Shown here in pieces: positions 1-64,000 of a stretch of 64,000 nucleotides of DNA. Each line of letters begins with the position of its first letter. Position 1 is the stretch's first letter. The notes under the pieces were generated by a model, which saw nothing but the letters and a program-made list of their open reading frames with translations, ran no database searches and had not been told where the DNA came from. The position numbers and the translations under genes are program-made. The stretch is from Arenibacter hampyeongensis (GTDB lineage Bacteria; Bacteroidota; Bacteroidia; Flavobacteriales; Flavobacteriaceae), in the NCBI RefSeq assembly GCF_002909255.1, contig NZ_PIOB01000005.1, positions 1 to 64,000 on the forward strand. The letters run 5' to 3'.

Positions 1-91
1 TCTCATATTCGGTATCGTTGAACCGGAGCATTACGTTATGGTACCGTTTCTTGTTTCCCAGTCGTTTTCGGCCTCTTTTCCGTTGATCCAT
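1..91 (-). CDS. Partial MobC-like mobilisation protein (N-terminus only)
   Basis: Only the first 30 codons lie in the window; the gene continues off the left edge. The start is ATG at 91. The peptide begins with a very basic tail (MDQRKRGRKRLGNKKR) followed by VMLRFNDTEYE, which resembles the first strand of a ribbon-helix-helix fold. That layout is typical of Bacteroidetes MobC/relaxosome accessory proteins, which bind oriT beside a MobB-type relaxase. Two perfect inverted repeats lie 40 to 90 bp upstream, where an oriT would be expected. With so few residues the family call is tentative; another small RHH DNA-binding protein is possible. Confidence 0.42.
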   Translation of the reverse strand, partial: MDQRKRGRKRLGNKKRYHNVMLRFNDTEYE

Positions 92-129
92 TTTTTTGTC
101 CTTTTAGGCAAACACTTCGTCAGAAGTAG

Positions 130-180
130 ACAATTCTAAGTTACTTAGAATACAACTTGCTATCTTCTTTGAAGATAAAT
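130..180. other. Candidate oriT: two adjacent perfect inverted repeats
   Basis: ATTCTAAGT-T-ACTTAGAAT (133-151) is followed after 9 bp by TATCTTC-TTT-GAAGATA (161-177). Both arms are perfect. They sit directly upstream of the MobC-like gene, which reads away from them, as in many mobilisable elements. The nic site cannot be assigned. An operator for the mob operon is the main alternative. Confidence 0.4.
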
Positions 181-330
181 ATAATCAAACAAAATAGAAT
201 ATAACAACCTAATAATCAATTATTTAACTCTTAAAATCATTTAAAACCATACTGGGCCATATCGATACAGACGACGAATTTATCTGGTCTTATTTGTTAT
301 ATAAAAATGATGGAAGAATAGGTAAGTGTT

Positions 331-520
331 TCATTTTTTTGTGGGCAGGGATAGAAAAGTACAAGCGGTTTTTTTGCCGCTTGTGCTTTTGCGTGGCTCC
401 GAGGGTGTCGTGCAAAACTGAAACGGAAAGGCTTCCAACGTGAACCGGCGAAGCGTGTTCGAATGTGGAGGAAAGTAGTGGAAGGGTTGTGCGACTTCCG
501 CAGGAGCTTGGGAAAACATT
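331..520. other. GC-rich structured non-coding block with hairpin
   Basis: This block of about 190 bp is visibly richer in G and C than the AT-rich DNA on both sides. It contains the hairpin ACAAGCGG-N8-CCGCTTGT at 361-384. A 62-codon reading frame exists on the minus strand, but its peptide is low-quality (many P, S, T, F) and shows no domain, so a structured RNA or transfer-region element is more likely than a protein. Confidence 0.3.
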
Positions 521-621
521 TTAATTTTACAAGTATGGTTCCTTAAAGAAAGCCAAAATAAGTTTGGGATTGGATATTCCTATTGACGTTCAAACTTGAG
601 AGTATTGCGTTGGATGATTGG

Positions 622-646
622 TCGATTAAAAGTTTCGTTTAATCGA
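622..646. repeat. Perfect palindrome TCGATTAAA-N7-TTTAATCGA
   Basis: Nine-base perfect arms with a 7-nt loop in the non-coding DNA between the mobilisation region and parD. It has no T-run, so a terminator is unlikely. It may be a recombinase or regulator site of the mobile element. Confidence 0.4.
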
Positions 647-808
647 GCTAATTGTTTTTACCAATACCTTCATTTACATAAATACCTCCTAAAAAGTGTA
701 ATGGGGCTTGAGACGCATCTTGGTAAAAGTTATCCTTAATACCTAATGTCGGTTGAAAATGGAGTGATTTTTATTATTATCACCTAATTCTTTTAAAAAT
801 ACGCTGAT

Positions 809-832
809 AATATGCTATATTGCGTGTAATAT
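809..832. promoter_or_regulatory. parDE promoter region with AATAT/ATATT half-sites
   Basis: AATAT (809-813), ATATT (817-821) and AATAT (828-832) form two overlapping imperfect palindromes just upstream of parD (ATG at 853). TATATTGC within it resembles the Bacteroidetes -7 box. Overlapping operator and promoter fits the usual ParD autorepression; the binding itself is inferred. Confidence 0.35.
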
Positions 833-852
833 ATGTTTAAAAGAATAAAATT

Positions 853-1128
853 ATGGCTACAGTCCGAAAATCATTGACCATTACCGAAGCCCAAGAGCAA
901 TGGATCAAACTGCAAATTGAAAATGGAGGTTTCGCCAACGATAGCGAATATATGCGGCATCTAATACGTTTGGACGAGGAACGCAATAGGGAATTTTTAA
1001 TTACAAAAGCAGCTATACAGGCGGGCTATGATAGCGGTGTAAGCCCCAAGGTCAGAACCGTTGACGAGATTATGAAAGCCGCAATTAATCGTCGAACCGA
1101 CAAAACGCAAGGAAAACAGAATGCATAG
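853..1128 (+). CDS. parD: ParD-family antitoxin
   Basis: This 91-residue protein is the antitoxin of a type II toxin-antitoxin pair. The N-terminus (VRKSLTITEAQEQWIKLQIENG) has the ribbon-helix-helix pattern of ParD: a basic beta strand, then two helices around the conserved SEYMRHLIR segment. This part should bind the operator as a dimer, while the C-terminal half (from about residue 50) should wrap and block the toxin. The stop codon overlaps the start of the toxin gene by 8 bp, so the two are translationally coupled. Palindromic AATAT/ATATT half-sites upstream suggest autorepression. Location next to a mobilisation gene suggests a role in element maintenance. Identification is strong at family level. 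Confidence 0.88.
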   Translation: MATVRKSLTITEAQEQWIKLQIENGGFANDSEYMRHLIRLDEERNREFLITKAAIQAGYDSGVSPKVRTVDEIMKAAINRRTDKTQGKQNA

Positions 1129-1411
1129 ATATGCTCTATCCTTAAGGGCGGACAAAGACCTTGATGATATAACGGATTATACATTGGAAATTTGGGGGGA
1201 AAACCAGACACGGGATTATCTTGCCGGGTTCGTTCAATGTTTTCGATCTTTAGCGGATAAACCAGATCTTGGCAGAAGTGCCGCCGAATATGCACCGCTC
1301 CTAAAAAGATACAATTACAAAGCCCATACAATTTTTTACGAACCAACGGAAAAGGGCATTTTTGTTGTCCGCATATTAGGTCAGAGACAGGATTTTGAAC
1401 GCCATCTATAA
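1121..1411 (+). CDS. parE: ParE/RelE-superfamily toxin
   Basis: This 96-residue protein is the toxin partner of the preceding ParD. It has the ParE layout: an N-terminal basic strand (YALSLRADKDLDDITDYT), an aromatic helix with W-GENQTRDY, the RSLADKPDLGR segment, and the C-terminal strands ending in VVRILGQRQDFERHL, where the R-x-L-G-x-R-x-D pattern is characteristic of the family. ParE toxins typically poison DNA gyrase, whereas RelE relatives cleave mRNA; the partner here being ParD favours the ParE type. Length is normal and there is no frame damage, so the module looks active. It starts inside parD (8-bp overlap), with no separate promoter visible. Confidence 0.87.
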   Translation: MHRYALSLRADKDLDDITDYTLEIWGENQTRDYLAGFVQCFRSLADKPDLGRSAAEYAPLLKRYNYKAHTIFYEPTEKGIFVVRILGQRQDFERHL

Positions 1412-1610
1412 GCACTGGTTAAAAATCGAATATGTTCGAAATTAAAACTTGGCTCTTCGGTTGTGGAACGGATAATTGTTTTTCAGTTCAACAAGCTTCT
1501 AAAATTGTATTATAATCTCAAGAATGGTACGTTTTATCAAACTCATTACCACATTAACTTTAGAGAACTGGACTAGGGCTTTTCATCATAGGATGTTTTA
1601 TTATTCTCAG

Positions 1611-2477
1611 TTATTCTCGCAGTTTGGTTAATCTTTTATATTCCGATTCCAATTTTTTTATCTCTTCCGAGCGGTTTTCTTTGTTCTTATTTAAGATTTC
1701 AAGCTCTCGGTTGATTTCCGTAATTGCGTTGTCGTAAAGTTTTAGTCTCTCGTAAATATCAATTTTTATTCCGTAGACCCACTCGTTATTCTTGTCAAGT
1801 TCAATTGCTTTTTCTGCAAGTTTCAGGGCATTTTCATAATCCATTTCCCTAAAGACTAAATAAGAGGCAGCTCCCGCATAAGTATTGGATTTTTGATTTA
1901 TACCGGTCAATAATTCTTCTCGAATTAATTTCTCCATTTTTTCATTGGTCGATGTTTCAATATCAAATTTGATTTGGGTATTGGCCCAAGAAACGTACAT
2001 TTTAGCGTTGTGTTGATTTAATTCAATGTCGAAATTCAAAGTTTCATAATACCGATTAGATTCTACTGGCACGGCTGTAAATCGTGTAACATCATTCTTA
2101 GAATTGTAGTTGTAGCTCCCATATAGAGTAGTGTCTTTGTTGAGTATTACGACCCATTCATTCGGGTTCGGTATGGTGAAAAGCGAGTAATTTCCAGCAG
2201 GAACTTTTTGTCCTCCAATTGTTACTTCTTTATCAAATGCAATTTTGGTACAATTGCCCGCACCAGTCCGCCATACTTTATTCCAAGGTACAAGTCCCCC
2301 ATAAATCAGCCTTTTACGGGCGGAAGGTCTTTCGTATTCAACACTTATTAGCGTATTCCCAACAATTTGGGAAATGTTACCTTTTGGGCTAAAAGAAGGA
2401 TAGGGGTAATCTATGTCCTGACCGTGAAGTTGCAAACCTGCTAGAATCAAAATAATTATGAATTGGATTTTTTTCAT
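1611..2477 (-). CDS. Secreted DUF2911 protein with C-terminal TPR-like helices
   Basis: An exported protein of 288 residues from the ATG at 2477. An upstream ATG at 2507 would put ten extra residues before the clear signal peptide MKKIQFIIILILAGLQLHGQ, so the downstream start is preferred. Residues about 30 to 165 match DUF2911, a family common in Bacteroidetes: motifs GNTLISVEYERPSARKR, WRTGAGNCTKIAF and VPAGNYSLFTIP are visible. The rest is helical with a TPR-like repeat (DYENALKLAEKAIELDKNN) and a charged coiled-coil tail. The family has no established biochemical role. It stands alone between the toxin-antitoxin pair and a propeller lipoprotein gene. Periplasmic location is inferred from the signal peptide. 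Confidence 0.8.
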   Translation of the reverse strand: MKKIQFIIILILAGLQLHGQDIDYPYPSFSPKGNISQIVGNTLISVEYERPSARKRLIYGGLVPWNKVWRTGAGNCTKIAFDKEVTIGGQKVPAGNYSLFTIPNPNEWVVILNKDTTLYGSYNYNSKNDVTRFTAVPVESNRYYETLNFDIELNQHNAKMYVSWANTQIKFDIETSTNEKMEKLIREELLTGINQKSNTYAGAASYLVFREMDYENALKLAEKAIELDKNNEWVYGIKIDIYERLKLYDNAITEINRELEILNKNKENRSEEIKKLESEYKRLTKLRE

Positions 2478-2591
2478 TTTTTTGGAATTTGTTATTATTG
2501 CCCACAATGTTCTGGGGCGTAGTTTAGCTTTGTGGGGCTATGACCTACACCCATTTTTCTCATTAGTATATTTTATCTTTTTAATCAGGAA

Positions 2592-2622
2592 TGATCATAA
2601 TTCTATCTTAAGATTATGATCA
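2592..2622. repeat. Inverted repeat TGATCATAAT-N11-ATTATGATCA
   Basis: Perfect 10-bp arms, each itself containing TGATCA. It lies between the stop of the propeller lipoprotein gene and the promoter side of the DUF2911 gene, both on the minus strand. There is no T-run, so it could be a regulator site rather than an intrinsic terminator. Confidence 0.4.
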
Positions 2623-2644
2623 ACACAAATCATCCCTAGCCCAC

Positions 2645-3703
2645 TTACTTTTTCAAGTCGGAAATAGTATTTCCATCATAACGATACATTCCATCTAAAG
2701 AGCCAAACAAAATATTTCCATCAAAATCTTCTAAAATCCCAAAAATCATTCTTTTGTTGCTTTCATAGTCGGACTTTATTTCCTTTACAATCGGTTCTTT
2801 ATTTGATAAGGAGCTTTCATCATAACGGGAAAGCATCCAACCCTGAGCAGTTTGTGAACTAGTCCAAATGTTGCCTTTTTTATCCTCATAGATATACCCT
2901 ACAAAATCTTGGGTGATGTTGGCAAATGAACTGCTGTCATAGCGCCAAAGACCATCCGCGCCTCCTAGCCAGATAGTACCCTTTTTATCTTCGGTTATGG
3001 TTCGAACATTCTTAAAAGGTTGGCCGTTATGGGTTGCTGTTGTAAATGCTTTTCCATCATAAATGAAGGTATTACCTCTAGTGCCAAACCAAAACTTACC
3101 TGTTTTGTCTTCAATAATTGAATTAACTTCATAAGGGGGGCGGGTAAAATCTGGAACCGATTTCCCAGTTGTGTCTTCCATGATAGAATCTCCGTCCATC
3201 ATATAATTTCGAAAGGATATTCCATCGTAACGGCTTGCCCCTCCATTGGCACCGAACCAAATATTGCCAATTTTATCTTCATAGATACAAACGATCTCAT
3301 TATTGGGAAGCCCGTCTTTGGTCGTAAAATTTCGAAAGGATTTTCCATCGTAACGATATACACCTGAGCCAATCGAGCCGAACCATAGGTTGCCTTTACT
3401 ATCTTCTACAGCTGAAAAGAAGCGGGCCGAACTCACTTCACTTGTCATATTGGTAAATTTTATTCCGTCGTATCGAAGAACACCCTGCCATGAAGCAATC
3501 CAAATGATGCCCTTTCGGTCTTGTATAATCGCACGTGTAATGCTGTTAGGTTCGTTGATGTCATTAGGCCCGTAGGTAGTGTTTACCAGTTCATTTTCGG
3601 ACTGTATGGTATCTTTTGGAAGTTCTGTTTTATTTTGGCCCTTACAGGAAGTGCAAAAAATAAACATCAAGTACAAAGTCAATAATTTTAGGTGCATTTT
3701 CAT
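2645..3703 (-). CDS. Propeller-repeat lipoprotein (two-component regulator propeller type)
   Basis: A 352-residue lipoprotein: the signal peptide ends in a lipobox with Cys20 (FCTSC). The mature part is a beta propeller built of Reg_prop repeats, recognisable from repeated D-x-x-G-x-x-W-x-G/A and Y-D-G-x-x-F motifs, for example DRKGIIWIASWQGVLRYDG, DSKGNLWFGSIGSGVYRYDG and DKIGNIWFGANGGASRYDG. These repeats normally form the periplasmic sensor of hybrid two-component systems; here there is no transmembrane segment, kinase or receiver, so it is a free-standing sensor-like unit. It diverges from a membrane winged-helix regulator gene, with a shared region carrying three 11-bp-spaced repeats. 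A partnership between the two is inferred from this layout. Confidence 0.82.
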   Translation of the reverse strand: MKMHLKLLTLYLMFIFCTSCKGQNKTELPKDTIQSENELVNTTYGPNDINEPNSITRAIIQDRKGIIWIASWQGVLRYDGIKFTNMTSEVSSARFFSAVEDSKGNLWFGSIGSGVYRYDGKSFRNFTTKDGLPNNEIVCIYEDKIGNIWFGANGGASRYDGISFRNYMMDGDSIMEDTTGKSVPDFTRPPYEVNSIIEDKTGKFWFGTRGNTFIYDGKAFTTATHNGQPFKNVRTITEDKKGTIWLGGADGLWRYDSSSFANITQDFVGYIYEDKKGNIWTSSQTAQGWMLSRYDESSLSNKEPIVKEIKSDYESNKRMIFGILEDFDGNILFGSLDGMYRYDGNTISDLKK

Positions 3704-3720
3704 AAATGATTAATTTCATT

Positions 3721-3790
3721 CAAAATTATGGGTACACATCTCAATTCCTGTCAAATAAATGTCAAACAAGTGTAAAAAGTTGTAACTTTT
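3721..3790. promoter_or_regulatory. Divergent promoters with three 11-bp-spaced TGTCAAA repeats
   Basis: TGTCAAA at 3749, TGTCAAA at 3760 and TGTAAAA at 3771 are spaced by exactly 11 bp, the pattern bound by OmpR/PhoB-type winged-helix dimers. A -7 box TAACTTTT (3783-3790) follows for the regulator gene on the plus strand, and TAATTTTG (complement of 3721-3728) serves the propeller gene on the minus strand. The adjacent winged-helix regulator is the obvious candidate binder. Confidence 0.6.
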
Positions 3791-3817
3791 TACTGAATTG
3801 CTCCCAAAACAAGCGAC

Positions 3818-4684
3818 ATGAAAAAAGAAAGGTTTTTAACTCCGATCGTTTTAATGGTTTTCATCTCCTTTACCCTATTGGGGTATATTGGTTTTGAGGA
3901 GAACGACAATTTCTCACAAAGGGCGAAAATTGCACTTAGAGATTCCGGAAATAAATTATTGTTATCAGTGGGTGACTCCACTTCTCTGATAATGCCCGTA
4001 ATGGAACTGGATGAGAATACCTTTGAACTGTCTTTTCAAAACAAGGTTCAAATCGAGCCAGGTAGCCTTATGAGCATTTTAGGACAAAGTTTGGTCGATG
4101 CCGATCTGCCCAATAGTTATATTGTTGAAGTTATCGAAAACGTTAGTGGCGAGGTTGCCCATAGCTATGAAATCAAAAGTTATATAGAGGAGAGCATAAT
4201 AACATGTATTGGCAGAAACTTACCGTTCGATTATTATAAAATAAAAATCCATTTTACAGGGGAGCGCACCATTTTAAAACTGGATAGGGATTATTCATTA
4301 CTCCCACTGGTGTTAATTGGATTTGTAGGATGTGGACTGCTCTATTGGAAGAACGGGAAACACAATGCTTCGAAGGTAGCCGTGTCCCGGTTTTCGAAAA
4401 TTGGAAACTACCGATTCTACAAAGAGCAGAACAAATTGGTCAAGGGGAACATCACAATTGAACTTACGGCAAAGGAGTGCGAATTGATTTCAATATTCAG
4501 TGAAAAACCGAATCAGATCATAAAGCGCGACTTGCTCATTAAAGAAGTCTGGGAGGATAACGGAGTATTTGTCGGCCGTAGCCTGGACACTTTTATTTCA
4601 AAAATCAGAAAAAAATTTCAAGATGACGATTCCATCAATTTTGTAACCGTTCATGGAGTGGGGTATAAACTCAAAATTTCCTGA
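3818..4684 (+). CDS. Membrane-anchored winged-helix transcriptional regulator
   Basis: A 288-residue one-component regulator. Residues 8-25 form a first membrane segment, about 26-158 an extracytoplasmic domain, 160-177 a second membrane segment, and 195-288 a cytoplasmic OmpR/PhoB-type winged helix (ELTAKECELISIFSEKPNQII, then RSLDTFISKIRKKF and VHGVGYKLKIS). There is no receiver domain, so the signal must cross the membrane directly, as in ToxR/CadC-like proteins, but here with the DNA-binding domain at the C-terminus. The periplasmic part matches no domain I recognise. It diverges from a propeller lipoprotein, a plausible ligand-binding partner. Three 11-bp repeats in the shared promoter suggest autoregulation. 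A decayed homologous fragment lies at about 14,550. Confidence 0.85.
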   Translation: MKKERFLTPIVLMVFISFTLLGYIGFEENDNFSQRAKIALRDSGNKLLLSVGDSTSLIMPVMELDENTFELSFQNKVQIEPGSLMSILGQSLVDADLPNSYIVEVIENVSGEVAHSYEIKSYIEESIITCIGRNLPFDYYKIKIHFTGERTILKLDRDYSLLPLVLIGFVGCGLLYWKNGKHNASKVAVSRFSKIGNYRFYKEQNKLVKGNITIELTAKECELISIFSEKPNQIIKRDLLIKEVWEDNGVFVGRSLDTFISKIRKKFQDDDSINFVTVHGVGYKLKIS

Positions 4685-4709
4685 TGATTGATTTTTTTCT
4701 TGAAGGATA

Positions 4710-4785
4710 GACCCGTATAATGGCCCATAAAATAGCGAATGAATAAAGTTGGTTTAGTCCCAAAAATCGTTGATTTTACGGTACC
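4710..4785 (+). repeat. 75-bp dispersed palindromic element, copy A
   Basis: Begins gacccgtataatgg and ends ttttacggtacc, with the core GCGAATGAATAAAGTTGG in the middle (4735-4752). The outer ends are related to GTCCCATAAA and its reverse complement, as in the other copies. No reading frame is conserved among copies. MITE-like or other non-autonomous element is the best reading. Confidence 0.6.
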
Positions 4786-4895
4786 TTCCAAAACAAAGGA
4801 ATAATCATTAATTTTAACACAAGAATGAATCGATTTTAAGCACTTCGTATAAACTGCTCGCTTTCATCCGCTGTGGGTGGTATACTTTGGCCGCC

Positions 4896-5123
4896 CTATC
4901 CAATTTTGGTTTCATAACCATCGATACTTATGGTATTTTTGTTTTTCCAATAATCCTCATTTTCTGTCTGGACTATATAGAAAGGATTTGGCCCAGTTTC
5001 AATTGATGGTTTATTACAAAAAAAGCACATAATTTTCCAGGATACGGTTTCAACGGGTAGTCTGTCGCCCGTGCAAGTGCTTGGTTTTTGATTTGTTACC
5101 CCAGAATAAAAATCCTGAGTCAA
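4896..5123 (-). CDS. Possible small cysteine-containing hypothetical protein
   Basis: A 75-codon frame 49 bp downstream of, and on the same strand as, the SRPBCC lipoprotein gene. I do not recognise it. The peptide has a CFFC pair, one further Cys and a mixed, protein-like composition (DRLPVETVSWKIM, PNPFYIVQTENEDYW), and it has no membrane segment. It could be a real downstream gene of the WYL/SRPBCC operon or a remnant of a longer one. No regulatory signal is visible. Confidence 0.33.
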   Translation of the reverse strand: MTQDFYSGVTNQKPSTCTGDRLPVETVSWKIMCFFCNKPSIETGPNPFYIVQTENEDYWKNKNTISIDGYETKIG

Positions 5124-5172
5124 GGGAAATTTTTAAAGCAGATACTTTTTATCAACTAACCGTTTTCAAATT

Positions 5173-5805
5173 TTATCCGCCCTTAACGTAGTTTTCCAAT
5201 TGCCTTCCACCAAATCGTTTGATAAGGCGTTGGGAAATGTCGTCAAGTGCATTTTTGTATCCGTCCGTATTGAAGTTGAGCATATCTTCGTTTTCACAAT
5301 TAAAATGAAATTGCCAAACAAAAATTGTCTGTACGCCATAGGGTTCAAGCGTCATAAGGGAAAGGGACTGCAACATTCCAAACGGGTTATCTTCCAGGTC
5401 AATTGATGCCCATCCTTTGTTTTCTTCGTGCCAGGCAATGGTTGTGTGATGGACAATGCCTTCATCTTCGCCTGACATTGGCTTGAAAAAGCACGTATAG
5501 CCTGTGCACTTTCCTGTGTTGTCAAATACCGTTTCCACTTTCTCAAGTCCTTCACTGAATTTGGGCATATTGGATGGGTCGCCCACCAAAGCCCAAACCT
5601 CATTTGTTGGTGCGTTTAGTTCCAATTTGACAAGATTTCGTAAAGGGCTTTTTACCCATTTGTCCGCTGTGGGAAATACCACACTTGTTTCTTGTTTTTC
5701 CATTTTATTTTTTGATTTTGATGTTTGATTACTACTGTTGTTGCAAGCTGTGCTGCAAATTGTCAAAGCCACGATAGCTCCTGTTATGAATGTTGTCCTT
5801 TGCAT
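5173..5805 (-). CDS. SRPBCC-fold lipoprotein
   Basis: A 210-residue protein with a lipoprotein signal peptide (lipobox around Cys21, ICSTAC). Residues from about 55 to 205 have the SRPBCC/polyketide-cyclase pattern: LVKLELNAPTNEVWALVGDPSNMPKFSEGLEKVE at the start of the fold, a central GYTCFFKP strand, and a long C-terminal helix (GYKNALDDISQRLIKRF). These proteins bind hydrophobic ligands; the ligand here is unknown. Most family members are cytoplasmic, so the lipoprotein signal is unusual. The gene lies 62 bp downstream of a WYL-domain regulator on the same strand, a common pairing of a DeoR/YafY-like regulator with a small-ligand protein, so co-transcription is likely. Confidence 0.78.
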   Translation of the reverse strand: MQRTTFITGAIVALTICSTACNNSSNQTSKSKNKMEKQETSVVFPTADKWVKSPLRNLVKLELNAPTNEVWALVGDPSNMPKFSEGLEKVETVFDNTGKCTGYTCFFKPMSGEDEGIVHHTTIAWHEENKGWASIDLEDNPFGMLQSLSLMTLEPYGVQTIFVWQFHFNCENEDMLNFNTDGYKNALDDISQRLIKRFGGRQLENYVKGG

Positions 5806-5867
5806 TTGATTATTTTTTCTGTAAATTTAGGAACGGCTTATGACAAGGGTATGTCAGTAGGGATTAA

Positions 5868-6551
5868 CTATTTTTCATAATTTGTGATAAAATAATTTTC
5901 AAATGAAAAGTGACAGTCTGGAAAGACGTCTGTTGTGGTTATCAGGTTCAAAATCCTGTCTATGCGAAATTCCCGCAAGTCTTTTCTTAATCGGCAAAAC
6001 GCAACCATTATCCAATTTCCTTTGGTAAAGTAAACCGCCAATGGTTCAACAAATCTATCAGAAACGGTATCAGAATATATTGTGTGATACTTGATTTTTA
6101 TCACCCAACAATTTGTTATTGCTAACTGAATGGCTGAGAGAAAGTTGGTTTCGTTTGTGGGTTCGCTGGAAAAAATATAAAGTCGTTCTTCCAATTTTTC
6201 AGCCTTCCCTTTTTCCGAATAGCGAATGATAGCTTTTATTTTAGTTACAACGTTTACAAGGTCGTTGTATGCGGACTTGTCAGCATTTTTCTGAAAGTAT
6301 TTCTGTGCGGTCAGCAATGCGTTTATTTCCTGTTGGGTAAACATTACAGGCGGAATTCGGTAGCCGTCGGCCAAAGAGTAGCCTTTGCCTGCTTCACCTA
6401 TTATGGGAACGCCTGCTTCTTCCAATGCCCTGATGTCCCGATAAACGGTTCTTTGGGCAATATTAAACTTGTCGACAATTTCTTGTGCAGTTACCACTCG
6501 TCTTGACTGCAAGTGTAGCAAAATATTTGTCAATCGTGTTAGTCGTGTCAT
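5868..6551 (-). CDS. YafY/DeoR-type transcriptional regulator with WYL domain
   Basis: A 227-residue regulator. Residues 4-60 form the HTH_11 helix-turn-helix (TRLTNILLHLQSRRVV, IAQRTVYRDIRALEEAGVPI), the classical start of YafY-like proteins. Residues about 135-225 form a WYL domain: WVIKIKYHTIYSDTVSDRFVEPLAVYFTKGNWIMVAFCRLRKDLREFRIDRI shows the expected pattern, with the F-R-x-D-R-I end. WYL domains sense small ligands or nucleic acids. It precedes the SRPBCC lipoprotein gene by 62 bp and probably controls it. No defined operator is visible. Confidence 0.9.
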   Translation of the reverse strand: MTRLTRLTNILLHLQSRRVVTAQEIVDKFNIAQRTVYRDIRALEEAGVPIIGEAGKGYSLADGYRIPPVMFTQQEINALLTAQKYFQKNADKSAYNDLVNVVTKIKAIIRYSEKGKAEKLEERLYIFSSEPTNETNFLSAIQLAITNCWVIKIKYHTIYSDTVSDRFVEPLAVYFTKGNWIMVAFCRLRKDLREFRIDRILNLITTTDVFPDCHFSFENYFITNYEK

Positions 6552-6674
6552 CTGTTATGGTGTTTGTTTACCGTACCCGCCTGCCACTTATACCTAGGCT
6601 ATCGCAAATGCGGGATTTCGGAGGCACTTTCTTGTCCGCCTACCGTAAAGTTTTTTGATGTAATCTCTTTATTT

Positions 6675-7192
6675 TTAAGAAGTCAGTCCGCATTTGATAG
6701 AGCCGAGGTAAGTGGTTCGGGCCTTATTCTGTTTATAATTTTCTGTTATTTCAAGTTTCATTCTCAGTAAGGGATATTCTTTTCCTTGGGCATCTTTTTC
6801 TGTTCGTTCATAGGTCTTAAATTCAAGTTTTTCGTAAAATTTAACCGCATTTGTGTTTTGCTCGTTTACGTCCACTTTGTCGGCTTTTAATTCCAAAAGA
6901 GCAAAGTCCATTAACTTTCTCGCAAGACCTTTTCCGATATATTCAGGCGATAAGAAAAGCATCCTATTTTCCGTTCAGCTACTCCTATGAATCCTGCCAC
7001 TTCACTTTTTTGTCTGAGACAATAAACTTCCAAATCGTTAAAGTTAATTGTCTGTACGAGCGCTTTGATTTCTATAAAGTCAGTCGATTTTAGGAAGTCG
7101 TGGGTCGCCAATACGGACTTTTCCCAAACGTTGAGAATATATTCCCTGTCGTTATCTGTGTAAGCTTCTATTTTAAAATTTTGATTTGGCAT
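6675..7192 (-). pseudogene. GNAT N-acetyltransferase, broken by a frameshift
   Basis: Two overlapping minus-strand frames (7192 to 6911, and 6962 to 6675) together encode one GNAT protein. The first gives the N-terminus (FKIEAYTDNDREYILNVWE through EVAGFIGVAERKI), the second the acetyl-CoA-binding part (MLFLSPEYIGKGLARKLMDFALLE, VNEQNTNAVKFYEKLEFK). In intact relatives the join reads VAERKI-E-MLFLSPEY; here the bases read aaaataggatg where aaatagagatg would be expected, so one base is missing near 6963-6967. It could be a genuine pseudogene or a sequencing error. It follows a second decayed gene, which favours true decay. Confidence 0.75.
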
Positions 7193-7206
7193 ATAATAAT
7201 TGATTT

Positions 7207-7559
7207 TTAGTCAATAGGTAAATTGTATAGTTTCAAAAACAACAATTTATCCCAATATCCAAGTTGAAAACCAATTTAACGTTTTTAATTTGGAAAAATC
7301 CTCACCCCGAAATCTGTTTGGATCCTTCCATTCTAAAATTGCCAATTCTCCGTCTTCAAGTATTATTTTCGGGAATACAGGTCATTTCGGCCGTTACAAA
7401 TTCGTCTGCAACCATTTACGTTCTCGCAGCTTTTCCTTCAACAGGTTCGTTTGTAACTTGGTGGTTGATTGCATTGTCAGCGTACAAGTCTGAAATAGTT
7501 TCTAAATCTGCCTTGTTAAATGCCTCAATCCATTTTTATAATGTTTCTTTTGGTGTCAT
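7207..7559 (-). pseudogene. NTF2/SnoaL-like protein, pseudogene
   Basis: Reading the minus strand from ATG at 7559 gives MTPKETL, a stop, KWIEAFNKADLETISDLY, NAINHQVTNEPVEGKAA, another stop, then MVADEFVTAEMTCIPENN. A frameshift follows, and the protein continues as EDGELAILEWKDP and, after another break, as FQLGYWDKLLFLKLYNLPID to the stop at 7207. This is the typical order of motifs in a SnoaL/NTF2-like small protein. At least two in-frame stops and two frame breaks make it clearly non-functional. The gene lies directly upstream of the frameshifted GNAT gene. Confidence 0.82.
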
Positions 7560-7974
7560 TTCTTTTTTCTTATGTCGTGTTTTTTGCCTGACCGCTAACA
7601 TTATAGGATTATATCATGTAAGCATATTTATATAATAGTGGTACTACCAATTTAAGCTTTTGTAATAAAAAATAAGGTTTCAAAAAAGGTTCGTTTGTGT
7701 TACTTTCTATTTCAACTTAAGTATCTTCATTTGTTTCAATGCTGCCTAAACTACCTTTGCACTCCGCTGAAAGCAGACATTATTACCCATGATTACCCTT
7801 TTAATTTCATAAGGCGTTGACCGAATTGGGAAATCAAAATTCTAAATTTTGTATTGTTGACAGGTAATAGGATAAATAAAAATTCCCTTTTCCCAGATTA
7901 AAGGTCAATTCAAAAAGGAGAAGTTGGCGATGCGCTCACCAACTTCCCATTAAAACGAATCTTATTTACAATGT
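7560..7974. other. Intergenic stretch with one terminator
   Basis: No gene is supported in this 415-bp gap. A hairpin at its right end (7915-7947) is the probable terminator of the following minus-strand gene. Elsewhere the sequence is AT-rich without repeats that I can identify. Confidence 0.55.
7915..7947 (-). terminator. Intrinsic terminator of the PepSY-like gene
   Basis: On the minus strand GGGAAGTTGG pairs with CCAACTTCTCC and is followed by TTTTTG. It starts 28 bp after the stop codon at 7975. Confidence 0.55.
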
Positions 7975-8493
7975 TTAGGATATCTTCCCGGATGGATCAA
8001 TTTTTAACCACTTTTTTTGGCCATCCTTCCCAATTTGTACCTTAAAGTGTTTTTTGGTACCGAGGAACCTATTGTAACTTAGGGAGTATCTAGTTTTTAA
8101 ACGTGTCCAATCCGGGTATTTTATTGCAATCGAAACACTGACCTTTTGAGGCAAGGTAATGTCCTTAAAATGCTCCTTCGCGGTCAAGATTTTACCCCTC
8201 CTATCATAGGTGGCAACAATATAGCCATGCACCGACCTATATGTAACCTCGATTGGTTGCATAAGACCTTCGTATTTCTCCAATTCGCTCACGTCCCAAA
8301 AACAGACCAAATTTTCAAGATACTTGACCTGATTGGGAGTAAGATCGTTCTGGACTTCCTCAATGTATTCATAATTTGCGTCTAATTTACCCAAGTTCTC
8401 CAGTAGGGAATAATCAAATTTAGAGTACGAATTTTGGGCGAATCCAAAACTGGTCATGCCCATTAAAACTAAACTAATCGATATCTTTTTCAT
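7975..8493 (-). CDS. Secreted PepSY-like (BLIP-like fold) protein
   Basis: A 172-residue exported protein with signal peptide MKKISISLVLMGMTSFGFAQ. The mature part shows two PepSY-like segments: VTYRSVHGYIVATYDRRGKILTAKEHFKDITLP, followed by VSVSIAIKYPDWTRLKTRYSLSYN and FKVQIGKDGQKKWLKIDPSGK. This arrangement is typical of the small periplasmic PepSY-like proteins of Flavobacteriia. Their function is unknown, though the fold is shared with protease-propeptide and inhibitor domains. The gene is monocistronic, with a terminator downstream. The family assignment rests on pattern recognition only. Confidence 0.65.
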   Translation of the reverse strand: MKKISISLVLMGMTSFGFAQNSYSKFDYSLLENLGKLDANYEYIEEVQNDLTPNQVKYLENLVCFWDVSELEKYEGLMQPIEVTYRSVHGYIVATYDRRGKILTAKEHFKDITLPQKVSVSIAIKYPDWTRLKTRYSLSYNRFLGTKKHFKVQIGKDGQKKWLKIDPSGKIS

Positions 8494-8619
8494 GATGTTA
8501 AAATTTAATGTTTGTGAATTTGTTATAATGAACCATTACATTAGTTGAGTAACTTCCTTTTGTGGTAAGGACAACTTATCCTTCCTGCGGGGCGGCTCCA
8601 CGCCAACCCGTACCGATTC

Positions 8620-9429
8620 TTAATTTTGGACATATTTTTCCTTTTGCTGCGATACTTTTTGGGCTTCCGATATGTCCTTGAACAGAAGCATCTCCTTCAC
8701 TTTTTCGGAGGCCCCATTATAGAACCCCGCTTCATATTCATAATGTTTTGGATTTAGAAATGTCCCGAACAGCATATCAAATACAGGAATGTCAGAATAA
8801 TTAAAGGCATGTATTCCCCTTGCATGGTGTACTGCATGTGCCTCAGGTCTTTGGATAATATATCCCAGCCAAAGCGGTGTTCGTATGTTGCTATGCTGAA
8901 ATATGGATAGAAAGGTAGTGCCAAGAATAAACAAGGTGGTCGCCTCAGGAGTGAACCCCGCAATCACTACCAAGGAAAGGCTGGACAAGAAAGTAAACCC
9001 GATCATGTCCATAGGGCTGAAATAGAAAGCACCATAACTGTCCACCCGCTCCGCACTATGGTGCATTTGGTGGAACACTTTCCATAACGTATCGCTGTTG
9101 TGCATGGTCCTATGCCAAACGTACAGCCCAAGTTCATAAATTAGGATGCCAACAATGGCGCCCCAGAAAGCTCCGAGGCCGGTCAGGTCGAATACTTGGT
9201 AATTGGCCAAATGGCTGTCCCATAAAATGGGCAGGTAGGAGGACAGGAAAAAGAAGAAGGCAAACGCAAGCATTCCTTTTAACTTCCAAAACCTTATTTT
9301 GGGAAGCTCCCTTGCCGGAAATAGTGCTTCCCATAACATTAATGCCCCGTACATAGTGAAAACTATATAGGAGATTGGGTCGAATATTAAATCGATTGGT
9401 GTTGGTAATTGTGAAATGAAATTTTCCAT
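8620..9429 (-). CDS. Sterol desaturase / fatty acid hydroxylase family membrane protein
   Basis: A 269-residue integral membrane di-iron enzyme. The histidine boxes of the fatty-acid-hydroxylase superfamily are all present: HRTMH (106-110), HQMHH (120-124), an internal QH (179), and HAVHH with H207 in GIHAFNY (198-207). Hydrophobic segments surround them at about 15-35, 50-72, 84-104 and 145-178. Such enzymes hydroxylate or desaturate lipid substrates using O2; the substrate here is unknown. The gene follows a Crp-like regulator by 76 bp on the same strand, and the two may form one regulatory unit. The full length and complete histidine set indicate an active enzyme. Confidence 0.9.
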   Translation of the reverse strand: MENFISQLPTPIDLIFDPISYIVFTMYGALMLWEALFPARELPKIRFWKLKGMLAFAFFFFLSSYLPILWDSHLANYQVFDLTGLGAFWGAIVGILIYELGLYVWHRTMHNSDTLWKVFHQMHHSAERVDSYGAFYFSPMDMIGFTFLSSLSLVVIAGFTPEATTLFILGTTFLSIFQHSNIRTPLWLGYIIQRPEAHAVHHARGIHAFNYSDIPVFDMLFGTFLNPKHYEYEAGFYNGASEKVKEMLLFKDISEAQKVSQQKEKYVQN

Positions 9430-9505
9430 GATCTTTAGTTTAAAATTTAGACCACAAAAATAAATGCGCTAAAAAACTTAAACTAAAAATTGGCCTTGAC
9501 CTATG

Positions 9506-10087
9506 TTAGGAATTCATTTTACTTCGGATCCTACTAAGACTTTCAGGGTGTATCCCTAAATATTTGGCAATTTTATTGACTGGAATGTTGGAGATGTATT
9601 TTGCATGCGTACGGAACATTTCGGCATAGCGTTCCTCCGCAGTTTTGGCCAAAAAATCCTTTTCACGTTGCGCCTTGTTCAAATAGGCCTGCTCTATGAC
9701 GATCCTTCCCAGTTTATTGGCGTCCAATGAACTGTCATAGGCGGCCATAAGATCTTCCCATGAAATCATTTCCGCCACACAGTCTGTTAAGGCAGTCATT
9801 TGAACATCCGATGGACGCTGGGTCAAAAACGAGGTAAGCGAAGTGAACATTTGCTTTTCGAAAAAGAAGTCTATCATTTTTTCCGATACATAGCTTTTAA
9901 CGGTCATTTCAACGATGCCTGTATTCAAAAAATACACCGCATTTTCAATTTGTCCGTAATCGGTTATAATTGAGCCTTTTTTAAAATGAATTTTTTCCAC
10001 AGGATATGGCAAGTCTTCGTATGAGACTACCGAAGAATTTAAGATCGAGTTGTAAAATTCCCTGAAAGTCATTTCCTTGCATATCAA
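9506..10087 (-). CDS. Crp/Fnr-family transcriptional regulator
   Basis: A 193-residue regulator with an N-terminal cyclic-nucleotide-binding-like beta roll (about 25-115: IHFKKGSIITDYGQIENAVYFLNTGIVEM) and a C-terminal helix-turn-helix (about 155-192: IPVNKIAKYLGIHPESLSRIRSKM). The recognition helix of the GIHPESLSRIR type is characteristic of Bacteroidetes Crp-like proteins. No Cys cluster for an Fe-S centre is visible, so it is not a classical Fnr, and the effector is unknown. A second in-frame ATG (MTFREF, at 10072) is a possible start. It lies upstream of the sterol desaturase gene and probably controls it. Confidence 0.88.
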   Translation of the reverse strand: MICKEMTFREFYNSILNSSVVSYEDLPYPVEKIHFKKGSIITDYGQIENAVYFLNTGIVEMTVKSYVSEKMIDFFFEKQMFTSLTSFLTQRPSDVQMTALTDCVAEMISWEDLMAAYDSSLDANKLGRIVIEQAYLNKAQREKDFLAKTAEERYAEMFRTHAKYISNIPVNKIAKYLGIHPESLSRIRSKMNS

Positions 10088-10519
10088 TATATCACTATTA
10101 AATTACTATTTTTTTATTTTCAATACTTACAAACAAGCATTTATTTTAAAGTACACCCATTCATACCCTTGAACAAAAATTTAGGTTAAATGAAAGGTAC
10201 CTGGAAAATTTTATACTTTTCCCTTATAAGAGTATTAAGGCCAAAAATTGGCGCGAATGTTAAATAATTCTAGAAGCAAGCCCCAGGGCATTGCTAAGGA
10301 ATCAACGATTTCGAGCATTATTCATATACTAGCTAGACAAGCCTCTTTGCTAGCAGTTAAGAATTTTTTATTCAATCCGTAATTATAAACTCTATTGTTC
10401 TAGTCAATATATGCCAATTCCGAATAGGCACAAAAAAATGCTTCCAAAACTTGGCAATAGTTCCCTGAGGAAAAAAAATCATATTGCTGGCGATGTTTAT
10501 GTTATAGATCGGATAGTCA

Positions 10520-10594
10520 GTGGCATTAAACGGGCAATAAAAGTGCGAATGAATAAAGTTGGTGTAGTACCAAAAGTGGTTCTTTTTACGGGAC
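10520..10594 (+). repeat. 75-bp dispersed palindromic element, copy B
   Basis: Left end gtggcattaaacgggc, core GTGCGAATGAATAAAGTTGG (10543-10562), right end TTTTTACGGGAC. The right end is the reverse complement of the GTCCC(A/G)TAAA left-end consensus. It is closest to copy E. Confidence 0.72.
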
Positions 10595-10617
10595 AAGCTG
10601 AAATACGATTAATGAAC

Positions 10618-10725
10618 TACCTCGGGGCAGAGTGCACGAGGTATCCAGCGGAAGAAAGTTTTAACCATTTACGAAAACCATCCGTTTTCAAACTTTCCTC
10701 CAATACCTCCGACGCAGAGCATCGG
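10618..10725. repeat. Pair of GC-rich hairpins with a shared GCAGAG loop
   Basis: TACCTCG-N12-CGAGGTA (10618-10643) and CCGA-N9-TCGG (10709-10725). Both loops contain GCAGAG. They resemble REP-type palindromic units and stand directly to the right of repeat copy B. Confidence 0.4.
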
Positions 10726-11164
10726 GGAATTCTATCGATTAAATCAAAATCTAATGGTTTTTAATAAGTTCGAGAGTAGAATCAAGAACTCTGTTCCGAC
10801 CATTGTTAATACCGGACCCGTTCGGGAGGATTGTAAAATCGGGAATTTTCCCACGTCCAAACTCTCCAATTTTTCTAATAAAAAGCACCAACGCATGGAT
10901 GGACGGTTATCGTTTGTTTGCCAACTGGCTTTTTCTAGACGCTAAATGTAAATTAAAGGACCCATAAACATTCTTAAAAATGATGATTCAGTAAACTTTC
11001 AGAAAGTTTAGAGATAGGTATGGAAAAATAAACTTTATAATTATGCAGCGGAGAAATACATTAAATAGTTGGAATAAACAAACTAAGTCCAATTAAGTTG
11101 AAATATGTTTATTTGAACTTTAGAGGCTATATGTAGTCTATAAAATGGTCCATTTCCGGGATAC

Positions 11165-11204
11165 AAAAAAGGAGTAAAAGCACTATGGCCTTTACTCCTT
11201 TTTA
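11165..11204. terminator. Bidirectional intrinsic terminator
   Basis: AAAAAAGGAGTAAA pairs with TTTACTCCTTTTT across a 12-nt loop, giving T-runs on both strands. It lies about 115 bp downstream of the M4 protease gene, which reads toward it. Confidence 0.65.
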
Positions 11205-11316
11205 CTCATTGATTCCTTTTAATAAGGACATTTTCAGTACTCTCGTTAAAAGGCGTTTCGTGTGGTGATTGTACTAGGATCGCACTTTCAACGCCTGCTT
11301 ACCGATTTGAATCTTT

Positions 11317-13746
11317 TTATTGAATCATGATTTTATGGGTTTCGTCCAAATTCTTTCCTATAATTTTTAAGAAATAGATTCCCTTATCATAAGAAGAAAC
11401 ATCTAGATCGACTGTTTCAGTATTCTTTAATGAGTTGGTCTTTCTGAACAATATTTGACCGCTGAAATCCATTAAAATAAGCTCTGCGCCATCCAATAGA
11501 TTTTCATTTCTCAATGTGGTCAACGATTCTGTGATTTCAGCACTTCGGGATAGTTCGGCTTCCTGTGACACTTCCGAAACCGATATTTGGGTAGTGGCCG
11601 GATTAGGATAAACAGTAAGCATATAGGGCGAAGTGCACGAGTTATAAATTATATCGGTATAAGACCCAAGTCCACAACTTGTGGTTGATCTAACCTCTAA
11701 AGAACCAGGATTACAACCAAAATTTATGGTTGCATTGGGTGAATAGGTCGTGGCTATTAATGTGGTGCCGTATAAATACCAGTTCCAGGGGGATTGCCCG
11801 CCAGAAACATTCACCTGTAAAGACCCATATGTGTCTATTCTGGACCAGGTATATGAAATTGCCGCACCGACGGTCACCGTACTTGAAATGGTGCTTGTAC
11901 ATCCACTGGCATTATAGGTGACGTTCGCTGTTATTGTTGCGCTTCCTGTGTACGTCCCGTTCCTTGTAAATATCTTAGAGGTCCCAGAACCTGTGGGGAA
12001 GGTTGCAGCGGAACTAGGGGATACCGACCATGTTGTGGTCGTACCTGCTGGAGCGTTCACACTGAAAGTACCTGTTGTACAAAGTTGTGCAGGGCCGGAA
12101 ACGGTTACTGCGGTTCCAGTATACTTGGCACCTACGCCAACGGCGTGCCATGCGTCCATAACTGACCTGACCTCCGGGGAGTTCGCACAGAAAATGGTCG
12201 TTGCCGCATTGATCATGGCCGTTCTGATGGCAGCATAGGTAGTGGTATTGTCTAAGTAATTGTTAAATACTGCTTCAACGATCAGTTCCTCGGCAGGGTT
12301 CATACCGATACCACTAACGGCATAGGTAGTGCCTAAATCATTGGTGCCACTTTCACCATTGACAAGTATGTAAAACCAATGGGAGAACACACCACTTCTG
12401 ATATAGAAGTCATTTATATTTGTATTAGTAGCAGTATTATATTGGGGGCTACCAAACGTGTCTGCAATTTTTGAAAGTGAATTGGCATCGTTGGTAAATT
12501 GAATATTTCTTAGGTGTGGTTTGTTATTAGTCACTTGTTCGCCTATTTTCCACACACTATTTGGTTTTATCCTTTGCTCCATAATCGCAGCCCAAATATC
12601 GCTCATGCCCTCATTAAAGGCATTTTGATCAAAAGTACCTCCCCAACCAATTTGAAAATCCGTAATCCCGTGACCGAATTCATGGGCCACCACATCAAGA
12701 CTTGCAAGGGGTTTAAATTTTGTGGCACCTTGGCCAAACAAAAGGACATTTGCAGTTTGGTCCCAAAAAGCATTTTCAGTATTGGTGCCATACCTAAAAT
12801 AAGCATTAATTGCCTGACCCGAATCATTGAAACTGTTTATGCCATGCACCGTGTTTAGGCGATCGTATATTTTCTGAAGGCCCCAATGTACATCCAATCC
12901 CATATTATTATTACTGGCAGCATATTCGGTAGAAGTCCAGTTGTTGTTGTTGTCAACAAGGTCTATGGCTGTTGAAAGTACTATGCTATTGTTTTGAAGG
13001 TTTCTAGTATGTATAGTTGCCCCTCGGGTATTATCGAACAAACGATGCCCGCCGGTAACCGGCTGTGTATCGGCTGATTCAGAGCCGCTATAACGTGTGG
13101 CAAAAGTACCCGCTAAATCAGTTAGGCGGGGTTCGGTCATGACCACTTTGCCAGAATGCACATCAACGTAACCGACCTCGTTGTTGTTTTGATGGTCCGA
13201 TTCCAGATAGATACGATAGACCAGTGCGGTTCGGGAAGATGTATTTTTTGCGTCGGAAGCTACAATTTCCTTGATTATCAGTTCGGATATCACATTGAGT
13301 ACTTTATCATTCTCGATACCCTTATAGTTCAGAAATAATACTTTAGCTTCTTCTAGACTTATTGAAGGGGTAGGCCTTGTTTCATCGACTTTTATATAAT
13401 TGCCATTGGCAAAGAATAACTGTCCATCTCTATAGTGTAGATTGTATCCGGCACCATCTACCTTTATACCTTTGTAATATTGGTCGAAGTGATCGTGTAC
13501 AAGTTCCTTTCTTTTGGATGTGTGCTGAACTACACGAAATTCGTCGTTTACCTCAATTTCTAGATATTTTTCAAAGAATTCCGGTCCTGAGGAGGGTATT
13601 TGGGTCTTATCAATAACATCTGAAAACTCGACTGAGTTGACTATACCTTTTTCATTTTTGCTAATGATGGCATCCCCAGTCATGTTCTGCGCGATACCAA
13701 AAATTAAATTAAACAAAGTTAATAAGAATGTAATTTTTATTTTCAT
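11317..13746 (-). CDS. Secreted M4 (thermolysin-like) metalloprotease with type IX sorting tail
   Basis: An 809-residue extracellular zinc protease. Order: signal peptide (1-20), FTP/PepSY propeptide (about 55-205), M4 catalytic domain with H355-E-F-G-H359 and the third zinc ligand E379 (NEGMSD), exactly 20 residues after the second His as the family requires. A C-terminal Ig-like domain (about 555-630) follows, and then a sorting domain starting at LTVYPNPATTQISVSE and ending in YDKGIYFLKIIGKNLDETHKIMIQ, the signature of cargo of the Bacteroidetes type IX secretion system. The propeptide must be removed for activity. It starts 5 bp after a small lipoprotein gene, so the two are one operon. 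It probably degrades proteins outside the cell. Confidence 0.95.
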   Translation of the reverse strand: MKIKITFLLTLFNLIFGIAQNMTGDAIISKNEKGIVNSVEFSDVIDKTQIPSSGPEFFEKYLEIEVNDEFRVVQHTSKRKELVHDHFDQYYKGIKVDGAGYNLHYRDGQLFFANGNYIKVDETRPTPSISLEEAKVLFLNYKGIENDKVLNVISELIIKEIVASDAKNTSSRTALVYRIYLESDHQNNNEVGYVDVHSGKVVMTEPRLTDLAGTFATRYSGSESADTQPVTGGHRLFDNTRGATIHTRNLQNNSIVLSTAIDLVDNNNNWTSTEYAASNNNMGLDVHWGLQKIYDRLNTVHGINSFNDSGQAINAYFRYGTNTENAFWDQTANVLLFGQGATKFKPLASLDVVAHEFGHGITDFQIGWGGTFDQNAFNEGMSDIWAAIMEQRIKPNSVWKIGEQVTNNKPHLRNIQFTNDANSLSKIADTFGSPQYNTATNTNINDFYIRSGVFSHWFYILVNGESGTNDLGTTYAVSGIGMNPAEELIVEAVFNNYLDNTTTYAAIRTAMINAATTIFCANSPEVRSVMDAWHAVGVGAKYTGTAVTVSGPAQLCTTGTFSVNAPAGTTTTWSVSPSSAATFPTGSGTSKIFTRNGTYTGSATITANVTYNASGCTSTISSTVTVGAAISYTWSRIDTYGSLQVNVSGGQSPWNWYLYGTTLIATTYSPNATINFGCNPGSLEVRSTTSCGLGSYTDIIYNSCTSPYMLTVYPNPATTQISVSEVSQEAELSRSAEITESLTTLRNENLLDGAELILMDFSGQILFRKTNSLKNTETVDLDVSSYDKGIYFLKIIGKNLDETHKIMIQ

Positions 13747-13751
13747 GATTT

Positions 13752-14162
13752 TTACTTTATACGTTTATAGATAAATGTTGTTTGAATTGCAGGATACTGG
13801 AAATAAAGTATTAGCTTATTTCTATTAATAAATTCATATTTATACGGTTCTACTAGCAATATGGTATCGCTATCAACCACATCGATATAGGAGAATGATT
13901 TTATTAAGAGAGAATCATTAAGCCAAAACTTATCAGTGTAAAACTGTTGTTGTGCATAGTTGTAAAAGCGGAAAATACTGTCGCTCATATATTCTTCATA
14001 ACCTATGCTCTCAACAGCTGGTGCATTGTTGCCAGTGCCCGAATGAGTAAGCTCCCACTTGCCCAAAATGGCTATTTGAGGATCATCGACCTGCTGGTCG
14101 TCTTTGCTGCAACCGTAAATTGTAAGTGTCGTTAATAGATAAAATAAGAGCTTGTTTTTCAT
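13752..14162 (-). CDS. Small lipoprotein, lipocalin-like, upstream of the M4 protease
   Basis: A 136-residue lipoprotein with lipobox Cys18 (TIYGC) followed by an acidic linker (SKDDQQVDDPQ). The mature domain begins ILGKWELTHSG, the G-x-W start typical of lipocalin-like small proteins, and is all beta in pattern, ending TTFIYKRIK. It has no catalytic motif. The next gene, encoding the secreted M4 protease, starts 5 bp downstream, so both should be co-transcribed. A second protease locus has the same arrangement (17112-17561). A role as protease inhibitor, folding helper or surface partner is a guess from this context. Confidence 0.7.
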   Translation of the reverse strand: MKNKLLFYLLTTLTIYGCSKDDQQVDDPQIAILGKWELTHSGTGNNAPAVESIGYEEYMSDSIFRFYNYAQQQFYTDKFWLNDSLLIKSFSYIDVVDSDTILLVEPYKYEFINRNKLILYFQYPAIQTTFIYKRIK

Positions 14163-14547
14163 AAGATTATAATTTTAATAAACATCGCACTTTATTCCGA
14201 TTTCAGTCCTCTGAACGCAGGACATCAGTGTATGCGAAATGTTACAAAATTTAAGGTAATCGGATAAATAGTTAGGAATGGTATGCGGAAATTCGGAGTT
14301 GGCTCTATCCACCCGTGGGCAAGCTGCCAGAAGATATCTATATTGTCCGCATTGTTGTAAGGATTTTATATTTTAAAAGTAAGAATTTATTGAATCCGAA
14401 TTACAAGGACCTAAAATATTTTATTGGCAAGCAAATGGTTGATGATATTTTATAAAAGTTGAGTATTTTCGGTATTGGTTTCATGGATCAGCCAATACTA
14501 TTTCAAATCATATCTTTTTCATTTTTTTAAATAATCCAGTTTGAGAA

Positions 14548-14680
14548 GTTAATAGGTTATTATTGCTATAGTCATGACAACTTTATTTCGAAAATTAGAA
14601 AAATGCTTCAACATGATGACCACTTCATATTATTACTTGTCAAAAAGTGTGGTATAGACTTGAAATCTCAAAATGTAACT
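14548..14680 (+). pseudogene. Remnant of a winged-helix regulator C-terminus
   Basis: One plus-strand frame gives LIGYYCYSHDNFISKIRKMLQ, then HDDHFILLLVKKCGIDLKS. It aligns residue for residue with positions 249-286 of the membrane regulator encoded at 3818-4684 (SLDTFISKIRKKFQDDD through GVGYKLKIS). There is no start or upstream coding part. It is the degraded end of a paralogous regulator gene, next to a protease locus. Confidence 0.7.
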
Positions 14681-14703
14681 TCTTTTTTTTTCTTAGTAAC
14701 CCC

Positions 14704-14778
14704 GTCCCATTAAACGACAATTAAGAAGAACCTATGCATAAAGTTGGCGTTGTACCAAAAATCGTTGGTTTTAGGGTA
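14704..14778 (+). repeat. 75-bp dispersed palindromic element, copy C
   Basis: Left end GTCCCATTAAACG; then a more diverged centre with ATAAAGTTGGCGTTGTACC, and right end ggttttagggtac. It lies about 25 bp after the regulator remnant. Confidence 0.65.
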
Positions 14779-14852
14779 CTCGATCGAACTAGTAAAAAAG
14801 AGGCAATTTTGGTCGTCTCAGAATAAAAAAAATTGTTTTTTGGGCAAAATCT

Positions 14853-17099
14853 CTATTCGATAATAATAGTATGCGTCTCATCTACCTCACGACCAACGAG
14901 CTTCATAAAATACATTCCTTTACCTAAAATGGTTGCATCCACTTTTGGTGGTTCATCGTAATTTTGAAAAGTTCTTGACATTACCCGTTGGCCGTTCAGG
15001 TCATAAATTTCGATTTCCAAACCGTTTGATGAGATGACTGGCTGTCCAATAAGTGATACTTTTTGGACGCTTTGAGCAGGGGCAATGAAAAACTCCCCAG
15101 AAGATGGGTTCGGATAAACGGAATACATATAGCTGCCAGAGGTAACATTCATCACAGTTGCAGCACTCCAACTACTCCATCCACAGGAGTTCTTGATCTT
15201 GGACTTTACATAGACAGTACCCGGGGAGTCGAAAACAATATACTTGTTGGAATTGTTGTCTGGTGTACATGGCATTGGCCCGGTGAAAATAGAATGACTT
15301 GAGGAAATGTCCCATTGCACATCCAAAATGGCACAACGGTCTCCTGGTGGATAACCAACTTGGAATACTACGGGTGTGTTGGCTGGTGTGGTGTTATATG
15401 GATAACTTACTTGAGTATCGTTCCACATTATGATATTACTGGCAGAAGGAGTTCCTACTTGAATATTTTTTGTTACAAATCCCGGAATACAAGAACCAAC
15501 ATTAGTAATTGTGGCCCGAATCCAACCACTACCGCTTCCATTTGCGGAAAAATTACAAGGATTGGAGCCTTGTGCTGAGTTTCTTAAAACATTACCACTA
15601 GTTGTCCATGAAATAGTTGATCCTGGAGGCAAACCCGTAACTGAATATGATGTTGCAGTCGAGCAGAGAAGATTGGGACCAGAAATTGAAGTATTCCTCG
15701 TACAAAGATACATACCATTTACTGTATTGGCCCCTGTATTGTTCGGATCCAACCAAAAGCTTAATCTGCTCGCATTGTTTGGACCGGTCCATGAACTAAA
15801 TAATTTGCCGAAATTAGCTGTGTCTGTATTCGGATTTTCACAATTTGAATTGTTGCAAGTACCAGCACCATAAAGTTGACCTACTATTCTTGACTGATTA
15901 TTAAAAAGCGGAGATCCCGATGAGCCACCTTCAGTAACCGAATGTCCATTTGCAGTCGCAATCCAATTTACCCTCCAAAAATTAGCATTGGGGTAAAGAA
16001 CAGTACCACACCCACCATTTCCATTGAAATTCATACAATTAGAATTTGCAAGAGCAGTGTTATAAGTTGATATTTTCTTTACGTCTCCCATAGGGTGATG
16101 GATGCCAACCCCTGCAGTTGTAGCATTGTTTTGTCTATCCCATCCCGCATAAAAAGCGTTATAAGATGCAGGGGGAATAGATGACAATTCTAACAATGCA
16201 AAATCAGATGCGGCGTTAGTAGCACGTAAATCAGCACTTGAAACCGATTGTGTGACACTTCCATCAATGCCATTGCATGTAGGGCTTTCATAGTTGAAAA
16301 TATATACTGAATTTTGTGCCTCATTTTGATTGCAAATACAATGGTTTGCAGTAAGAATGTATGGGGTGCCATCATTGCTCGTATTATTGACAAGTGCACC
16401 TGAACATAGTCCGGTACCATTAATAATGATTTTTACAACTGAGCGCTTTTCATCTTGCCAGACATTTCCTTCTGCGCAGTTTATATCGACTTGGCAATTA
16501 CCAGAGGCACCGTAATTACCATCCTCCGTACCATAAAGACCATGTGAAATTTTATTGATAATCAAGGGTTCTGAGAATTCTACATCGTAAGGTTCAAAAT
16601 ATTCCACAGTCATAACATCACCCCTAATAGGTTCAGTTGCTAATTGCTTGTTTTTTTTATTGTTCTGTTTAGTAAATGCACCGTCCGATAAATCAGCATT
16701 ATTTCCATACAAAAAAAGGTTTGCACTTTCCGGGAGCTTATAATTTCCAAAGATGACGTTAAGGGATTTTGCACTTGTTGATCTGATTTTTAGGCGGTAA
16801 AGAATTCCGTTTTCAAGGCTATCTTTGGTTGATTCCTTTTGAACATTAATATTTACGTTAAAACCATACGCGAATTGAAATAGAGTTCCATCAATTTCAT
16901 TATTGGCCTTGATTTCGTCTAATCTTTTCTTGTCAAGTTGAGGCATATCAATAATTGTCACCCCCTCCTTCAAAATTTTGGATGTATTTGCTGAACCCAA
17001 CTTTGAACTGATTGGAGTACCTACCCCCTTAATTTGAGCATTAATGCTCAAATTAGATAATACAAAGCAGAGCAGTATCGGTAAAAATGGTTTATTCAT
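14853..17099 (-). CDS. Secreted S1 serine protease (lysyl-endopeptidase-like) with type IX sorting tail
   Basis: A 748-residue exported protease. Order: signal peptide (1-21), N-terminal prodomain (about 22-200), trypsin-like catalytic domain with triad residues His253 (YILTANHC), Asp299 (SDFALLEL) and Ser394 (GGSSGSPLF), then an Ig-like region (about 470-545), a second beta domain, and a type IX secretion tail from YSVYPNPSSGEFF to MKLVGREVDETHTIIIE. The catalytic part resembles Lysobacter/Achromobacter lysyl endopeptidase, with many cysteines (about 203-420) likely in disulfides. Lys-specificity cannot be confirmed from sequence by eye. It starts 12 bp after a small lipoprotein gene, the same layout as the M4 protease locus downstream. 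Confidence 0.93.
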   Translation of the reverse strand: MNKPFLPILLCFVLSNLSINAQIKGVGTPISSKLGSANTSKILKEGVTIIDMPQLDKKRLDEIKANNEIDGTLFQFAYGFNVNINVQKESTKDSLENGILYRLKIRSTSAKSLNVIFGNYKLPESANLFLYGNNADLSDGAFTKQNNKKNKQLATEPIRGDVMTVEYFEPYDVEFSEPLIINKISHGLYGTEDGNYGASGNCQVDINCAEGNVWQDEKRSVVKIIINGTGLCSGALVNNTSNDGTPYILTANHCICNQNEAQNSVYIFNYESPTCNGIDGSVTQSVSSADLRATNAASDFALLELSSIPPASYNAFYAGWDRQNNATTAGVGIHHPMGDVKKISTYNTALANSNCMNFNGNGGCGTVLYPNANFWRVNWIATANGHSVTEGGSSGSPLFNNQSRIVGQLYGAGTCNNSNCENPNTDTANFGKLFSSWTGPNNASRLSFWLDPNNTGANTVNGMYLCTRNTSISGPNLLCSTATSYSVTGLPPGSTISWTTSGNVLRNSAQGSNPCNFSANGSGSGWIRATITNVGSCIPGFVTKNIQVGTPSASNIIMWNDTQVSYPYNTTPANTPVVFQVGYPPGDRCAILDVQWDISSSHSIFTGPMPCTPDNNSNKYIVFDSPGTVYVKSKIKNSCGWSSWSAATVMNVTSGSYMYSVYPNPSSGEFFIAPAQSVQKVSLIGQPVISSNGLEIEIYDLNGQRVMSRTFQNYDEPPKVDATILGKGMYFMKLVGREVDETHTIIIE

Positions 17100-17111
17100 T
17101 ATGTTGGTCTA

Positions 17112-17561
17112 TTATTGCCTGCTAAAAGTGAATTTAAAGTCGCTTCCTGACAAAATCAATTCTTTTTGAAAATAACTGAACTTGTTTACCTTATTGAGGT
17201 GTTCCAAAAGTAAATTGTCAATTTGTTGTTGTTCCTCATCGAGCGTTGTCGCCTCTGTATATTCGTGGTAATCACTTATGTTGATTTGATTTCCATTGAT
17301 CACGTATTTACCTTTAGCAATATTAACTCCTGTATTCAGCTGAAGGGAACTAGAATTCAAAAAATTAAGCATATAAGAGGTTTCATCTGAGTAACTTGAT
17401 TCTGAAATTTTAATTTTTGTTTTATTTGATTCAACACTGACTAGCTTCCAAGTTGAATTAAAAACATCAACGGCTTGATTGTCATCATTGTTACTACAGG
17501 CAAAAGTGGCCATGTAGAAACAGATCAACATTAATTTTTTCAATGATATGTACATAAGCAT
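17112..17561 (-). CDS. Small lipoprotein, lipocalin-like, upstream of the S1 protease
   Basis: A 149-residue lipoprotein; the lipobox is at Cys22 (MATFAC), followed by SNNDDNQ. The mature domain starts VFNSTWKLVSVESNKTKIKI, like lipocalin/META-type small proteins, and continues as beta strands (YVINGNQINIS) to a final strand LSGSDFKFTFSRQ. It has no catalytic residues. It is not obviously homologous in detail to the lipoprotein at 13752-14162, but has the same size, anchor, fold type and position upstream of a type IX-secreted protease (12-bp gap). Co-transcription is likely; a regulatory or inhibitory role on the protease is only inferred. Confidence 0.68.
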   Translation of the reverse strand: MLMYISLKKLMLICFYMATFACSNNDDNQAVDVFNSTWKLVSVESNKTKIKISESSYSDETSYMLNFLNSSSLQLNTGVNIAKGKYVINGNQINISDYHEYTEATTLDEEQQQIDNLLLEHLNKVNKFSYFQKELILSGSDFKFTFSRQ

Positions 17562-18323
17562 TTAATTAAAGTTTTAAGATTTTTCTACTGCCTCAAATGT
17601 AATGCTATCTCAATATATCCGACGGATATCATAAAAAAAGCGTCAACGATATTGATATAAATTTAAGATTATTTTTGTAATAAAAAACATACGTATTTTA
17701 AAATATATTCGTACTTAGATTACCCTTATTCATATACTGTGAAGATGAAGAATATATGTAAAGGTTGCGTTTATAATTTTAGCCGATTATATTATCGGAA
17801 TGTTGGGATAATTACACTTGAATAAATTAACGTTTGGAATTCCAAATTAAAATATCAAAAGCATAAACAAAATATTAGCAATAATCTAATCGCATTTATT
17901 GAGATTCTCCAAGGGGTCAAGAGGTTCCTTAAACCGCCCGTAAAGAGAGCGAAAGAATAAAGTTGGTGTTGTACCAAAAATGGTTCTTTTTATAGGACCT
18001 TTATAAGATTAAACTAACCGGCAGGAAAGACCGCTCAGGACAGGAAAAAAGACACAGGGACATCAAAAGATAATCCAGGTCAGACCGGTAAAAGGGATCG
18101 CCCGCCAATTCATGGAACCTGCCGAATTTCGAATTACATCCCAAAAACTCTATTTCTCCAAAAAATCTCCATCGTAAAGGAAAACTAGATCAAGTACAGT
18201 CTACAGTCTTTCATATTGTGCTCTCTCTGGTATTTTCGGGAAAGGCAATACCCACGACATGGAATCTTAGTCATTGTCTTTAATGTTTTTTTTAAATCAA
18301 TCATTATTTTCTTTTACATGAAT
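17562..18323. other. Intergenic region with repeat copy D
   Basis: No gene is visible in this 762-bp stretch. It is very AT-rich up to 17,900, then holds copy D of the dispersed element (17924-17999). From about 18,000 to 18,250 the composition is less AT-rich but every frame is broken by stops. Confidence 0.55.
17924..17999 (+). repeat. 75-bp dispersed palindromic element, copy D
   Basis: Left end gttccttaaaccgcccg, core GCGAAAGAATAAAGTTGG (17949-17966) followed by TGTTGTACCAAAAATGG, right end CTTTTTATAGGACC. It matches copies B and E closely in the core. Confidence 0.7.
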
Positions 18324-19931
18324 TCATTCTTTCTGTGGTTTGCTGATTTTATCTAGCTCTTTTGATATGGCAATCGCTTCTTCAACAACTTCATCAGGAT
18401 AGCCGTTGATTTGCAATATCCTTATTGCGTTTCTGTTCCTTAGTTTACCTTCTCTGAGTTTGTAATCAAAATCTACAGTTTTTTCGTTTACCATTTCGCT
18501 AAAATGAAACAATTCATATTCTTTTGAAAGCATCTCGGTCAGCTCTATATCATGGGTAGAAACAAAAACTACATTTCCATTTTTCGACAAAGATGACAAA
18601 ACGGCCTTACCTGCTGAAATCCGCTCCACAGTATTTGTGCCTTTAAAAATTTCATCTAAAAGAAAAAAGTTAGTTATTCCATTTTCACTTTCAGCAATCA
18701 TTTCCTTAATTGTTAGCACTTCTTCGAAATAGTAACTTTTGTCGTTCAAAAGGTCGTCACTTATCCTAATTGCAGAAAATACTCTGGCCAGCGGAAAGCT
18801 AAAAGATTTAGCAAAGCAAGTGTTAATACTCAACCCTGTAATTAGGTTCAATCCGATCGTTCGAATAAATGACGTTTTACCGGCCATATTAGAACCCGTA
18901 AGGAGAACCGATTTCTTGGACACTTCAAGGCTATTTGTAATGCAATTTACTATTAGGGGATGATATATTTCCAAGGCCTTGATGCTCTTGTTGTTATCAT
19001 CGATTTCAGGGATACAGAAATTTTCAAGCCCCTTTCTCAAAGAGGCTATTGAGATTAACATATCTATGCGGCCAACAAACTCAAATATGTTTGCCATTTC
19101 CTGCCTTTTCGTATTTAATCTATTTAAAATTCCAAATAACAATAAGGGTTCTAAAAGGAATAAGATTTTGAAAAGCTCTAAAAATGTCCAAGCTATGGAT
19201 TCAAATTCTCCCTGAAGCTTCGTCTCTAATTTCAAAAAGGACATCCTATTTTTAACTTGACCTATAGCTTTTATGGATACCGATAGATTTGGATCTATTT
19301 TTTTTAGTTTTCCAATGGTATGCAAGTATGATGCAATACTATTTAATCTCAAAAGCTGGGGGATGGAGTCTATTATTTGCAATAAATTTTGTTTGTTCCA
19401 AAGATGGATTACAAAATTAATCACAAACACTCCAATTAAAACTAACAGGAATCTGGGATCAAAAAAGAGCAATATAAGTGACAATAAGCTCGTAAATGTC
19501 AATAATTTAACTGCAAAGAACCATTTTGGAGGCTTTGGATGCTCTTTTTGGAAAAGAGTGGATATTCGGTAAACATCATATTTTGATAGCTTTTCTAACT
19601 CTTTTTGAATTGTAACTCTCAAATCCGAATCTTTGGAGAGTGCCCCGATAATCTCTTCATTTATTTCGGTATTTTGAGGGTCTACCTCAATAGTCCTGAG
19701 ATTATTGTAAAGGTACTGCTGACCTACCTTTGAAGTTGTCCTGTCCAGAAACATAAATAATTCTTCAAAATCCAAATCATTACATGTCTTGTCTGATATA
19801 ACTTGAAAGGCATTGGAATTATCCTTATTCTTGAAGTAGTTATCGATTAATTTAAAGTCAAAGGAATCTTTCTTTAATTTTCCAAATGATGTTTTGAATT
19901 TTTCAGTTTGCTTCTTTTTTTTCCTGAACAT
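18324..19931 (-). CDS. Membrane-associated MutS-family ATPase
   Basis: A 535-residue protein with the MutS C-terminal ATPase: Walker A TGSNMAGKT (345-353), a YYFEEVLTIKEM signature (about 400-411), Walker B FFLLDEIFKGTN (422-433) and the switch STHD with His460. It lacks the MutS mismatch-recognition and connector domains. Instead it has hydrophobic membrane segments at about 138-178 and 249-270. This short, membrane-bound MutS-like architecture is widespread in Bacteroidetes but functionally uncharacterised; it should not be taken as the mismatch-repair MutS. The gene is monocistronic between a protease locus and an alpha/beta hydrolase gene. ATP hydrolysis is likely; the substrate is unknown. 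Confidence 0.88.
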   Translation of the reverse strand: MFRKKKKQTEKFKTSFGKLKKDSFDFKLIDNYFKNKDNSNAFQVISDKTCNDLDFEELFMFLDRTTSKVGQQYLYNNLRTIEVDPQNTEINEEIIGALSKDSDLRVTIQKELEKLSKYDVYRISTLFQKEHPKPPKWFFAVKLLTFTSLLSLILLFFDPRFLLVLIGVFVINFVIHLWNKQNLLQIIDSIPQLLRLNSIASYLHTIGKLKKIDPNLSVSIKAIGQVKNRMSFLKLETKLQGEFESIAWTFLELFKILFLLEPLLLFGILNRLNTKRQEMANIFEFVGRIDMLISIASLRKGLENFCIPEIDDNNKSIKALEIYHPLIVNCITNSLEVSKKSVLLTGSNMAGKTSFIRTIGLNLITGLSINTCFAKSFSFPLARVFSAIRISDDLLNDKSYYFEEVLTIKEMIAESENGITNFFLLDEIFKGTNTVERISAGKAVLSSLSKNGNVVFVSTHDIELTEMLSKEYELFHFSEMVNEKTVDFDYKLREGKLRNRNAIRILQINGYPDEVVEEAIAISKELDKISKPQKE

Positions 19932-20056
19932 CTACAAGGTTAGGGAATTAATATTCAAATAATTAGTGCTTTTTTTGAAATATGTAACAATGGAGATCAT
20001 TTTAACATATTTTCCTCATGCGTTGAAAATGTTGATTAACATTAATGGCAGGGCAA

Positions 20057-21463
20057 CTATTGTACCTGTTTTAATATCCAATTGGCTATCTCTTCCAGTG
20101 CTACTGGTGAAAACGTTTCCTCAATGGTTCCATACTCACTGGGAGCGCCTGTTTCGCATTCTTGAAATAAATGATTTAAATTGGGAAACTCTACCACAGT
20201 TACCTTCCTATTTCCATGTTTTTTCAACGCATAATCTATTGCCATTAAATTCTCTTTGGGAGGTACTTGTAAATCTTTCTCTCCATTTACAGCTAACACT
20301 GCACAGTCCACTTTTGCCAATACAAGGGCAGGATCATGTCTTAAAAAATAAACCATCCAGGGGGTGGCCATAAAATCTATCTGCATTGAAATAAACTGCT
20401 CATCACTTATTCCCTGAGGCAACAATGTCTTGGATGCCGTATTCTGAAATTCCTCTTTCAGGTACGTTCTTAAGTCATCTTTTAATGTTTGAAGGTCTTC
20501 CGATGCTATGGTCATGGCAATCATTTTGTCCCTGATTTCACCAGATTTTTTTATTTTTGCTTCGGATATCCCCGATGCTTTTTCAATTAATCTTCCTTGT
20601 AAGGATAATAACTTACCTCCCGAGATTCCTGGCCCTGCCAATAAAACAATAAAATCTATGTCTTTAGATTCTGCAGCTACCATGGGCGCAATCATCCCGC
20701 CCTCGCTATGACCCACCAAACCGATTTTGGTGACATCGATTTCGTTTCTGGTTTTTAAGAAGGCTACTGCGCTCCTTACATCGGACGCAAAATCGATAGA
20801 AGTCGCACTTGCAAAATCGCCGGTAGATTGCCCAATACCTCTGTCGTCAAACCTCAAAACACCTATTCCATTTCTGGTTAAATAATCAGATATAATGAGG
20901 AAGGGCCTATGTCCTACGATTTCTTCATTCCTATCTTGCGGGCCACTTCCTGTTATTAAAACCACCACAGGATGCTTCCCCACTTTTTTTGGCATGGTTA
21001 AGGTCCCAGCCAAAGTTATGTTTGCCTCGATATTTTGGAAACTTACATCTTCAGTGTAATATGGATATGGCTTCTTAGGTTCTTGAGGCCTGTTTGCGGT
21101 AGTTTTATCAATCTTATCCCTTGAAAATTCCAATGGCAGGCTCATTCCGCCCTGTATAAAAATTCCTTTAAATGTATCGTCCGCAAACTCCCCGGTGTAT
21201 TGAATTCCCAGATTGGCCACTGTTATTTTTAAGGTAGTATTCTCAAAGGATGTAGCATCTACAGGAATACCAAAGGCACCTTGGTCCGGACTGTCCAAGG
21301 TAGAAGTAAAACCATTAGCTGTTTTGGTAATATTTATGGCCAACCTTAATGGAGATCCTGGAATATGTAGAAGTCCGTTCCATTGACCGGTTATATCTTG
21401 CCCAAATGCTGTCAGCGATAATGACAAAGTTATAATGGTTATAAGTGCTCTTAGTTTCTTCAT
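20057..21463 (-). CDS. Secreted alpha/beta hydrolase
   Basis: A 468-residue exported hydrolase with signal peptide MKKLRALITIITLSLSLTAFGQ. Residues about 23-120 form a small N-terminal beta domain (DITGQWNGLLHIPG). From about 140 on it has an alpha/beta-hydrolase fold: an oxyanion-side motif LITGSGPQDRNE (about 169-180), nucleophile elbow G-H-S253-E-G-G, acid in NGEKDLQVPP and His in PNLNHLFQ. Such proteins are esterases or acyl-transfer hydrolases; the substrate is not predictable. It lies 55 bp downstream of a sigma factor/membrane protein gene pair on the same strand and is probably part of that transcript. Confidence 0.9.
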   Translation of the reverse strand: MKKLRALITIITLSLSLTAFGQDITGQWNGLLHIPGSPLRLAINITKTANGFTSTLDSPDQGAFGIPVDATSFENTTLKITVANLGIQYTGEFADDTFKGIFIQGGMSLPLEFSRDKIDKTTANRPQEPKKPYPYYTEDVSFQNIEANITLAGTLTMPKKVGKHPVVVLITGSGPQDRNEEIVGHRPFLIISDYLTRNGIGVLRFDDRGIGQSTGDFASATSIDFASDVRSAVAFLKTRNEIDVTKIGLVGHSEGGMIAPMVAAESKDIDFIVLLAGPGISGGKLLSLQGRLIEKASGISEAKIKKSGEIRDKMIAMTIASEDLQTLKDDLRTYLKEEFQNTASKTLLPQGISDEQFISMQIDFMATPWMVYFLRHDPALVLAKVDCAVLAVNGEKDLQVPPKENLMAIDYALKKHGNRKVTVVEFPNLNHLFQECETGAPSEYGTIEETFSPVALEEIANWILKQVQ

Positions 21464-21518
21464 TTCAAGTGAATATTAGATTTGTTTATAAGAATAAAAA
21501 AAATATTATCAATGGACC

Positions 21519-22109
21519 TTACTCCTCCAATACTTGAATAAGTTCGTCAATTTTTTTTAATCTAGGGGCGAATTCTTTTTTGACCGCTCTTTTATTCAAA
21601 AAGTGAGCTAGGATGGCTATTACTACGAATGCTAAAGCAGTAATAATAATTATTTTACGTTTTTCTGGAATGTGGATAAATCCCATTAAGATTAGAATAA
21701 AACCAGGAAACACGGGTAGGATATACCAATAAAGTACTGTGTCCAATAACTTTTTTTGGGCATTTAGATAATCCTTGGTTTTATATAAATAGTCAATATA
21801 AGTTTCTGTAAAGTCCGTTGGTTTATATTTTTTTGCACTTTTTAATCGAATAAGTATATAAATCACCGCGATGACTACCCAAATCGATCCAATCTTCGAA
21901 ATTGTAAAGGGTACATGGTAAGTAATGAATAAAAATGCGGGAATGGTTATAATAGCTGCTATTGTCTCCCGTATGATCATGTACTTCCATGATCTTTGTA
22001 TTCTATCTAAGCTCGACTTCAGTTCTAGCATCAATTTTGATTTCTCAAATTTTATCCGCTCCTGATTAGGGGAGGACTGCCAAATCTTTATCAATTCATC
22101 TTCTATCAT
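21519..22109 (-). CDS. Four-helix membrane protein, probable anti-sigma partner
   Basis: A 196-residue protein with a cytoplasmic N-terminus of about 40 residues (MIEDELIKIWQSSPNQERIKFEKSKLM) and four hydrophobic segments at about 45-63, 72-88, 123-143 and 151-168. The gene overlaps the preceding sigma-factor gene by 4 bp (ATGA), so the two are translationally coupled. That coupling and the cytoplasmic leader suggest it holds the sigma factor at the membrane, as anti-sigma factors do. The sequence shows no zinc-binding anti-sigma motif, so this is an inference from context. Confidence 0.65.
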   Translation of the reverse strand: MIEDELIKIWQSSPNQERIKFEKSKLMLELKSSLDRIQRSWKYMIIRETIAAIITIPAFLFITYHVPFTISKIGSIWVVIAVIYILIRLKSAKKYKPTDFTETYIDYLYKTKDYLNAQKKLLDTVLYWYILPVFPGFILILMGFIHIPEKRKIIIITALAFVVIAILAHFLNKRAVKKEFAPRLKKIDELIQVLEE

Positions 22110-22612
22110 GACGCCTGGTTTATACAGTTCAACAATTTCTTCTTAATTCTTTTTACCTTAACGGCAACGGTATTTTCCGTTAGACCCAATATGCCTGATA
22201 TCTCTTTATAGGGCAGTTCTTCCAAATAGAGCGTAATGACCGCCTTGTCAACCTCGTTAAGTTCTTTGATACAATTTCTAAGTTGTGCCAGTTGTTCGTT
22301 CTGTTCATTAGTTTCTTTTTCCGATGCAAGGTTGGTAATAGCTATACCATCCAAATAAAGGAATCGCTTTTGCTTCTTGATATCCTTGGAACGAAAACGA
22401 AGACAAACATTAAGAGCAATGCGGAATATCCAGGTAGACAGTAAGGAGTTGGACTTAAAATTCGGCATTGATTGCCAGATATGGATCAATACCTCTTGGA
22501 AAAGATCTTTGGTGTCTTCGGCATCTTTGGCGTAAACAGAACAAATTCTAAGAAGCTTTTGCTGATTTTGTTCCAATGCATCTAGAAAGGTGTTTTCAAT
22601 TTCTTTGCCCAT
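22106..22612 (-). CDS. ECF-type RNA polymerase sigma factor
   Basis: A 168-residue sigma factor of the ECF group. Region 2 (about 15-80) contains DAEDTKDLFQEVLIHIWQSMPNFKSNSLLSTWIFRIALNVCLRF; region 4 (about 105-160) contains the helix-turn-helix LYLEELPYKEISGILGLTENTVAVKVKRIKKKL. It has no regions 1 or 3. The following gene, overlapping by 4 bp, encodes a four-helix membrane protein that may act as its anti-sigma factor, and the third gene of the operon is a secreted hydrolase. Its target promoters are not identifiable here. Confidence 0.92.
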   Translation of the reverse strand: MGKEIENTFLDALEQNQQKLLRICSVYAKDAEDTKDLFQEVLIHIWQSMPNFKSNSLLSTWIFRIALNVCLRFRSKDIKKQKRFLYLDGIAITNLASEKETNEQNEQLAQLRNCIKELNEVDKAVITLYLEELPYKEISGILGLTENTVAVKVKRIKKKLLNCINQAS

Positions 22613-23090
22613 ACTTATGTCTTGTCTCTAATATATTAGTTACAAGAGCTTTAAAAATATGACAACTTATCCGATATTTTTTTAGATGTAGGGTAAATAT
22701 GGTATAGTAGTTTGGTACAATGGCTGTAATTCCAAAAAAAAACTGGTGTTTTTATTTAAGTATCTGATTTTGGGCAGTCTTATAAAACGGCCAATAAAAG
22801 TGCGAATGAATAAAGTTGGTGCAGTATCAAAAATGGTTCGTTTATGGGACAATAATTATAAATAACATTTCCTTCATACATATTTAGCAGGTGTGGCTCC
22901 TTCCACTACATTGTTCTACCTTTCTTATGAGTTTCAATTAGATTTAAACAGTTTAAATCAAATATAAGTATACGGGACCTGTATCTGCAGAACTACAAGA
23001 AACTACAGTTGCAAGCCCGGATTACCAGCTAATCGGTCGATTCAAAAAAATTATTATAATTTGCAAGATGTAGTTCGTGGGGTGGATACG
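22613..23090. other. Intergenic region with repeat copy E
   Basis: No gene is supported in this 478-bp stretch. It holds copy E of the 75-bp element at 22777-22850; the rest is AT-rich. Confidence 0.6.
22777..22850 (+). repeat. 75-bp dispersed palindromic element, copy E
   Basis: Left end GTCTTATAAAACGGCC, core GTGCGAATGAATAAAGTTGG (22799-22818), right end TTTATGGGAC. Its ends are inverted copies of one another, and the core is identical to that of copy B. Confidence 0.72.
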
Positions 23091-24056
23091 TTACTTGCGG
23101 TATTTACTAAGGTACAAATTCCTTATGTTTTCATAGGGTATGTTAGCAGCCTGCTGGGTTTTCAAGTCTTCCGATGCATAATACTCCTTGAAAGAGCCTT
23201 TTTCCGAATTTATTTTGAAGGTTATATACTTCTCTACAAACTTGTAAAATTCTATACTATTAGTGTTCCAGTTTTTCAAGATCGAAATCTCATAACAATC
23301 CGTATATAGTTTAGGTAAACTTTTTGATTTAAAGTCTTTTGCTAAATTTTCAGAATACACATATTCATACCAGTTGAGAAACTGATTTAATGATCCTAAT
23401 TCAATTTCAGTTCCGATATAATTTTTAAATCTTGTGGATGCATTTTGAGGTATTTTATCGGATGCATACATTTTCATTTTTTCTTTTGCTAAATGTATCA
23501 ATTCAAATGCTTCTTTCGGATTTAGCTTTTTGAAGCCTCCATCAATTCTTAATTCCTCATCAAACTCTTCATTACCGACTTTTACATAAAAGTCTCTAAG
23601 GAATTGCTGAGTGTCACCATTAGTACTTCCATAGATAATGGAATCTTTAGACCAATCATTAGACCAATCATTTTTAATCCAGTTTATAGAAATGGAGTTT
23701 CCTGGATCAGTGTATAAATAAACACCATTAGAATAATAATTACTGCAAAAAGAAAAATAGTAGGCTTCCGGATGATCCTTTAAGAACTTAACAATGGGTG
23801 GAGTTGCCTTTGTTGTAGATAGATAAAGTAACTTAGGCAGTTCTTGCCTTAATGCATAAGAAAAGGATTTATCATCTTGAATGTTTATAGAGTCAATGAT
23901 TAAATTTCCGTCATTATTTGTAAAATAGTTAAGGTCATAAATGTATATGTGATCTGTAGAATCTGGGTAGAATACACCAGAAATTTGTACATTTTTAGGC
24001 TCTGCGCAAGCTGTAAGAACTAGCAGTAAGTAGAAATATAGATGATAATTTTTCAT
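23091..24056 (-). CDS. Hypothetical lipoprotein
   Basis: A 321-residue lipoprotein from the ATG at 24056; an upstream ATG at 24101 would put 15 residues before the signal peptide. The lipobox is LLLVLTAC with Cys17. The first 100 residues of the mature part (VQISGVFYPDSTDHIYIYDL, ISINWIKNDWS) are reminiscent of the beta N-terminal domain (DUF4369-like) found before thioredoxin domains in Bacteroidetes TlpA-like proteins. The rest is helical, and no CxxC thioredoxin motif follows, so any thioredoxin domain is absent. A 12-bp tandem duplication (23647-23670) duplicates N-D-W-S in the protein. Function unknown. Confidence 0.72.
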   Translation of the reverse strand: MKNYHLYFYLLLVLTACAEPKNVQISGVFYPDSTDHIYIYDLNYFTNNDGNLIIDSINIQDDKSFSYALRQELPKLLYLSTTKATPPIVKFLKDHPEAYYFSFCSNYYSNGVYLYTDPGNSISINWIKNDWSNDWSKDSIIYGSTNGDTQQFLRDFYVKVGNEEFDEELRIDGGFKKLNPKEAFELIHLAKEKMKMYASDKIPQNASTRFKNYIGTEIELGSLNQFLNWYEYVYSENLAKDFKSKSLPKLYTDCYEISILKNWNTNSIEFYKFVEKYITFKINSEKGSFKEYYASEDLKTQQAANIPYENIRNLYLSKYRK

Positions 24057-24160
24057 ATGTGCAGTATTTCTAATTACCGCCAAAGGTAGCTGTATGATCA
24101 TTTATCATATATCTACTATTCTAACACTTCCAAATTAATGTTTTTTCGTGAATAAAAATA

Positions 24161-24188
24161 GTCCCATAAAACGGCCGATTTACGTGAC
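24161..24188 (+). repeat. Compact copy of the dispersed-element ends
   Basis: GTCCCATAAAACGGCC is directly followed by GATTTACGTGAC, so left and right ends of the dispersed element are joined with almost no core. It lies about 90 bp upstream of the resolvase gene. Confidence 0.45.
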
Positions 24189-24279
24189 ACTTTTCACAGA
24201 GCGGAAAATCTTGGACGGTATTGTCCCATTTCTGGACTTTTTTATTAGTTTCGTTAATTAACCTTTTACGGCACTAAAT

Positions 24280-24849
24280 ATGGTAATAGGATATGCAAGG
24301 GTTTCCACCTCGGAACAAAAATTGGAATCTCAAATAGATCTGTTGAAAAATAACGGATGCGAAATAATCTATTCGGATATAGCAAGTGGAACTCGGGACG
24401 ACAGAAAGGGCTTGAATGAAATGCTGAAGTATATGAGAAAAGGGGATACTATCTTGACCTATAAAAATGATAGGGTATTCCGTTCCCTAAAAAACATGGT
24501 ACAACTTATCGACAGGTTCAATGAATCTGGAGTACATTTTAAAAGTCTTAGCGAACCCGAATTCAATACTAATTCTGCAAACGGTAAATTTTTACTTCAA
24601 ATTTTTGCAGCTGTTGCCGAATTCGAACGTAATCTTATAAGTGAGAGAACAAAAGTTGGCTTGAACAATGCCCGTCAACGTAATAAACTTTTGGGTAGGC
24701 CTACTGGATCAAAACGGGAAACTATCGAAAAATACCATTATGCCAAGCATCTTTACGACCATATGGATGTAGCGATTGGTATTGCATGTATCAAGGCTAA
24801 AATTAGTAAAAGTTCATTTTATAGGGTGGAAAGGCAACTTTCTAAATGA
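24280..24849 (+). CDS. Serine recombinase (resolvase/invertase family)
   Basis: A 189-residue small serine recombinase. The N-terminal catalytic domain begins MVIGYARVSTSEQKLESQ with the nucleophile Ser9 and the arginines of Y-A-R and of D-R-V-F-R-S (about 68-73). The FAAVAEFERNLISERTKVGL helix (about 108-127) is the E-helix dimer interface. A helix-turn-helix follows (VAIGIACIKAKISKSSFYRVERQL, about 163-188). Length is normal and no damage is visible, so it is probably active. It could resolve cointegrates or invert a nearby segment. The compact repeat upstream suggests a link with the dispersed elements, but this is not established. Confidence 0.93.
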   Translation: MVIGYARVSTSEQKLESQIDLLKNNGCEIIYSDIASGTRDDRKGLNEMLKYMRKGDTILTYKNDRVFRSLKNMVQLIDRFNESGVHFKSLSEPEFNTNSANGKFLLQIFAAVAEFERNLISERTKVGLNNARQRNKLLGRPTGSKRETIEKYHYAKHLYDHMDVAIGIACIKAKISKSSFYRVERQLSK

Positions 24850-25186
24850 AAGATCAATAAGCCATGTTCCCTGGATTTTTAAATCGGTCCACAGCTAAAA
24901 AAAAGTATAATGGTCAAAATGGTTGTCAAATTTTTGGATTTCGTAATGTAGGCGGCACCCCCACCTTATTTCCGAATTGCCTAAAATTCCAATAAAATCA
25001 CTGTAACTGATAGGTGATTAAATGGTCGCTTGGGCTCGAACTAGGGACAACTTGATTATGAGTCACTTTTTTCTAATAAAAATTATTCATATTAAATCAT
25101 CCAGAAATAGTTCCAGTTAAATTGTTGTACCTATGTTGTACCTGGGAAATAAAAAAGGCCTCAACATTTTTGTCAAGGCCTTTAAG
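24850..25186. other. Intergenic stretch between resolvase and tRNA
   Basis: No gene is visible. The right end holds the tRNA terminator (25153-25184); no direct repeat of the tRNA end is visible that would suggest an attachment site. Confidence 0.5.
25153..25184 (-). terminator. Terminator of the tRNA-Leu gene
   Basis: AAAGGCCT and AGGCCTTT form a stem with a 14-nt loop; the minus strand runs on into a T-rich stretch (TTTTTTATTT). It lies 3 bp after the tRNA end. Confidence 0.7.
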
Positions 25187-25266
25187 TACTCGAGGTGGGA
25201 ATCGAACCCACACTCCGAAGAACTGGATTTTGAATCCAGCGCGTCTACCAATTCCGCCACTCGAGC
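25187..25266 (-). tRNA. tRNA-Leu (anticodon CAA)
   Basis: The minus strand gives the leucine pattern: acceptor GCTCGAG paired with CTCGAGT (G-T as the first pair), TGGCGGAATTGGTAGACGCG D-arm, the anticodon stem CTGGA around TTCAAAA (anticodon CAA), a variable arm around TTCTTCGGAG, and the T-arm GTGGGTTCGATTCCCAC. No CCA is encoded; the discriminator base is A. It sits at the border between the accessory left part and the core genes. Confidence 0.95.
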
Positions 25267-25358
25267 ATTTTTGATTGCGACTGCAAAATTAAAGAATATT
25301 TTCTTTAATTCAGCAAAAAAATAACAACATTTATACTATAGCAACCCAAATTAATTTC

Positions 25359-25366
25359 TAAATTTG
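25359..25366 (+). promoter_or_regulatory. -7 promoter box of prs
   Basis: TAAATTTG is an exact match to the Bacteroidetes -7 consensus TAnnTTTG and lies 51 bp before the prs start codon. Confidence 0.5.
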
Positions 25367-25417
25367 CACCTCCTTATAAAAAGGAGTTCCAATAAACTAA
25401 TAAACAATACGTTAACA

Positions 25418-26359
25418 ATGCCATATCAAGTACCGGAGCCTAAAATTTTTACCTGTACCCAAAGTACAAAGCTATCTGAAAAAATAGCGGAATCTTTTGG
25501 ATCCAGCTTGGGCAATGTTATTTTTTCTAGATATAGTGACGGAGAGTTTCAGCCTTCCTTCGAAGAATCTATTCGCGGAATGCGCGTATTTATTATTGGT
25601 TCTACCAATCCCAGTTCGGAGAACTTGATGGAAATGTTGTTGATGTTGGATGCCGCCAAAAGGGCATCTGCAAGGCACATAACCGCGGTAATGCCTTATT
25701 TCGGTTGGGCCAGACAGGACAGAAAGGACAAACCAAGGGTTCCAATTGCAGCTAAATTAGTGGCCAAAATGTTGGAAGCAGCAGGAGCTACTCGAATTAT
25801 TACCATGGATCTGCATGCCGATCAAATACAAGGTTTTTTTGAAAAGCCGGTGGACCATTTGTTCGCTTCCACTTTGTTTTTACCCTATTTGAATAGTCTT
25901 AATCTAGGTAATCTGACTATAGCCTCACCGGATATGGGTGGCTCCAAAAGAGCATATGCCTATTCGAAGGCGCTTAGTTGTGATGTGGTTATATGTTACA
26001 AACAAAGGGCGCAAGCCAATGTAATTTCACACATGGAACTTATAGGCGACGTACAAGGGAAAAACGTGGTTTTGGTAGATGATATGGTAGATACTGCCGG
26101 GACTTTGACGAAAGCAGCTGATTTAATGATGGAGCGGGGAGCCTTAAGCGTTAGGGCAATTACTACCCACGCACTTCTTTCAGGGGATGCCTATGAGAAA
26201 ATTGAAAAGTCCAAATTATTGGAGCTAATTGTAACGGATTCCATCCCACTTAAAAAGGAAAGTAAAAAAATTAAGGTAATAAGCTGTGCAGAGTTGTTTG
26301 CCGATGTTATGCACAGAGTACATCACAATACTTCCATTAGTTCCAAGTTTCTGATGTAA
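25418..26359 (+). CDS. prs: Ribose-phosphate pyrophosphokinase
   Basis: A 313-residue enzyme making PRPP from ribose-5-phosphate and ATP, needed for nucleotides, His and Trp. The start at 25418 (MPYQVPEPKIF) gives the normal length; an upstream ATG at 25364 lies almost on the -7 box and is therefore unlikely. Visible motifs: FSRYSDGEFQPSFEESIRG (N-terminal subdomain), the flexible loop GWARQDRKDKPRVPIAAK, the cation-binding DLHADQIQGFF, and the PRPP-binding loop VVLVDDMVDTAGTLTKA. It is followed by rplY and pth on the same strand, the common flavobacterial order. Confidence 0.97.
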   Translation: MPYQVPEPKIFTCTQSTKLSEKIAESFGSSLGNVIFSRYSDGEFQPSFEESIRGMRVFIIGSTNPSSENLMEMLLMLDAAKRASARHITAVMPYFGWARQDRKDKPRVPIAAKLVAKMLEAAGATRIITMDLHADQIQGFFEKPVDHLFASTLFLPYLNSLNLGNLTIASPDMGGSKRAYAYSKALSCDVVICYKQRAQANVISHMELIGDVQGKNVVLVDDMVDTAGTLTKAADLMMERGALSVRAITTHALLSGDAYEKIEKSKLLELIVTDSIPLKKESKKIKVISCAELFADVMHRVHHNTSISSKFLM

Positions 26360-26404
26360 GTAACAAGAATAAGAGAGTAAATTAATTAATATTTAATACA
26401 TACA

Positions 26405-27037
26405 ATGAAGTCAATTACAATTAAAGGATCAGAAAGAGAAAGCGTAGGCAAAAAAGCAACAAAGGCCTTACGTAATGCTGGAAAGGTTCCTTGCGTTATT
26501 TACGGAGGGGAAAAACCATTACACTTTTCAGCTGAGGAACTATCGTTCAAAGATTTAGTGTACACTCCAAACGCACATACTGTTGTGGTTGAATTGGAAG
26601 GCAGTAAAAAGTACAATGCGGTAATGCAGGATATACAATTTCACCCTGTAACCGATAGCATTTTACATGTAGACTTTTATCAGTTGTTCAAGGATAAGGA
26701 AGTTACTATGGACATTCCTGTAAGGTTGTTGGGTAATTCTCCTGGGGTGAGAAATGGTGGTAGATTATTGTTCAGAAAAAGAAAGCTTGCAATCAAGGCT
26801 TTGCCTGATAATTTGCCTGATTTCTTTGATATTGATATCTCTAAATTAAAAATTGGTGGAAATATTGCCGTTTCTACCTTGTTAAAAGATGAGTTTACTA
26901 TCCTTCACCCAGAAAACACTGTTGTTGTTCAGGTTAAAGCTGCACGTAATGCGGTCTTGACAGAAGAGGAGGATGAAGAAACTGAAGAAGGAGCTGAAGC
27001 TACTGCAGAAGCACCAGCTGAAGGTGGTAACGAATAG
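26405..27037 (+). CDS. rplY: 50S ribosomal protein L25 (CTC form)
   Basis: A 210-residue L25 of the long CTC type, which binds 5S rRNA. Residues 1-90 form the L25 beta-barrel ([61 protein letters not shown]). A C-terminal TL5-type domain follows to about 185, and then an acidic tail rich in Glu and Ala (from about 187), usual in Bacteroidetes. It lies 45 bp after prs and before pth, with its own terminator at 27059-27088. The identification is secure. Confidence 0.97.
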
Positions 27038-27058
27038 ATTTTATCTAAAATAATTGTA

Positions 27059-27088
27059 AAAAGCATCCCGTAACTGCGGGATGCTTTT
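27059..27088 (+). terminator. Terminator of rplY
   Basis: AAAAGCATCCCG pairs with CGGGATGCTTTT across a 6-nt loop, followed by a T-rich stretch. It starts 22 bp after the rplY stop. Confidence 0.75.
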
Positions 27089-27117
27089 GTATTTTTATGA
27101 ATTCCTAAAAGAGAACA

Positions 27118-27747
27118 ATGTTCCACATTTTTAAGTCATTTTTTAAAGGGAACGGGTCATTGTTGGACGAATTGGACAGTATGAAGAAATTTTTAATTGT
27201 AGGTCTTGGAAATATTGGGGAAGAATACTCCGAAACCCGCCATAACATTGGTTTTAAAATTTTGGATTCCCTTTCGCGGGAAGAAGATTTTAACTTTGAA
27301 ACTGCCAAGTTGGGGGATGTAGGTACATTCAAGGTCAAGGGTAGGAGTATATTGTGCCTAAAGCCGTCTACCTATATGAACAGAAGTGGGAAGGCTGTAA
27401 AATATTGGATGGAAAAGGAAAATATTCCCATTGAAAATTTGTTGATCGTTACAGATGATATTAATCTTTCTTTTGGAACAATCCGGTTAAAGACAAAAGG
27501 AAGTGATGGCGGCCATAATGGATTAAAGGATATTCAGGAGCACTTACTTACCACCAATTACAACAGACTGCGTTTTGGTGTTGGTTCGGATTTTGGAAAA
27601 GGTAAACAAATAGATTACGTCCTAGGGGAATGGAGCCAAGAGGAAAGGGATGCATTGGTAAAGCGCTTTGAGCGCATCAGAGAACTAGTCCGTTCTTTCG
27701 TATTGTCCGGGGTAAACAGAACAATGAACGAATTTAACGGCAGCTAA
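27118..27747 (+). CDS. pth: Peptidyl-tRNA hydrolase
   Basis: A 209-residue enzyme that releases tRNA from peptidyl-tRNA that has dropped off the ribosome. Core motifs: FLIVGLGNIGEEYSETRHNIGF with the catalytic His, LKPSTYMNRSGKAV, VTDDINLSFGTIRL, GSDGGHNGLKDI and RLRFGVG. The first 21 residues (MFHIFKSFFKGNGSLLDELDS) precede the usual Pth start; such an extension occurs in flavobacterial Pth proteins, but an internal ATG at 27181 giving 188 residues is equally possible. It follows rplY beyond a terminator, so it probably has its own promoter. Confidence 0.96.
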   Translation: MFHIFKSFFKGNGSLLDELDSMKKFLIVGLGNIGEEYSETRHNIGFKILDSLSREEDFNFETAKLGDVGTFKVKGRSILCLKPSTYMNRSGKAVKYWMEKENIPIENLLIVTDDINLSFGTIRLKTKGSDGGHNGLKDIQEHLLTTNYNRLRFGVGSDFGKGKQIDYVLGEWSQEERDALVKRFERIRELVRSFVLSGVNRTMNEFNGS

Positions 27748-27756
27748 TATGCCATC

Positions 27757-28440
27757 CTAGCGTACTTTGAATTCGGAAACGCTGTTCGTAGCTGTATTTC
27801 CTTCCCTGTCCATGGTCACTATTCTCCAATAATAAACCGTATTTGCCAATACACTTACCTTAAAATCCGATTTTCCTGAGGTAAGGGTAGTAATCAATGT
27901 GGTTGGTGGGTTTTCTGTTGAAAAATATACCTCATATCCCTCTAGGTCATTATCCACATCCGCACCTTCCCAATCCAAAAGAACTTCGTTGTTAAGATCC
28001 TTTGATATGTTGGTCCCTGTTTTGGGTGCTATAACTTCTGCAGGAAAAGGGGCGTGGGTGGTTTCTACACCGGCGTTATAAAATCGCCAGGTTTCACTTC
28101 TTGCCGTTTCCGATACTTTGGTATTTTTGGAAATTACCAACCAAGAATACGGGGCTCCCTTTACAATTGGTAATTTTGCCGAGCTACTTTTCACTACAAT
28201 GGTTTGGGTGGTATTGCTGTTCAAATTGGTAGCCCTTAATTCATAGGATTCTGTGTGGTCCGAAGTTTGCCACCTAAACTCCACCAATGACGTATTGGTT
28301 CCAGTTACATCTTGTCCCGTTGTGCATTCGGAGTTTTTTTGAGGAAAGACCAAAAGAGCCGACAATGGTGGTTTTGGAGAATCTTTTCCTCCGCATCCCA
28401 CTAAGGCCAAAATACATAAAAATATGGCTATTGGTTTCAT
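27757..28440 (-). CDS. Lipoprotein with two fibronectin type III-like domains
   Basis: A 227-residue lipoprotein (lipobox with Cys16, LALVGC). The mature part has two FnIII-like units: about 30-120 (VEFRWQTSDHTESYELRAT, GAPYSWLVISKN) and about 130-227 (LLDWEGADVDNDLEGYEVYFST, NTVYYWRIVTMDREGN). These are adhesion or spacer folds with no catalytic motif. The gene follows the large metzincin protease with a 4-bp gap, so both are co-transcribed. A role in surface attachment or as protease partner is only inferred from this position. Confidence 0.8.
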   Translation of the reverse strand: MKPIAIFLCILALVGCGGKDSPKPPLSALLVFPQKNSECTTGQDVTGTNTSLVEFRWQTSDHTESYELRATNLNSNTTQTIVVKSSSAKLPIVKGAPYSWLVISKNTKVSETARSETWRFYNAGVETTHAPFPAEVIAPKTGTNISKDLNNEVLLDWEGADVDNDLEGYEVYFSTENPPTTLITTLTSGKSDFKVSVLANTVYYWRIVTMDREGNTATNSVSEFKVR

Positions 28441-28444
28441 CCGC

Positions 28445-31400
28445 TTATTTCTTTACAACCTTAAAAGTACTATTTATCCCCTCTCCCTTTACTTTAAGGA
28501 TATAAATACCTGATGGCAATCCCAAGAAATCAATCCTAATTTCATTGCTAGAGAGGGTATAATCCTTATTTCTGATCAACTGACCATTATAACTAAAAAT
28601 TTTGGTATTTACGCTATCCGGGCCATTATTGAACATCAGTGTAACTTCCTCCTCAAATGGGTTGGGGAATACCAAAGGCTCGTCAATGAGCACCAATTGT
28701 TCTTCAAATACGCCTTGGCAAGCTAGATTGGTAGTTACTTTAACTTGGTTAATTCCCTTTTTTAGGTCCAATATAATACTTGAAGATTTGGTTTGAGTTA
28801 CAATTCCATTTAATTCAACATTGTACAAATTGCCTCCTTCCATATTCAATAGGGTTTGATTTCCGTCTGCAATAAGTTTGGAGGTCACGCTCAAAGGAGG
28901 GGGTTGGGTAACGATTACCTGAAAACAATAAGATTCGTATACTTTGTCATCCTCCGTACCTATAATGCATATTTCATAAGTTCCGGCCGCAAGGCCTTGC
29001 TCAAAATAGAAATTGGTAAAATTACTGCTCTTGTTAACTCCTGTACCAGTGAGTGTAACTTCGTAATCCATATTTATACTGGCTACGACGCGAACAGAGC
29101 CATTATTTTGGTTGCTACAGGATTCACTATTGATCTCCACTTCAAAATTGTCCACTGGGAATAAATAAACGGGACAACCGCTTAAGTCCACCAAAGCCCC
29201 CAATGGGGTGTTGAGGCATAGGTCATCGCCATCATCAAAAACGCCATCTTTATCCTCATCCACCCTAAAGGTACCTTCTACACAGATATCCAAGGAAAAG
29301 GCATTTATTGTTCCCCCATCCGATGCCGCTATGTCTTTTACTTCCAATATCCAATCCCCGTAGGTAGATTCCCCGTTGAACGCTCCCAGGGATCCAAGGG
29401 GTCTAACAATACCTTGAATTGCCGGGTTTGTTCCACAAATAAAGCTATTTCCCGTATCGTCAAAGGTTGCCATTATATCCTGATTTCCTCCACAGGAATT
29501 GGAAACGAGGATTACTCGGGTACCTGCGGGCGAAATCAGGCTTATTTCCAAATCCGCAAGAAACGTATGGGTTAGGTCCAAGTTAACATTTACGTCTGCA
29601 ATAGGCAGGTCGTTCAAGAGTGTAATAACAGAAGTAACTGTAGGTGCGCCGGTTGTCGATATGGTCAGTGGCAAATCCTTTGCTGCTTCCGAAGCACAAT
29701 TAAGTTCTAAGGTAGTAAAGCTAAATGCGGGACCAAAGGTCCCCTCTCCACAACTATTTTTAGGTTTAACGCGCCAATAGTAAGTGGTTTCCTCCACCAA
29801 ATTGGTGGTTATATAAGAGTTGAAAATGACACTTGCCGTCTCAATGATATTGGCAAAGGCGGCGTCATCGGCAATCTCAACCTCAAAGGAAGTAAAGGAA
29901 GTATTGGATTCCCATTCCAATAAGGAAGCAATACGCGCACTAGTAGATCCGTTAGTGGGCAACTGTAACACAACATCTGAAAATGTGTTTTCCAATATTT
30001 TTACATCAATAACAACCTCCTTGGTGTTCGTTGCCGAGGTAGCCACTATGGTTATGGGGTAATTTCCAGGAGTTACCAGATCGGTATTGGAAAAGGTAAT
30101 GTCCACTAGCGTGTCGTTCACTACCGCGGATATTGGCGAAAAATCTATGGACAATCCTGGCGGCATTCCAGTAGCAGAAAATGTTGCCTCTTCAGAAAAA
30201 TCATTAAATGTTTGATAGGTAAATGGCGCGATCAAATCGTTGCCTTGACAGACCTCGTGTTCCAATTGGGCAAAATTCAATACAATGTCTGATGCGGTAA
30301 TAGTAAAATTGGAGGAATTTAGCGCTAAAAAAATATTATCGTGTGCACTTACCATTATTCGGCCAGAAGGTGTGGCAAATCCTGGAATTAATATATCCTG
30401 TTGTCCATCATTTGGTACACTATCGGCCAATTTTATGGGAAAGGAGGCGCCTCCATTGGCAGAAAAGAAGATGTCTACCTTTTGCGCATTCACTGGGCCT
30501 TGATCGGTATTGGCTACATCCCAAACAACCTCTTGTCTGGTGCCTGCTGTATAAATTTCATTGGTAGATTGGGAGGTTACAACAAATGGCCCTGCATTGT
30601 TTATTACAGTTACTTTAACAAGGTCCGAAGCTACTTGTCCTCCTCCTAAGGAATTGTCCCTTACCGTAAGTGCAAAATCCAGTTCCCTTTCTACATTGGA
30701 AACCGTTTCCCATGTGGTATTTACATTGGGATTGGTCTGGGTAAGATTGCCCGTTACTATACTGCTTAGTCTTGGAAAATATCTGGAGGGTTTTACCGTG
30801 GGTTTTAGGGATCTAAAGTTGGCACCACTAAGATTGGTTGGCCCAAAGGTATTGTGGGTAACTATTCCATCATTGATCTGCTCCCAATTGTAGGTAAGTA
30901 TATCGTCCATATCCAGATCCGAGGCATTCCCCGTTAACATAAAGGCGGTAGATTTTGGAATAGTAAAGTTTCCGGAAGAAACTATAGTGGGAGGGGAGTT
31001 TAAAATTGGAATTTCTTGTCCGCAACTGGTAGTTTTAATGTATTCCAAGATTTGAAAAATACTGTAATAATGAAAATAGTCGTCTCCGTTCAGGGCAACA
31101 TTATTGCTGCCGGAGATTCCGGCATAGCCCATTATCGTTGTTCCGCTTCCAGGTTCTGCCTGTACCAAGGTACCTTCGGATTCAAAGGACCATGTGTGGT
31201 TTGCTCCAAATTGATGTCCCATTTCGTGGGCTACAAAATCCAAATCAAAAATATCCCCTTGTGGAATTAATGCCGAAGAATAGGCACTACCTTTACGGGA
31301 ATCTATGCATACCGAGGCTATAAAGCCGGCATTTCCACCATTTTCATCTTTTTGAAACAAATGGCCTACATCGTAGTTCTCAGGACCTATAACCGTTGTT

Positions 31401-32221
31401 AAGGTGTTCTGTACTTCTGAATTGAGATTTGACCCATAGGGGTCTGTCTCCTTATCGGTGTAAATTACCTGATCTGTATTGGCAACAATTTCCAAACTGA
31501 TTCCCAAATCGGTTTCAAAAATTTCATTTATCCTCGTAACGGTCGCATTTATGGCAGCCAGGGCATTTGGTACCGTACCTCCGTGAAACTCCGTGTATTC
31601 CCCCGTGGCAGAAATGGCTACCCTGAATTTTCTTAGGACTTGGCCGTCTACCAATTTTAAGGCAGAGGGTCCTTTTTCTTTTTCAATTAGCGATTGGGTT
31701 TCACAAATGAAATTGGTATTCATCATATACGCATCCTTCCTGCTGTACACTAAATACTCGTCATCAGTATTTGATATCTTCTGCATGAAAGTGGCACTTT
31801 TGCTGTCCCCATAGACGATCATGCTCTGTATGCCATTCTGGGAAACACTAAACCGAACCCTATTATTGGCATTATTTAAACCCTTACCGATATAAGATTT
31901 TATTTGTGGGTATTTTTTGGAAAGCTCAGGTGAAAGTACGGAGGCTTCCTGAACAACAAAGGGGATTAATTCGCCGTCTTCATCGGGAAAACTAACTATT
32001 TTGGAAGCTTTATTAATATGGGTAGACATAAGTTCATTGACAAAAACATCTTTTTGCAATGAATATGTGGCGCCGTGTTTTACCTCCAACAATTCTATTT
32101 GTCTATGTGACCGATTACTTCTAGAATCGGTTTTTTGCCAATATTTGGTTTGCCCAAATCCGCAATAGCAAAGAAAAAATATGGATATTGAAAAAACAAG
32201 ACGTAATTTTACAACCATCAA
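28445..32221 (-). CDS. Secreted reprolysin-like metzincin protease, multidomain
   Basis: A 1258-residue secreted zinc protease. Order: signal peptide (about 1-23), propeptide, catalytic domain with the metzincin signature H332-E-M-G-H336-QFGAN-H342 and a Met-turn GTTIMGYAGI, several Ig/FnIII-like domains (about 410-800, including a WRVKPKNSCGEG FnIII end), a proprotein-convertase P-like domain (about 840-970: LDLTHTFLADLEISLISPAGT, YGDWILEVKDIAASDGG), a cysteine-containing beta region, and a C-terminal tail resembling the type IX sorting domain (FPNPFEEEVTLMFNN, LPSGIYILKVKGEGINSTFKVVKK). The next start codon, MVVKLRLV, lies 3 bp downstream and may be the true one. It is followed 4 bp later by a FnIII lipoprotein gene. 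Confidence 0.92.
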   Translation of the reverse strand: MMVVKLRLVFSISIFFLCYCGFGQTKYWQKTDSRSNRSHRQIELLEVKHGATYSLQKDVFVNELMSTHINKASKIVSFPDEDGELIPFVVQEASVLSPELSKKYPQIKSYIGKGLNNANNRVRFSVSQNGIQSMIVYGDSKSATFMQKISNTDDEYLVYSRKDAYMMNTNFICETQSLIEKEKGPSALKLVDGQVLRKFRVAISATGEYTEFHGGTVPNALAAINATVTRINEIFETDLGISLEIVANTDQVIYTDKETDPYGSNLNSEVQNTLTTVIGPENYDVGHLFQKDENGGNAGFIASVCIDSRKGSAYSSALIPQGDIFDLDFVAHEMGHQFGANHTWSFESEGTLVQAEPGSGTTIMGYAGISGSNNVALNGDDYFHYYSIFQILEYIKTTSCGQEIPILNSPPTIVSSGNFTIPKSTAFMLTGNASDLDMDDILTYNWEQINDGIVTHNTFGPTNLSGANFRSLKPTVKPSRYFPRLSSIVTGNLTQTNPNVNTTWETVSNVERELDFALTVRDNSLGGGQVASDLVKVTVINNAGPFVVTSQSTNEIYTAGTRQEVVWDVANTDQGPVNAQKVDIFFSANGGASFPIKLADSVPNDGQQDILIPGFATPSGRIMVSAHDNIFLALNSSNFTITASDIVLNFAQLEHEVCQGNDLIAPFTYQTFNDFSEEATFSATGMPPGLSIDFSPISAVVNDTLVDITFSNTDLVTPGNYPITIVATSATNTKEVVIDVKILENTFSDVVLQLPTNGSTSARIASLLEWESNTSFTSFEVEIADDAAFANIIETASVIFNSYITTNLVEETTYYWRVKPKNSCGEGTFGPAFSFTTLELNCASEAAKDLPLTISTTGAPTVTSVITLLNDLPIADVNVNLDLTHTFLADLEISLISPAGTRVILVSNSCGGNQDIMATFDDTGNSFICGTNPAIQGIVRPLGSLGAFNGESTYGDWILEVKDIAASDGGTINAFSLDICVEGTFRVDEDKDGVFDDGDDLCLNTPLGALVDLSGCPVYLFPVDNFEVEINSESCSNQNNGSVRVVASINMDYEVTLTGTGVNKSSNFTNFYFEQGLAAGTYEICIIGTEDDKVYESYCFQVIVTQPPPLSVTSKLIADGNQTLLNMEGGNLYNVELNGIVTQTKSSSIILDLKKGINQVKVTTNLACQGVFEEQLVLIDEPLVFPNPFEEEVTLMFNNGPDSVNTKIFSYNGQLIRNKDYTLSSNEIRIDFLGLPSGIYILKVKGEGINSTFKVVKK

Positions 32222-32270
32222 GCGGGTTTTTGTACAAACTCAAAGATAAGTTTTTTTATTATTCCAATTT

Positions 32271-33197
32271 GTGATAACAGTTCAAAGCATCTCCAATTAC
32301 GACAAAGCGCACCCTACTGCCATTACTATCGGCACTTTTGATGGTGTGCATATCGGCCACCGTAAAATATTGGAACGTCTCATAAATAATGCCAAAGTAC
32401 TGGAACTAAAATCTACAGTGCTTACTTTTTTCCCCCATCCCAGAATGGTCCTTCAAAAGGATGTCTCTATTCGACTTTTAAATACTATAGATGAGAAGGT
32501 TAAAATTTTTGAGGACATAGGTATAGATTATTTAATTATACACCCATTTACCAAGCAGTTCTCCCGCTTATCGGCCACCCAATTTGTCAGGGATATTTTG
32601 GTCAATGATTTAAAGACCAAGAAAATCATTATAGGGTATGATCATAGATTTGGAAGAAATAGGAATGCCAATATAAATGATCTAATGGCCTTTGGAAATG
32701 CCCTGGATTTTGAAGTGGAAGAAATATCCGCCCAAGAAATCGACGACGTTTCTGTTAGTTCCACTAAGATTAGAAAAGCTTTGGAGGAGGGAGATTTGAA
32801 AACGGCCAATCAATATTTGGGATATAAGTATATGCTAACGGGCACTGTTGTGAAAGGAAAAGGCTTGGGGCGTAAATTGGATTTCCCAACGGCCAACTTA
32901 TCCATTCCGGAAGAGTACAAGCTAATACCAAAGAATGGGGTATATGTAGTGAGCAGTGTTATGGATAACAAAACCGTTTATGGAATGATGAACATCGGGT
33001 TTAATCCAACAGTGGATGGCAAAAAGCAAAGCATCGAAATTAATTTCTTCGATTTTGATCGGGATCTATATGGAAAAAAAATCCAGATAGATATTATAGA
33101 CCGGATTAGGGACGAACAAAAGTTTGCTTCGGTTGATGCACTAAAGATACAATTGAAAAAAGATCGGAAGACCTCCCTTTCCATAATCTCCACCTAA
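32271..33197 (+). CDS. ribF: Bifunctional riboflavin kinase / FAD synthetase
   Basis: A 308-residue enzyme that makes FMN and FAD from riboflavin. The translation starts at GTG (32271). N-terminal FAD-synthetase nucleotidyltransferase: AITIGTFDGVHIGHRKILERL with the GxFDGxHxGH motif, VRDILVNDLKTKKIIIGYDHRFGRNRNAN, and VSSTKIRKALEEGDLKTAN (the SSTxIR motif). C-terminal riboflavin kinase: GTVVKGKGLGRKLDFPTANL and YGMMNIGFNPTVDGKKQSIEINFFDF. It diverges from the metzincin gene and is followed by an HTTM gene with no intergenic gap. Confidence 0.97.
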   Translation: MITVQSISNYDKAHPTAITIGTFDGVHIGHRKILERLINNAKVLELKSTVLTFFPHPRMVLQKDVSIRLLNTIDEKVKIFEDIGIDYLIIHPFTKQFSRLSATQFVRDILVNDLKTKKIIIGYDHRFGRNRNANINDLMAFGNALDFEVEEISAQEIDDVSVSSTKIRKALEEGDLKTANQYLGYKYMLTGTVVKGKGLGRKLDFPTANLSIPEEYKLIPKNGVYVVSSVMDNKTVYGMMNIGFNPTVDGKKQSIEINFFDFDRDLYGKKIQIDIIDRIRDEQKFASVDALKIQLKKDRKTSLSIIST

Positions 33198-34517
33198 ATG
33201 TTTGATCGATTTCTTTTTAAGCAAATCGATAATAGTCCGCTCCTTATTTTTAGGATATTTTTTGGCATCTTGGTCAGTCTGGAATGCTACGGGGCCATTA
33301 TTACGGGTTGGGTTAAAAGAAATCTAATAGACCCGCAATTTACCTTCACTTTCATCGGTTTTGAATGGTTGCAACCACTACCGGGCCTTGGTATGTATTT
33401 TTATTTTTTTGTGATGGGATCCTTAGGAATTTGCATTGCTCTGGGCTATAAGTACCGATATAGCATTATTGCTTTTGCCCTACTTTGGACAGGGGTTTAC
33501 CTTATGCAAAAAACAGCCTATAACAATCACTATTATCTATTGATACTGATTTCTACCATAATGGCCTTTTTACCGGCTAATGGCAATTATTCCCTGGACG
33601 CCAAAAATAATCCTTCCCTTAGGGCCATTAAGATGCCGGCGTTTGTGAAGTGGGTAATTGTTTTGCAGCTCCTAATCGTTTACACCTACGCCTCCTTTGC
33701 AAAGTTGTACGGCGACTGGCTGGATTTCAGTATTATTGAGATACTTTTTAAAAACAAAAGGAGCTACCCCGTAATTGGTGGACTCCTACAGGATCCTTTG
33801 CTTCATAAAATAGTAGGTATTTCGGGCATTATATTCGATTTATTGATTGTTCCGGCCCTCTTATGGAAACCCACTCGAAAATGGGCATTTGTTGCTTCGA
33901 TTTTCTTTCATTTATTTAATTCCATCGTTTTTCAAATTGGCATTTTTCCGTATTTGGCACTGGCATTTTCAGTATTCTTTTTTGGGCCGGAGGTAATTCG
34001 GAAAATATTTTTTAAGGATAAGGAAACGTATCAGGAAGATGAAGTTATTGTGCCTCCTAAAAGAAAGCTGGTTTTGGGCATTTTGTTCATTTATTTTTTA
34101 TTTCAATTGGTATTACCTATACGGCATTATTTTATAAAGGACGATGTTTTATGGACAGAGGAGGGCCACCGTATGAGTTGGAGAATGATGTTGCGGAGCC
34201 GTACCGGAATTACGTCGATTAAAATAGTGGGCAGTACAACCAAAAATTCGTTTTTGGTAAATTTTGACGAATATCTAACAAAGGCACAGAAAAATAAAAT
34301 AGCCTGTTATCCGGATTTTATGTGGCAATTTTCCCAACGCTTAAAACAGGAATATAAGGAAAAGGGAGAGGAAATTTCTGTCTATGTAAATTCTAGGGTG
34401 AGTGTAAATGGTAAACCTTACCAACAATTTATTTCTCCAGATATTGATCTGGGCAAGGTAACCTGGAACCACTTTAAACACAATGATTGGATTTTGCCAT
34501 CAACACCACAAGAATAG
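33198..34517 (+). CDS. HTTM-domain membrane protein (vitamin K-dependent carboxylase-like)
   Basis: A 439-residue integral membrane protein of the HTTM family, whose founding member is vitamin K-dependent gamma-carboxylase. Family features visible: an N-terminal FRIFFGILVSLECYGAIITGW, several membrane helices (about 15-35, 62-90, 95-125, 145-170, 205-225, 230-265), and the segment VYTYASFAKLYGDWLDFSIIE. A soluble C-terminal part (about 310-439) follows. Bacterial HTTM proteins are mostly uncharacterised, so carboxylase activity should not be assumed. It starts immediately after the ribF stop codon, so the two are co-transcribed. Confidence 0.88.
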   Translation: MFDRFLFKQIDNSPLLIFRIFFGILVSLECYGAIITGWVKRNLIDPQFTFTFIGFEWLQPLPGLGMYFYFFVMGSLGICIALGYKYRYSIIAFALLWTGVYLMQKTAYNNHYYLLILISTIMAFLPANGNYSLDAKNNPSLRAIKMPAFVKWVIVLQLLIVYTYASFAKLYGDWLDFSIIEILFKNKRSYPVIGGLLQDPLLHKIVGISGIIFDLLIVPALLWKPTRKWAFVASIFFHLFNSIVFQIGIFPYLALAFSVFFFGPEVIRKIFFKDKETYQEDEVIVPPKRKLVLGILFIYFLFQLVLPIRHYFIKDDVLWTEEGHRMSWRMMLRSRTGITSIKIVGSTTKNSFLVNFDEYLTKAQKNKIACYPDFMWQFSQRLKQEYKEKGEEISVYVNSRVSVNGKPYQQFISPDIDLGKVTWNHFKHNDWILPSTPQE

Positions 34518-34540
34518 CCAAAATGGTTAAGTATATAGTT

Positions 34541-34924
34541 TTATGAGAACGGTTTGGCTCTATGGCACAATTGTAAGGGAATGCCCCAGGGGTCGCGAAG
34601 CATCACCAAATGGCTCCCGTCGGCCTTTTTGATTTCCTCTACAAAACTGGCCCCTTTATCCAACAATCTAATTTTATCCCTTTCAGCGTTTTTGGACACA
34701 AATGCCATATGAAAGGTAAGCGGGTGCTTAAGCTTGAAATTTGTAATTTCCTCATCAGGTCTATGGTAAAGTTCAAGCATTACCCGTCCGGATGAATCTT
34801 CAAAAAAAGTCATGAAAGGCGCTTCCGTTTGTTCGCTAACTACTTTTAACCCCAGATTGGCAACATACCAATCTTTAATATCATGGACGTTTTTTACATT
34901 TAATGCCAGATGTTCAAAAACCAT
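34541..34924 (-). CDS. VOC (glyoxalase-like) family protein
   Basis: A 127-residue protein of the vicinal oxygen chelate fold: FEHLALNVKNVHDIKDWYVANLGLK (strand with the first metal His), FFEDSSGRVMLELYHRPDE, LTFHMAFVSKN, and LVMLRDPWGIPLQLCHR. The two beta-alpha-beta-beta-beta modules are complete. It could be a lyase, a dioxygenase or a binding protein; the substrate cannot be told from sequence. It diverges from serS and converges with the ribF-HTTM operon. Confidence 0.9.
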   Translation of the reverse strand: MVFEHLALNVKNVHDIKDWYVANLGLKVVSEQTEAPFMTFFEDSSGRVMLELYHRPDEEITNFKLKHPLTFHMAFVSKNAERDKIRLLDKGASFVEEIKKADGSHLVMLRDPWGIPLQLCHRAKPFS

Positions 34925-34985
34925 AGTTTTTAGAATTGCATTTTATATCTAGGCTAAATTTATGCCTAAATTCGGAAGATTAGGT

Positions 34986-34993
34986 TAAATTTG
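34986..34993 (+). promoter_or_regulatory. -7 promoter box of serS
   Basis: TAAATTTG, an exact Bacteroidetes -7 match, 20 bp before the ATG at 35014. Confidence 0.5.
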
Positions 34994-35013
34994 CACGATA
35001 AAATTTTAAAAAA

Positions 35014-36285
35014 ATGTTGCAGTTACAGGCTATTCGTGAAGATAAGGAACAAATTGTAGAAGCTTTAAAAAAGCGTAATATTGACGCTCTTCCGCTTATT
35101 GAAAACGTACTTCAATTGGATGAAAAAAGGCGTTCACTGCAAACACGATTAGATAATACCCTGGCTGAATCCAATAGTATATCCAAGGAAATAGGAGCCC
35201 TTTACAAAAGTGGTAAGGCGGCGGAAGCCAATGTTTTAAAGGAACGTACAGGGAGTTTAAAGGAAGAGTCAAAAGAACTGAACGAGGAATTGACTTCAAC
35301 AGCTGTGGAACTTCAAAACTTGTTGTACCAAATCCCAAATGTTCCACATACATCAGTTCCTGCGGGAAGCACAGAGGAGGATAATGAAGAGATTTTTAGG
35401 GAAGGGGACGTACCGACCTTAATGGAAGGTGCAATTCCCCATTGGGAGTTGGCAAAGAAATATGACATTATAGATTTTGAATTGGGGGTTAAAATAGCCG
35501 GCGCTGGATTTCCGGTGTACAAGGGCAAAGGAGCCCGATTGCAAAGAGCACTTATTTCTTACTTTTTAGACAAGAATGCAGCGGCTGGATATAATGAAAT
35601 TCAAGTGCCGCATTTGGTAAATGAGGCCTCTGGTTACGGTACCGGTCAATTGCCGGATAAAGAAGGTCAGATGTATCATGTAGGGGAAGATGACCTATAT
35701 CTAATTCCAACTGCGGAGGTGCCGGTAACCAATATCTTTAGGGATGTTATTTTAAACGAGAATGACTTTCCAATTACGCACACTGCCTATACGCCTTGCT
35801 TTAGGAGGGAGGCAGGGAGCTATGGTGCACATGTACGCGGATTAAACCGTTTGCATCAGTTTGATAAGGTAGAAATAGTTCGTGTGGAACACCCATCAAA
35901 ATCATACATAGCCTTGGATGGTATGGTAGAACATATAAAAGATATCCTACGTGAATTAAAACTGCCCTATAGGATCTTGCGTCTTTGTGGAGGGGATTTA
36001 GGTTTCACCTCTGCCCTTACGTTCGACTTTGAGGTCTTTTCCACCGCCCAGGATCGTTGGTTGGAGATCAGCTCCGTTTCCAATTTTGAAACTTATCAGG
36101 CCAATAGATTGAAATTGCGCTATAAGGACGAAAATGGGAAAAGCCAGTTGGCTCATACCTTAAATGGTAGCTCCTTGGCATTGCCAAGGGTGCTGGCCGG
36201 AATATTGGAAAATTATCAAACGGCAGACGGAATAAAAATTCCTGATGTTCTTGTTCCATATACCGGTTTTGATAAAATAAACTAA
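35014..36285 (+). CDS. serS: Seryl-tRNA synthetase
   Basis: A 423-residue class II aminoacyl-tRNA synthetase charging tRNA-Ser. The N-terminal long coiled coil (about 1-110, rich in E, K and L) is typical. Catalytic motifs: motif 2 HTAYTPCFRREAGSYG (TxCFRxEAGSxG) and motif 3 HTLNGSSLALPRVLAGILENYQ. Length is normal. It has its own promoter (TAAATTTG at 34986). It ends 11 bp before the convergent end of a PAP2 phosphatase gene. Confidence 0.98.
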   Translation: MLQLQAIREDKEQIVEALKKRNIDALPLIENVLQLDEKRRSLQTRLDNTLAESNSISKEIGALYKSGKAAEANVLKERTGSLKEESKELNEELTSTAVELQNLLYQIPNVPHTSVPAGSTEEDNEEIFREGDVPTLMEGAIPHWELAKKYDIIDFELGVKIAGAGFPVYKGKGARLQRALISYFLDKNAAAGYNEIQVPHLVNEASGYGTGQLPDKEGQMYHVGEDDLYLIPTAEVPVTNIFRDVILNENDFPITHTAYTPCFRREAGSYGAHVRGLNRLHQFDKVEIVRVEHPSKSYIALDGMVEHIKDILRELKLPYRILRLCGGDLGFTSALTFDFEVFSTAQDRWLEISSVSNFETYQANRLKLRYKDENGKSQLAHTLNGSSLALPRVLAGILENYQTADGIKIPDVLVPYTGFDKIN

Positions 36286-36296
36286 TATCGGCTGGT

Positions 36297-36875
36297 TTAA
36301 AATTTATATGAATAGCCCAAAAGGTAGTTGCCATTGGTGCTGTTGAAGCTAATTTTCATGTGGTTTTTTTGGTACGGTGTAGTAAAAATATAGGAGCTGC
36401 CAACACCTATTATGGCCCCTGCCAACACATCCCAACCGTCATGTTTATCCCCTTGTAATCTAGTATAGCCGGTAAAGCCTGCAAGTGCATAGGCCACCGC
36501 ACCGTATTCCCATCCATAGCGTTTTTGAATGAATGCTGCACTCTGAAAGGTGGTTGAAGTATGCCCGGAAGGAAATGAAGAATTATTGCTTAAATCCGGT
36601 CTTGGCTTATCTATGGCCACTTTTAGTCCTATCGTCAGTGCTTGGTTTAAGATAAATCCTTTGGTAAACTGCCAAGTACCCTGTTTGTCCCCAATAGCTA
36701 TAGTACTGCCCAATGAAGATGCCGGCAAGGCTATCAATAAAACATTACCTATGTCTGTTATTGTTTTATCTTGTGCAGATAGCCTTAAAATACTTAGGAA
36801 TAGTAAGATTATCAAAAGTGGTGACTTGGGATATTGACGGATTATTAAAATAGCATTGTTCAAAATAGAGATCAT
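36297..36875 (-). CDS. PAP2-family membrane phosphatase 1
   Basis: A 192-residue phosphatase of the PAP2 (lipid phosphatase) family. The start at 36875 (MISILNNAILIIRQYPKS) is preferred over the ATG at 36914, because the upstream promoter site places transcription start near 36,918. The signature is complete: K-x6-R-P (KVAIDKPRP), S-G-H (FPSGHTSTTFQSAAF) and the third motif R-x5-H-x3-D (RLQGDKHDGWDVLAGA). Family members dephosphorylate undecaprenyl-PP, phosphatidic acid or lipid A. A CTTTAR direct repeat lies 26-65 bp upstream, linking it to the neighbouring two-component system. Confidence 0.9.
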   Translation of the reverse strand: MISILNNAILIIRQYPKSPLLIILLFLSILRLSAQDKTITDIGNVLLIALPASSLGSTIAIGDKQGTWQFTKGFILNQALTIGLKVAIDKPRPDLSNNSSFPSGHTSTTFQSAAFIQKRYGWEYGAVAYALAGFTGYTRLQGDKHDGWDVLAGAIIGVGSSYIFTTPYQKNHMKISFNSTNGNYLLGYSYKF

Positions 36876-36923
36876 TTCAAAAGCCGTTAAAAGGTGTGCG
36901 ACTGGCATACCCATTGGGAGGCG

Positions 36924-36958
36924 TAAATAAAATTAAAGAATCTAAAGATAAATTAAAG
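36924..36958 (-). promoter_or_regulatory. CTTTAR operator/promoter of the PAP2 gene
   Basis: CTTTAAT-N4-CTTTAGA on the minus strand, 11 bp apart, then N9 and a weak -7 box TTTATTTA. Same geometry as the sites at 39869, 39955, 44037 and 46063. Confidence 0.6.
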
Positions 36959-37858
36959 TTGGGGCTCAATGTTTTTGGGGGCAAGAATACCCAACGATTT
37001 CTCCAAGACGGAAATGCTTATAATTTTGTCTTCAACCAAATGGAATTCTCCATCTATTTGAGAGTCCAGAAATAAACCCCCACTCCTATGGATTTGTAAA
37101 TTTTTGGTTTGATAAGTCTTAATTTCCTTAAGCCAATGGGACTTGCGGATCAACATTAAGGCACCGAACAAAAGCATTTTTAATTTGCTTAATTCAGGAA
37201 CTATAAGTACGTCCAACTTTCCATCCATCAAGGAGGCTTTGGGCGTTAAACTAATGTTGAATCCCAATTCATTGGAGTTGGAGACAAATACTAGAAATGG
37301 GTTTAGTATGACATGGTTCCGATCAATGGATATCTTTACATCCCTTTCCCTTTTATACTCATTAAAAGATTTAAAGGAGGCCTTAATGTAACCTATAATG
37401 GTTCTCTTTTTTAAGGCTTCATAGTTTTTTATGACATGGGCATCAAATCCCAATCCAGTGTTGCTAAAAAAATATTGTTCATTAATTCTTCCAACATCAA
37501 TGGTCAAAACATCCTCATTTTTAATTATCTCAATGGCATTTTTAATGACTTGGGGAATCATTAGGTGTGAGGCAAGGCCATTTCCAGATCCTATAGGGAT
37601 TATACCCAGTTTTATGTTTGTACCAACCAAACAGGAGGCAATCTCATTGATGGTACCATCTCCCCCACAGGCTACTATGGTCTGGGCTCCTTCTTTGATG
37701 GAATTATTTGTCAGTGTAATCGCCTGTTTTTTAAATTTTGAATATTTAACGCACAGGCTATAATCAGTTGCATGGAAAAATGGTCTAAGGAAGTCAATAT
37801 CTAAAATATTATTGCCTGAACCTGCTTTGGGATTAATAATAAAATGAATATTTTTCAA
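36953..37858 (-). CDS. Diacylglycerol kinase-type lipid kinase
   Basis: A 301-residue protein of the DAGK catalytic/YegS family. Visible are FIINPKAGSGN (start of the catalytic domain), the ATP-binding VACGGDGTINEIASCLVG, LGIIPIGSGNGLASHL, and a C-terminal beta half with SLTPKASLMDGKLDVLIVPELS and SQIDGEFHLVEDKI. It phosphorylates a lipid, probably diacylglycerol or sphingoid/ceramide-like lipids. It lies 5 bp downstream of the LTA-synthase-like gene on the same strand, so the two share a transcript. That pairing suggests recycling of the diacylglycerol left when a phospho-headgroup is transferred from a phospholipid. Confidence 0.92.
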   Translation of the reverse strand: MKNIHFIINPKAGSGNNILDIDFLRPFFHATDYSLCVKYSKFKKQAITLTNNSIKEGAQTIVACGGDGTINEIASCLVGTNIKLGIIPIGSGNGLASHLMIPQVIKNAIEIIKNEDVLTIDVGRINEQYFFSNTGLGFDAHVIKNYEALKKRTIIGYIKASFKSFNEYKRERDVKISIDRNHVILNPFLVFVSNSNELGFNISLTPKASLMDGKLDVLIVPELSKLKMLLFGALMLIRKSHWLKEIKTYQTKNLQIHRSGGLFLDSQIDGEFHLVEDKIISISVLEKSLGILAPKNIEPQL

Positions 37859-37863
37859 AATGC

Positions 37864-39840
37864 TTATTGCTTTGTCCTAAGGCCTTTATGGGTGTATAAA
37901 TAATTGGCTACTTGATAAAACGCTATAGTGGTATCCAGATAATTCTTGTCCGTAGGAATTAAAGATAGGTTATTGTTGGTGGGATTCCATTCATAAAAGT
38001 TGGCCTTCTTTTGATCTCCCAAAACCATTACTTTGTTTCCTTTTAAAAGGCCCAATTTTCTGTAATTGCCTATAAATGCCCTTTCGTCTTCCAGCTTCAT
38101 GCGAAAAATATCTTTCCCGAACAAATTACTGGTGTAATCCCACCTTAATAACGAAAATACCGTGGGAAAGATATCTATCTGGGAACAAAGTTTATTTAAT
38201 CTTTGTGGAGGAATGTTCGGTAGATTGTAGATCATAGCAGGAATGTGGTAATTGTTTATATCCAGTTCCCCTTTTCCGGCACTACTGGCACAGTGATCGC
38301 TCATTATTACAAGTATAGTGTTTTTATACCATGGCTTTGTCTTGGCGATTTTCAGGAATTCCCCTATGGCAAAATCGGTATACTTTATGGCTCCAGCCCT
38401 GCTGGTACCGGAAGGAATGTCTATTTTGTCCTCTGGATAGGTGTAGGGCTTGTGGTTGGAAGTGGTCATTACAAAATCAAAAAATGGCTTATTGGCTTGG
38501 TGTGCCAAATCGGCTTCCTTAATTACTTTATTATAAATGTCCTCATCGCAGACACCCCATGCATTTTCAAAAGTCACTTCTTCATCCTCAATATTGGTTC
38601 GTGTGGTTTGTATACTCTTATCCAACAGAAATCCTCTGCCCCTATCCACTATATTAAATCCGTTGCCGCCAAAGTAAGTATTCATATTATCGAAATAACC
38701 ATCTCCACCATAAAAGAAATTTCGGCTGTATCCTTTATTTTTAAAAACTTCTCCAATGGTGAATAGATCCGTATTGTCTTTGCGTTTAACAATGCTCCTA
38801 CCCTGTGTAGGGGGAATGGATAGGGTTATGGCTTCCATGCCGCGAACAGTCCTTGTTCCGGTGGCGTAAAGATTGGTGAAAAATATGCTGTTATTGGCCA
38901 AACTGTCCAAGGTTGGGGTAATGTTATAATCACCGCCAAGGGAATTTAAGTATTTGCTACTCAAGCTTTCAATACATATGAAAATAATGTTCGGTTTAAG
39001 GGGTTTGGAGATGGAATCCGTATTGTGGATTGTTCTAAGTATGGAATACTCTTTTGGTTTTAGAAAAGTTGACTTTTCATTGCTGTAGGATGCTTTGACG
39101 AGTTCAAAGGCCTTTTCAGTATTTATAGTAGTGTAAAAATCAGTAAATGAAAGTTCGTTGTTCCTGAAGGCGGCAAAGAACGAATAAATTCCAGCTTTGG
39201 ACAGCTCGTTATTATACCTGTTGGCAAACTGTTCTGCATGTTTGTTCTTAATAAATAAGCCAGAAATAATTGTTATGCCTAAAACAAGCAAAAATGGTAA
39301 CAATTTGGCCTTAAAGATGGTAGTGCTTTTAAAAGTTTTGGTGAAGACCGATTTTTTGTATGTAATAAAAATTAAGGTTCCAACTGCAATTAGGATTAGC
39401 GTAACCAGATAGGGGATTGGATACGATTCATTGATGTTTTTGACCACTTCATAGGTGTAAACCAAATAATCGACCGCAATAAAATTGAATCTATTTTTAA
39501 ATTCGTCCCAAAATGTGATCTCTGCGAAGAAAGAAAATAGAAATATCATTAAACCTATAGTGTAAGCTACATATGTGATCCACCTGTCTACAATTCTTCC
39601 GTGGAACTTTTGGGGCATTAGTAGTAAATAAATGGAGTAAGGCAATGCAAAGAACGAGATGGTGCCTACATCAAACAGAAATCCGATACAAAAAGTTGCG
39701 AGTAATGTTCCAATTGTGGTGTCAATTTCCCCAAAGCTCCAAATCAGGAATACCATCCTAACCATAAAAGATAAGCTTAGAAAAATAAGGATAAAAGTTT
39801 TTAATAGTGCAAATCGGTCAGGGAATATTTTTTGCCACAT
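37864..39840 (-). CDS. LTA-synthase/EptA-like sulfatase-fold transferase
   Basis: A 658-residue membrane enzyme. N-terminal membrane segments lie at about 12-33, 44-75, 90-108, 143-160 and 180-197; the extracytoplasmic sulfatase-fold domain starts near 283 (NIIFICIESLSSKYLNSLGG, with the metal-binding Glu291). The nucleophile is the Thr in ATGTRTVRG (about 331), and other metal ligands are in VIMSDHCASSAGKG. Such enzymes transfer phosphoglycerol or phosphoethanolamine from a phospholipid. In a Gram-negative cell an EptA-like or glycerophospho-decorating role is likelier than lipoteichoic acid synthesis. It carries a CTTTAR operator upstream and is followed by a lipid kinase gene. Confidence 0.92.
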   Translation of the reverse strand: MWQKIFPDRFALLKTFILIFLSLSFMVRMVFLIWSFGEIDTTIGTLLATFCIGFLFDVGTISFFALPYSIYLLLMPQKFHGRIVDRWITYVAYTIGLMIFLFSFFAEITFWDEFKNRFNFIAVDYLVYTYEVVKNINESYPIPYLVTLILIAVGTLIFITYKKSVFTKTFKSTTIFKAKLLPFLLVLGITIISGLFIKNKHAEQFANRYNNELSKAGIYSFFAAFRNNELSFTDFYTTINTEKAFELVKASYSNEKSTFLKPKEYSILRTIHNTDSISKPLKPNIIFICIESLSSKYLNSLGGDYNITPTLDSLANNSIFFTNLYATGTRTVRGMEAITLSIPPTQGRSIVKRKDNTDLFTIGEVFKNKGYSRNFFYGGDGYFDNMNTYFGGNGFNIVDRGRGFLLDKSIQTTRTNIEDEEVTFENAWGVCDEDIYNKVIKEADLAHQANKPFFDFVMTTSNHKPYTYPEDKIDIPSGTSRAGAIKYTDFAIGEFLKIAKTKPWYKNTILVIMSDHCASSAGKGELDINNYHIPAMIYNLPNIPPQRLNKLCSQIDIFPTVFSLLRWDYTSNLFGKDIFRMKLEDERAFIGNYRKLGLLKGNKVMVLGDQKKANFYEWNPTNNNLSLIPTDKNYLDTTIAFYQVANYLYTHKGLRTKQ

Positions 39841-39868
39841 ATTTGGGAACGATAGAATAATTATGCTA

Positions 39869-39903
39869 TAAAATTAGATTAGAAATCTAAGGGAAACTTA
39901 AAG
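39869..39903 (-). promoter_or_regulatory. CTTTAR operator/promoter of the LTA-synthase-like gene
   Basis: CTTTAAG-N4-CCTTAGA on the minus strand, 11 bp apart, then N9 and -7 box TAATTTTA. The -7 box lies 29 bp before the start codon. Confidence 0.65.
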
Positions 39904-39954
39904 TTGTGTAGTTCAGGGGAGTTTGTCCTAAGTTTAAGATTCTTTGATCTATGA

Positions 39955-39989
39955 CTTTAGATTTAAAAAAGAATTTGGGTTTAGTTTTG
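39955..39989 (+). promoter_or_regulatory. CTTTAR operator/promoter of the second PAP2 gene
   Basis: CTTTAGA-N4-AAAAAGA-N9-TAGTTTTG on the plus strand. The first half-site is well kept, the second degenerate, the -7 box exact, and the spacing identical to the other four sites. Confidence 0.5.
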
Positions 39990-40021
39990 AATTCCAAAGT
40001 ATTATTTAAAACTATAAAGGC

Positions 40022-40789
40022 TTGAAATTCAACCATTTGGTATTCTTGGCATCTATATGCACAATTTGGGTTGTTACACCCGTTATGGCCCAGCAATCAA
40101 GTCATGATAGTTTAACTTTTCCCAGTAAACATGAGTTTAAATATCAAAGCCTTATGGTACCTATTTCATTAATCACATACGGTATTGTTGGGATTGAAAG
40201 TGATGGTTTAAAATTGTTTAATTCTGAAATTAAAGAAGAGGTGAATGAGCATATAGATCGAAATATAACCATCGACAATTTCTCTCAATATGCACCAGCC
40301 CTATCCGTATACGGTTTAAACTTGTTAGGGGTAAAGGGAAAAAATGATTTTAAAGACAGGACCATTATCCTAGCCACATCTTACCTTATAATGAGTTCAA
40401 GTACCTTGGCGTTAAAGTCCATAACAAAGGTAAAAAGACCGGACGGCAGTTCTTTAAATTCCTTTCCTTCAGGCCATACGGCAACTGCTTTTATGGGTGC
40501 GGAATTCTTATATCAAGAATACAAGTCGGTTTCTATATGGATTGGGGTTGCGGGTTATTTGGTCGCTAGCGGGACTGGATTATTTCGGGTCTACAATGAT
40601 AGGCATTGGTTAACCGATGTTGTGGCTGGTGCAGGGATTGGAATGATGAGTACAAAAATTGCCTATTGGTTAATGCCCAGTATTCGAAATAAAATTTTTA
40701 AGAGGGGTAGTGAAACTACTACAACTGCAATCTTAGCGCCCTTCTATACCAATGAAGCTATCGGAATCACTTTTACGGCTTCTTTTTAA
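40022..40789 (+). CDS. PAP2-family phosphatase 2, with signal peptide
   Basis: A 255-residue PAP2 phosphatase that starts with TTG (MKFNHLVFLASICTIWVVTPVMAQ, an apparent signal peptide). Motifs: KSITKVKRPDGSSLNSFPSGHTATAFMGAEF (K-x6-RP, then PSGH) and RVYNDRHWLTDVVAGAGIG (R-x5-H-x3-D). Membrane segments flank them. PAP2 proteins dephosphorylate lipid phosphates such as lipid A, undecaprenyl-PP or phosphatidate. The upstream region carries the degenerate CTTTAR site with an exact -7 box. It is followed 25 bp later by the COG4705-like membrane protein gene. It differs in sequence from the PAP2 protein at 36297, so the pair is not a recent duplication. Confidence 0.92.
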   Translation: MKFNHLVFLASICTIWVVTPVMAQQSSHDSLTFPSKHEFKYQSLMVPISLITYGIVGIESDGLKLFNSEIKEEVNEHIDRNITIDNFSQYAPALSVYGLNLLGVKGKNDFKDRTIILATSYLIMSSSTLALKSITKVKRPDGSSLNSFPSGHTATAFMGAEFLYQEYKSVSIWIGVAGYLVASGTGLFRVYNDRHWLTDVVAGAGIGMMSTKIAYWLMPSIRNKIFKRGSETTTTAILAPFYTNEAIGITFTASF

Positions 40790-40814
40790 TTATTTATACC
40801 AAACGAAATAGCTT

Positions 40815-41558
40815 ATGAAAAAGGTAGCCGAAGTAACCCTGGTTTTTTGGGTAATGAAAACATGTGCAACTACCTTTGGGGAAACCGCTGGAGACCTGCT
40901 TTCCACGACATTAAAGATAGGTTATGGGCTTAGTTCTGTTATATTGCTCGGATTTTTTTTGGTAACATTAATACTTCAACTAAAATCAAAAAAATACAAT
41001 CCGCTAATTTATTGGCTGGTAATTATTTCGACCAGTACGGCGGGTACTACCATTTCGGATTATATGGATAGAACCCTTGGATTGGGATATGCAAAGGGAT
41101 CATTACTGCTTTTTTTGTGTCTCATGACCGTTTTATTGGTTTGGTGGAGGACGGAAAAGTCATTGGAAGTATCCAATATTTCAAACTTTAGGCCTGAGCT
41201 ATTTTACTGGATGGCCATCTTGTGTTCCAACACATTGGGCACGGCCTTGGGCGATTATCTTGCAGATGATTCTGGTCTAGGTTTTGCTGGAGGGGCATTA
41301 TTAATAGGCCTATTGCTGCTGGGGGTGGTATTCTTGAAATTTTACACCCATGTATCTACTATTTTACTCTTTTGGGTTGCTTTTATTTTAACAAGACCAT
41401 TTTGGGCCACTTTTGGCGACTTACTTACAAAACCCTTGGAAAAGGGCGGATTAAATCTTGGGACTTTTGGTGCCTCAGCTGTCCTACTTTCAATTTTGTC
41501 CATTTTGATTGTGAATGAGCTCTTGCGAAAGCAAAAACAAATAAGAGAGATCAATTAA
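40815..41558 (+). CDS. COG4705-type membrane protein with four internal repeats
   Basis: A 247-residue integral membrane protein with four related units: KTCATTFGETAGDLLS then IGYGLSSVILL; TSTAGTTISDYMDRT then LGLGYAKGSLL; CSNTLGTALGDYLADD then SGLGFAGGALL; RPFWATFGDLLTKP then GGLNLGTFGAS. Each has a T-x-G/A-x(3)-D pattern and a Gly-rich membrane segment. This fits the COG4705 family of uncharacterised membrane proteins. Function is unknown. Its place 25 bp after a PAP2 gene, inside a regulated lipid-modification cluster, suggests a role at the membrane under the same stress. Confidence 0.8.
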   Translation: MKKVAEVTLVFWVMKTCATTFGETAGDLLSTTLKIGYGLSSVILLGFFLVTLILQLKSKKYNPLIYWLVIISTSTAGTTISDYMDRTLGLGYAKGSLLLFLCLMTVLLVWWRTEKSLEVSNISNFRPELFYWMAILCSNTLGTALGDYLADDSGLGFAGGALLIGLLLLGVVFLKFYTHVSTILLFWVAFILTRPFWATFGDLLTKPLEKGGLNLGTFGASAVLLSILSILIVNELLRKQKQIREIN

Positions 41559-41594
41559 AATTGATTTCATTGCCATTCGGAAAATATTGGAGTG

Positions 41595-44018
41595 CTAAAA
41601 CTTATACTTAAATCCGACTCTTACAATCTGTGTTTCAAAATAGTTTTCATATAATGCTGTAAAGCCATCACTTTTCACTTCTTGTCTCAGGCCAAAGGTG
41701 TTTAAGATGTCGGAAGCAGATAGTGTAAATTCTCCATGACCGTCCCAAACAATTTTCTTTAGGCCCGCATCGATCGAGGATCTTGATAGTTCTTTGCCTT
41801 GAGGGATATTTTTATCTGAATAGTAAAGTCCGGTAAACTGAAGAGCCCATTTTTTTGGCAAGTTAATTTCATTGTTAATTTTAAAATCCGCTGCATTATC
41901 GGATGATTTTTCAATAAAAAATGGTCTCACATAGGGAAATAATAAAGTGCCGGTATAGTTGTCTATGCTATTTACGTACCAATTAAAACTTGCGGATAAT
42001 TTCCAATTTTGGGTAATGTCCTGACTTACCAGGAGTTCTATACCCGTATTGGTGGCATTACCAGTGTTCTGATATATTTTGTTTACAATATCATAATTTG
42101 GATTGGAATCGTCTATGCTAAAAATACGCATATATTGATCCATGATCATTCTGTGGTAAATGGCCGAAAAAAGGGAGCCCTTTCCCCAGCTGTATTTATG
42201 GGCAAGTTCCATGGCATCCGTAAATTGAGGCCTTAGATAAGGGTTGCCCACTTTTAGGAGTTCCGGGTCGTCATATTTTGGGAAAATCCTGAGTTCCGGT
42301 TCGCCCGGCCGGTCTACCCGCCTATTGTAAAAAATGGAGAGTTTGTTGTAATCATTGACTTTATAGGTGAATCTAAGGCTGGGAAAAAGTTCGAAGTAGT
42401 TATAGGCGTCGTTATTCAGGTAGTAGCTGTTTGCGGGATCTATATTGTAAAAAACATCCGTGTGTTCGGCACGCAGCCCGGCTTCAATGTCAAATTTTTC
42501 CTGTTCCAACAAATAGTTGGTGTAAAGTGCATATAGATTTTCGCCCCAATCGGAATATGCCCCCATATTGGGATAAATAATACTATTGTTCCCGGGTGTT
42601 ATAGTATACTCCACGGGTAATCTTCTGATTCTGGCCTTGGTTCCCAATTCTATTTTTCCGTGTTTCAAAGCCCTGGAGTAATCTGCGGATAAGCTTGTTG
42701 TATGCTCAATGGCCAGGATATTGGTGGCATCCCTTCCTACCCTAACGGCCGAGCTATCGTTCAGGTAATAACTTTCATCTTCCAGGCCTTTTGTGTATTG
42801 TAAATAGGCACTAAGGGTATGTCCTATTTTGTAAAATTTATGTTTATAATTAACGGCAACATTGACATAACTTGTAATTTCTTCTTCCTGCCAATTGTAA
42901 TACCTTTCCCGGTTAGTGGTATTCAGATTTATAAATGCCACCTGTGATGTATCTATGTGCTTTTCACGATCGTACGTTCCGGAAAGGGTAATGGCATCAT
43001 TTTCTGTTAGTTCCCAATCCAGACCGCCATTAATAATTGCTCTGAACTGTTGGCGGTTTTCCGGTACTTGGGAAACGGTATTTCTGCCATCATCATAGTG
43101 TCGGGTTGTAAACTCGTTATTTGGCAGGGCCTCCTGCAAAATAAATTCCGATAGTACAAAATAATTCAATTTATTGGTCTTGTAATTGAAATTTAGGCTG
43201 GGAATAAGTTTTGGGTTAAGGGAGTAGGATCCAAGATCGGTTTTGGTATCCTCCTTCTTTTTGTCCAATGCCCCGATACCAAAGGAAAGTCCTACATCAC
43301 CGTTAAGCCCGGTTTTATTTTCTTTTTTATAAATAATATTAATGATTCCTGCAAATCCATTTGCGTCGTATTTGGCTGATGGATTATTGATTATTTCAAT
43401 TTTGTCTATGTTGGCAGCAGGGATATTGCCCAATCCTTTTTGATTCCCAAATCCGGTGAGACTGGATTGTTTACCGTCGATTAAAATAACCACCTTGTCA
43501 CTTCCCCGAAGTATTACTTTGCCTTCTTGATCAAAACTTACTCCGGGCATGGTTTTCATGGCATCAAGCACAGAACCACCAGTTTGGGCAATATTGTCGC
43601 TTAGATTAAAGGATTTTTTATTCAACTCAGAATTGGTAGTTGACTGTTTTCCGGTAACCTCTATTTCATTTAGCATTTCTGCGTCCGGGGATAATGCTAT
43701 TCGGCCCAGATCGAACACGGTGTTTAGACCTCCGGTGACTATTTTTTGCGTTGCCCCCGCATATCCCAAATAGGAGAAATAAATAGTATAGGTGTCTATT
43801 GGGATATTCTCAATAAAAAACCTTCCATCATCATCGGTAACGGCTCCTGTCACCAAAACATTGTCGGAAAAACGGTTTACCGATACGTTGGCAAATGGCA
43901 AAGTCACATTAGTCTCCAAATCTACTAATCGTCCAGTGATACCGATGGCTTTCTGTGCAGAAACGGCTGTAAGGCCAAGTAGTATAAATAGTATTAAAAG
44001 AGAGGTTTTCATTTTCAT
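41595..44018 (-). CDS. TonB-dependent-receptor-like outer membrane protein
   Basis: An 807-residue outer membrane protein. Signal peptide (about 1-21), carboxypeptidase-regulatory-like domain (about 24-105: GITGRLVDLETNVTLPFANVSV, DDDGRFFIENIPIDTYTIYFSYLGY), plug domain (about 130-235: LDAMKTMPGVSFDQEGKVILRGSDKVVILIDGK), and a beta-barrel of the outer-membrane-beta-barrel-3 type with many aromatic strand ends, closing with IVRVGFKYKF. It lacks an obvious SusC-type STN domain and has no SusD partner, so a polysaccharide role is not indicated. It has its own CTTTAR promoter just upstream, in the 72-bp gap after the histidine kinase gene, so it belongs to the regulon. Confidence 0.92.
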   Translation of the reverse strand: MKMKTSLLILFILLGLTAVSAQKAIGITGRLVDLETNVTLPFANVSVNRFSDNVLVTGAVTDDDGRFFIENIPIDTYTIYFSYLGYAGATQKIVTGGLNTVFDLGRIALSPDAEMLNEIEVTGKQSTTNSELNKKSFNLSDNIAQTGGSVLDAMKTMPGVSFDQEGKVILRGSDKVVILIDGKQSSLTGFGNQKGLGNIPAANIDKIEIINNPSAKYDANGFAGIINIIYKKENKTGLNGDVGLSFGIGALDKKKEDTKTDLGSYSLNPKLIPSLNFNYKTNKLNYFVLSEFILQEALPNNEFTTRHYDDGRNTVSQVPENRQQFRAIINGGLDWELTENDAITLSGTYDREKHIDTSQVAFINLNTTNRERYYNWQEEEITSYVNVAVNYKHKFYKIGHTLSAYLQYTKGLEDESYYLNDSSAVRVGRDATNILAIEHTTSLSADYSRALKHGKIELGTKARIRRLPVEYTITPGNNSIIYPNMGAYSDWGENLYALYTNYLLEQEKFDIEAGLRAEHTDVFYNIDPANSYYLNNDAYNYFELFPSLRFTYKVNDYNKLSIFYNRRVDRPGEPELRIFPKYDDPELLKVGNPYLRPQFTDAMELAHKYSWGKGSLFSAIYHRMIMDQYMRIFSIDDSNPNYDIVNKIYQNTGNATNTGIELLVSQDITQNWKLSASFNWYVNSIDNYTGTLLFPYVRPFFIEKSSDNAADFKINNEINLPKKWALQFTGLYYSDKNIPQGKELSRSSIDAGLKKIVWDGHGEFTLSASDILNTFGLRQEVKSDGFTALYENYFETQIVRVGFKYKF

Positions 44019-44036
44019 TCTAAATTCAAAATTGAG

Positions 44037-44071
44037 GAAAAGTAACAGAGTAATCTAAAGAGAATTTAAAG
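44037..44071 (-). promoter_or_regulatory. CTTTAR operator/promoter of the outer membrane protein gene
   Basis: CTTTAAA-N4-CTTTAGA on the minus strand, 11 bp apart, then N9 and -7 box TACTTTTC, 18 bp before the start codon. Confidence 0.65.
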
Positions 44072-44090
44072 CTTATCTCTTAGGGCATTT

Positions 44091-45368
44091 TTATTCATTG
44101 GAGGCCGGGGCTGTAACAAAATCTATTGAAAAACAATGATGGTCGTTTACATGCTTATAGGAAACGTGGTAACCGTATAGGTCACATATCTTTTTTACAA
44201 TGGCGAGACCCAGTCCAGTCGATTTTATTTCCTTGGTTTCTCTATAAAATCGCGTAAAGAGATGTTGTGGATTGGCAATTGGCTTAAGGCCAAAATTGGA
44301 CACAGTAATGGCCATTTCATTCGCCACTATGGTTATTGGCTCACTATTGGTGTTATATTTTATAGCATTGGAAATAATGTTTGTGCACAATATTTCTGCC
44401 AAATACGGATCCATGCTGACCACAATGTTGTTGGTTTTTTGAAGTGATAGGGCAATTGAGGATATCTCACTAAAATTCGCAATTATTTGGTCTATTATGG
44501 CAGTAATGTCAATATTTTCTTTGTGCGTAAATTGTTGGTTCTCCAGCTTGGTCAACAGGGTCAAACGTTTGTTTAATTGCGTCAGGCGCTGTATGTCCTT
44601 TTGTATAGATGTCAATTGGTTAAATTGTACCTCGGTTACCGTTTGATCGTTAATTATATTTTCAATTTTGGCCTGTATTATGGCCAGCGGGGTCTGAAGT
44701 TCGTGGGAAACATCCTCTGTATATTGTTTCAAGTTTTCGTAATCGTCCTTCACTTTAACTGTCAATAGGGTAATCTCTTTATTCAATTCGGAAAATTCAA
44801 GAATTTCACTGTCCAGAAACTGTATTGGTTTTTTGGACAACAAGGAAAATGTTTTCATCTGTTCCAAATTGTGGAAAAACGGATACCATAGCTTCTTGTT
44901 GTAGGATTTATTTAGATAAAATTGGAAAATAAAAACTAGGAAGATTATAACTATGTAAGAAAGGATAATGGCCCATAAAATTTGGTTGGACTCTACAACA
45001 AGAACACGCACCGATATCTTGTAAAATTTGCTGTTAATATTCTTGTAGGTGGATAATTCCCTAAACAATTCCATTTCATTTTGGGAGGGGTCGTATATGA
45101 CCGTGTCTTTGGTAAATGTTGCTTGTGGGTGGTCTACCTCAACAACCTCAATTATAGGTGCCAAGGAACTGGGATGTTTTCCCGCCATAAGCGCGCTTTC
45201 TATTCTCGCTTCTGCTGAAAACAGTTCCTCTTCCACTTCCTGCTTAAGAAGCCAACTTACGTAAAAGTAGAGCGCAAAGGTACTAATGACCATTAATAGC
45301 AAGCTTGCCCAAAAAAATGTTTTGGAAGCCTGCTTTAACAACGGTATTTTAATATTCTTCTTGATCAA
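44091..45368 (-). CDS. Sensor histidine kinase
   Basis: A 425-residue membrane kinase. TM1 at about 17-39, a small periplasmic sensor of about 90 residues, TM2 at about 131-151, then HisKA with the phospho-accepting His222 (EDVSHELQTPLAIIQAKIENI), and HATPase_c with N-box ISNAIKYNTNSEP and G-box STGLGLAIVKKICDLYGY. It forms an operon with the response regulator gene, with a 3-bp gap, and should phosphorylate it. The periplasmic sensor, rich in acidic residues (EVDHP, SQNEMELFRE), has no recognised domain. The neighbouring genes suggest it senses envelope or antimicrobial-peptide stress, as PhoQ or PmrB do. Confidence 0.95.
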   Translation of the reverse strand: MIKKNIKIPLLKQASKTFFWASLLLMVISTFALYFYVSWLLKQEVEEELFSAEARIESALMAGKHPSSLAPIIEVVEVDHPQATFTKDTVIYDPSQNEMELFRELSTYKNINSKFYKISVRVLVVESNQILWAIILSYIVIIFLVFIFQFYLNKSYNKKLWYPFFHNLEQMKTFSLLSKKPIQFLDSEILEFSELNKEITLLTVKVKDDYENLKQYTEDVSHELQTPLAIIQAKIENIINDQTVTEVQFNQLTSIQKDIQRLTQLNKRLTLLTKLENQQFTHKENIDITAIIDQIIANFSEISSIALSLQKTNNIVVSMDPYLAEILCTNIISNAIKYNTNSEPITIVANEMAITVSNFGLKPIANPQHLFTRFYRETKEIKSTGLGLAIVKKICDLYGYHVSYKHVNDHHCFSIDFVTAPASNE

Positions 45369-45371
45369 GTT

Positions 45372-46049
45372 TTATTCTTCTGTAAATTTATAACCACTTC
45401 CGTATGCGGTCTTGATGTATTTTGCACCTTCGAACGTTAACTTTTTTCTGAGGTTGTTGATGTGGACATAGATAAAGTCAAAATTATCGGCCAAATCGCT
45501 GTTGTCGCCCCATAGATGTTCTGCAATAATTTCTTTGGACAACACCCTATTTTTATTGGTAACGAAGAAAAGTAACAGATCGTATTCCTTTCGGGTGAGG
45601 GTCATTGGTTTGTCTGCTATGTAGGCCGATTTAGCCCTGGTATCTATTCGTATTTCATTAAATGTAATACTTTCGTCGCCCCCAAATTTACCTCTTCTCA
45701 GTACAGCTTTTATCCTCGAATTAAGCTCTGCCAAATGAAAGGGCTTGGTTATATAATCATCTGCCCCCAAATCCAGACCTTCAAGTTTGTCGCTCAAAGA
45801 ATTATTGGCGGAAATAATTATTATACCAGCTTTTTTCTTTTCTTTTTTCAGTTGTTTTAGGACATCCAAACCACTTCCCGTAATCAAATTGATGTCCAGA
45901 ATAATTACATCGTAATCATATAGCGATACTTTGTATATGGCTTCCTCATAGTTGGACGCACACTCACAAACGTTCCCATCCTTTTCCAAATAGGTAACCA
46001 TGGATTGTTGTAAAGAAAGTTCGTCCTCTGCAATTAAAAGTTTCATCAA
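45372..46049 (-). CDS. OmpR-family response regulator
   Basis: A 225-residue regulator. Receiver domain (about 1-120) with phospho-acceptor Asp52 (VIILDINLITGSG) and the conserved Lys in TKPFHLAEL; winged-helix DNA-binding domain (about 130-222: LTRKEYDLLLFFVTNKNRVLSKEIIAEHLWG, FIYVHINNLRKKLTF and TAYGSGYKF). It precedes the kinase gene by 3 bp. A CTTTAAA-N4-CCTTAGA-N9-TAACTTTG site lies just upstream of its start, implying autoregulation. The same site stands before three or four other cluster genes, the basis for calling it their regulator; the DNA binding itself is not shown. Confidence 0.95.
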   Translation of the reverse strand: MMKLLIAEDELSLQQSMVTYLEKDGNVCECASNYEEAIYKVSLYDYDVIILDINLITGSGLDVLKQLKKEKKKAGIIIISANNSLSDKLEGLDLGADDYITKPFHLAELNSRIKAVLRRGKFGGDESITFNEIRIDTRAKSAYIADKPMTLTRKEYDLLLFFVTNKNRVLSKEIIAEHLWGDNSDLADNFDFIYVHINNLRKKLTFEGAKYIKTAYGSGYKFTEE

Positions 46050-46062
46050 TATAAATTATATA

Positions 46063-46097
46063 CAAAGTTACATCTTAAATCTAAGGTGAATTTAAAG
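46063..46097 (-). promoter_or_regulatory. CTTTAR operator/promoter of the two-component operon
   Basis: CTTTAAA-N4-CCTTAGA on the minus strand, 11 bp apart, then N9 and an exact -7 box TAACTTTG, 13 bp before the response regulator's start codon. Confidence 0.7.
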
Positions 46098-46154
46098 TTT
46101 TGGATTCTGATAATTCTTTATATTGCCATTAACACACACTTTATACATTCTGCG

Positions 46155-46162
46155 TATCTTTG
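46155..46162 (+). promoter_or_regulatory. -7 promoter box of the TPR gene
   Basis: TATCTTTG, an exact Bacteroidetes -7 match, lies 14 bp before the in-frame TTG at 46177 and inside the longer ATG-initiated frame (46123). It argues for the TTG start. Confidence 0.45.
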
Positions 46163-46176
46163 AAAAAAAAGACCTC

Positions 46177-47961
46177 TTGCGACTACCTTTTTATATTCTT
46201 TTACTAATCTGTTCCCAATCTTTGTTTTCGCAGGAAGACTTCTTGGCAAAACAGTATTTTGAAGATGGCGCCTATGATAAGGCGGTAGTGTTCTATGAGA
46301 AGTTGGTCGCCAAAAATCCAATGCGGACCGATTATGGGGAAGGTTTAATTGCGTGCTATCAGCAATTGGAACAATATGATAAGGCAGAAGAATTCTTGTT
46401 GAAGGCCGTGGACGGACAAAATATTTATCCCACTATGCTCATTGAGTTGGGCTACAATTACACCTTACAGGATATGCCGGAAAAGGCTACGGAGTATTAC
46501 AACGCAGCGCTCCAAAAAATAAACGAAAATCCAAATTTTGGATATGGCCTTGGATATAGATTTCAAAAATACGCTTTGTTGGACTATGCCATAAAGGCGT
46601 ATTCCCTCGCCATGGAGTTAAACCCACAATTGGATTATAATTTTCAAAAGGCAAGAATCTATGGGGAGCAGGGCAACATAGAGGAAATGTACGATTCCTA
46701 CCTAAAATTAATTAGTGAAGGCAAAGCTTCCCAGGCCAATGTTCTTCGAAATGTTAACGATTTTATTAGTTCCGATGCCGATAATCCCAATAACATAAAA
46801 TTCAAAAAAGTAGTACTTCAGAATGCCCAAAAAAACCCGGATATTCTGTGGAACGAATTGTTGAGTTGGCTTTTTGTTCAGCAAAAACAATATAAAAGTG
46901 CCTTTAGTCAAGAAAAGGCCATTTACAAAAGAGGGGGAGAAAATTCTTTACAACGACTACAGGGCTTGGGAAAAATGGCATTGGAAGAGCAGGAACTGGA
47001 AACTGCAAAGGAAATATTTGAATATATTTCCCAAAATAGTGCCGATGCCGTGATGGCCTTGGATGCCCAACTAAGCCTAATTGAAATAGATTTACTGGAT
47101 AGTGATGATAAAGTACTGGAAAGGGTCCAAGGAAAATTTGATGCCTTACTGGAGGTTCACGGTTATGAAATGGAAACCTTGCAGCTACAAATTGCCTATG
47201 CCAAATTTTTGACGTTTAATAAAAATACCGCGGAACCGGCCATTGAAATCCTCGGTCAGAGTTTGGAGCTGCCTTTGAATAATTATGGCAAATCCTATAT
47301 TAAAAGCACCTTGGGCGATATTTTGGTATATGATCAAAAATTTAATCAGGCTTTGATCTATTTTTCCCAAATACAGAAAGACCTTAAAAATGATGTATTG
47401 GGTCAGGAGGCCCGTTTTAAGGTGGCCCAAACCAGTTTTTATAAAGGGGATTTCGATTGGGCGCTGACCCAATTAAAGGTCCTTAGAGGCTCAACCTCCC
47501 AATTAATCGCCAATGATGCCATGCAATTGAGCTTGTTGATTTCCGATAACTCCTTGGAAGATTCTACCCAAACAGCTTTAAAAAAATATGCACGTGCCGA
47601 CTTTTTGGCGTATCAAAATAAAAAGAAGGATGCCGTTGTGCTATTGGAGGATATCCTACAAAATCATAAAGGGGAGAAAATTGAGGATGAGGCCCTTATG
47701 AAACAGGCACAAATTTTAACCGAATTAAAGGATTATGAAAAGGCAGAATTTAACTATCTTAAAATAGTGGAATTTTATGCCAGCGATATTTTGGCGGATG
47801 ATGCCAATTTTGCCTTGGCGGAATTGTACCGCATTATCTTAAACCAACCTGAAAAGGCAAAGGTACATTATGAGAAAATCATCTATAATTATCAGGATAG
47901 TTACTATTTTCCACAGGCCAGAAAGAATTTCAGGATGCTTAGGGGAGACAGTATAAATTAA
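46177..47961 (+). CDS. Exported TPR-repeat protein
   Basis: A 594-residue protein made of tetratricopeptide repeats. A longer frame opens with ATG at 46123, but the exact promoter box TATCTTTG at 46155 would lie within it, and the in-frame TTG at 46177 starts directly with a signal peptide (RLPFYILLLICSQSLFSQ), so the TTG start is chosen. TPR units are visible throughout, for example QYFEDGAYDKAVVFYEKLVAKNP, DKAEEFLLKAVDGQN and EKATEYYNAALQKINENPN. These are protein-protein interaction scaffolds in the periplasm or envelope. It leads the conserved flavobacterial run TPR-DUF4286-rsmA-mgtE. Confidence 0.87.
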   Translation: MRLPFYILLLICSQSLFSQEDFLAKQYFEDGAYDKAVVFYEKLVAKNPMRTDYGEGLIACYQQLEQYDKAEEFLLKAVDGQNIYPTMLIELGYNYTLQDMPEKATEYYNAALQKINENPNFGYGLGYRFQKYALLDYAIKAYSLAMELNPQLDYNFQKARIYGEQGNIEEMYDSYLKLISEGKASQANVLRNVNDFISSDADNPNNIKFKKVVLQNAQKNPDILWNELLSWLFVQQKQYKSAFSQEKAIYKRGGENSLQRLQGLGKMALEEQELETAKEIFEYISQNSADAVMALDAQLSLIEIDLLDSDDKVLERVQGKFDALLEVHGYEMETLQLQIAYAKFLTFNKNTAEPAIEILGQSLELPLNNYGKSYIKSTLGDILVYDQKFNQALIYFSQIQKDLKNDVLGQEARFKVAQTSFYKGDFDWALTQLKVLRGSTSQLIANDAMQLSLLISDNSLEDSTQTALKKYARADFLAYQNKKKDAVVLLEDILQNHKGEKIEDEALMKQAQILTELKDYEKAEFNYLKIVEFYASDILADDANFALAELYRIILNQPEKAKVHYEKIIYNYQDSYYFPQARKNFRMLRGDSIN

Positions 47962-48030
47962 TTGTCCAAAAATCCTGGCCAATCTTTAAAATAATATAAG
48001 TATTCCCTTTCGGGAAAGTAAAGAAATATC

Positions 48031-48342
48031 ATGTATATATACAATGTTACAATGAATATTGAGGAATCGATCCAGACGGAGTGGTTGTCCTGGATGAAGG
48101 AGGTTCATATCCCAGAGATGTTGGACACCGGAAAATTTTCCAAAGCGTTGATGACCAAAGTGCTGGTGGAGGAGGAGATGGGTGGCATTACCTATTCCAT
48201 TCAATATACAACCGATTCAAAAGAAACGCTTCAAAAATATTACGACGAGGATGCAGAAAGACTGCGTAAAAAGGCGATGGAACTCTTTTCCGGTAAGTTT
48301 GTTGCTTTTCGGACAGAGCTGGCCATCATTAGCGAACACTAA
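48031..48342 (+). CDS. DUF4286-family protein
   Basis: A 103-residue protein beginning [30 protein letters not shown] and containing the conserved [33 protein letters not shown]. This matches DUF4286, a small Bacteroidetes family of unknown function, consistently found directly upstream of rsmA. It has no signal peptide or membrane segment, so it should be cytoplasmic. The gap to rsmA is 25 bp, and co-transcription is likely. The function is unknown; a link to ribosome biogenesis is a guess from gene order. Confidence 0.88.
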
Positions 48343-48367
48343 TTGTATTACATTATTACGCAGCGCC

Positions 48368-49240
48368 ATGAGCAAAAAAGGGAAAAAGACATTTCATTCC
48401 AAAAAAGAGAAGTTCAATAGACCTTGGAAGGAAGAAAGCCCCGTTAAGGCAAAAAAACATTTAGGCCAGCATTTTTTAAAAGATGAGTCTGTTGCCCAAC
48501 AAATAGGGGACACGCTAACCTTGGACGGATACCGCAATGTCATAGAAATTGGGCCTGGTACCGGGGTGCTTACCAAATATTTGTTGGAAAAAGATATAGA
48601 TTTGGTGGCCATGGATCTAGATGCGGATTCCATAATTTACCTAAACCACAGTTTCCCTTTGGAACACAATAAGGTAATGCAGCGCAAAGGAGAGTTTAAG
48701 GTTTTGGAGGCCGATTTTTTAAAGTACGATCTTTGGACCCTTTTTGGGGAAGAGCAGTTTGCCATAACCGGTAATTTTCCTTACAATATTTCCACGCAGA
48801 TTGTTTTTAAGATGTTGGAATTTAAAGACCAGATTCCGGAGTTTACTGGGATGTTTCAAAAAGAGGTTGCGGAAAGGATCTGTGAAAAGGAAGGGAGTAA
48901 GGCTTATGGCATCCTTTCAGTATTGGTACAGGCCTATTACGATGCAGAATATTTGTTTACAGTATCCCCACAGGTTTTCGATCCTCCGCCAAAAGTACAG
49001 TCGGGAGTATTAAGGCTCATAAGAAAGTCCAACTTCCATTTGGAAGTGGATGAGAGACTTTTCAAGCAGGTGGTGAAAGCCGCATTTAACCAACGTAGGA
49101 AGACGATTCGCAACAGTTTAAAAACCTTTAATCTTTCCGATGTTCTCAAAGAAGATGCTATATTTGGCCTTCGTCCGGAACAATTGAGCGTTGAGGACTT
49201 TATTTCGTTGACACAGAAGATAGCAAATGATACCATTTAA
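48368..49240 (+). CDS. rsmA: 16S rRNA (adenine-N6,N6)-dimethyltransferase
   Basis: A 290-residue methyltransferase that dimethylates A1518 and A1519 of 16S rRNA (KsgA). The start at 48368 ([15 protein letters not shown]) is chosen: an in-frame ATG much further upstream (48182) would overlap the DUF4286 gene and add 62 unrelated residues. Motifs: [21 protein letters not shown]-binding [15 protein letters not shown], the catalytic [18 protein letters not shown], and [16 protein letters not shown], then [15 protein letters not shown]. The lysine-rich N-terminal extension occurs in Bacteroidetes KsgA. It overlaps mgtE by 14 bp. Confidence 0.97.
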
Positions 49241-50579
49241 ACTCACAGAGGAATATTTAGCTGAAATAGAGCAGCTAATAGACAGCAAGCAGAACTTGCA
49301 ATTGTCTGCGCTTTTGGATGAGGTGCATTATGCGGATGTGGCGGAGATCATCAACGAATTGGACGAGGACCATGCTACCTATCTAATTAAACTTCTCGAT
49401 AGCGAAAAAACATCGGAAACCCTTACGGAGTTGGATGTTGATGTTCGGGAGGCCATCCTTGCCAACCTTTCGGCTAAGGAAATTGCGGGAGAATTGGATG
49501 AGTTGGATACCGATGATGCCGCAGATATCATTGGGGAGTTGCCCAAGGGAATGGTCCAAGAAGTAATTTCCGAATTGGAGGACAGGGAGCATGCCAAGGA
49601 CATTGTAGACCTTTTGCGCTATGACGAAAATTCCGCTGGTGGACTTATGGCCAAGGAGTTGGTCAAAGTCAATGAGAACTGGAACGTGCTTACCTGCGTA
49701 AAGGAAATGCGGGCACAGGCAGAAAACGTAACCAGGGTGCATTCCATTTACGTGGTAGATGATGAAGGTAAACTTAAAGGTCGACTTTCTTTAAAGGATT
49801 TGTTGACTACCTCTACAAAGACCCATATAAGTGAAGTGTATATTCCCAAGGTAGATGCCGTTAATGTAAATGAAAAGCCCGAGGAAGTCGCCAGAATTAT
49901 GTCCAAATACGATTTGGAAGCCATTCCTGTGATCGATGAAATTGGTAGGTTGGTAGGCCGTATTACTATAGATGATATTGTAGATGTTATAAGGGAAGAG
50001 GCAGAAAAGGATTATCAATTGGCAGCCGGTATTTCCCAAGATGTGGAAGCGGATGACAGTATTTGGGACCTGACCCGCGCCAGATTACCATGGTTGTTTC
50101 TTGGCCTTTTGGGAGGTGTAGGGGCAGCAGCCATAATGGGAGGTTTCGAGACCCTGATGAGCGATTACGGCGTGCTTTTCTTCTTTACACCTCTTATAGC
50201 GGCCATGGCCGGTAATGTTGGGGTACAATCCAGCGCCATTATGGTTCAGGGTCTGGCCAATGACGATTTAAAGGGGAGTATTGCCGGTAGACTTTTAAAA
50301 GAAATGTTGTTGGCACTGCTTAACGGAGCTGTGTTGGCGACGATATTATTGTTTTTTACCTGGATCTGGAAAGGCAGTTTTCTTACCTCCCTGGCCATTT
50401 CCATTTCTTTGATAACGGTAACCGTAGTAGCTGGGATCATTGGGACTTTTATACCAATTTTTTTGCACAAAAGGGGCATAGATCCCGCCATTGCTACTGG
50501 ACCATTTATTACAACCAGTAATGATATATTCGGAATTTTGATATATTTTTCCATCGCCAAGGTAATATTGGGTATTTAG
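49227..50579 (+). CDS. mgtE: Magnesium transporter MgtE
   Basis: A 450-residue Mg2+ channel/transporter. N-terminal MgtE_N superhelix (about 1-125), a pair of CBS domains (about 135-255: [24 protein letters not shown] and [23 protein letters not shown]), the plug helix, and the membrane domain (about 275-450) with five helices and the [23 protein letters not shown] pore-associated segment. The N- and CBS domains gate the pore by cytosolic Mg2+. The start overlaps rsmA by 14 bp. Three small hairpins follow the stop codon. Confidence 0.97.
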
Positions 50580-50585
50580 GGCACT

Positions 50586-50629
50586 CCACCTTCTTCGGCG
50601 GTGGCGGGCTTTCCGCGCTACAGGGTAGC
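50586..50629. terminator. Three tandem hairpins after mgtE
   Basis: CCACC-N9-GGTGG (50586-50604), GCGG-N5-CCGC (50604-50616) and GCTAC-N3-GTAGC (50617-50629), 7 bp after the mgtE stop, in a GC-rich patch. There is no strong T-run, so it could be a REP-like unit or structured 3' end rather than a standard intrinsic terminator. Confidence 0.45.
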
Positions 50630-50747
50630 CAGCTGCAATCCCTAGTGCAAATAAGTTTTTAAAATAATATTTAAGCCTGAAAATAGTCTTGGTTCTTGTT
50701 TCCAATAGCCGTACGGTCTTGTATCTTTACAGTATAATATTTAGTTT

Positions 50748-51686
50748 ATGAAAGTTCTCCATTTAGATGTAAACCACCCTTTGATCATAGAACAATTCAA
50801 TGCCTTGGGGTTTCAAAATGATGAAGATTACACTTCCTCCAAAGAGCAGATTGAAAATAAAATCGGCGAGTATGATGGGGTCATCATCAGAAGCAGGTTT
50901 ACTATCGACGCGTCTTTTTTGGATAAGGCAACCAACCTAAAGTTCATTGGCCGTCTTGGAGCAGGATTGGAAAATATAGATACTGAACATGCCAAACGAC
51001 TGGGAATATTTCTAGCGGCCGCACCTGAAGGAAACAGAAATGCCGTAGGGGAGCACGCTTTGGGAATGTTGTTGTCTCTCTTCAACAAACTTAATAAGGC
51101 AGATAAAGAGGTGAGAAATGGCAAATGGGATCGGGAAGGAAATCGCGGTATTGAATTGGACGGTAGAACGGTAGGGATTATCGGCTATGGCAATATGGGC
51201 AAGGCCTTCGCCAAAAAGCTAAAGGGCTTTGATGTAGAAGTTATTTGTTACGATATTGTTGGGGGAGTAGGCGATGACAATGCCAGACAAGTTGGGATTA
51301 TGGAATTAAGACAAAGGGCGGAGATACTTAGCCTCCATGTACCGCAGACCGAGGCTACCAAGAATATGGTCAATGCCGATTTTTTAAATGAATTCAAGAA
51401 CCCGCTGTGGTTGATTAATACTGCTAGGGGCAAATGCGTGGTAACGGAGGACCTTGTGGCCGCAATGAAAGATGGCAAGGTACTTGGAGCCGGTTTGGAC
51501 GTGCTTGAGTATGAAAAGAAGTCTTTTGAAGATATGTTCAGTGAGTCGGAATTACCAGAGGCTTTTACCTATTTGATCAATGCCGAGAATGTGTTGCTTA
51601 CTCCCCATGTAGCGGGATGGACCGTAGAGAGTAAAATTAAATTGGCACAGACGGTGGTAAATAAGATCAAGGTGAAATTTTGTTAG
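50748..51686 (+). CDS. D-isomer-specific 2-hydroxyacid dehydrogenase
   Basis: A 312-residue NAD-dependent dehydrogenase. Catalytic and NAD-binding motifs: FIGRLGAGLENIDTEHAKRLGI, the Rossmann GIIGYGNMGKAFAKKLKGF, the active-site Arg in LINTARGKCVV, the Glu-containing GAGLDVLEYE segment, and the catalytic His in LLTPHVAGWT. It has no C-terminal ACT domain. It may be a phosphoglycerate dehydrogenase (serine synthesis) or a related hydroxyacid reductase; the absence of the regulatory domain leaves this open. It follows mgtE after a structured 3' region, with a probable own promoter. Confidence 0.9.
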   Translation: MKVLHLDVNHPLIIEQFNALGFQNDEDYTSSKEQIENKIGEYDGVIIRSRFTIDASFLDKATNLKFIGRLGAGLENIDTEHAKRLGIFLAAAPEGNRNAVGEHALGMLLSLFNKLNKADKEVRNGKWDREGNRGIELDGRTVGIIGYGNMGKAFAKKLKGFDVEVICYDIVGGVGDDNARQVGIMELRQRAEILSLHVPQTEATKNMVNADFLNEFKNPLWLINTARGKCVVTEDLVAAMKDGKVLGAGLDVLEYEKKSFEDMFSESELPEAFTYLINAENVLLTPHVAGWTVESKIKLAQTVVNKIKVKFC

Positions 51687-51793
51687 CCCGGTATTTAACA
51701 AGTCCATTTAAGTTTTTTTGGCCCTTATGGGTTGTGCTTCATTTATAGAATTGTCGTACATTTTAAAATTATGGAAATCAAAATTGGACTATC

Positions 51794-52180
51794 ATGAAAA
51801 ATAGAGTTACAGGATTGGGTGGTTTTTTCTTTAAGACCAAAGACCCCAATGGTATTAAACAATGGTACAATAAACACCTTGGCCTTAATACCGATCAATA
51901 TGGCTGTACTTTTTGGTGGAAGGATAAGGAGGGTGAAGATTGTTCTACCCAATGGAGTCCCATGAAAGATGACACCAAATATTTTGAACCGAGCAAATCC
52001 AATTTTATGATGAACTTCCGAGTGGAAAATTTGGTGGAACTACTGGATGTTTTACGGGAAGAAGGTGTTACAGTTGTAGGTGAAATTGAGGAATACAATT
52101 ACGGTAAATTTGGCTGGATTTTAGACCCTGATGGCAATAAATTGGAATTGTGGGAACCCAATGATAAAGCGTTTCTGTGA
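51794..52180 (+). CDS. VOC family protein
   Basis: A 128-residue protein of the vicinal oxygen chelate fold: FFFKTKDPNGIKQWYNKHLGLNTDQYGCTFWW, NFMMNFRVENLVELLDVLREEGVTVVGEIEEYNYGKFGWILDPDGNKLELWEP. The last part is the hallmark W-x-L-D-P-D-G-N-x-x-E-L-W-E of bleomycin-resistance/glyoxalase-like proteins. Substrate unknown. It stands alone between the dehydrogenase and the TM2 gene, 107 bp after the former. Confidence 0.9.
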   Translation: MKNRVTGLGGFFFKTKDPNGIKQWYNKHLGLNTDQYGCTFWWKDKEGEDCSTQWSPMKDDTKYFEPSKSNFMMNFRVENLVELLDVLREEGVTVVGEIEEYNYGKFGWILDPDGNKLELWEPNDKAFL

Positions 52181-52233
52181 TTGGGAAATAATTATTACAT
52201 TTAGTACTATTATTAATCAACTAAAATACAACC

Positions 52234-52686
52234 ATGTCGGAAGAAAATAAAGATTTAGGAGATAAGGCTGAAGACGCTGCAAAAGGAGCCGCAAAAGGAG
52301 CTAAGGAATCAGCTAAGGAGTTTGCAGAAGATGCAAAGGAATTTGCAGAGGACACTAAGGAAGCGGCCAAGGATTTTGGACAGGAAGCCAAAAAAACAGC
52401 CGATGAATTCAAGGAAGGTTTGGCCAGTGCCGGAGGAGATAACAAAAAATTATTGGCGGGAATCTTGGCAATCTTATTTGGATGGCTGGGGATACATAAA
52501 TTTATTTTGGGATATCAAAAGGAAGGTATCATTATGGCGGCAGTAGGTGTCTTGGGTTGGTTTCTTTGTGGGATACCGACTATGCTGGTATCAATAGTTG
52601 GCTTAATTGAAGGTATCATGTATCTAACAAAATCGGACGAGGAATTTTATAATACCTATCAGGCAGGTAGAAAACCTTGGTTCTAA
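52234..52686 (+). CDS. TM2-domain membrane protein with amphipathic repeat leader
   Basis: A 150-residue protein. Residues about 5-62 consist of repeats of 7- to 11-residue amphipathic units (AAKGAAKGAKESAKEFAED, then AKEFAEDTKEAAKDFGQEA), similar to apolipoprotein/LEA-type helices. Residues about 68-140 form the TM2 domain: LLAGILAILFGWLGIHKFILGYQKEG, then IIMAAVGVLGWFLCGIPTMLVSIVGLIEGIMYL. The combination suggests a membrane protein with a lipid- or surface-binding amphipathic arm. Function unknown. It is followed by a strong terminator and is monocistronic. Confidence 0.82.
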   Translation: MSEENKDLGDKAEDAAKGAAKGAKESAKEFAEDAKEFAEDTKEAAKDFGQEAKKTADEFKEGLASAGGDNKKLLAGILAILFGWLGIHKFILGYQKEGIIMAAVGVLGWFLCGIPTMLVSIVGLIEGIMYLTKSDEEFYNTYQAGRKPWF

Positions 52687-52695
52687 TAAAAGTTT

Positions 52696-52722
52696 AAAGT
52701 CGGATTTTTTTAGTCCGACTTT
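52696..52722 (+). terminator. Terminator of the TM2 gene
   Basis: AAAGTCGGA pairs with TCCGACTTT across a T-rich loop, followed by ATTTTTG. It starts 10 bp after the stop codon. Confidence 0.8.
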
Positions 52723-52800
52723 ATTTTTGTAAATATTTATCGTAATATTACGATTAATCGAGTATTGGATTTGATTGGTTTAGTCCTTATTGGTATTTAA

Positions 52801-53292
52801 ATGGAAATTCGAGAAATGTCAAATGGCGATTGGCCACTTGTGGCCAAAATATATCAGGAGGGTATGGATACGGGCTTCGCTACTTTTGAGAAAGAAGTGC
52901 CAGCGTTCCAAGTCTGGGATGAGGCACATTTAAAGATAGGTAGATTAGTGGCTGCCAATGGAGAAAACATATTGGGATGGGCAGCACTTTCCCCTGTATC
53001 CAGCAGATGTGTTTATGGCGGTGTTGCAGAAGTGAGTATCTATATAGCGGAGGAAAATAGAGGGCAGGGAGTAGGGAAATTGCTTATGCTTCAGTTAATT
53101 GATGAAAGCGAAAAAGCGGGATTGTGGACCTTGCAATCGGGAATTTTTCCTGAAAATAAAGGAAGTGTGGAATTACATCTCAAGATGGGATTTCGCTTTA
53201 TCGGTAAAAGGGAGCGCATAGGTAAACGCGACAATGTCTGGAAGGATAATCTGTTGTTCGAAAGAAGAAGTGTTCTTGTGGGGGTCCATTAA
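52801..53292 (+). CDS. GNAT N-acetyltransferase (phosphinothricin-acetyltransferase-like)
   Basis: A 163-residue GNAT enzyme. The N-terminal IREMSNGDWPLVAKIYQEGMDTGFATFEKEVP and EVSIYIAEENRGQGVGKLLMLQLIDESEKAGLWTLQSGIFPENKGSVELHLKMGFRFIG show the acetyl-CoA motif (R-G-x-G-V/I-G-K/R-x-L-L) and the layout of the Pat/Bar subfamily. It may acetylate phosphinothricin-like amines or methionine derivatives; true substrates are often unknown. The gene is monocistronic and converges with the OlsF-like gene. Confidence 0.88.
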   Translation: MEIREMSNGDWPLVAKIYQEGMDTGFATFEKEVPAFQVWDEAHLKIGRLVAANGENILGWAALSPVSSRCVYGGVAEVSIYIAEENRGQGVGKLLMLQLIDESEKAGLWTLQSGIFPENKGSVELHLKMGFRFIGKRERIGKRDNVWKDNLLFERRSVLVGVH

Positions 53293-53330
53293 GCTTTAGG
53301 GGGGGCTAAAGTCGCCTGTTGGACAAGTGC

Positions 53331-55154
53331 CTAGACCAGGCCTTCGTCTTCGTGCTGCCCATCCGCCAACTTTCGCTCCAATTCTGCCTGGAACTCCTCC
53401 ATAACCGGCTTAACGGTACTTTCGGGCAGATCCGCTATTTTAATATACATTAATCCATCTACTGAATTATTAAATAATGGGTCTACGTTAAAGGCTACTA
53501 CCTTGGCATTTTGTTTAATGTATTTTTTGATCAGTACGGGAAGTCTTAAACTGCCTGGTTCCACCTCCTCTATAAGCCTATCAAATTTGTTGAGATCTGC
53601 TTCGGTTTCATCAAATATAAAGTCCTTGTCGGCATCGTTAAGTTTAACCTTGAATTCCTTTTTGGGCCTAATGTATTGTGCTACATAAGGGTCCCAATAG
53701 TTACTTTTCATAAATTCTATCATCAAGGACTTTGAAAAGTTGGAAAACTGATTGCTGATACTTACCCCTCCAATTAAAAACTTGTGATCCGGAAATCTCA
53801 AGGTGGTGTGTACAATGCCTTTCCACAATAGGAAAAGAGGCATTGGTTTTTGTTGATATTCCTTAATGATGTAGGCCCTGCCCATTTCAATGGATTTGGA
53901 CATCATGCCATAGAGTTCAGGTTCAAATCGAAAAAGGTCCTGTAAATAAAACCCATCTATGCCGTGTTCCTCAAATATTTCCGAACCCATTCCCATTCGG
54001 TATGCCCCAACTATTACCTTTTCCTCATCATCCCAAAGGAAGAGGTGGCGATAATAATTATCAAATTTATCCAGATCAATGGCATTGTTGGTTCCTTCGC
54101 CTATGGCTCTAAAGGTAACTTCGCGCTGCCTGCCTATTTCTTTTAGAATAAAGGGCATGTCCATGGCCTTGGCCAAGAATACCTCGTAATTTTTGCTTTG
54201 TAACAGTCTACAATCCTTTACCCTTAAACGTTCAATTTCTTCCTGTATAATCTCGGTACTTACTGCAGTTGCAATCTTTCTTGGGGCTTTCGGTAATTTT
54301 AAACTGGTTGGGATCTGGTCCAACAACCTTTCCTTTTCATAGGCGTTGGAGAGCATATATGTTTTACGGCGCAATAGTTCCGCAAACTCGACCAGATTTT
54401 CCTGTTCGTTCTGTGTCTGTACAGAAATGGGTTGCCCAATACGCACCTTTATGATCCTGTTCTTTTGCGAAGTAACTTCTGAAGGTAATTTAGCCGTTCG
54501 GAATACATCACTTATCTTGGATAAGCGATAAAACAACCGACTATTTTTTGCATGAAAATAGATGGGGACCACAGGCACTTCGGCCCTTCGTATCAGTTTT
54601 AAAGCGGCCTCCTCCCAGGGCCTATCCACGATTAATTTTCCGTCTTTATAGGTAGATACTTCACCTGCAGGAAAAATTCCCAAAGGATGGCCGTCCCTCA
54701 AATGCTGCATCGCATTCTTAAACCCGGAAATACTGCTTTTGGCATCCTTATGGGTCTCAAAAGGGTTAACGGGAAGAATATAGGGCGCCATTGGCTCTAT
54801 CCTATTCAATAAAAAGTTCGCGATTATCTTGAAGTCCGATCTCTGTTTTAAAAGCAATTTTAGGAGCAGTACCCCGTCTATGCCGCCGAGAGGGTGATTG
54901 GAAATTGTAATATAACAACCCTGCTTCGGCAATCGTTTAAAATCTTCCTCTGGAATCTCAAATTTTATTTGATAATGGGCCAAAATCGCATCTAGAAAAG
55001 CAAGTCCTTCCAGGTGTTTATGGTCATTGTAAAAACGGTTAATACTGGAAATTTTGGTTACTTTCATAAGCAACCATCCAATAAACGTTCCCAGAAAGCC
55101 GTATTTATCCAGATTAATAGCCTTAGCTACTTCCTTTGCGGTTACTAAACCCAT
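53331..55154 (-). CDS. olsF: Bifunctional lipid acyltransferase, OlsF-like (ornithine/glycine lipid synthesis)
   Basis: A 607-residue two-domain protein. The N-terminal half (about 60-290) is a PlsC-type lysophospholipid acyltransferase with ISNHPLGGIDG (His87, Asp93) and IFPAGEVSTYKDG. The C-terminal half (about 300-600) has the GNAT/hemolysin-type acyltransferase pattern of OlsB: IGEGTNNAIDLDKFDNYYRHLFLWDDEEKVIVGAYRMGMG, and FLIGGVSISNQFSNFSKSLMIEFM. This fusion is known as OlsF, whose halves perform the N-acyl and O-acyl steps of aminolipid synthesis. Whether the amino acid is ornithine or glycine cannot be told. A large soluble C-terminal tail (about 500-607) completes the protein. Confidence 0.82.
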   Translation of the reverse strand: MGLVTAKEVAKAINLDKYGFLGTFIGWLLMKVTKISSINRFYNDHKHLEGLAFLDAILAHYQIKFEIPEEDFKRLPKQGCYITISNHPLGGIDGVLLLKLLLKQRSDFKIIANFLLNRIEPMAPYILPVNPFETHKDAKSSISGFKNAMQHLRDGHPLGIFPAGEVSTYKDGKLIVDRPWEEAALKLIRRAEVPVVPIYFHAKNSRLFYRLSKISDVFRTAKLPSEVTSQKNRIIKVRIGQPISVQTQNEQENLVEFAELLRRKTYMLSNAYEKERLLDQIPTSLKLPKAPRKIATAVSTEIIQEEIERLRVKDCRLLQSKNYEVFLAKAMDMPFILKEIGRQREVTFRAIGEGTNNAIDLDKFDNYYRHLFLWDDEEKVIVGAYRMGMGSEIFEEHGIDGFYLQDLFRFEPELYGMMSKSIEMGRAYIIKEYQQKPMPLFLLWKGIVHTTLRFPDHKFLIGGVSISNQFSNFSKSLMIEFMKSNYWDPYVAQYIRPKKEFKVKLNDADKDFIFDETEADLNKFDRLIEEVEPGSLRLPVLIKKYIKQNAKVVAFNVDPLFNNSVDGLMYIKIADLPESTVKPVMEEFQAELERKLADGQHEDEGLV

Positions 55155-55240
55155 GCCTTAGTGTAATTTGGTAAGCGCTAAGATAGGAAAATCGCTACAG
55201 CAATCCCGAAAATAACATACCAACAAATTAATTCATTGCC

Positions 55241-56491
55241 CTATTGTACCACCAATTGCACTGTTTCCTTTCCTCTTTGTTCCAATAATATTTCTTTACC
55301 TTTTTGGAGCGAGGTTATGGCTTCAATATCAAAATGTCTAATGGTATATAAAGATACACCCTCATGGTGCACTACTTTAAACCTACTTTTTAGAAGGTTT
55401 AAAAGTTCTTCCAATTTACCAAATTTATTATCCATACATACGGAAAAACTAATAGCTGAATTCTGTATCAGATCCACTTTCATCTGATGGTCGTGGAGCA
55501 TTTTAAAAAGTTCACTTATACTGTCTTCTACAATAAACGAGAAGTCCAATGATGAAAGCTTCATTAGTACCTGATTCTTTTTAACAATAAAACAGGGTAC
55601 CTTGGGTTCTATCCCAATTCCTTTGCCCACAGTTGTACCCTTGTCCCTAGGATTGATAAAGGATTTTACATGTAGCGGTATTTCCTTTCTCTGCAAGGGT
55701 TGTAAGGTTTTAGGGTGAATTACCGAAGCGCCATAGAAAGCAAGTTCTATAGCCTCCCGGTAGGAAATATTGTTCAACAATTGCGTTTTTTCAAAATACC
55801 TGGGATCAGCGTTCAGGACCCCTGGGACATCCTTCCAAATGGTGACCTCTTCGGCATTTAGGCAAAAGGCCAAGATGGCAGCCGTATAGTCAGAACCTTC
55901 CCTTCCCAATGTAGTTGTAAAGTTATTGTCATCACTTCCCAAAAAGCCCTGTGTGATATTCAATTTGCGCTTATCTATCTTTTCGGTAACATTAATTTGG
56001 GTTTTCTCCCAATTTACTATTGCATCGCGATAATCGTCATTGGTTTTGATCAAGGTACGCACGTCCAACCATTGATTGGTTATTCCAATTTCATTTAAAT
56101 AGGCACTAAGAATGGTAGTGGATACCAATTCGCCGTAACCTACAACCTGATCATATATAAAACCATACTTGGGAGACTTGTTCCATACCAAAAATCCCTG
56201 CACTTCATCAAAAAGAGTTTTGACACTTGCAAAAACGGGGTGTTTATCATTAGGGAATAGGTTGTGCAGAATTGAATCGTGGTACTGAATAACTTCATGT
56301 ATTGCCGAGGACAATTTCGATTTATCCTTGAAATATGCATTTACAACATCTTCCATGGCATTGGTGGTCTTGCCCATTGCGGAAACTACCAATAAGGTAT
56401 TTTCATGGCCAACCTCCTTTAAGACTTTAACAACGTTCTTTATACTTTCGGCATCCTTAACCGATGCTCCTCCAAATTTAAAAACCCTCAT
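55241..56491 (-). CDS. Aspartate kinase
   Basis: A 416-residue monofunctional aspartate kinase, the first step to Lys, Thr and Met. Motifs: VFKFGGASVKDAESI at the N-terminus, GFLGSDDNNFTTTLGREGSDYTAAIL in the nucleotide-binding/Asp-binding region, and two C-terminal ACT domains (about 290-416) for feedback control. The C-terminus is not fused to homoserine dehydrogenase. The gene overlaps a GNAT gene by 4 bp upstream, so the two are co-transcribed. Which of the aspartokinase isoforms it is cannot be stated. Confidence 0.93.
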   Translation of the reverse strand: MRVFKFGGASVKDAESIKNVVKVLKEVGHENTLLVVSAMGKTTNAMEDVVNAYFKDKSKLSSAIHEVIQYHDSILHNLFPNDKHPVFASVKTLFDEVQGFLVWNKSPKYGFIYDQVVGYGELVSTTILSAYLNEIGITNQWLDVRTLIKTNDDYRDAIVNWEKTQINVTEKIDKRKLNITQGFLGSDDNNFTTTLGREGSDYTAAILAFCLNAEEVTIWKDVPGVLNADPRYFEKTQLLNNISYREAIELAFYGASVIHPKTLQPLQRKEIPLHVKSFINPRDKGTTVGKGIGIEPKVPCFIVKKNQVLMKLSSLDFSFIVEDSISELFKMLHDHQMKVDLIQNSAISFSVCMDNKFGKLEELLNLLKSRFKVVHHEGVSLYTIRHFDIEAITSLQKGKEILLEQRGKETVQLVVQ

Positions 56492-56967
56492 AGTTTATTT
56501 AAAAATTTTTGAATTCCTTTTTCATCCAAATGAACCACATTCCAATCCCGCATAACCTTGGCACCTCTACTTTCGTAAAAGGCGATTGCCGGATCATTCC
56601 AGTCCAGGACTTCCCAATTAATGCGTTTAACACCAAGTTGATATCCGTGTTCCACCACCTTGGTCAATAAGGCGGCACCCAGCCCACTTCCTCTCATAGA
56701 TTCGGTAACGATCAAATCTTCTAAATGGATAATTGGACCTTTCCAAGTGGAGTACCTGTTAAATAACAGGGCCATCCCAACTATTTCCTCATCGGCCTCC
56801 GCTACATAGCAGTGAAATAACTTATTGCTTCCAAAGCCATCCCTCTTTAAGTCTTCAATACTTACCTCTACGGCGTTCTCTTCTTTTTCAAAAACGGCCA
56901 ACTCCTTAATCAATTTGTGCACTTGTGCCATATCCCTGGCCTCGGCATCTCGAATGATGTACTTCAT
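56488..56967 (-). CDS. GNAT N-acetyltransferase
   Basis: A 159-residue GNAT protein: IRDAEARDMAQVHKLIKELAVFEKEENAVEVS, HLEDLIVTESMRGSGLGAALLTKVVEHGYQLGVKRINWEVLDWNDPAIAFYESRGAKVM. The V-x-x-x-x-R-G-x-G-x-G acetyl-CoA loop is complete. This subtype resembles diamine (spermidine/thialysine) acetyltransferases, with the N-terminal I-R-x-A and E-D-L motif, but the substrate is not certain. Its stop overlaps the start of the aspartate kinase gene by 4 bp. Confidence 0.92.
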   Translation of the reverse strand: MKYIIRDAEARDMAQVHKLIKELAVFEKEENAVEVSIEDLKRDGFGSNKLFHCYVAEADEEIVGMALLFNRYSTWKGPIIHLEDLIVTESMRGSGLGAALLTKVVEHGYQLGVKRINWEVLDWNDPAIAFYESRGAKVMRDWNVVHLDEKGIQKFLNKL

Positions 56968-57080
56968 AATTGTTACAAATAAAACACAAAGTTATAAATT
57001 TAAAAAATCAATATTTTACGAAAACGTTGTAGTTTCACAAATTAACCGATATTTGTGCTCAAATACACAAAGCTTTCGTA

Positions 57081-58088
57081 ATGCAAAGAAAAAATACCAC
57101 CCTAGGGGAATTCATTATTGAAAACCAGTCGTCTTTCCAATATTCCTCTGGGGAGCTTTCAAAACTTATTAACGCTATTCGGTTGGCGGCAAAAGTGGTA
57201 AACCACGAAGTTAATAAGGCCGGATTGGTAGATATTATCGGGACGGCAGGGGACACTAATATTCAGGGGGAAGACCAACAAAAGTTGGATGTTTTGGCCA
57301 ACGAAAAATTTATTCAAACTTTAATAAATCGTGAAATTGTCTGTGGGATCGCCTCCGAGGAGGAAGATGATTTTATCAGCATTAACAGCAGTGACAATAA
57401 ACACCAAAATAAGTACATTGTTTTGATCGATCCTTTGGACGGCTCATCAAATATAGATGTCAATGTTTCGGTGGGGACTATATTCTCCATCTATAGACGG
57501 GTTACGCCTATTGGCACCCCTGTTGCCCTAGAGGATTTTTTACAGCCGGGGAGGGCCCAGATCGCGGCTGGTTATATTGTTTATGGTACCTCTACAATGT
57601 TGGTCTATACCACAGGTGATGGTGTAAATGGTTTTACTTTAAACCCTGCATTGGGGACATTTTATCTTTCCCATCCCAACATGGTGTTTCCGGAAACGGG
57701 TAGAATTTACTCCGTAAATGAAGGCAATTATGTACATTTTCCGCAGGGTGTCAAGGACTATATTAAGTATTGTCAGAAGGAGGAAGGTGATAGGCCTTAT
57801 ACCTCAAGATATATTGGATCTTTGGTGTCCGATTTTCACAGAAATATGATCAAGGGGGGAATCTATCTATATCCTAAGAGTAGTGTTGCAGCTGAAGGAA
57901 AATTGCGGCTACTATACGAGTGCAACCCTATGGCATTCATTGCCGAACAAGCCAATGGAAAGGCAAGTAATGGGTTTAAACCTATCATGGATATAAATCC
58001 CACGGAATTGCACCAAAGGGTACCTTTCTTTTGTGGAAGCAGAAAAATGGTAGAAAAGGCCGAAGAGTTTATGCTGGCCACAAAGTAA
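57081..58088 (+). CDS. fbp: Fructose-1,6-bisphosphatase class 1
   Basis: A 335-residue gluconeogenic phosphatase. Motifs: [23 protein letters not shown], the metal-binding [13 protein letters not shown] and [26 protein letters not shown], and the C-terminal [14 protein letters not shown] [27 protein letters not shown]. It gives fructose-6-phosphate from the bisphosphate. It has its own probable promoter (TATTTGTG-like at about 57,048) and a strong bidirectional terminator downstream. Confidence 0.97.
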
Positions 58089-58115
58089 GAAAAGGAGCAA
58101 TGAGCTCCTTTTCTT
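58087..58115. terminator. Bidirectional terminator between fbp and the TerB gene
   Basis: AAGAAAAGGAGC pairs perfectly with GCTCCTTTTCTT across a 5-nt loop. It separates two convergent genes. Confidence 0.8.
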
Positions 58116-58135
58116 ACCTATCTTCGGAATATTGC

Positions 58136-58564
58136 CTAATGTTTTAAAAGGTATAAATAATCCTCAAAATCTATTTTTCCGGAGAAAATATCTATAGATC
58201 TTTTAATAATCAGATTGGCACTTTCAGACCTATACCCCAAACCAATGGCATATTTGGTTATTAGAAGCCTCTCCTCTTCATCAATTACATTATCAACGAA
58301 AATTATTCTGAACAAATCAAATAATCTTTCTAGACGTTCTTCGGAACTGGCAGGTGGATTAATGGGGTATTTATTTTCCGATTTCATAACCTCCTTGTAT
58401 TCGTCTTCCGTAATATCAAGTTTGTTGGCAAAACGGTCCAATAATTCTTTTTCCTTGGTGTTTATTGCACCGTCAACAGCGGCTAAAGTAGTAATTGACG
58501 CAAAATGCGCTAAATTTCTTCTATGCGTTCCAGAACTATATAAATCAACATAAGACATACTCAT
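58136..58564 (-). CDS. TerB-like protein
   Basis: A 142-residue helical protein: FASITTLAAVDGAINTKEKELLDRFANKLDITEDEYKEVM, and FRIIFVDNVIDEEERLLITKYAIGLGYRSESANLIIKRS. The two units with a DGxIxxxE acidic motif are typical of the TerB/tellurite-resistance-type fold, which binds divalent cations. Most such proteins are not involved in tellurite resistance; function unknown. It has its own transcript, convergent with fbp. Confidence 0.85.
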   Translation of the reverse strand: MSMSYVDLYSSGTHRRNLAHFASITTLAAVDGAINTKEKELLDRFANKLDITEDEYKEVMKSENKYPINPPASSEERLERLFDLFRIIFVDNVIDEEERLLITKYAIGLGYRSESANLIIKRSIDIFSGKIDFEDYLYLLKH

Positions 58565-59028
58565 AAATTTTATTTACAACAAAGATAATTTTTTTAGAAA
58601 AGTTAATTTAGAAATTTCATTAATAATTTCGTTAGGTGATCAATGTCCTCCGTTTGTCAAATTAATTGAAACTGGGTTTATGGATGGTTCTAAAAGTTTG
58701 CATTCCGTTAACCGGATATGAGACAGCCATGGAGGTCTTGGAAATCTCAAAATTCAGTCAATGCATTTAACGGATAAATAATGCCTGCAATGACCCTGGG
58801 TTTCTTGAGGGCCAAATACAAAAAAAAATGGTTGTAATCAATTGGGACATAAGGGTTCAGCTGTGGTTTGCCAATTTTTTGTAAAAATTCATTCAAGGGG
58901 TAGACCGTATTTGGAACGGACCGATATTATATGCCTATTAAAGAGCGATATTTTTTATTTATTGTGATATCTTTGACAACAACAACCAGCAACTGAACTT
59001 ATAAATTACGTTCTAGAGAAAACCTAAT
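58565..59028. other. Intergenic region upstream of the hybrid kinase
   Basis: No gene is visible in this 464-bp stretch. Its right end holds a promoter box for the hybrid kinase; the rest is AT-rich. Confidence 0.55.
58968..58975 (+). promoter_or_regulatory. -7 promoter box of the hybrid kinase
   Basis: TATCTTTG, an exact Bacteroidetes -7 match, lies 53 bp before the ATG at 59029. Confidence 0.4.
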
Positions 59029-61071
59029 ATGTCTTTTAAATTTTCAAAAAGAGAATTAATCTATCCTTTTTCAGTATTTGCAGTTTTAATGACTGTTGTT
59101 GCTCTTTTGTGGAACCTCTCCCTAAAGGCGGACAAAGAACTGCTTAGGAAGGAGATAGAGATTAATGGACTACTTCAATCCCAGGCATTTTTATCATCAG
59201 GTCAAAACAGTATAATTGCCTTGGAGAATCTTATGGAACGTATGGAAATGAGCCATGGGGATTATTTCCAATATTGGGAAGAGGATGCCGAGCTTATTCT
59301 AAAACAAAATCCTTCCTTTAAATTCGTGGAATGGATAGATAGTTCCCAAGTTATTAGAAAGATTATGCCATTTAAAGGCAATGAGGCAGCGGTAGGTTTG
59401 GATCTTTCGAATCATCCTCGGCAAGCTGAATGGCTGCGACATGTAAAGGATTCTTCAACCAACCTAACTTCTTGGATACCCTTAACACAGGGAGGACATT
59501 CTTTTTTGGTTGATGTTCCTGTTTTTTTTGGGGGAAAATTTCAGGGAACCATAACTGCTGGAATGGATTTTACCCTTACTTTCAATGAATTGGCATTGGG
59601 AATGGAAAACTATGCCATTGAAATAAAGGATGATAAGGGTGTCACTTTCTATAGATTCAATGATCCCGCTCCGAGCGACTTTAGTGAAGAACTTATTTTT
59701 GAAAGGTCCTATGAGGTGGATGAATTTGATGGCCAAAATTGGACTTTTTATTTAATGCCCCGTAATAAGGGGATATTGACAGGGAGAAAGAAATCGTCTT
59801 CAAGCATTTTAATTTTTGGAGTATTGATATCCCTGCTCATGAGTTTATTGATCTATTTTTATCAATCCTCCATTGGTGAGAACAAACGCTTTAGGGAATT
59901 AAATGTTAAGCTCAGGGATATCAATAAAAGTATTAGGGATGAGCGGATAAAAGCGGAAAGGGCTTCCAAGTCCAAAACCGAGTTTGTGTCCAACATGAGT
60001 CATGAGATCAGGACTCCTTTAAATGCTATTTTAGGTTTTATAGAAGTTTTAAAAGAGTCGAAAATTGATAGTTCCTTAAAGGAATATCTGTCTTTGATGG
60101 ATGTCTCTTCCAAAAAATTACTGTTGCTGGTGAACGATATTTTGGAGATAGATAAAATAGAATCCGGTCAGGTAACTTTTAAAAAGGACGTCTTTTCCCC
60201 ATCAGATGAACTTAGGAATATTATTAGTATCTATACGCCCAGTATTGAGGCTAAAGGCCTTTATGTGCGTTCGGAAATTGATTCGGTGGCCAAAATCCAC
60301 GTTATAGGCGACATTGGAAAGTTTGGCCAGATCCTCACCAATCTTTTAAGGAATGCCTTAAAATTTACCGAAGAGGGCGGAATAGATATTAGTTACGAAG
60401 AACGCGTAGTAAACAACGACCTAAATATTAACATCGGCATAAAGGATACAGGAATAGGAATTCCAAAAAGTAAGCTAAAAACTATATTTGACAGGTTTAC
60501 CCAAATAGATTCCGGTATCACAAAAAGGCATGAAGGTAGTGGGCTAGGGCTGTATATTACCTATCTTTTATTGGAATTGTTAGAGGGTCATATTGAAGTT
60601 GACAGTACGGAAAATGTGGGTTCGGAATTTATGATATCCCTTAAATTCCCAATAACGGAGGTGCAACCGGAAAAAAATGTTCCCGTTGCCAACGATGTAG
60701 ATTTAAGCGGGTTTAAGGTTTTGATCGTAGACGACAATAGAATAAATGTGGTTGTTCTAAAAAAGACCCTGGATACCTTTGGTATAAATACCTATTGGGT
60801 AGGCAATGGAAAAGAGGCTGTAATGGCTGTGGCCGAAAATGACTACGATTTGGTCTTTATGGATATTCATATGCCTGAAATGGATGGTTTTGAGGCTACC
60901 GTGGAAATAAGGAAGACCAATAAAGACCTTATTATTATTGGTTTCTCAGCGGATGTTACCAAGGAAACCATTCAAGGCGCCCTGGAAGTTGGAATGAACG
61001 ATTATTTTACAAAACCTATTTCGTTTGATAAGCTTAGACAGAATTTGTCCAATTATCTTATTCGGGTATAG
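59029..61071 (+). CDS. Hybrid histidine kinase with CHASE-type sensor
   Basis: A 680-residue signalling protein. TM1 at about 12-30; a periplasmic sensor (about 35-258) of the CHASE-like type with FKFVEWIDSSQVIRKIMPF and GHSFLVDVPVFFGGKFQGTITAGMDF; TM2 at about 259-278; a short coiled linker; HisKA with His325 (NMSHEIRTPLNAILGFIEVLK); HATPase_c with N-box LLRNALKFTEEGG and G-box GSGLGLYITYLLLE; and a C-terminal receiver with phospho-acceptor Asp612 (VFMDIHMPEMDG). It has no output domain, so it must pass its phosphate to another protein, not present in this window. It is monocistronic, with an exact -7 box at 58968. The sensed ligand is unknown. Confidence 0.94.
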   Translation: MSFKFSKRELIYPFSVFAVLMTVVALLWNLSLKADKELLRKEIEINGLLQSQAFLSSGQNSIIALENLMERMEMSHGDYFQYWEEDAELILKQNPSFKFVEWIDSSQVIRKIMPFKGNEAAVGLDLSNHPRQAEWLRHVKDSSTNLTSWIPLTQGGHSFLVDVPVFFGGKFQGTITAGMDFTLTFNELALGMENYAIEIKDDKGVTFYRFNDPAPSDFSEELIFERSYEVDEFDGQNWTFYLMPRNKGILTGRKKSSSSILIFGVLISLLMSLLIYFYQSSIGENKRFRELNVKLRDINKSIRDERIKAERASKSKTEFVSNMSHEIRTPLNAILGFIEVLKESKIDSSLKEYLSLMDVSSKKLLLLVNDILEIDKIESGQVTFKKDVFSPSDELRNIISIYTPSIEAKGLYVRSEIDSVAKIHVIGDIGKFGQILTNLLRNALKFTEEGGIDISYEERVVNNDLNINIGIKDTGIGIPKSKLKTIFDRFTQIDSGITKRHEGSGLGLYITYLLLELLEGHIEVDSTENVGSEFMISLKFPITEVQPEKNVPVANDVDLSGFKVLIVDDNRINVVVLKKTLDTFGINTYWVGNGKEAVMAVAENDYDLVFMDIHMPEMDGFEATVEIRKTNKDLIIIGFSADVTKETIQGALEVGMNDYFTKPISFDKLRQNLSNYLIRV

Positions 61072-61664
61072 TACGGTCTCTGCGGTGTTCTTCACCTTTT
61101 GCACAGCTTTATGGAGTTGACCATTTTTTTTCCTAGCCGAAATTTTGATTTTTTCATATTTCAAATTGATTAAACAGACTTTTCGCGCCTGGATAAAACA
61201 GGCTTCTAACAATCTCATTAATTGATTATTTAGTTATAACGAGTTTAAAATCAGTATTTAGCATTAATATTAGGATTTATTTTTCTGCCCTTGAAAATTA
61301 TTTCAAATAGAAAATCTACTTCGAATGCAAATTCTTTACTCCTAAATCATAATAGTAGAAAAAAACCGAAGGGACCAACGGATTGGTATTACTATTTCAA
61401 TTTAAACTTTATAAACGTTTCCTAGTATTAGGTTGGTATGATAATAGGGTAATACTGTCGTAGTTAGTGTTAAGGCTATTTAGTCAATAAGTTAGTCAAA
61501 TAATAAAAATTAAACCATTTACTCGCTAAGTGGGATATGAATGCTCTGACGCTTGCCCTGAGGTAATTGACTAAAAAACGGGTCCAATCAAAAAAAATAT
61601 TACTTTAGTACTAAGACAAGGATGAGTAATTCAGGGAATTTATCATTAAAAATCACTTTTTATT
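61072..61664. other. Intergenic stretch, no gene seen
   Basis: This 593-bp AT-rich region has only short frames broken by stops and no repeats or strong hairpins that I can identify. The promoter of the following heme-binding gene should be near its right end. Confidence 0.5.
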
Positions 61665-62177
61665 ATGCTTAAAAAGATATTAATAGGCCTAGCTATAGTT
61701 TTGATTTTGATTCAATTTGTCCGTCCAGATAAGAATATTTCAGATGACAATACATATGGTATTTCTACTAAATATAAAGTTCCCGAAGATGTTAATTACA
61801 TCTTGGATGTTTCCTGTATGGATTGCCATTCCAATAAGACTGAATATCCCTGGTACTCCAATGTTCAGCCTGTGGCCTGGTTTTTAAATGATCATGTGGT
61901 AGACGGCAAAAAGCATTTAAATTTTTCAAACTTCACAAAGTTGCCTTTGGCAATCCAATATCATAAATTCGAAGAGATTGTAGAAATGGTGGAAGAGAAG
62001 GAAATGCCAATACCGTCCTATACCTATTTTGGACTGCATCCTGAAGCCAACCTTACCCAAGTGCAACAGGACAAAATTATGGATTGGTCCAAGGCCCAAA
62101 TGGCATATTTAAAGGCTACATACCCTGCAGATAGTTTGGTAAGGAAGAAAAGACCTCAGAAATCCCCTTCAAAATAA
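61665..62177 (+). CDS. Heme-binding-domain protein
   Basis: A 170-residue protein with an N-terminal membrane anchor or signal segment (LIGLAIVLILIQFVR, about 7-21) and a periplasmic domain with the c-type heme motif CMDCH (Cys51, Cys54, His55) within YILDVSCMDCHSNKTEYPWYSNVQPVAWFLNDHVVDGKKHLNF. This matches the Haem_bd family of Bacteroidetes. It is likely a small membrane-bound cytochrome-like protein. A second potential ligand is the Met-containing EKEMPIPSYTYFGLHPEA. It has no obvious partner genes here. Confidence 0.88.
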   Translation: MLKKILIGLAIVLILIQFVRPDKNISDDNTYGISTKYKVPEDVNYILDVSCMDCHSNKTEYPWYSNVQPVAWFLNDHVVDGKKHLNFSNFTKLPLAIQYHKFEEIVEMVEEKEMPIPSYTYFGLHPEANLTQVQQDKIMDWSKAQMAYLKATYPADSLVRKKRPQKSPSK

Positions 62178-62477
62178 AAATTTAAGCTTGGCAATAATGG
62201 CAACTTGGTACATAGCCGTGCCCAGTGTGTGTCATTGGTAAGCAACATTGGAGTCATCTATATTAGGACTTTAGATCCACCTAACATTTTCACGATAAAA
62301 ATAGATTAAAACCTTGGATTCCTGGTCCTTCCTTAACACATGGAATCGTTCTGGTCACTTCTATTGGCAGTGACCCCATTTTTAGTCCGAGCTGTTGTGG
62401 AAAAATAAATTTCTTTTTTTTCATTAAAAACCTAGGGTGTTCCAATTAGGCTACGTCGTACTAATATAACACCTAGC
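62178..62477. other. Intergenic stretch before the FecR gene
   Basis: No sigma-factor gene is present here, although one usually precedes FecR. A short inverted repeat GTCACT-N9-AGTGAC lies at 62355-62375. Confidence 0.5.
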
Positions 62478-63629
62478 ATGATTCCATCCAATATAGAAAT
62501 AGGGATTCTTAAGTACCTCGATAAAACCGCCACGGCCAAACAGCTTCAAGAGTTGCAAGATTGGCTGGAAGATCCTTTGAACAAGGAGCTCTTCAATGAT
62601 TATGTGCTCATGCACTATGCAATCATTATGGGACTCAATAAAATGGATGATCAGCCGATGAAGGAAGAATTGATCCGTAAAATCCAGAAAGAGAAACCCG
62701 GCATTAAAAGATTACACCCGCAAATCCTACTTAAAATTGCTGCAGTATTGCTCTTACTCATAGGATTTGGTTATTTTTTCAATCAAAAATTCAATGAAGT
62801 CAATGTAGAAGAACTAATTGACCCCAACCAGATTACACTTCAGTTGGATAATGGAAACATAGAGGTTATTAGTGAAGATGGAAAGCGAAAGATAATCGAT
62901 GCAGAAGGAAACGAAGTGGGAGTGCAAAAAGGAAATACACTTAACTATAATGAAGGTGTTGATTCGGAAAAACTAATTCATAACCAGTTAAACATACCCA
63001 ATGGAAAGCAATTTGAATTGGTCCTGTCAGATGGCAGTACTGTATTTCTTAATTCAGGATCTTCCATAAAGTACCCGGTGAAATTTTTACCGGGCAGGAC
63101 CAGAGAAGTAGTCTTGACTGGAGAGGCCTATTTTGCTATTGAAAAAGATAGCATAGATCCATTTATTGTCAATATAAATGATTTAAAAGTTCGGGTTTTG
63201 GGCACGGAATTCAATCTTTCCTCTTATCCTGAAGATAAACAAGTTACTACAGTTTTGGTCACAGGATCGGTTGGCCTATACAAAGGTGATGTTTATGGGC
63301 CGGCAACTACCACTTTTATGAAGCCTGGTTTTAGGGGGGTGTATGACCATTCAAGTGGTAACATATCTCTGGACGAAGTGGACACCAGTCTGTTTACGAG
63401 TTGGAAATCGGGAAAACAGGTGTTTAGAAGTATGCAGTTTAAAAACATCATTAAGAAATTGGAGCGCACTTATAATGTTAGTATTGTAAACAATAATAAA
63501 GAACTGGGCGAACAGTATTTTAGTGCCAGTTTCGACAAGGATGAGCTAATGGTACAAATCTTCGCTTCCTTTAGGACAAGCTATAGGTTTGACTATACGA
63601 TTGAAAATGATAAAATAACCATAAACTAA
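62478..63629 (+). CDS. FecR-family anti-sigma regulator
   Basis: A 383-residue single-pass regulator. The cytoplasmic part (about 1-80: IGILKYLDKTATAKQLQELQDWLEDPLNKELFNDYVLMH) is the anti-sigma-like FecR N-terminus; the membrane helix is about 84-101; the periplasmic FecR domain is about 170-265 (PNGKQFELVLSDGSTVFLNSGSSIKYPVKFLPGRTREVVLTGEAYFAIE); the C-terminal DUF4974 domain starts near 310 (MQFKNIIKKLERTYNVSIVNNN). It transmits a signal from a TonB-linked receptor to an ECF sigma factor. The receptor gene follows, but no sigma gene lies upstream in the window. Confidence 0.95.
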   Translation: MIPSNIEIGILKYLDKTATAKQLQELQDWLEDPLNKELFNDYVLMHYAIIMGLNKMDDQPMKEELIRKIQKEKPGIKRLHPQILLKIAAVLLLLIGFGYFFNQKFNEVNVEELIDPNQITLQLDNGNIEVISEDGKRKIIDAEGNEVGVQKGNTLNYNEGVDSEKLIHNQLNIPNGKQFELVLSDGSTVFLNSGSSIKYPVKFLPGRTREVVLTGEAYFAIEKDSIDPFIVNINDLKVRVLGTEFNLSSYPEDKQVTTVLVTGSVGLYKGDVYGPATTTFMKPGFRGVYDHSSGNISLDEVDTSLFTSWKSGKQVFRSMQFKNIIKKLERTYNVSIVNNNKELGEQYFSASFDKDELMVQIFASFRTSYRFDYTIENDKITIN

Positions 63630-63759
63630 ACGGGAATACGATATGAATTAAAAGAAATAAACCGCAAATAGGCTCAAAAAAACTGGAAGATGCGCGAACA
63701 TCTCCCAGCCAAATACCAATGAGCAAATAAATACTCATCAAAATAATCAAAACAAAAAT

Positions 63760-64000
63760 ATGAAAATCCTTTTTAAAATGAGGGGTAGGCAGCTATGCCC
63801 CCCGGAATTTAGTTTAAAAATGAAGTTAACCACCATTTTACTCTTCATTGCACTATTTAATATTAGGGCTAATAACTATGCCCAAAATACACGAATAAGT
63901 CTGGATCTTAATGAGGTCTCCATTGAAAAAGTGTTAAATGAGATTGAATCCCATACCGAGTTTAAATTTCTCTATAATATAAAAGATGTGGATATCAGTA
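63760..64000 (+). CDS. Partial SusC/RagA-type TonB-linked receptor with STN domain
   Basis: Only the first 80 codons are in the window; the gene runs off the right edge. It starts at ATG 63760 (MKILFKMRGRQLCPPEFSLK), has a hydrophobic signal segment (TTILLFIALFNIRANNYAQ) and then enters an STN (secretin/TonB short N-terminal) domain: ISLDLNEVSIEKVLNEIE, then SHTEFKFLYNIKDVDIS. An STN domain directly behind a FecR gene is the standard start of a SusC-type receptor that signals through FecR. Polysaccharide or glycoprotein uptake is the usual role of SusC proteins; the substrate is unknown. Confidence 0.85.
   Translation, partial: MKILFKMRGRQLCPPEFSLKMKLTTILLFIALFNIRANNYAQNTRISLDLNEVSIEKVLNEIESHTEFKFLYNIKDVDIS

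Follow-up and report, generated by a model that had tools for sequence, protein, structure and literature searches.

A probable PmrAB-like envelope-remodelling regulon with a conserved direct-repeat operator in Arenibacter hampyeongensis

In enteric bacteria, PmrAB responds to Fe3+, Al3+ or low pH and confers polymyxin resistance. Among other two-component systems, PorX consists of a receiver and a PglZ domain, and the DgkA associated with ColRS is of the integral-membrane type. OmpR/PhoB relatives bound at the -33 position usually activate; in flavobacteria the -33 box is TTTG and the ordinary -7 box is TAnnTTTG. The PmrA box has been described as two direct hexamers with a 5 bp spacer (PMC3973317). 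Targets reported for ColRS of Pseudomonas include a PAP2 protein and the diacylglycerol kinase DgkA, and the ColR consensus is given as (T/C)(T/C)NA(C/G)NN(T/C)TTTTT(C/G)AC (PMC2689224). For PhoPR of Riemerella anatipestifer, which has a genome-wide binding motif, the core TTTAACA is given (PMC9603813); the open-access literature searched yielded no second two-component regulator of this kind from the bacterial group. Reports of the regulon described here were not found in the same literature.

The window is the whole 64,000 bp stretch of the A. hampyeongensis contig NZ_PIOB01000005.1 that was analysed. The genes and sites of interest within it are as follows:

36297..36914, minus strand: PAP2-family phosphatase PAP2a, weakly LpxE-like (PF01569, 44.8 bits)
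36924..36958, minus strand: operator preceding the first PAP2 phosphatase gene (PAP2a); its -7 box is weak, TTTATTTA
36953..37858, minus strand: diacylglycerol-kinase-type lipid kinase (PF00781, 92.7 bits; PF19279)
37864..39840, minus strand: LtaS/MdoB-type sulfatase-fold transferase, 658 aa (PF00884 only)
39869..39903, minus strand: operator with -7 box, upstream of the predicted transferase/lipid-kinase operon
39955..39989, plus strand: degenerate candidate operator preceding the second PAP2 phosphatase gene (PAP2b), with half-site 1 and TAGTTTTG
40022..40789, plus strand: PAP2-family phosphatase PAP2b (PF01569, 55 bits)
40815..41558, plus strand: DUF347 membrane protein (PF03988, 190.4 bits)
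41595..44018, minus strand: outer-membrane protein (OMP) with beta-barrel, carboxypeptidase-regulatory and plug domains, 807 aa (PF14905, 251.6 bits; PF07715; PF13715)
44037..44071, minus strand: operator preceding the OMP gene; -7-like box TACTTTTC
44091..45368, minus strand: sensor histidine kinase, 425 aa, NCBIfam PorY family (NF052314, 398.3 bits, cut-off 350)
45372..46049, minus strand: OmpR/PhoB-family response regulator, 225 aa (Response_reg and Trans_reg_C)
46063..46097, minus strand: operator with -7 box, CTTTAAATTCACCTTAGATT-N7-TAACTTTG, upstream of the predicted response regulator/kinase operon

A check of the window sequence recovered, at the coordinates given, all five 35 bp strings that the original prediction had proposed as shared promoter sites. 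The proposal stands for the four on the minus strand (46063, 44037, 39869 and 36924), which match CTTTAAN5CYTTAGATT exactly and are unique to the cluster, but lacks support from sequence alone for 39955..39989, where the match is at background level. The distance from half-site start to half-site start is 11 bp in all four. When degenerate patterns, rather than a weight matrix, were used to search both strands of the 5.43 Mb genome, the 20 bp motif had four exact matches and all four were the cluster promoters; as predicted, the exact motif does not recur at random intergenic positions. An off-spacing control with the spacer one base shorter had two exact matches, neither within the cluster. 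With up to two mismatches allowed there were 82 matches, compared with 94 for the reversed control, and thus only the exact sites stand out. None of the three single-mismatch sites outside the cluster looks like a promoter: two fall within open frames, while the remaining one is a minus-strand site flanked by two plus-strand frames. The -7 motif TAnnTTT is found at positions 28–34 in three of the four exact sites. The exception is the site at 36924, which overlaps the final bases of the lipid kinase gene and, in agreement with the weak -7 box originally noted there, has TTTATTTA instead.

A matrix built from the four window sites only was applied to 25 loci (457 kb) that contain an orthologous regulator. 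This returned 51 matches of at least 18 bits, compared with 0, 0, 0, 0 and 1 in five shuffles. At a threshold of at least 14 bits, 82 of 95 matches were intergenic and upstream of a co-oriented gene, and TAnnTTT was present at the predicted offset in 49 of the 95, with five or fewer at any other offset tested. The N5 spacer accounted for 85 matches, with 0–4 for each other spacer within the range 0–11, and half-site pairs were most often 11 bp (87) or 22 bp (27) apart, with 0–8 pairs at each other distance within 4–60 bp. Five places contain three or four half-sites in phase. The half-site spacing and the offset of the -7 box seen in the window recur in relatives.

The predicted conservation in orthologous clusters was borne out both within the genus and beyond it. 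In five same-genus clusters, counterparts of the exact window sites recur at the same promoters, the regulator promoter carrying a single-mismatch site. Among the 24 test loci that hold the regulator, 18 have a site scoring at least 15 bits in front of it and six do not. Of 13 test loci with the OMP gene, 11 have a site preceding it; the same holds for nine of 10 with the transferase and for 12 of 14 with PAP2a. At the locus of the regulator, matches of at least 14 bits are present in 18 of the 21 other genera sampled, and additionally in Nonlabens, where L046 is the sole locus used from a contig scan that retained 80 loci. In the other three (G054, G173 and G302), the 20-position matrix gave no match reaching 14 bits at this locus.

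The plus-strand site at 39955..39989 retains half-site 1 but not half-site 2, which is the degeneracy that had been described. It differs from the degenerate 34-mer at three positions, and because the genome contains 30 matches at that level compared with 35 for the control, the site is unsupported on sequence alone. Half-site 1 is retained in G005, but as the entire intergenic region is well conserved there, this adds little. The PAP2b–DUF347 gene pair is absent from the other four intact same-genus clusters. In some other genera, however, good sites do precede genes of the PAP2b family, in two of six test loci (G153 and G352), and one precedes a relative in G425.

The gene contents downstream of the sites are as first described, except that the transferase, which had been labelled EptA/LTA-synthase-like, is of the LtaS/phosphoglycerol-transferase type. 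Domain searches found no EptA N-terminal domain in it, and against PDB sequences it scored 249.6 bits with 3lxq and 46.8 bits with lipoteichoic acid synthase 2. The lipid kinase gene starts 5 bp after the transferase gene. PAP2a scored 37.7 bits against NF007159, below the cut-off of 177. The OMP and DUF347 proteins are candidate regulon members. The genome's own EptA gene (C28:40118) has no operator, and was rejected as a regulon target because the best matrix score in its 3.4 kb locus was only 7.0.

In related genomes, the genes headed by sites again include those for the regulator, the outer-membrane barrel, an LtaS/MdoB-type transferase with a lipid kinase, and PAP2 phosphatases. Further site-headed genes encode PepSY-like proteins and RND pumps and, in single genera, form EptA or ArnT-like operons. 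A site-headed gene string in L215 (G153) ends in an EptA that scores over the curated cut-off, and an ArnC/LAB_N/ArnT-like string is site-headed in L178 (G027) and in L046 (Nonlabens), the ArnT and ArnC matches of G027 being below cut-off. These strings add some weight to the PmrAB analogy drawn in the original prediction. The PhoPQ likeness that had also been suggested found no specific support, and the regulator scored 118.2 bits against the PhoP equivalog NF008078, under the cut-off of 336.

We conclude that the cluster is probably a self-contained, positively autoregulated, PmrAB-like envelope-remodelling regulon of Flavobacteriaceae. The regulator has a receiver and a winged-helix effector, and the kinase has HisKA and HATPase domains, as in OmpR/PhoB-family two-component systems. 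In the mechanism we propose, the PorY-family kinase would sense an envelope signal and phosphorylate the regulator, a dimer of which would bind head-to-tail to the half-sites CTTTAR and CYTWAGA, 11 bp apart. Bound there, it would occupy the place of the -33 element and recruit RNA polymerase to the -7 box TAnnTTTR 7 bp downstream, a geometry that suggests activation rather than repression. The products of the target genes would alter surface lipids in their head groups and phosphates. The transferase may take a phospholipid donor and leave diacylglycerol, which the presumably co-transcribed lipid kinase could convert to phosphatidic acid again, while the PAP2 enzymes may strip phosphates from lipid A or carrier lipids.

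Alternatively, the operators could belong to, or be shared with, another regulator, such as the C24:151009 paralogue or another OmpR-type protein, the local regulator being just one of the targets. The same genome does contain a paralogous regulator/kinase pair (C24:151009), with a regulator 50% identical to that of the cluster, but in five paralogue loci the window-only matrix found no match of at least 18 bits and one of at least 14 bits. The recognition helix FIYVHINNLRKK is present in 27 of 30 orthologue rows, with single-residue variants in the other three, and differs in six paralogue rows. Complete sites follow the orthologue, being found in 17 of 22 regulator-positive genomes (five have no complete 34-mer) and 11 of 375 without the regulator (Fisher p 1.6e-18), an association that is partly non-independent as the degenerate 34-mer was written after the relatives had been seen. 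Two genomes of the same genus have lost the whole cluster as a unit. Among the 11 exceptions without a close orthologue, G009 has a deletion scar, G354 contains the cluster's targets and G425 a PAP2 target, while seven more have no such explanation. In G175 and G369, which are from one genus, the sites are not tied to known targets. G042, where the regulator is a 61% identical paralogue, has one complete site, and in G385 a complete site adjoins a regulator/kinase pair with the helix YTHMRN, the same as in the G042 paralogue. Near paralogues may therefore share the operator. Nonetheless, we consider it unlikely that another regulator accounts for the sites.

Repression by the regulator, lifted by the signal, is less likely still. 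The operators would overlap the expected -33 region, a position also compatible with repression, though one from which OmpR/PhoB relatives usually activate. The 79-site consensus includes no TTTG -33 box; this is weak evidence against repression, as the sites were picked by a matrix that favours operator letters. It is very improbable that the conserved string contains no operator and is instead an extended promoter that an alternative sigma factor reads directly. The constant offset of the -7 motif (49 of 95 matches) would fit such a promoter, but a direct repeat with 11 bp phasing, extending to three or four in-phase half-sites at five places, a -7 box of the ordinary type and co-occurrence with the regulator argue against it. 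Promoters within the genus are similar by descent, but an origin of the repeats by chance or by descent, for instance through a single promoter having been duplicated recently, is refuted by the loci tested in other genera, where the spacing and offset tests hold. Also against it, positions 22–27 of the 79 sites, between the half-sites and the -7 box, carry only 0.11–0.24 bits compared with 1.8–2.0 at the best core positions.

The positively autoregulated regulon that we favour provides a precise operator and its position relative to the unusual promoter of this phylum, and is predicted to extend over the genus of the window and 18 of the 21 further genera sampled. It raises the questions of how an OmpR-type activator acts at -7/-33 promoters and of a PmrAB-like switch over surface-lipid and lipid A remodelling in Bacteroidota, and places the uncharacterised DUF347, PepSY-like and OMP_b-brl_3 proteins in a regulatory setting. 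The kinase carries an acidic EVEEEL motif at residues 44–49. More tentatively, the system might be the Flavobacteriaceae counterpart of the polymyxin-response regulon, in which a single orthologous regulator, acting at a PmrA-like operator held in a constant position ahead of the flavobacterial -7 box, controls genes that are exchanged between genera, and the kinase senses cationic peptides or metal ions by way of a membrane-proximal acidic motif of the EVEEEL type. The exchanged set would comprise the LtaS/MdoB-type transferase with lipid kinase, EptA, the ArnT-like operon, PAP2, the RND pump, PepSY-like and DUF347 proteins.

Compared with the known systems, PhoPR of the related bacterium Riemerella likewise binds DNA as a two-component regulator and has a genome-wide binding motif, but the core motif reported for it, TTTAACA, differs. 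Common ground with PorXY is the kinase, which exceeds the PorY-family cut-off (398.3 against 350 bits). However, its partner here is a DNA-binding OmpR-type protein rather than PorX: Response_reg and Trans_reg_C both exceed their cut-offs, and PglZ is not matched. Type IX secretion genes were not recognised among the window's targets, and the idea that the PorY label indicates control of type IX secretion was rejected because the paralogous kinase passes the same model (391.1 bits), which makes the label a broad one. Like ColRS in the targets reported for it, this system has PAP2 and diacylglycerol kinase targets. However, the kinase here is PF00781, unlike DgkA, and by inspection the 16 bp ColR consensus as reported has no match in the 79-site operator matrix.

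The system resembles PmrAB but is not a member, as the regulator and kinase are well under the PmrA (NF007928, 164.8 bits, cut-off 330) and PmrB (NF008025, 66.3 bits, cut-off 314) equivalog cut-offs. As the regulator scores higher with CtrA (170 bits) and almost as high with PhoB (161.2 bits), its sequence does not single out PmrA. The half-sites CTTTAA/CTTTAGA differ from the PmrA CTTAAT/CCTAAG, the kinase is PorY-type, the window transferase is LtaS/MdoB-type with the true EptA elsewhere and lacking an operator, and the targets include the lipid kinase, PAP2, PepSY-like and OMP barrel proteins. What is shared with PmrAB is an OmpR/PhoB regulator with its kinase, an operator of two direct hexamers with an N5 spacer, candidate EptA and ArnT-like targets in single relatives, and a regulator whose closest solved sequence is BasR/PmrA (135.7 bits), narrowly ahead of Thermotoga DrrD (134.2 bits).

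All five 35-bp strings named in the original prediction are present, but its identical operator holds for only four of them, all on the minus strand (46063-46097, 44037-44071, 39869-39903 and 36924-36958), which carry the exact sequence CTTTAAN5CYTTAGATT with half-site starts 11 bp apart. The plus-strand site (39955-39989) is degenerate, with three mismatches to a 34-mer pattern that adds the -7 motif; it retains the first half-site and TAGTTTTG but not the second half-site, and is thus only a candidate operator. The genes of the cluster, assigned with Pfam and NCBIfam, are as follows.

45372-46049, response regulator (receiver and Trans_reg_C domains)
44091-45368, kinase (HisKA, HATPase; PorY family at 398.3 bits, cut-off 350)
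41595-44018, outer-membrane barrel (OMP_b-brl_3, plug and carboxypeptidase-regulatory domains)
40815-41558, DUF347 protein, after PAP2b
40022-40789, second PAP2 phosphatase (PAP2b)
37864-39840, transferase (sulfatase-fold domain only)
36953-37858, lipid kinase, 5 bp after the transferase
36297-36914, first PAP2 phosphatase (PAP2a)

Among solved proteins the transferase is closest to Vibrio VP1736 (3lxq, 249.6 bits); lipoteichoic acid synthase 2 scores far less (46.8 bits). Judged by these matches it is of the LtaS/MdoB type, and the EptA part of the predicted 'EptA/LTA-synthase-like' label falls away, the sulfatase-fold domain alone being shown. A ParD/ParE-type toxin-antitoxin pair lies elsewhere in the window (853-1411, plus strand; PF03693 22.6 bits, PF05016 54.9 bits).

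When the window's genome (5,431,642 bases, 28 contigs) was scanned, the exact motif was found four times, each time at one of the cluster's minus-strand sites. With up to two mismatches there were 82 matches against 94 for a reversed control, so weaker sites are indistinguishable from noise. Genome-wide, none of the three one-mismatch sites outside the cluster is promoter-like: two fall inside open frames, and the third, a minus-strand site, is flanked by two plus-strand frames. Three of the four cluster sites match the degenerate 34-mer without mismatch and the fourth with one; the two matches that come next in the genome have two each, and at up to three mismatches the genome holds 30 matches in all (control, 35).

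A weight matrix built from the four window sites only was applied to 25 loci, comprising two pieces from G011 (a genome in which the cluster genes are dispersed), one Nonlabens antarcticus locus (L046; Flavobacteriaceae) and 22 loci from 21 genomes of 21 other genera, which have the regulator at E <= 1e-95 within a 397-genome sample. Matrix positions 1-20 gave 51 matches of at least 18 bits in 457 kb; five dinucleotide shuffles gave 0, 0, 0, 0 and 1, and 98 kb around five related regulators (50-61% identity) gave none. At 14 bits or more there were 95 matches, against 5-8 per shuffle and one in the paralogue loci. They stem from 22 of the 25 loci and 18 of the 21 other genera; the regulator loci of G054, G173 and G302 gave none at this threshold with the 20-position matrix. 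Most (82/95) are intergenic and precede a gene in the same orientation. At the predicted offset, 49 of the 95 have TAnnTTT, an unbiased count as the -7 motif played no part in picking them; at every other offset from -7 to +22 at most five do. Spacing is equally strict: CTTTAR-Nk-CTTTAGAWT, with one mismatch allowed, matched 85 times at k=5 and 0-4 times at other values from 0 to 11, and half-site pairs lie most often 11 bp (87) or 22 bp (27) apart, each other distance from 4 to 60 bp having 0-8. Three or four half-sites follow one another in 11-bp steps at five places (L178:19203, L178:14500, L219:13060, L175:8365 and, on the minus strand, L217 near 6464), which suggests that more than one regulator dimer could bind some promoters.

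Upstream of labelled genes, 79 distinct sites score 15 bits or more, and together they give the consensus CTT(T/A)A(A/G)-N5-CTT(T/A)AGA(A/T)T-N7-TANNTTT(A/G), the letters of which, -7 columns included, are biased because the full 35-position window matrix picked the sites. Information is 1.8-2.0 bits at the best core positions and 0.11-0.24 bits at positions 22-27.

Gene labels in the test loci come from the best BLAST match among genes of the window, G027, G011, G054 and G030; they are loose for the PAP2, ArnT and pump families.

Genes headed by a site scoring 15 bits or more, per loci holding the gene
Regulator, 18/24
PAP2a, 12/14
Outer-membrane barrel, 11/13
PepSY-like, 10/13
Transferase, 9/10
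TolC of RND pump, 7/8
PAP2b, 2/6
DUF347, 2/5
Epimerase, 2/4
ArnC-like GT2, 2/4
Amino-acid permease, 2/4
ArnT-like, 1/7
Kinase, 0/24
RND pump subunit, 0/11
Lipid kinase, 0/10
LAB_N, 0/4
EptA, 0/3
Pump adaptor, 0/1
MgtC, 0/1

Many of the genes with zero counts sit within strings behind a site-headed gene. A site in G153 (L215:7129) precedes a tight string of two PAP2a genes, an HD-domain gene, a further PAP2 gene and an EptA gene that passes an EptA equivalog cut-off (703.3 bits, cut-off 561). In G027 (L178) and L046, sites precede a GT2, LAB_N and ArnT-like string and a divergent epimerase; the G027 ArnC-like (98.6 bits, cut-off 529) and ArnT-like (71.2, cut-off 567) proteins are under the curated cut-offs. 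EptA occurs in 4 of 14 genomes searched, near the regulator in G027 and G173, in the G153 string, and on another contig of the window's genome, where the EptA-type gene outside the cluster (C28:40118-40540; PF08019, 112.6 bits) has no operator in its 3.4-kb locus (L269). The amino-acid permease, for which no role in the envelope is obvious, has sites in three genera, near the gene at L212:13344-13378 and directly before it at L216:6590-6624 and L176:6272-6306.

Among the 397 family genomes, 22 have a regulator orthologue (E <= 1e-95) and 28 a complete degenerate 34-mer; a control match was noticed in G345. Complete sites occur in 17 of the 22 genomes with the orthologue and in 11 of the 375 without it (Fisher p 1.6e-18; 1.8e-17 leaving out the window's own genome), an association that is supporting rather than independent evidence because the 34-mer was loosened once relatives had been seen; kinship among the genomes also limits their independence. 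The 11 exceptions include G009, which has a deletion scar, G354, which has the cluster's targets, and G425, with a site upstream of a PAP2 protein. In G385 the site follows a regulator/kinase pair near a contig end (L248:2-1520); this regulator shows 70% identity in its DNA-binding part and has YTHMRN there, like the G042 paralogue. Almost the same operator may therefore serve near paralogues. For the remaining seven, including G042, no explanation was found. G175 (L230, L257) and G369 (L231), two genomes of one genus in which the close regulator is missing, carry complete sites that are not at known targets, one of them adjoining a fragment weakly like PepSY-like proteins. The site strings of the two genomes resemble one another, so a separate regulator with a similar operator may exist. 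The regulator gene of G173 (L226:7226-7687) is reported to have an internal TAG stop.

Within the genus, 6 of 17 genomes examined have a close regulator orthologue (E <= 1e-60; 81-95% identity). In G002, G005, G006, G013 and G016 the cluster keeps its position between serS and a TPR gene, and the sites are conserved at the same promoters (regulator, barrel, transferase and PAP2a) with 0-2 mismatches; of these, G005 alone has the PAP2b-DUF347 pair. In G011 the sites before PAP2a and before the transferase are kept with no mismatch, and the one before the regulator with two. G003 and G009 have no regulator match. Between serS and the TPR gene they still have the operator of the regulator promoter, intact, together with a few initial codons of the regulator and a 3' fragment of PAP2a (L181:9098-9405 in G003, L182:9015-9319 in G009); the deletion junction looks to be shared by the two. 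On these remnants, regulator and targets were lost jointly, as one block, as expected for a self-contained module.

Flavobacterial promoters have -33 and -7 consensus elements, and no -33 element is visible in the 79-site consensus. Site geometry and regulator family suggest an ordinary OmpR/PhoB activator scheme, in which a phosphorylated regulator dimer would bind head-to-tail to the two half-sites, ahead of the -7 box and in the place of the -33 element. From their enzyme families, transferase and lipid kinase would make sense as a lipid cycle, the former moving a head group and leaving diacylglycerol, from which the latter would recover phosphatidic acid. In 29 of 30 orthologue rows, the Nonlabens row being counted from the alignment, the kinase's first hydrophobic segment is directly followed by an acidic xEExL stretch (EVEEEL in the window kinase), which none of six paralogue kinase rows has; the G176 kinase has DD in this stretch. 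As an ExxE motif in PmrB binds Fe3+, the stretch is a candidate sensing site.

The recognition helix FIYVHINNLRKK is found in 27 of 30 orthologue rows, with a one-residue change in the other three. In the six paralogue rows V is replaced by T, T, S, S, G or A and the first N by R, A, K, K, K or K. The window's genome has a paralogue pair (L189:9010-11405; C24, about 151 kb; regulator 50% and kinase about 30% identity), which is followed by a PepSY-like protein. Since this kinase also passes the PorY-family cut-off, the NCBIfam label is no sign of type IX secretion control.

The regulator's best solved match is BasR/PmrA (135.7 bits), followed by Thermotoga DrrD (134.2), and its NCBIfam ranking is CtrA (170 bits), PmrA (164.8) and PhoB (161.2), all far under cut-off. 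At the recognition helix BasR/PmrA reads EVHIHNLREK; in our alignment V192 and N196 of PmrA are common to the regulator, and H195 is N. PMC4660055 assigns base-specific contacts to PmrA residues 188 and 196 and hydrophobic contacts with bases to 187, 192 and 195. The PmrA operator, described in PMC3973317 as two hexamers 5 bp apart (CTTAAT and CCTAAG), has a gap like the N5 spacer here. PorY is a broad label for this kinase, which is not partnered by PorX. This is a well conserved and directly testable predicted regulon rather than a new kind of system; it is not a member of PmrAB by curated models or of ColRS by operator sequence, but probably works like both.
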